From contig RFHX01000166.1 of assembly GCA_003695725.1 (NCBI GenBank), positions 1 through 8,626 of the forward strand: DNA of 8,626 bases, written 5' to 3'. This stretch comes from J061 sp003695725 [NCBI: Candidatus Schekmanbacteria bacterium]. Its GTDB lineage: Bacteria > Schekmanbacteria > GWA2-38-11. Positions 1 to 8,626 of the stretch are shown here, piece after piece. The notes under the pieces were generated by a model. The model ran no database searches. It was given only the letters and a program-made list of their open reading frames with translations, and was not told the origin of the DNA. Positions within the stretch are counted from its first letter, which is position 1; each line of letters begins with the position of its first letter. A program made the translations under genes and the position numbers.

Positions 1-1185
1 TCTCTTTTGCTTGAAAGATTAAAAAAAGAAATCCTCTCAAACGATTTGATCAGTGTTTATTATGAAAGTGTTGTTGAAGATGTGCGCGGATTTATGGGCA
101 ATTTTGAAGTAAAAATCAGCCAAAGAGGTAATGGAGGAATAAGCCCTTTCAAATGCGGAGTTGTTGTAGTGGCAACAGGAGGCAAGGAATATAAGGGGAA
201 TGAATACCTCTATGGTGAGAGTGAAAATGTCAAAACTCAGCTTGAACTCGAGGAAATACTAAAAGAAAACCCGGATGAAATTAGTAATCTAAAAAGAGTT
301 GCAATGATACAATGTGTTGGGTCAAGAAATGAAGAAAGACCATATTGTTCGAGAATATGCTGTACGGAAGCGATAAAGAATGCACTCAAAGTGAAGGAAC
401 TTTCTCCTGATACTGAAGTTGTCGTTTATTATAGAGATATCCGCGCTTTTGGATTTAGGGAGAAATATTATACAAAGGCAAGGGAGAAGGGCATCATTTT
501 TATCTGTTTTAATGAAGAAGAACCGCCTGAAGTAGAGGAGAAGGAAGGAAAAATCAGGATAACTGTAAAAGATAGGGTTTTGGGATTAAAGGTAAGCCAA
601 ACATTCGATTTGCTTGCGTTGAGTATGGCAGTTGTGCCTTATGAAGAAAACAAAGCGGTATCTGATGCTTTGAAAATTCCCTTGACTGCTGATGGATTTT
701 TCCTTGAAGCGCATATGAAACTTAAACCCGTGGATTTTGCATCAGAAGGAATATTTCTTTGCGGAATGGCGCATTTCCCAAAGTTTATGGAGGAGAGTAT
801 AGCGCAAGCACTTGCAGTTTGCGGGCGAGCAAATACTATTCTTGCAAAAGATAAACTTTATGTTGGAGGATCAATTGCAGTTGTAGATGAAAACAAGTGT
901 GCATCCTGTTTGACCTGTGTGAGGACTTGCCCTTATCAGGTACCAAAAATTTTGGATAGAGTAGCACATATAGAAGTTGCCCAGTGTCAGGGATGTGGCA
1001 CCTGTGCGGCTGAATGTCCTAATAAAGCGATCCAGCTTCTTCATTACACAGATGAACAAGTTATAGCAAAGTGTAATTCATTTACATTGCAAGAAGAGAA
1101 ATTAAAGAAAGAGAGAGAGGAAAAGAAGAAAGAATTGGGAGAAAGTTCCCAAGAATTGCAGCAAGAAAAACAAAATCATCAATAA
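1..1185 (+). CDS. hdrA: HdrA-like flavoprotein subunit of heterodisulfide reductase (5'-truncated)
   Basis: This is the C-terminal part of an HdrA-type protein. The frame is open from base 1, so the N-terminal flavin/NAD(P)-fold part lies outside the window and the TTG at 7 is not a real start. Visible in order: the end of a Rossmann-like fold (VVVATGG, about 166-186); a Cys motif at 313-363 (CVGSRN, then CSRICC), typical of HdrA and thought to bind a [4Fe-4S] cluster in the thioredoxin-reductase-like domain; an FAD-binding stretch around 751-830 (GIFLCGMAHFPK, then ESIAQA); and two ferredoxin-type motifs, CxxCxxCxxxCP, at 898-933 and 985-1020. In the family HdrA is the electron hub, taking electrons from MvhD or other donors and passing them to HdrC/B and ferredoxin, in the cytoplasm. 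The last 40 or so residues are an unusual Lys/Glu/Gln-rich tail. The mvhD-like gene follows 3 bases after the stop. The family assignment is firm; the physiological direction is not known. Confidence 0.93.
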   Translation, partial: SLLLERLKKEILSNDLISVYYESVVEDVRGFMGNFEVKISQRGNGGISPFKCGVVVVATGGKEYKGNEYLYGESENVKTQLELEEILKENPDEISNLKRVAMIQCVGSRNEERPYCSRICCTEAIKNALKVKELSPDTEVVVYYRDIRAFGFREKYYTKAREKGIIFICFNEEEPPEVEEKEGKIRITVKDRVLGLKVSQTFDLLALSMAVVPYEENKAVSDALKIPLTADGFFLEAHMKLKPVDFASEGIFLCGMAHFPKFMEESIAQALAVCGRANTILAKDKLYVGGSIAVVDENKCASCLTCVRTCPYQVPKILDRVAHIEVAQCQGCGTCAAECPNKAIQLLHYTDEQVIAKCNSFTLQEEKLKKEREEKKKELGESSQELQQEKQNHQ

Positions 1186-1188
1186 ATT

Positions 1189-1674
1189 ATGGAAGAGCTA
1201 AAAGAAGATAGAGAACTAAGAGGCGAAGGCGAAATGATGACTTCAGGCGATTATGAGCCGGAAGTCATAGCTTTTTGTTGTTATTATTGCGCATTTGCAG
1301 CGGCTGATATGGCTGGGTCATTGCGACTTCAATATCCTGCAAATGTGAAGATTATCAGGATACCCTGCACAGGCAAACTTGACATTGTTTATATATTGTC
1401 TGCCTTTGAAAATGGAGCGGATGCTGTGTTCGTAGCAGGATGCCTTGAAGGCAACTGCCATTATTTAAAGGGCAACATTCGTGCAAAAGCGCGTGTGATG
1501 AGCTTGAAAAAGATGTTTGAAGAAATAGGAATTGAACCTGAACGGCTTGAAATGTTCAATATGTCCTCTTCAATGGGACAGGCATTTGCAGAAGCGGCAA
1601 CGGAGATGACGCAAAGGGCACTTAAATTAGGAAGAAGTCCTGTTATTACGGGAAGGAAAAAGAAGAATGAGTGA
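1189..1674 (+). CDS. mvhD: MvhD-like [2Fe-2S] electron-transfer subunit
   Basis: This small iron-sulfur protein resembles the delta subunit of F420-non-reducing hydrogenase, which transfers electrons between a partner oxidoreductase and HdrA. The Cys signature is complete: CCYYC at residues 30-34, PCTGKLD near 59, and GCLEGNC near 84-90. Conserved helices follow, and the tail is basic. Length (161 aa) is in the family range. The start is uncertain. The ATG at 1189 is 3 bases after the hdrA stop and has no clear Shine-Dalgarno, while ATG 1234 (residue 16) has GAAGG just upstream and gives an N-terminus (MMTSGDYEPEVIAF) more like the family, so 1234 may be the true start. The stop overlaps the hdrC start by 8 bases (ATGAGTGA), which suggests translational coupling. 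No hydrogenase large or small subunit is in the window, so its electron donor is unknown. Confidence 0.9.
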   Translation: MEELKEDRELRGEGEMMTSGDYEPEVIAFCCYYCAFAAADMAGSLRLQYPANVKIIRIPCTGKLDIVYILSAFENGADAVFVAGCLEGNCHYLKGNIRAKARVMSLKKMFEEIGIEPERLEMFNMSSSMGQAFAEAATEMTQRALKLGRSPVITGRKKKNE

Positions 1675-2242
1675 GATTACACTTGAAAATAAAACAAAGG
1701 AATTTCGTGAGCTGATTGAGAAAATCAGCAGGCAGAATGTAAATGCCTGTTATCAGTGCCTTAAATGTAGTGCGGGATGTCCAATGGCAGATGAGATGGA
1801 TTATACACCGGCGCAGATAATTCATGCAATACGTTTGGGGCTGGAAGATTATGTGATTACAAGCGGCACTATATGGGTATGTGTAAGTTGTGAAACCTGC
1901 TCCACAAGATGCCCGCAGGGAGTCGATATTGCCCATATAATGGATGCGGCTCGAAATATAGCATATAGGCGCGGGATTAATCCGCCAGCAGAATCAAGGG
2001 AGATTTCTGACTTTTACACTGTTGCTCTTAATAACATAAGGGCTTATGGACGGATGTATGAGCTTGGTTTGGTATTAGGGCATAAAATAAAGACAGGCGA
2101 CTATTTTAAAGATATGAAGCTTGGTATGAAGATGGGATTGAAAGGGAAGCTTAAACTTCTGCCAGCAAGAATACGCAATGTCAAAGCTATTGATAAGATA
2201 TTCAAGAAAGTTTCTGAAATTGAAGAGAAGGAAAAGGTATGA
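1667..2242 (+). CDS. hdrC: HdrC-like heterodisulfide reductase subunit, two [4Fe-4S] clusters
   Basis: HdrC is the small iron-sulfur protein that carries electrons between HdrA and the HdrB active site. The sequence shows two classical motifs of the HdrC type, CYQCLKCSAGCP (Cys 28, 31, 34, 38) and CVSCETCSTRCP (Cys 72, 75, 78, 82), separated by a helical linker (YTPAQIIHAIRLGL). An all-helical C-terminal region ends in a very basic and then charged stretch (residues 155-191). At 191 aa it is of usual size. Its ATG lies inside the end of mvhD, with GGAAGG at 1651-1656 as a plausible ribosome site, and its stop overlaps the hdrB start by 4 bases (ATGA). There is no transmembrane segment, so this is not the membrane-linked HdrE/DsrM type. 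HdrC and HdrB are separate proteins here rather than fused as HdrD. Confidence 0.93.
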   Translation: MSEITLENKTKEFRELIEKISRQNVNACYQCLKCSAGCPMADEMDYTPAQIIHAIRLGLEDYVITSGTIWVCVSCETCSTRCPQGVDIAHIMDAARNIAYRRGINPPAESREISDFYTVALNNIRAYGRMYELGLVLGHKIKTGDYFKDMKLGMKMGLKGKLKLLPARIRNVKAIDKIFKKVSEIEEKEKV

Positions 2243-3111
2243 GTTATTCATATTATCCGGGTTGTTCGCTTCATTCAACAGGTGCAGAATATGATGTTTC
2301 CATAAAATTCGTTTTTAAAAAACTCGGAATTGAATTTGAAGAGATAAAAGGATGGAACTGCTGTGGGACAACTCCTGCGCATTGCACTTCAAAATATCTA
2401 TCAATAGCTTTGCCCGCGAGAAATTTGAAACTTGTCGAGGATTCTGGCAATAGTAAAGTTGCTGTGCCTTGCGCTTCCTGTTTTTCAAGGCTGAAGAGGG
2501 CACGATACGAGATATCGCAGGACAAGGAGTTGGCGCAGAAGGTCAATGAGATTATAGAAGCAGATTTTTCAAACACTGTTGATGTCATTCATCCCCTTGA
2601 CATTATAAAGAACGATATTGGAATCGATAGGTTGAAAGAAAAGATGGAAAAATCTCTTTCAGGCATAAGAGTTGCCTGTTACTATGGATGTCTTATGACG
2701 AGGCCTCCTGAAGTAACTGAGTTTGATAACTGTGAATATCCTGTTATTATGGATGAAATACTTTCAGAAATGGGTGCAGAGCCAATAGATTGGGGGTATA
2801 AAACCGATTGCTGTGGAGCAAGTTTTTCCATTTCGAGAATCAGTTCTTCCTTGAAGCTAATGAGTAAAATTTTTAAAGATGTTGCTTCAAGAGGTGCAGA
2901 CTGCATTTCTGTTGCCTGTCCATTGTGCCATGCAAATTTGGATACGAGACAGGAAGATATCAATAATGCGGAAGGCACAAAATATAGCATTCCTGTCTTC
3001 TATTTTTCTGAGCTATTAGCCCTAGCCCTTGGTGCAAAGAAGGGAGACCTTGCATTTAGAAAACATATTATAGACCCATCTGTGATTCTTCAGCAGTATG
3101 ATATTGGATAA
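2239..3111 (+). CDS. hdrB: HdrB-like catalytic subunit with two complete CCG domains
   Basis: HdrB is the disulfide/dithiol-handling subunit of heterodisulfide reductase. Both CCG (cysteine-rich) domains carry the full ligand set for the non-cubane [4Fe-4S] clusters described in methanogen HdrB. Domain 1 has Cys9, Cys41-Cys42 (NCCG), Cys78 and Cys81 (PCASC). Domain 2 has Cys151 (YYGC), Cys191-Cys192 (DCCGA), Cys227 and Cys230 (CPLC). At 290 aa it is the standard length. The start overlaps the hdrC stop, with GAAGGA at 2227-2232 positioned correctly. Because no cluster ligand is lost, the protein should be catalytically competent. The natural substrate is not readable from sequence. CoM-S-S-CoB is unlikely in a bacterium, and a small thiol, a persulfide or a protein-bound dithiol such as lipoamide are possible alternatives. 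Confidence 0.94.
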   Translation: MSYSYYPGCSLHSTGAEYDVSIKFVFKKLGIEFEEIKGWNCCGTTPAHCTSKYLSIALPARNLKLVEDSGNSKVAVPCASCFSRLKRARYEISQDKELAQKVNEIIEADFSNTVDVIHPLDIIKNDIGIDRLKEKMEKSLSGIRVACYYGCLMTRPPEVTEFDNCEYPVIMDEILSEMGAEPIDWGYKTDCCGASFSISRISSSLKLMSKIFKDVASRGADCISVACPLCHANLDTRQEDINNAEGTKYSIPVFYFSELLALALGAKKGDLAFRKHIIDPSVILQQYDIG

Positions 3112-3126
3112 ATAATTTTCCCGATT

Positions 3127-3131
3127 GGAGG
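3127..3131 (+). promoter_or_regulatory. Shine-Dalgarno site of the DUF3088-like gene
   Basis: GGAGG lies 6 bases before the ATG at 3138 and fixes that start. With only 26 bases between the hdrB stop and this ATG, and no hairpin between them, the gene most likely belongs to the hdr transcript. Confidence 0.7.
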
Positions 3132-3137
3132 TATCTT

Positions 3138-3488
3138 ATGGCAAGACCAATCTTATTCCTTTTAAAACCGGGATTTTTTGATGGCAGTGAAGGTCCCTTT
3201 TTTTGTCCTGATTGTGCAATGGTTGAAGGTTTTTTGGCTTATATGCCTCAGATTGGGGATGAAGTTGAAATTAGAAGAATAGATTTTAAGAAACCAAGAA
3301 AGGAAATTGTCGAACTTCTTGGAGAAGAAAATCAGGGATGTCCCGTCCTTATTCTTACGAATGATGCAGATAATGTTTCTGATGAAATTAAAAGGAGTCA
3401 AACAACAGGGCGAAGCTTTATAGCTGGTGCTCTGGAAATTTGTCGTTTTTTAGGCAAAAAATTCAGATTTGCCATACCTCATTCTTAG
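3138..3488 (+). CDS. DUF3088-like small protein with a CPDC motif
   Basis: This soluble 116-aa protein starts with a hydrophobic beta strand (RPILFLLKPGFFD), followed by FFCPDCAMVEGFLAY with Cys23 and Cys26 as a CxxC pair at a helix start. A second strand region (VEIRRIDFKKPRKEIVELL), then GCPVLIL and a C-terminal GRSFIAGALEICRFLGKKF complete it. From memory, the pattern LLKPGF...FxCxxCAxxEG...RPR...E.NQ..P.L.L matches DUF3088, a family with no established function. The order strand, CxxC at a helix N-terminus, strand, and a Pro-containing GCPVL segment recalls thioredoxin/glutaredoxin folds, which suggests a thiol-disulfide role, but this is an inference. It sits 26 bases after hdrB with a good ribosome site, so it is probably co-transcribed with the Hdr subunits. 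There is no signal peptide or membrane segment. Confidence 0.75.
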   Translation: MARPILFLLKPGFFDGSEGPFFCPDCAMVEGFLAYMPQIGDEVEIRRIDFKKPRKEIVELLGEENQGCPVLILTNDADNVSDEIKRSQTTGRSFIAGALEICRFLGKKFRFAIPHS

Positions 3489-3544
3489 GAAAAGCTCCGA
3501 AATTTTAACTTTCAGACAGATTCTGTTATCCTCTTGAAATTAAA

Positions 3545-5014
3545 ATGACACCTGCAAAAATTGAAAAATTCGTAATTGTTCTTCTAATTGCCATTGCTAT
3601 TTTTTTTATATTTCTTCGTTTCATCCATTTGAAAGCAGATTTTCCTTCAAGCATAACATGGTCAAGTGCGCTTTATACCGATGAAGGATGGTATTCAAGC
3701 GGCGCAATATCTTATGTGCTTAGCGGCAATTGGTATAGGAAGGGAGATTTCAACCCGGCAATCAATATGCCACTGTTTCATTTGATTCAATTCGTCGTAT
3801 TTTCATTATTGGGAAAGAGTTTGTTCTCTGCAAGAATTACAGGCGTATTTTTTTTCATACTCCTTACAATTTTAGCCACCTTATTGGCGTATAGGTATGT
3901 TGATAAGAAAGGGGCTTTTTTCACTGCTTTTTTCCTTTCTATCAACTATATCCTTTTTTCATATTCTCGCCTTTCGCTTCTTGAAATTACTATGGTATCA
4001 TTTGTTCTCCTTTCATTGTTTACAGTTTCATCTTTCAGAGGATCGAACGATTTTCTCGTTATAACTGTATCATCTTTGATTCTGTTTCTTGCGCAATTAG
4101 TCAAAGCAACTGCCTTTTTTGCCATTCCTCTTTTGATTTATATTTCATTAATGAGAAGTGAAAGATGGAGAAAAAAGTTTTTATTTACTCTTACCATCCT
4201 ATCTTCTTTTTTTATTTCAACAGTATTCTACAATATTTATGTAAGAAGTATTTATCCTGAAGACTTTTCCTATTTTAAAACAATCAATGTTGATGAAAGA
4301 ATGTTGACAGACGGGTTTTCAGTATGCAAAAACTTTTACCAATCTCTTTTGGCAGGACGATTGATAGAGCCCTTTATTTACATAATCGTGATGATTATTT
4401 GTTTTATTGCTTTTTTGTCTTCTGAAGAATTTAGAAGAAATAAAATCGTCATTCTGTCTCTATTATGGATTGCTTCTTATAGCGGCGTATTGGCTTTCAG
4501 TAAATATCATCCCCCTCGTTATTTTCTGCCTTTGGCAGTACCCATTGCTTTTTTATTTGGAATTGTTATCTCCTTCATTTGGCGGAAATCAAGCAGAAAG
4601 TATGCCATTTTTGTTTCGTTGCTCGTTGTTGTGTATTTGCTTTTTTTCGATGGCTACAAAATTGTAAAATACATAACAAATCCTCATTATAGTTTTTTTA
4701 ATATGTCAAAAGAAATTAACAAGATTGTCCTCAAGGAAAATTCCTCTGATGAAAGAATGATTTTAATGGGGGATTTCGCTGATTCTATTGCATTGACTGC
4801 AAATGTTTATCCAATAAATGCAAAAGTAGGGACAAAGCAGTTGAACTGGAAAATAAGGAAATATTCTCCTCAATATTTTGTTTCTCTTGGGAAGGATGCG
4901 AGCACTTTAGGTTTGTTGTCTAAAAGCTGTAAAGTGAAAAAAATTGGCGAATGGAATGTCTTTGATAACTATTATTTTGGAAGAAAAGTCTTGCTGTACA
5001 GGTTATCAAAGTAG
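3545..5014 (+). CDS. Polytopic membrane glycosyltransferase, GT39/PMT/ArnT-like
   Basis: This 489-aa protein has a first membrane helix at about residues 8-28, roughly ten more between 75 and 375, and a soluble C-terminal portion of about 110 residues. The first extracytoplasmic loop carries the acidic pair Asp46-Glu47 (YTDEGWY), the hallmark of GT-C enzymes of the GT39/PMT family. SRLSLLE (Arg142, Glu147) and HPPRYFLP (Arg325) are also usual in that family. Such enzymes move a sugar from a polyprenyl-phosphate carrier to a lipid, protein or glycan outside the cytoplasmic membrane; the acceptor here cannot be told. No strong Shine-Dalgarno precedes the ATG, only an A-rich stretch. The gene is T-rich in the coding strand, as expected for so hydrophobic a protein. 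It is 56 bases after the DUF3088-like gene and functionally unrelated to either flank, and it may be an insertion between the hdr and lipoyl modules. Confidence 0.85.
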   Translation: MTPAKIEKFVIVLLIAIAIFFIFLRFIHLKADFPSSITWSSALYTDEGWYSSGAISYVLSGNWYRKGDFNPAINMPLFHLIQFVVFSLLGKSLFSARITGVFFFILLTILATLLAYRYVDKKGAFFTAFFLSINYILFSYSRLSLLEITMVSFVLLSLFTVSSFRGSNDFLVITVSSLILFLAQLVKATAFFAIPLLIYISLMRSERWRKKFLFTLTILSSFFISTVFYNIYVRSIYPEDFSYFKTINVDERMLTDGFSVCKNFYQSLLAGRLIEPFIYIIVMIICFIAFLSSEEFRRNKIVILSLLWIASYSGVLAFSKYHPPRYFLPLAVPIAFLFGIVISFIWRKSSRKYAIFVSLLVVVYLLFFDGYKIVKYITNPHYSFFNMSKEINKIVLKENSSDERMILMGDFADSIALTANVYPINAKVGTKQLNWKIRKYSPQYFVSLGKDASTLGLLSKSCKVKKIGEWNVFDNYYFGRKVLLYRLSK

Positions 5015-5030
5015 AGGACAGGGGACACAT
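5015..5030. repeat. Possible repeat remnant, AGGACAGGGGACACAT
   Basis: The 16 bases immediately after the glycosyltransferase stop contain GGACAGGGGACAC. From memory, closely similar GGGACAGGGGACAC words occur as dispersed repeats near IS200-like/REP-associated (Y1) transposases in various bacterial genomes. Only one copy is present here and there is no transposase in the window, so this is a suggestion only. Confidence 0.25.
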
Positions 5031-5160
5031 CGATTTGCCGGAGCTTTCTTTTTTATTTTTCAGTTTTTTTTGTGTTAGAAAAAATAGATAAGGAATGTTG
5101 AAAATACTTCTGATGAGATATGGCTTGATATATTTTTATAAAAAGGTAAAAGGAAAAAAC

Positions 5161-5190
5161 TTGAAAAGAATAGTTAGAGCATTTTTAAAT
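5161..5190 (+). promoter_or_regulatory. Possible sigma70-type promoter for the lipoyl module
   Basis: TTGAAA at 5161-5166 (5 of 6 to the -35 consensus) is followed after 17 or 18 bases by TTTAAA/TTAAAT (about 4 of 6 to the -10 consensus) at 5184-5190, about 50 bases upstream of the carrier gene. The spacer before this module is by far the longest in the window (227 bases), so an independent promoter is expected here. The region is very AT-rich, so chance matches are likely. Confidence 0.3.
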
Positions 5191-5227
5191 GATTAACAAA
5201 TTATAGAAGAGAATAATCATATTTTTT

Positions 5228-5235
5228 AAAGGAGG
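5228..5235 (+). promoter_or_regulatory. Strong Shine-Dalgarno site of the lipoyl-carrier gene
   Basis: AAAGGAGG lies 6 bases before the ATG at 5242. It is the best anti-16S match in the window and fixes the start. It suggests that the carrier is made in larger amounts than the enzymes that modify it, whose genes have weaker sites and non-ATG starts. Confidence 0.8.
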
Positions 5236-5241
5236 AATAAT

Positions 5242-5691
5242 ATGGCAAAGATAGAAGGTTATGAAATGCCTGATGAGCTTTACTATCATACTGAGCATAG
5301 TTGGGCAAGAGTGGAAGATGGAAATGTAAGAGTTGGTATGACAGATTTTTTCCAGCAACAGGCAGGGGCTGTGGTGTATGTCGATTTGCCTGATGAAGAT
5401 GATGATGTAGAGGCAGGAGAAGTTTGCGGCAAAATTCAGACAAGAAAGTGGATAGGAAAACTTGTAGCACCTGTTGGAGGAACGATAATAGAAGTGAACG
5501 AAGAGGTCAATGAAGATAATACGCTTATAAATAAAGATCCTTACAATGAGGGATGGATTCTTCTCATTGAACCTTCAAATCTCGATGAAGACCTCGGCAA
5601 TTTAATCCATGGCGATAAAGTTGAAGAATGGATCAAATCTGAAATCAAGAGGGCAGAAGAATTGAAAGCGCAAGGTGGAGGCGGAGAATAA
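5242..5691 (+). CDS. GcvH/LbpA-like lipoyl carrier protein
   Basis: This 149-aa protein has the GcvH fold signature: YHTEHSWARVE near residue 15, VRVGMTDFFQQQAGAVVYVDLP, the lipoyl hairpin, then VNEDNTLINKDPYNEGWILLIEP. The lipoylated lysine aligns to Lys69 in IQTRKWIGKLVAPVGG. Ordinary GcvH has ESVKAASDLYAPVSG at this point, so the acidic residue three before the lysine is Gln66 here, and Trp-Ile-Gly-Lys replaces Ala-Ala-Ser-Asp. A K-W-[IV]-G context is, as far as I recall, closer to lipoate-binding proteins (LbpA) of the sHdr sulfur-oxidation system than to glycine cleavage H protein. No gcvT or gcvP is in the window, and the next genes are a ligase and two sulfur-inserting enzymes, so this is probably their substrate. 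The C-terminus has an extra charged, Gly-ending tail. The fold is certain; the LbpA-versus-GcvH assignment is not. Confidence 0.9.
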   Translation: MAKIEGYEMPDELYYHTEHSWARVEDGNVRVGMTDFFQQQAGAVVYVDLPDEDDDVEAGEVCGKIQTRKWIGKLVAPVGGTIIEVNEEVNEDNTLINKDPYNEGWILLIEPSNLDEDLGNLIHGDKVEEWIKSEIKRAEELKAQGGGGE

Positions 5692-5717
5692 ATTCTCTCT
5701 GCAACCCTCTTTTGGAG

Positions 5718-5740
5718 TAAATATCATCGTATTTATTTTT
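5718..5740 (+). other. Weak AT-only hairpin with T tract between carrier and ligase genes
   Basis: TAAATA and TATTTA form a six-pair stem with a six-base loop, followed by TTTTT, and G-U pairs could lengthen it on the 5' side. It is too weak for a convincing intrinsic terminator. It could lower ligase expression relative to the carrier or be chance in AT-rich DNA. Confidence 0.2.
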
Positions 5741-5747
5741 AAATCAT

Positions 5748-5755
5748 AGGAGAGG
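5748..5755 (+). promoter_or_regulatory. Shine-Dalgarno site supporting a GTG start
   Basis: AGGAGAGG ends 8 bases before the GTG at 5764. There is no nearby in-frame ATG, so this site decides the start of the ligase gene. Confidence 0.7.
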
Positions 5756-5763
5756 ATTGAAAA

Positions 5764-6822
5764 GTGGAGAAGTGGCGATATATCAAGGAATGGGATAAGC
5801 TTGTTACTCCTGAATATGGATTGGCTGTTGATGATACATTGCCTTATTCTGTTGCAGAAAAGGATTCCCCTCCAATACTTCACCTCTACCGATTTGAGCC
5901 ATCGGCAATAGTAGGGAAGTATCAAGATATTCGAGCAGCGCTGAAGATTGACCGCTGTAAGGAGCTTGGAATACATTATAATAGAAGAAGTACAGGCGGC
6001 GGCACTGTCATAATGGGGCCAAAAGCAGTTGCCCTTGGCTTTGGAATTTCATTAAAGCATCCTGCAATGCAGGGAGGAATAAAAGGCATCTTCAATACTA
6101 TGAGCCAAATACTTATCAGAACATTGGCTGATTTTGGAATCAAGGGCTCATTTCGCCCAAAAAATGATTTGGAGGTTAATGGGAAGAAGATAGCAGGGCT
6201 TTCAGCTTCGGCAGATGTTGATGATGCAATACTTTTTCATACAAGTCTTCTAATTGATTTTGATATAAATTTGATGCTTGAAATTATGAATACTCCAGTG
6301 GAAAAGATTTATGATAAAGGTTACAGCTGTTTTAGTGAAAGAATGACAACTATGGAAAAAGAGATAGGTGAAAAGATTGATGTTGAAGTTGTTATGGAAA
6401 GTTTAAAAAAGTCATTCGAAAAGCAGTTTGGAGTTGTATTTGAAGAAGATGAACTGAGTGACTGGGAAAAACAAAAAGTAAAATGGTTTGATGCAAAAAG
6501 ATATCGCGACGAAAAATGGATATTTTCTAAAAGACATCCAAAATACAAGATGGGGGAAGGGCTTCTTAAAACTCCCGGAGGATTGTTACAGGTATATATA
6601 TCACTTGCAGGTGGAGTGATAGAGAATCTTATGATAACAGGTGATTTTTTTTCAACAGGCGAAGATATTAACCGCCTTGAATCAAATTTGAAATATACAA
6701 TGGTTAATCGGGAGAATATCGAGAATTCCCTCAGACAAATATGGAAGGACGATATTATTTATGGGGTAGATATTCCTACATTGACAACTGCAATTCTAAA
6801 GGCAAGTGAAAACTGTGTTTAA
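5764..6822 (+). CDS. lplA: Lipoate/octanoate-protein ligase (sLpl/LplA family)
   Basis: This enzyme belongs to the biotin/lipoate A/B ligase superfamily. It is predicted to activate lipoate or octanoate with ATP and attach it to the lysine of a carrier domain, here most likely the protein encoded 72 bases upstream. The nucleotide/lipoyl-binding motif RRSTGGGTV is at residues 74-82, and KNDLEVNGKKIAG is at 133-145 with Lys142 as the expected catalytic lysine. Residues 255-352 match a C-terminal accessory (LplB-type) domain (YKMGEGLLKTPGG, then SLAGGVIENLMITGDF), so both domains are in one chain of 352 aa. The stretch after GGGTV is IMGPKAVALGF, lacking the His and Gly-Asn of E. coli-type LplA (VxHDxGN). 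This is consistent with a divergent subfamily such as the sLpl ligases that act with LipS1/LipS2. The start is GTG with a good ribosome site. Confidence 0.88.
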   Translation: MEKWRYIKEWDKLVTPEYGLAVDDTLPYSVAEKDSPPILHLYRFEPSAIVGKYQDIRAALKIDRCKELGIHYNRRSTGGGTVIMGPKAVALGFGISLKHPAMQGGIKGIFNTMSQILIRTLADFGIKGSFRPKNDLEVNGKKIAGLSASADVDDAILFHTSLLIDFDINLMLEIMNTPVEKIYDKGYSCFSERMTTMEKEIGEKIDVEVVMESLKKSFEKQFGVVFEEDELSDWEKQKVKWFDAKRYRDEKWIFSKRHPKYKMGEGLLKTPGGLLQVYISLAGGVIENLMITGDFFSTGEDINRLESNLKYTMVNRENIENSLRQIWKDDIIYGVDIPTLTTAILKASENCV

Positions 6823-6882
6823 TTATCTCCAGTGAATGATTGTATTTGATTCAATTGGCGGCATTCATATCAGAGAAAGGAC

Positions 6883-8001
6883 TTGTCGAGAAGTTTTCCT
6901 GAAAAGAGATTTTTAGAAATGTATGAAATGAAAAACCAAAAAAATAAAATTCTAAGTAAAAAGATAGTTACGAACGAAAGCCCTGAAACAGTCAAATTGA
7001 GTCTTGCATCGGCGATGGCTTTGGATTTAAAGCCGGGATTATTTTATCGGAATGCGCAGAATCCCTGTATCAATATTCTTTTGAAGTATAATGAAGGTTG
7101 TTATGCCAAATGCGCTTACTGTGGGCTGTCAAAAGCGCGAAATGGTGAATATGATGAAAAATCATTCATCAAAGTCGAATGGCCATCATATCTGCTTGAA
7201 GAAGTTGTAAAAGCTATTGAGAAAAAGAGAGAAAGAATTAAACGAATCTGTATCTCAATGGTGACTAATCATCGCGCAATTGCAGATACTCTTCAAATCT
7301 TGACATATATTAGAAACCGTCTTGATACACCAATTTCGGTATTGCTTTCTCCCACAATAGTAAAGAAGAAGGATATGGCAAGAATGAAAGAGGCAGGTGC
7401 CGATAAAGTTGGGATAGCGCTCGATGCAGCAAATAAAAAGATATTCGACCAATTGAGAGGAAGAGAGGTTAAAGGTCCCCATAAGTGGGAAAGGTATTGG
7501 GATGCTATTGATGAAGCTGTTGAAATATTTGGGAAGGGTAATGTGGGCATCCATATGATTGTTGGCTTAGGCGAAAGTGAAAAGGAATTCGTCGATTTAA
7601 TGTTCGAGTTTAGAAGGCGCGGTGCTAAAACCCATCTCTTCTCATTTTTTGCAGAGGAAGGGTCTCCATTAGAAGGTCTTTCACCTCCTCCTATGGGCAA
7701 ATATAGAAGAATGCAGATAGCAAGATATTTGATTGATGAAAGGCAAATCGATGAAGATGAAATAACTTTTACTGAGAAAGATGAAGTGAAATCCTTTCTA
7801 ATACCGGCAAAAGAATTTGAAGAAATGATCAGTGATGGCACTGCTTTTGTTACAAGCGGCTGTAGTGGAAAAGATGGAAAAGTTGCATGCAACCGTCCCT
7901 ATGGAGACAGCCTACCGGGTGATAATATCAGAAGCTATCCTTTCAAGCCCGATTCTTTGGATATAGCAAGGATAAGGAAGCAGATTTTTAGTTATGAGTG
8001 A
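6883..8001 (+). CDS. lipS1: Radical SAM enzyme, probable LipS1-type lipoyl synthase component
   Basis: The radical SAM cluster motif CxxxCxxC is at Cys73, Cys77 and Cys80 (GCYAKCAYCGLSKAR). It is followed by a TIM-barrel-like region with SMVTNHRAIAD, GADKVGIALDA and HMIVGLGESEKE, and a C-terminal TSGCSGKDGKVACNRPYGDS with Cys327 and Cys336. The barrel and C-terminus resemble biotin synthase-like proteins. LipS1/LipS2 were annotated as biotin synthases before being shown to carry two [4Fe-4S] clusters and to replace LipA. Cys62, Cys327 and Cys336 are candidate ligands for the second cluster. Position after a lipoate ligase and 8-base overlap with a second radical SAM gene support this reading; S1 versus S2 is tentative. 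The start is uncertain: TTG 6883 is the first possible codon after an in-frame stop at 6847 but has its purine-rich site only a base or two away, while ATG 6919 or 6928 would remove 12 or 15 unconserved-looking residues. BioB is unlikely as no bio gene is nearby. Confidence 0.75.
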   Translation: MSRSFPEKRFLEMYEMKNQKNKILSKKIVTNESPETVKLSLASAMALDLKPGLFYRNAQNPCINILLKYNEGCYAKCAYCGLSKARNGEYDEKSFIKVEWPSYLLEEVVKAIEKKRERIKRICISMVTNHRAIADTLQILTYIRNRLDTPISVLLSPTIVKKKDMARMKEAGADKVGIALDAANKKIFDQLRGREVKGPHKWERYWDAIDEAVEIFGKGNVGIHMIVGLGESEKEFVDLMFEFRRRGAKTHLFSFFAEEGSPLEGLSPPPMGKYRRMQIARYLIDERQIDEDEITFTEKDEVKSFLIPAKEFEEMISDGTAFVTSGCSGKDGKVACNRPYGDSLPGDNIRSYPFKPDSLDIARIRKQIFSYE

Positions 8002-8626
8002 ACAGCTCGATAAAGAATTTGAATCTCTTCTGGAAGAATCACGAGCTCTTTCATGGAAAGAATTTGGCAGAAGCATAACTATGTATCTGCCGGGAATGAT
8101 AAGATGCGGCAGTGAAACTGGCCTTTATCCTGCTGTTTCCATATCAGGAGGCAAGTGCCTTCTAAATTGCGACCATTGTATGGGCAAGGTCCTTGAACCG
8201 ATGATTGAAGCAAAAGACGAGGAAACTTTATTGGATGTTTGCAGGAGGATAAAGGAAAGAAACAATATTGGTGTGTTGTTGAGCGGAGGAAGTGGTCTTG
8301 ATGGGAAAGTTGGATGGGATAGATATACTGATATCATTAGAAGGATAAAGGATGAGACCGGACTTCATATATCCATTCACACAGGTATTCTGGATAAAGA
8401 TACGGCTTATTCCTTGAAATCTGCCGGTGTAGACCAAGCACTGACAGATGTGATAGGGAGTGATGACACTTTGAGAGAAGTTTATCATTTAGACTGCGGT
8501 GTAAAAAAAATTGATGAAACACTGAACGCTTTATGCGAAGCAGGTATAACAATTGTCCCGCATATAGTTGCAGGTATTCATTATGGAGAGTTTCGTGGGG
8601 AATACAACGCTATTGAGATTGTGAAA
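7994..8626 (+). CDS. lipS2: Second radical SAM enzyme, probable LipS2-type lipoyl synthase component (3'-truncated)
   Basis: This frame starts at ATG 7994, overlapping the previous gene by 8 bases (ATGAGTGA), and is open to the right edge, giving 211 residues. The CxxxCxxC motif is at Cys55, Cys59 and Cys62 (SISGGKCLLNCDHCMGKVL), with a further Cys38 upstream (MIRCGSETG). GVLLSGGSGLDGKVGWDRY fits the glycine-rich SAM-contacting strand, and LHISIHTGILD, LKSAGVDQALTDVIG and ITIVPHIVAGIHYGE are TIM-barrel strands of radical SAM enzymes. In the split lipoyl synthase one partner inserts sulfur at C8 of the octanoyl chain and the other at C6. The overlap with a related enzyme and the ligase upstream make that role the best guess. 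The S1/S2 labels are assigned by order, not by diagnostic residues, and the C-terminus is not seen. Confidence 0.75.
   Translation, partial: MSEQLDKEFESLLEESRALSWKEFGRSITMYLPGMIRCGSETGLYPAVSISGGKCLLNCDHCMGKVLEPMIEAKDEETLLDVCRRIKERNNIGVLLSGGSGLDGKVGWDRYTDIIRRIKDETGLHISIHTGILDKDTAYSLKSAGVDQALTDVIGSDDTLREVYHLDCGVKKIDETLNALCEAGITIVPHIVAGIHYGEFRGEYNAIEIVK

Follow-up and report, generated by a model that had tools for sequence, protein, structure and literature searches.

Gene content of the locus

The window, i.e., the whole stretch of DNA analysed here, is one entire contig of 8626 bases whose end cuts the last gene. Four consecutive open reading frames lie on its + strand: a GcvH-like (LbpA-like) lipoyl carrier of 149 aa (5242..5691; PF01597, E 5.2e-35), an sLpl(AB)-type lipoate/octanoate-protein ligase of 352 aa with a GTG start (5764..6822), a LipS2-type lipoyl synthase subunit of 372 aa (6883..8001) and the first 211 of the 315 codons of a LipS1-type subunit (7994..8626). 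Gaps of 72 and 60 bases separate carrier from ligase and ligase from LipS2, and LipS2 and LipS1 overlap by 8 bases. The TTG start of LipS2 is uncertain, the profile match beginning only at residue 37 of the open reading frame. A second contig, C350, shares 46 identical bases with the end of the window; it completes LipS1 to 315 aa and carries a TIGR04076 gene right after it. The preliminary description of this DNA had reported a carrier, a one-chain ligase and two overlapping radical SAM genes with CxxxCxxC motifs in a row, and coordinates, Pfam matches and motifs all agree with it.

Upstream, and likewise on the + strand, lie the last 394 aa of an HdrA-like subunit (1..1185; NF040770 HdrA2, E 1.2e-80, with copies in the related genomes G003 and G001), an MvhD/FlpD-like subunit (1189..1674; PF02662, E 1.8e-47), an HdrC-like subunit (1667..2242; TIGR03290, E 1.2e-21, below cut-off) and an HdrB-like subunit with two CCG stretches (2239..3111; PF02754, E 1.5e-21; TIGR03288, E 1.5e-57, below cut-off), the last being a candidate disulfide reductase partner. 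These HdrABC-MvhD genes end 2.1 kb before the carrier, from which they are separated by a gene for a DUF3088 protein with a CPDC motif (3138..3488; PF11287, E 7.8e-37), a gene for a PMT_2-family membrane glycosyltransferase-like protein (3545..5014; PF13231, E 1.4e-6) and a 227-base gap. The membrane gene is probably unrelated to the lipoyl cluster; among the loci compared, its product matched only overlapping pieces of the window contig itself. Neither gcvT nor gcvP was found among the ten window proteins scanned with profiles, and Rfam, tRNA and promoter/terminator scans of the window returned nothing informative.

Identity of the radical SAM pair

Both radical SAM proteins match Radical_SAM and carry the CxxxCxxC motif, as CYAKCAYC in LipS2 (C73-C80; 7099..7122, + strand) and CLLNCDHC in LipS1 (C55-C62; 8156..8179, + strand). 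LipS2 matches NCBIfam NF053743 with E 3.8e-70 and 236.6 bits, below the cut-off of 270. The LipS1 piece in the window reaches E 5.7e-40 in NCBIfam, and the joined protein scores 221.1 bits against NF053742, below a cut-off of 230 that is also missed by LipS1 of the three other genomes of the phylum (G003, G002, and G001). Despite these sub-cut-off scores, the assignment was accepted because trees and conserved Fe-S ligands support it. Each of the putative LipS1 ligands (C55/C59/C62, H190, C262, C309, and C310) is conserved in at least 57 of the 58 aligned rows; those of LipS2 are C73/C77/C80, C123, H224, C327, and C336. Neti 2022 (PMC9585515) names C230, C276, C277, and H159 as auxiliary ligands of T. 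kodakarensis LipS1 and C85, C276, C279, and H178 as those of LipS2, and all of these have counterparts in the window proteins when paired by spacing and conservation. The last two LipS2 cysteines, presumed auxiliary-cluster ligands, are separated by 8 residues in the window protein (C327-C336; 7861..7890, + strand) and by 2 in the T. kodakarensis pair named there; this C-x8-C loop is likewise C-x2-C in gcv-linked and two archaeal forms.

BioB identity was rejected, as TIGR00433 gave 44.2 bits for LipS2 and 44.8 for the joined LipS1 against a cut-off of 225, with trees and ligands also speaking against it. LipA identity was rejected too, the lipA family (TIGR00510) being absent from the listed matches of either protein at E <= 0.001. 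The proposal that the pair is LipS2 plus LipS1 rather than BioB or LipA, already made in the preliminary description, is thus supported by profiles, trees and predicted ligands. A PDB search with LipS2 yielded zero matches; in a plasmid search no place reached 80% query coverage, and the 20 listed were chiefly annotated as MSMEG_0568-type.

The carrier and its ligase

The carrier scores 107.1 bits against TIGR00527 gcvH, below the cut-off of 115.85, a score that is not decisive alone because an S-type Bacillota carrier described below (L162) passes with 118.9; against the PRK01202 subfamily it reaches 127.5, above the cut-off of 117. Its proposed lipoyl lysine, K69 (codon 5446-5448), lies in TRKWIG and is common to 12 of 13 proteins in an alignment that also covers the partly masked carrier of G002; its sole cysteine is C62. 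The motif KW[VIA]G at the lipoyl lysine occurs in 22/22 carrier rows, a set without the G002 carrier, vs 0/35 GcvH and archaeal B rows. In a quick tree (no bootstrap, G002 carrier left out) the carrier falls outside the GcvH clade. Identification as GcvH was rejected on these three grounds: the missed gcvH cut-off, the KWxG motif and the position outside the GcvH clade. The 14 PDB matches of the carrier were glycine cleavage H proteins, and the 30 places listed of 160 in a plasmid search with the related L164 carrier were GcvH-annotated or unannotated. The ligase holds LplA and LplB domains in one chain (PF21948 LplA-B_cat, E 9.8e-40; PF10437 Lip_prot_lig_C, E 6.3e-10), as had been proposed, and is by this domain make-up a predicted sLpl(AB)-type enzyme.

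Canonical lipoate machinery in the same genome

Elsewhere, the genome holds LipA (C208, 380.1 bits) and LipB, a gcvT-gcvH-gcvPA-gcvPB set, two E2 matches and a dihydrolipoyl dehydrogenase (E3). Its own GcvH, beside gcvT and gcvP, passes the gcvH cut-off with 174.2 bits. The earlier statement that no LipA- or LipB-type gene is present thus stands for the window and fails for the genome, and the cluster neither replaces a missing LipA/LipB pathway nor represents the only lipoate pathway. Since LipA, LipB, glycine cleavage, E2, and E3 are all encoded, the cluster is predicted to be a second, parallel line of lipoylation.

Two CCG genes of the genome are of HdrB size; one is on C166, the other on C8, and both lie in HdrA-MvhD arrays whose HdrA-like proteins are at least 419 aa long. 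No sHdr cluster was seen in this draft genome, which was searched with models not specific to sHdr, the gene surroundings covered being mainly those of these two among its CCG matches.

Conservation in the phylum

Four genomes of the phylum were compared: that of the window (G000), G001, G002 (70% complete), and G003. The order carrier-sLpl-LipS2-LipS1-TIGR04076 is kept in three of them (G000, G003, and G002), the ligase relatives in the same position being 75% identical in G003 and 68% in G002; in G001, LipS2-LipS1-TIGR04076 start at a contig start. With this kept order and the NCBIfam E-values given above, the row is not a chance arrangement, and the earlier suggestion that the cluster brings its own apparent substrate protein is borne out by a carrier conserved beside the enzymes in 3/4 genomes. 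The conserved block has no evident catalytic partner gene. The AlphaFold model of the TIGR04076 protein (pLDDT 62.9) was too poor for a fold search.

The Hdr genes do not follow this pattern. In G003, where the HdrA-like relative is 1490 aa long, 18.4 kb separate HdrB from the carrier; Hdr and LipS genes are on separate contigs in G001, and the 70% complete G002 yielded no close HdrB. HdrABC-MvhD plus carrier as one conserved operon was therefore not borne out in these genomes. DUF3088 has a 57% identical relative upstream of the carrier in G003, with C23, P24, and C26 invariant (CPDC in the window, CPEC in G003).

Two LipS lineages in Bacillota

The LipS1 and LipS2 proteins of sampled Bacillota form two lineages, a G-type found near gcv genes and an S-type to which the window proteins belong and which often adjoins KWxG carriers and HdrB/HdrD-type proteins. 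The sample comprised 60 of 98 listed LipS1 places, namely all but one of the 38 with at most 243.8 bits and 23 higher-scoring ones, with two G006 places added via L026 and L095; any S-type loci in the 36 remaining higher-scoring places thus escape the count. Rows were filtered by length (LipS1 240-420 aa, LipS2 260-420 aa, carriers 100-170 aa) and LipS rows with X were dropped, leaving a LipS1 row from 47/60 loci and a LipS2 row from 53/60; the S-type loci L151, L163, and L164 gave no LipS1 row, though tblastn finds LipS1 there. Of the 21 S-type LipS loci, 12 have a KWxG carrier nearby, as against none of the 39 G-type ones, an association that does not amount to 60 independent events because the loci are related; the nine other S-type loci show no carrier. 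A CCG protein is found near 10 of the 12 carrier-bearing S-type loci and near none of the 39 G-type ones, two motif hits inside fused LipS proteins being set aside, and gcvP is near the LipS genes in 35/39 G-type loci. In the LipS1 tree a branch supported at 95/96 has the window protein on its S side (26 rows), support for the S-type rows by themselves being just 75/81; in a quick LipS2 tree (no bootstrap) the LipS2 of the window falls in a 25-row S-side set (97). The pair thus lies outside the gcv-linked clade.

Other genes accompany some S-type carriers: DsrE/DsrF/DsrH in L154, DrsE_2 in L163 and, according to Pfam, a CMD-family gene in L162. Recurrent genes of 114-119 aa beside Bacillota carriers were considered as E2-like lipoyl domains and rejected, as the one tested by Pfam belongs to the CMD family and all four, including those of L128, L143, and L159, resemble the L026 E2 in its CMD tail alone.

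Comparison with known systems

A cluster of LbpA, sLpl(AB), and LipS1-LipS2 with sHdr is known from sulfur oxidisers (Cao 2018, PMC6067878; Tanabe 2023, PMC10332631). Like the window, it combines a GcvH-like carrier, a one-chain ligase and two radical SAM proteins with Hdr-type genes nearby, and LipA and LipB are present as well in those systems. The lipoyl lysine is conserved (K69). In contrast to sHdr LbpA, which has two conserved cysteines near the N- and C-terminus with some archaeal LbpAs as exceptions (Cao 2018, PMC6067878), the window carrier has one; unlike the sHdr cluster, the window has HdrA-MvhD-HdrC-HdrB and an added TIGR04076 gene, and no LipT was found among the typed genes adjoining the cluster. 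The likeness to the archaeal and sulfur-oxidiser pathway, pointed out in the preliminary description, is therefore real, but that description missed the lack of an LbpA cysteine pair, the lack of a visible sHdr cluster and the HdrABC-MvhD genes upstream.

Neighbourhoods of LipS with an H protein and a ligase are noted in Neti 2022 (PMC9585515). G-type Bacillota have, like the window, the two LipS enzymes and a ligase next to a protein of GcvH fold, but differ in their LipS1/LipS2 lineage, the C-x2-C of LipS2, a GcvH without KWxG and the presence of gcvT/gcvP. The scan found its closest carriers (47-58% identity) in Methanosarcinales, including ANME-2. Their clusters (L022-L025, L030) resemble the window in having LipS1 and LipS2 nearby, a ligase in most and KWVG in the aligned carriers, but contain two LipS1-like genes, a split ligase, a second GcvH-like protein and an extra protein of 293-307 aa, with C-x2-C in the two aligned LipS2. 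The LipB/LipA pathway likewise puts lipoyl groups on proteins, by another synthase family.

Function of the carrier

The cluster likely forms a lipoylation line of the LipS type that is reserved for one LbpA-like carrier. By analogy with their families, sLpl would activate free octanoate (or lipoate) with ATP and attach it to K69, whereupon LipS2 would insert one sulfur, at C8, and LipS1 the other, at C6, to complete the lipoyl arm; lipoylation of the carrier by these enzymes is thus a family-based prediction. GcvH and the E2 proteins of the genome presumably receive their lipoyl groups from the separate LipB/LipA system. The carrier, apparently of the LbpA-like KWxG type and not the GcvH of glycine cleavage, is most likely a dithiol/disulfide arm, which could serve a disulfide reductase of the Hdr type, with its non-cubane Fe-S centre, as a dithiol/disulfide (or persulfide) shuttle. 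The upstream HdrABC-MvhD is the best candidate for such a partner; the partnership, which is plausible but somewhat less likely than not, is proposed tentatively because Hdr-carrier adjacency is lost in relatives.

That same loss, and a conserved block devoid of an evident catalytic partner, would suit a carrier that serves an enzyme encoded elsewhere, the Hdr genes being mere neighbours. We consider this a serious possibility, somewhat short of even; the CCG proteins near 10/12 carrier-bearing S-type loci and 0/39 G-type loci argue against it. A spare H protein, with the cluster serving glycine metabolism, might be read from the PRK01202 score and from gcvP beside the G-type loci, but the carrier stays below the gcvH cut-off whereas the genome has a clear GcvH among its gcv genes, and both carrier and LipS pair fall outside the respective glycine-cleavage clades, which makes this most improbable.

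A role of the carrier as the LbpA of sulfur oxidation through sHdr, such as Hyphomicrobium or Acidithiobacillus have, is very unlikely. The maturation genes are shared, a carrier on an A. ferrooxidans plasmid has KWxG together with cysteines near both its ends, and sulfurtransferase-like genes adjoin the carrier in L154 and L163, but the window carrier has C62 only instead of the terminal pair of Cao 2018, both HdrB-sized CCG genes lie in HdrA-MvhD arrays, and the L163 DrsE_2 protein found no match in the genome (a search without positive control). Electron transfer to thioredoxin-like or AhpD/CMD-like proteins in thiol or peroxide chemistry, with no Hdr partner, appears quite unlikely. In its favour, lipoylated SucB reduces AhpD, CMD-family genes are found in S-type carrier loci and in the annotation of the A. 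ferrooxidans plasmid, and DUF3088 precedes the carrier in G000 and G003; but the window has no CMD gene, DUF3088 was not seen in the compared loci of G002 or G001, and its thioredoxin likeness is a guess from CPDC, the AlphaFold model (pLDDT 36.6) being too poor for reading the fold.

Implications

To our knowledge, lipoate has few established jobs. The LipS pathway is itself already known (Cao 2018; Neti 2022; Tanabe 2023), and sHdr is present in only 42% of LipS1/S2-bearing bacteria (Tanabe 2023, PMC10332631); the cluster described here is seemingly a variant outside sulfur oxidation. Neti 2022 (PMC9585515) raises as an open question the role of lipoate in archaea that have LipS but rarely E2, and suggests Hdr-type neighbours as possible redox partners of the lipoyl group. 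A bolder generalisation, rather doubtful at present, would be that classical HdrABC-MvhD (or HdrD/GlcD-like) reductases have as their disulfide substrate a class of lipoyl carriers outside central carbon metabolism and sHdr sulfur oxidation; this class would span Bacillota, Methanosarcinales, and the phylum of the window, have a LipS lineage to itself and be marked by KWxG in the carrier and a C-x8/9-C loop in bacterial LipS2. The present analysis sets KWxG carriers and their matching LipS lineage apart from the glycine-cleavage kind. The setting of this carrier also differs from that of its counterparts in sulfur-oxidising microbes. A family of carriers that has an assembly line to itself and a four-letter motif, and that often lies near Hdr-type disulfide reductases, provides a concrete protein on which the role of lipoate can be tested.

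Gene Content and Enzyme Identity

The window spans the entire contig C166 of a 2.77 Mb draft genome (G000; completeness 97.8%) and carries, in order on the forward strand, the end of an HdrA-like gene, MvhD/FlpD, HdrC, HdrB, DUF3088, a membrane glycosyltransferase-like gene, a lipoyl carrier (5242–5691), a ligase (5764–6822), LipS2 (6883–8001), and LipS1 (7994–8626). LipS1 is interrupted at the contig end and is brought to 315 aa by contig C350, which shares 46 identical bases with C166; downstream on C350 lie a gene for a TIGR04076 protein (98 aa) and a large ORF, at whose position genome G003 of the same phylum encodes a TonB-dependent receptor (Pfam).

LipS2 and the joined LipS1 score 236.6 and 221.1 bits on their NCBIfam models, below the cut-offs of 270 and 230. 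BioB was considered for both proteins and rejected, the scores being just 44.2 (LipS2) and 44.8 (joined LipS1). The cluster ligands mapped in Thermococcus kodakarensis (Neti 2022, PMC9585515) have counterparts at C55/C59/C62, H190, C262, C309, and C310 of LipS1 and at C73/C77/C80, C123, H224, C327, and C336 of LipS2, matched by spacing and conservation in alignments made up of proteins other than those of T. kodakarensis. Of 58 LipS1 rows, 57 or 58 keep each position; of 62 LipS2 rows, 60 to 62 do. Together with the trees described below, these results bear out the LipS1/LipS2 identity proposed in the preliminary description. The one-chain lipoate/octanoate ligase proposed there is likewise confirmed, with LplA and LplB domains on a single chain as in sLpl(AB) according to Tanabe 2023 (PMC10332631).

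The Carrier Protein

The carrier matches GCV_H and reaches 107.1 bits on the gcvH equivalog model, under the cut-off of 115.85; the GcvH of the same genome, flanked by gcvT and gcvPA, scores 174.2. This cut-off is no clean divide, since the carrier of the Bacillota locus L162 reaches 118.9 bits. K69 occupies the lipoyl-lysine position, with agreement in 12 of 13 aligned proteins. After the lysine comes the motif KW[VIA]G in every one of the 22 carrier rows, against 0 of 35 GcvH and second archaeal GcvH-like (archaeal B) rows, and a quick tree groups the window carrier with archaeal carriers (97), separate from 33 GcvH rows. Cao 2018 (PMC6067878) describes LbpA as characterised by a pair of N- and C-terminal cysteines, except in some archaeal members, whereas the window carrier, having a single cysteine, lacks this pair. 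The pair is missing from most KWxG carriers, as 18 of the 22 have at most one cysteine; one Bacillota row and the relative in the Bacillota reference locus L026 have three or four. Separately, plasmid pACF1 of A. ferrooxidans encodes a KWAG carrier with cysteines close to both termini (L089:787–1233), surrounded by hemerythrin-domain, heterodisulfide reductase-related, and CMD-family genes.

A Probable Second Lipoylation Line

LipA- and LipB-type genes had been described as absent. This holds within the window, but a genome-wide search found both: LipA scores 380 bits (cut-off 310), and LipB, divided between two contigs with a 99-base overlap, scores 157.6 bits on its larger piece (cut-off 83.55). 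Since two E2 matches, a further ligase-like gene adjoining gcvPB, and a dihydrolipoyl dehydrogenase (524.7 bits against a cut-off of 408.8) are encoded as well, the window cluster probably constitutes a second lipoylation line, an arrangement that Cao 2018 (PMC6067878) also describes in sulfur oxidisers.

Conservation within and beyond the Phylum

Among the four genomes compared (G000–G003), the order carrier-sLpl-LipS2-LipS1-TIGR04076 recurs in G000, G003, and G002, with carriers 82% (G003) and 69% (G002) identical to that of the window, and DUF3088 lies upstream in G000 and G003. G001 retains LipS2-LipS1-TIGR04076; no such carrier turned up there, and carrier and ligase may fall in an assembly gap because the locus opens inside LipS2 at a contig end. 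The TIGR04076 protein, with four invariant cysteines, follows LipS1 in all four genomes (L017:2549–2842, reverse strand; L056:16238–16525; L057:747–1022, reverse strand; L094:1760–2041). G003 also encodes two longer GcvH-like proteins on either side of an NrfD-like and an Fe-S protein (L058:6983–10723), with genes of like sizes in G002 (L059) and G001 (L060); in the one aligned (L058:9977–10723), N replaces the lipoyl lysine.

A scan of genome contigs yielded 22 loci that encode relatives, the best of them in Methanosarcinaceae (58%) and Methanosarcinales including ANME-2 (47–49%). The five archaeal clusters carry LipS1 and LipS2, and three of them both ligase parts, L024 being cut at its start and L022 having the small part only. 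L026 contains E2, ligase, LipB-like, LipA, carrier, GlcD-like FAD protein, HdrD-like CCG protein, a second carrier, an FAD oxidoreductase (labelled LipT by position), LipS2, and LipS1. The 16 remaining loci matched the carrier alone among window proteins. In Methanosarcinales, a protein of 302–307 aa lies between LipS1 and a second GcvH-like gene (L022:8534–9454; L025:8530–9435), with no more than a weak M23-peptidase match for L025 and none for L022.

Two LipS Lineages in Bacillota

LipS1 (E ≤ 1e-45) was found at 98 places in 86 of 398 Bacillota genomes, and the surroundings of 60 places were analysed; labelled by nearest reference, 39 are G-type (the lineage beside glycine cleavage genes) and 21 S-type (the LipS1/LipS2 lineage including that of the window). 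G-type loci have gcvP nearby in 35 of 39, no KWxG carrier, and a CCG-like motif in two, each within a fused LipS protein. S-type loci, by comparison, have no gcvP (0/21), sLpl in 20, a KWxG carrier in 12, LipT in 12, and a CCG protein in 11. An HdrB- or HdrD-like protein occurs in 10 of the 12 carrier loci, the others being L146 (a 3.5 kb contig) and L154 (with DsrE/DsrF/DsrH genes instead); the nine loci that lack a carrier include one with a CCG protein. Fisher tests gave p = 0.0019 for CCG with carrier, 2.1e-7 for carrier in S- versus G-type, and 1.0e-6 for CCG in S- versus G-type (two fused LipS hits excluded), values that serve only as guides because related loci are non-independent and labels derive from nearest references.

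One branch of the LipS1 tree, supported at 95/96, splits 26 rows (12 S-type, four of the window's phylum, ten ungrouped) from 32. These 32 comprise 29 G-type rows, which form a single clade (100/99), and three references, of which two represent one archaeal LipS1 form; support for the S rows by themselves is 75/81, and the phylum's four rows adjoin the other of the two archaeal forms (88/84). A quick LipS2 tree unites 25 rows (97; 13 S-type, three of the phylum, nine ungrouped), leaving outside two divergent paralogues from S-type loci. The last two LipS2 cluster cysteines are separated by eight residues both in the window protein and in two relatives, by eight or nine in 22 of 24 S-type rows (L026 included; both exceptions are the divergent paralogues just mentioned, which lack the ligands), and by two in all 33 G-type rows (reference L095 included) and both archaeal rows. 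The window pair belongs with the S-type lineage.

Divergent extra LipS1-/LipS2-like proteins, some cluster ligands missing, occur near carriers (L159:13771–14841, L159:15175–16194, L128:12290–13336). G-type LipS proteins of 590–714 aa are found in L129, L131, L135, and L180, the first three probably combining LipS1 and LipS2 on a single chain. Small CMD (AhpD-like) genes repeatedly lie near KWxG carriers (L162:19106–19450, L128:13414–13773, L143:17720–18064, L159:14796–15152), and a CMD domain is joined to E2 in L026.

Hdr Neighbors and Proposed Function

In L162–L164, the carrier is followed by HdrC, HdrB, and HdrA, then sLpl, LipT, and LipS2, MvhD being a separate gene in L164 and a domain of HdrA in L162. 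The repeated CCG neighbours, including these, point to Hdr-type reductases as partners. For the window's own carrier, gene neighbourhood makes such a partnership a tentative proposal, somewhat short of even odds, because a seemingly unrelated gene intervenes within the 2.1 kb from the HdrB end to the carrier and the link is not conserved: HdrB relatives exist in G003 (72% identity) and G001 (56%), but the distance to the carrier is 18.4 kb in G003, and in G001 they are on a different contig from LipS. The Hdr genes (window 1–3111; L092 on contig C8; L090 in G003; L091 in G001) resemble the tail of a larger array, ordered HdrC, HdrB, two HdrA-like, MvhD, a very long HdrA-like (1490 aa in G003), MvhD, HdrC, and HdrB; a 650-aa gene upstream on C8 presumably resembles an aldehyde ferredoxin oxidoreductase.

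No paper coupling KWxG carriers with classical HdrABC-MvhD was found among titles and abstract openings, most subscription journals lying outside coverage. Both the LipS enzymes and the concept of a dedicated carrier have been published before, and the window cluster is a variant of that pathway. In it, sLpl would load octanoate or lipoate onto K69, and LipS2, then LipS1, would insert the sulfurs, in the order given in Neti 2022 (PMC9585515), where reduction or oxidation of the lipoyl group by Hdr-type neighbours is also suggested; the resulting lipoyl arm would probably act as a dithiol/disulfide or persulfide shuttle.
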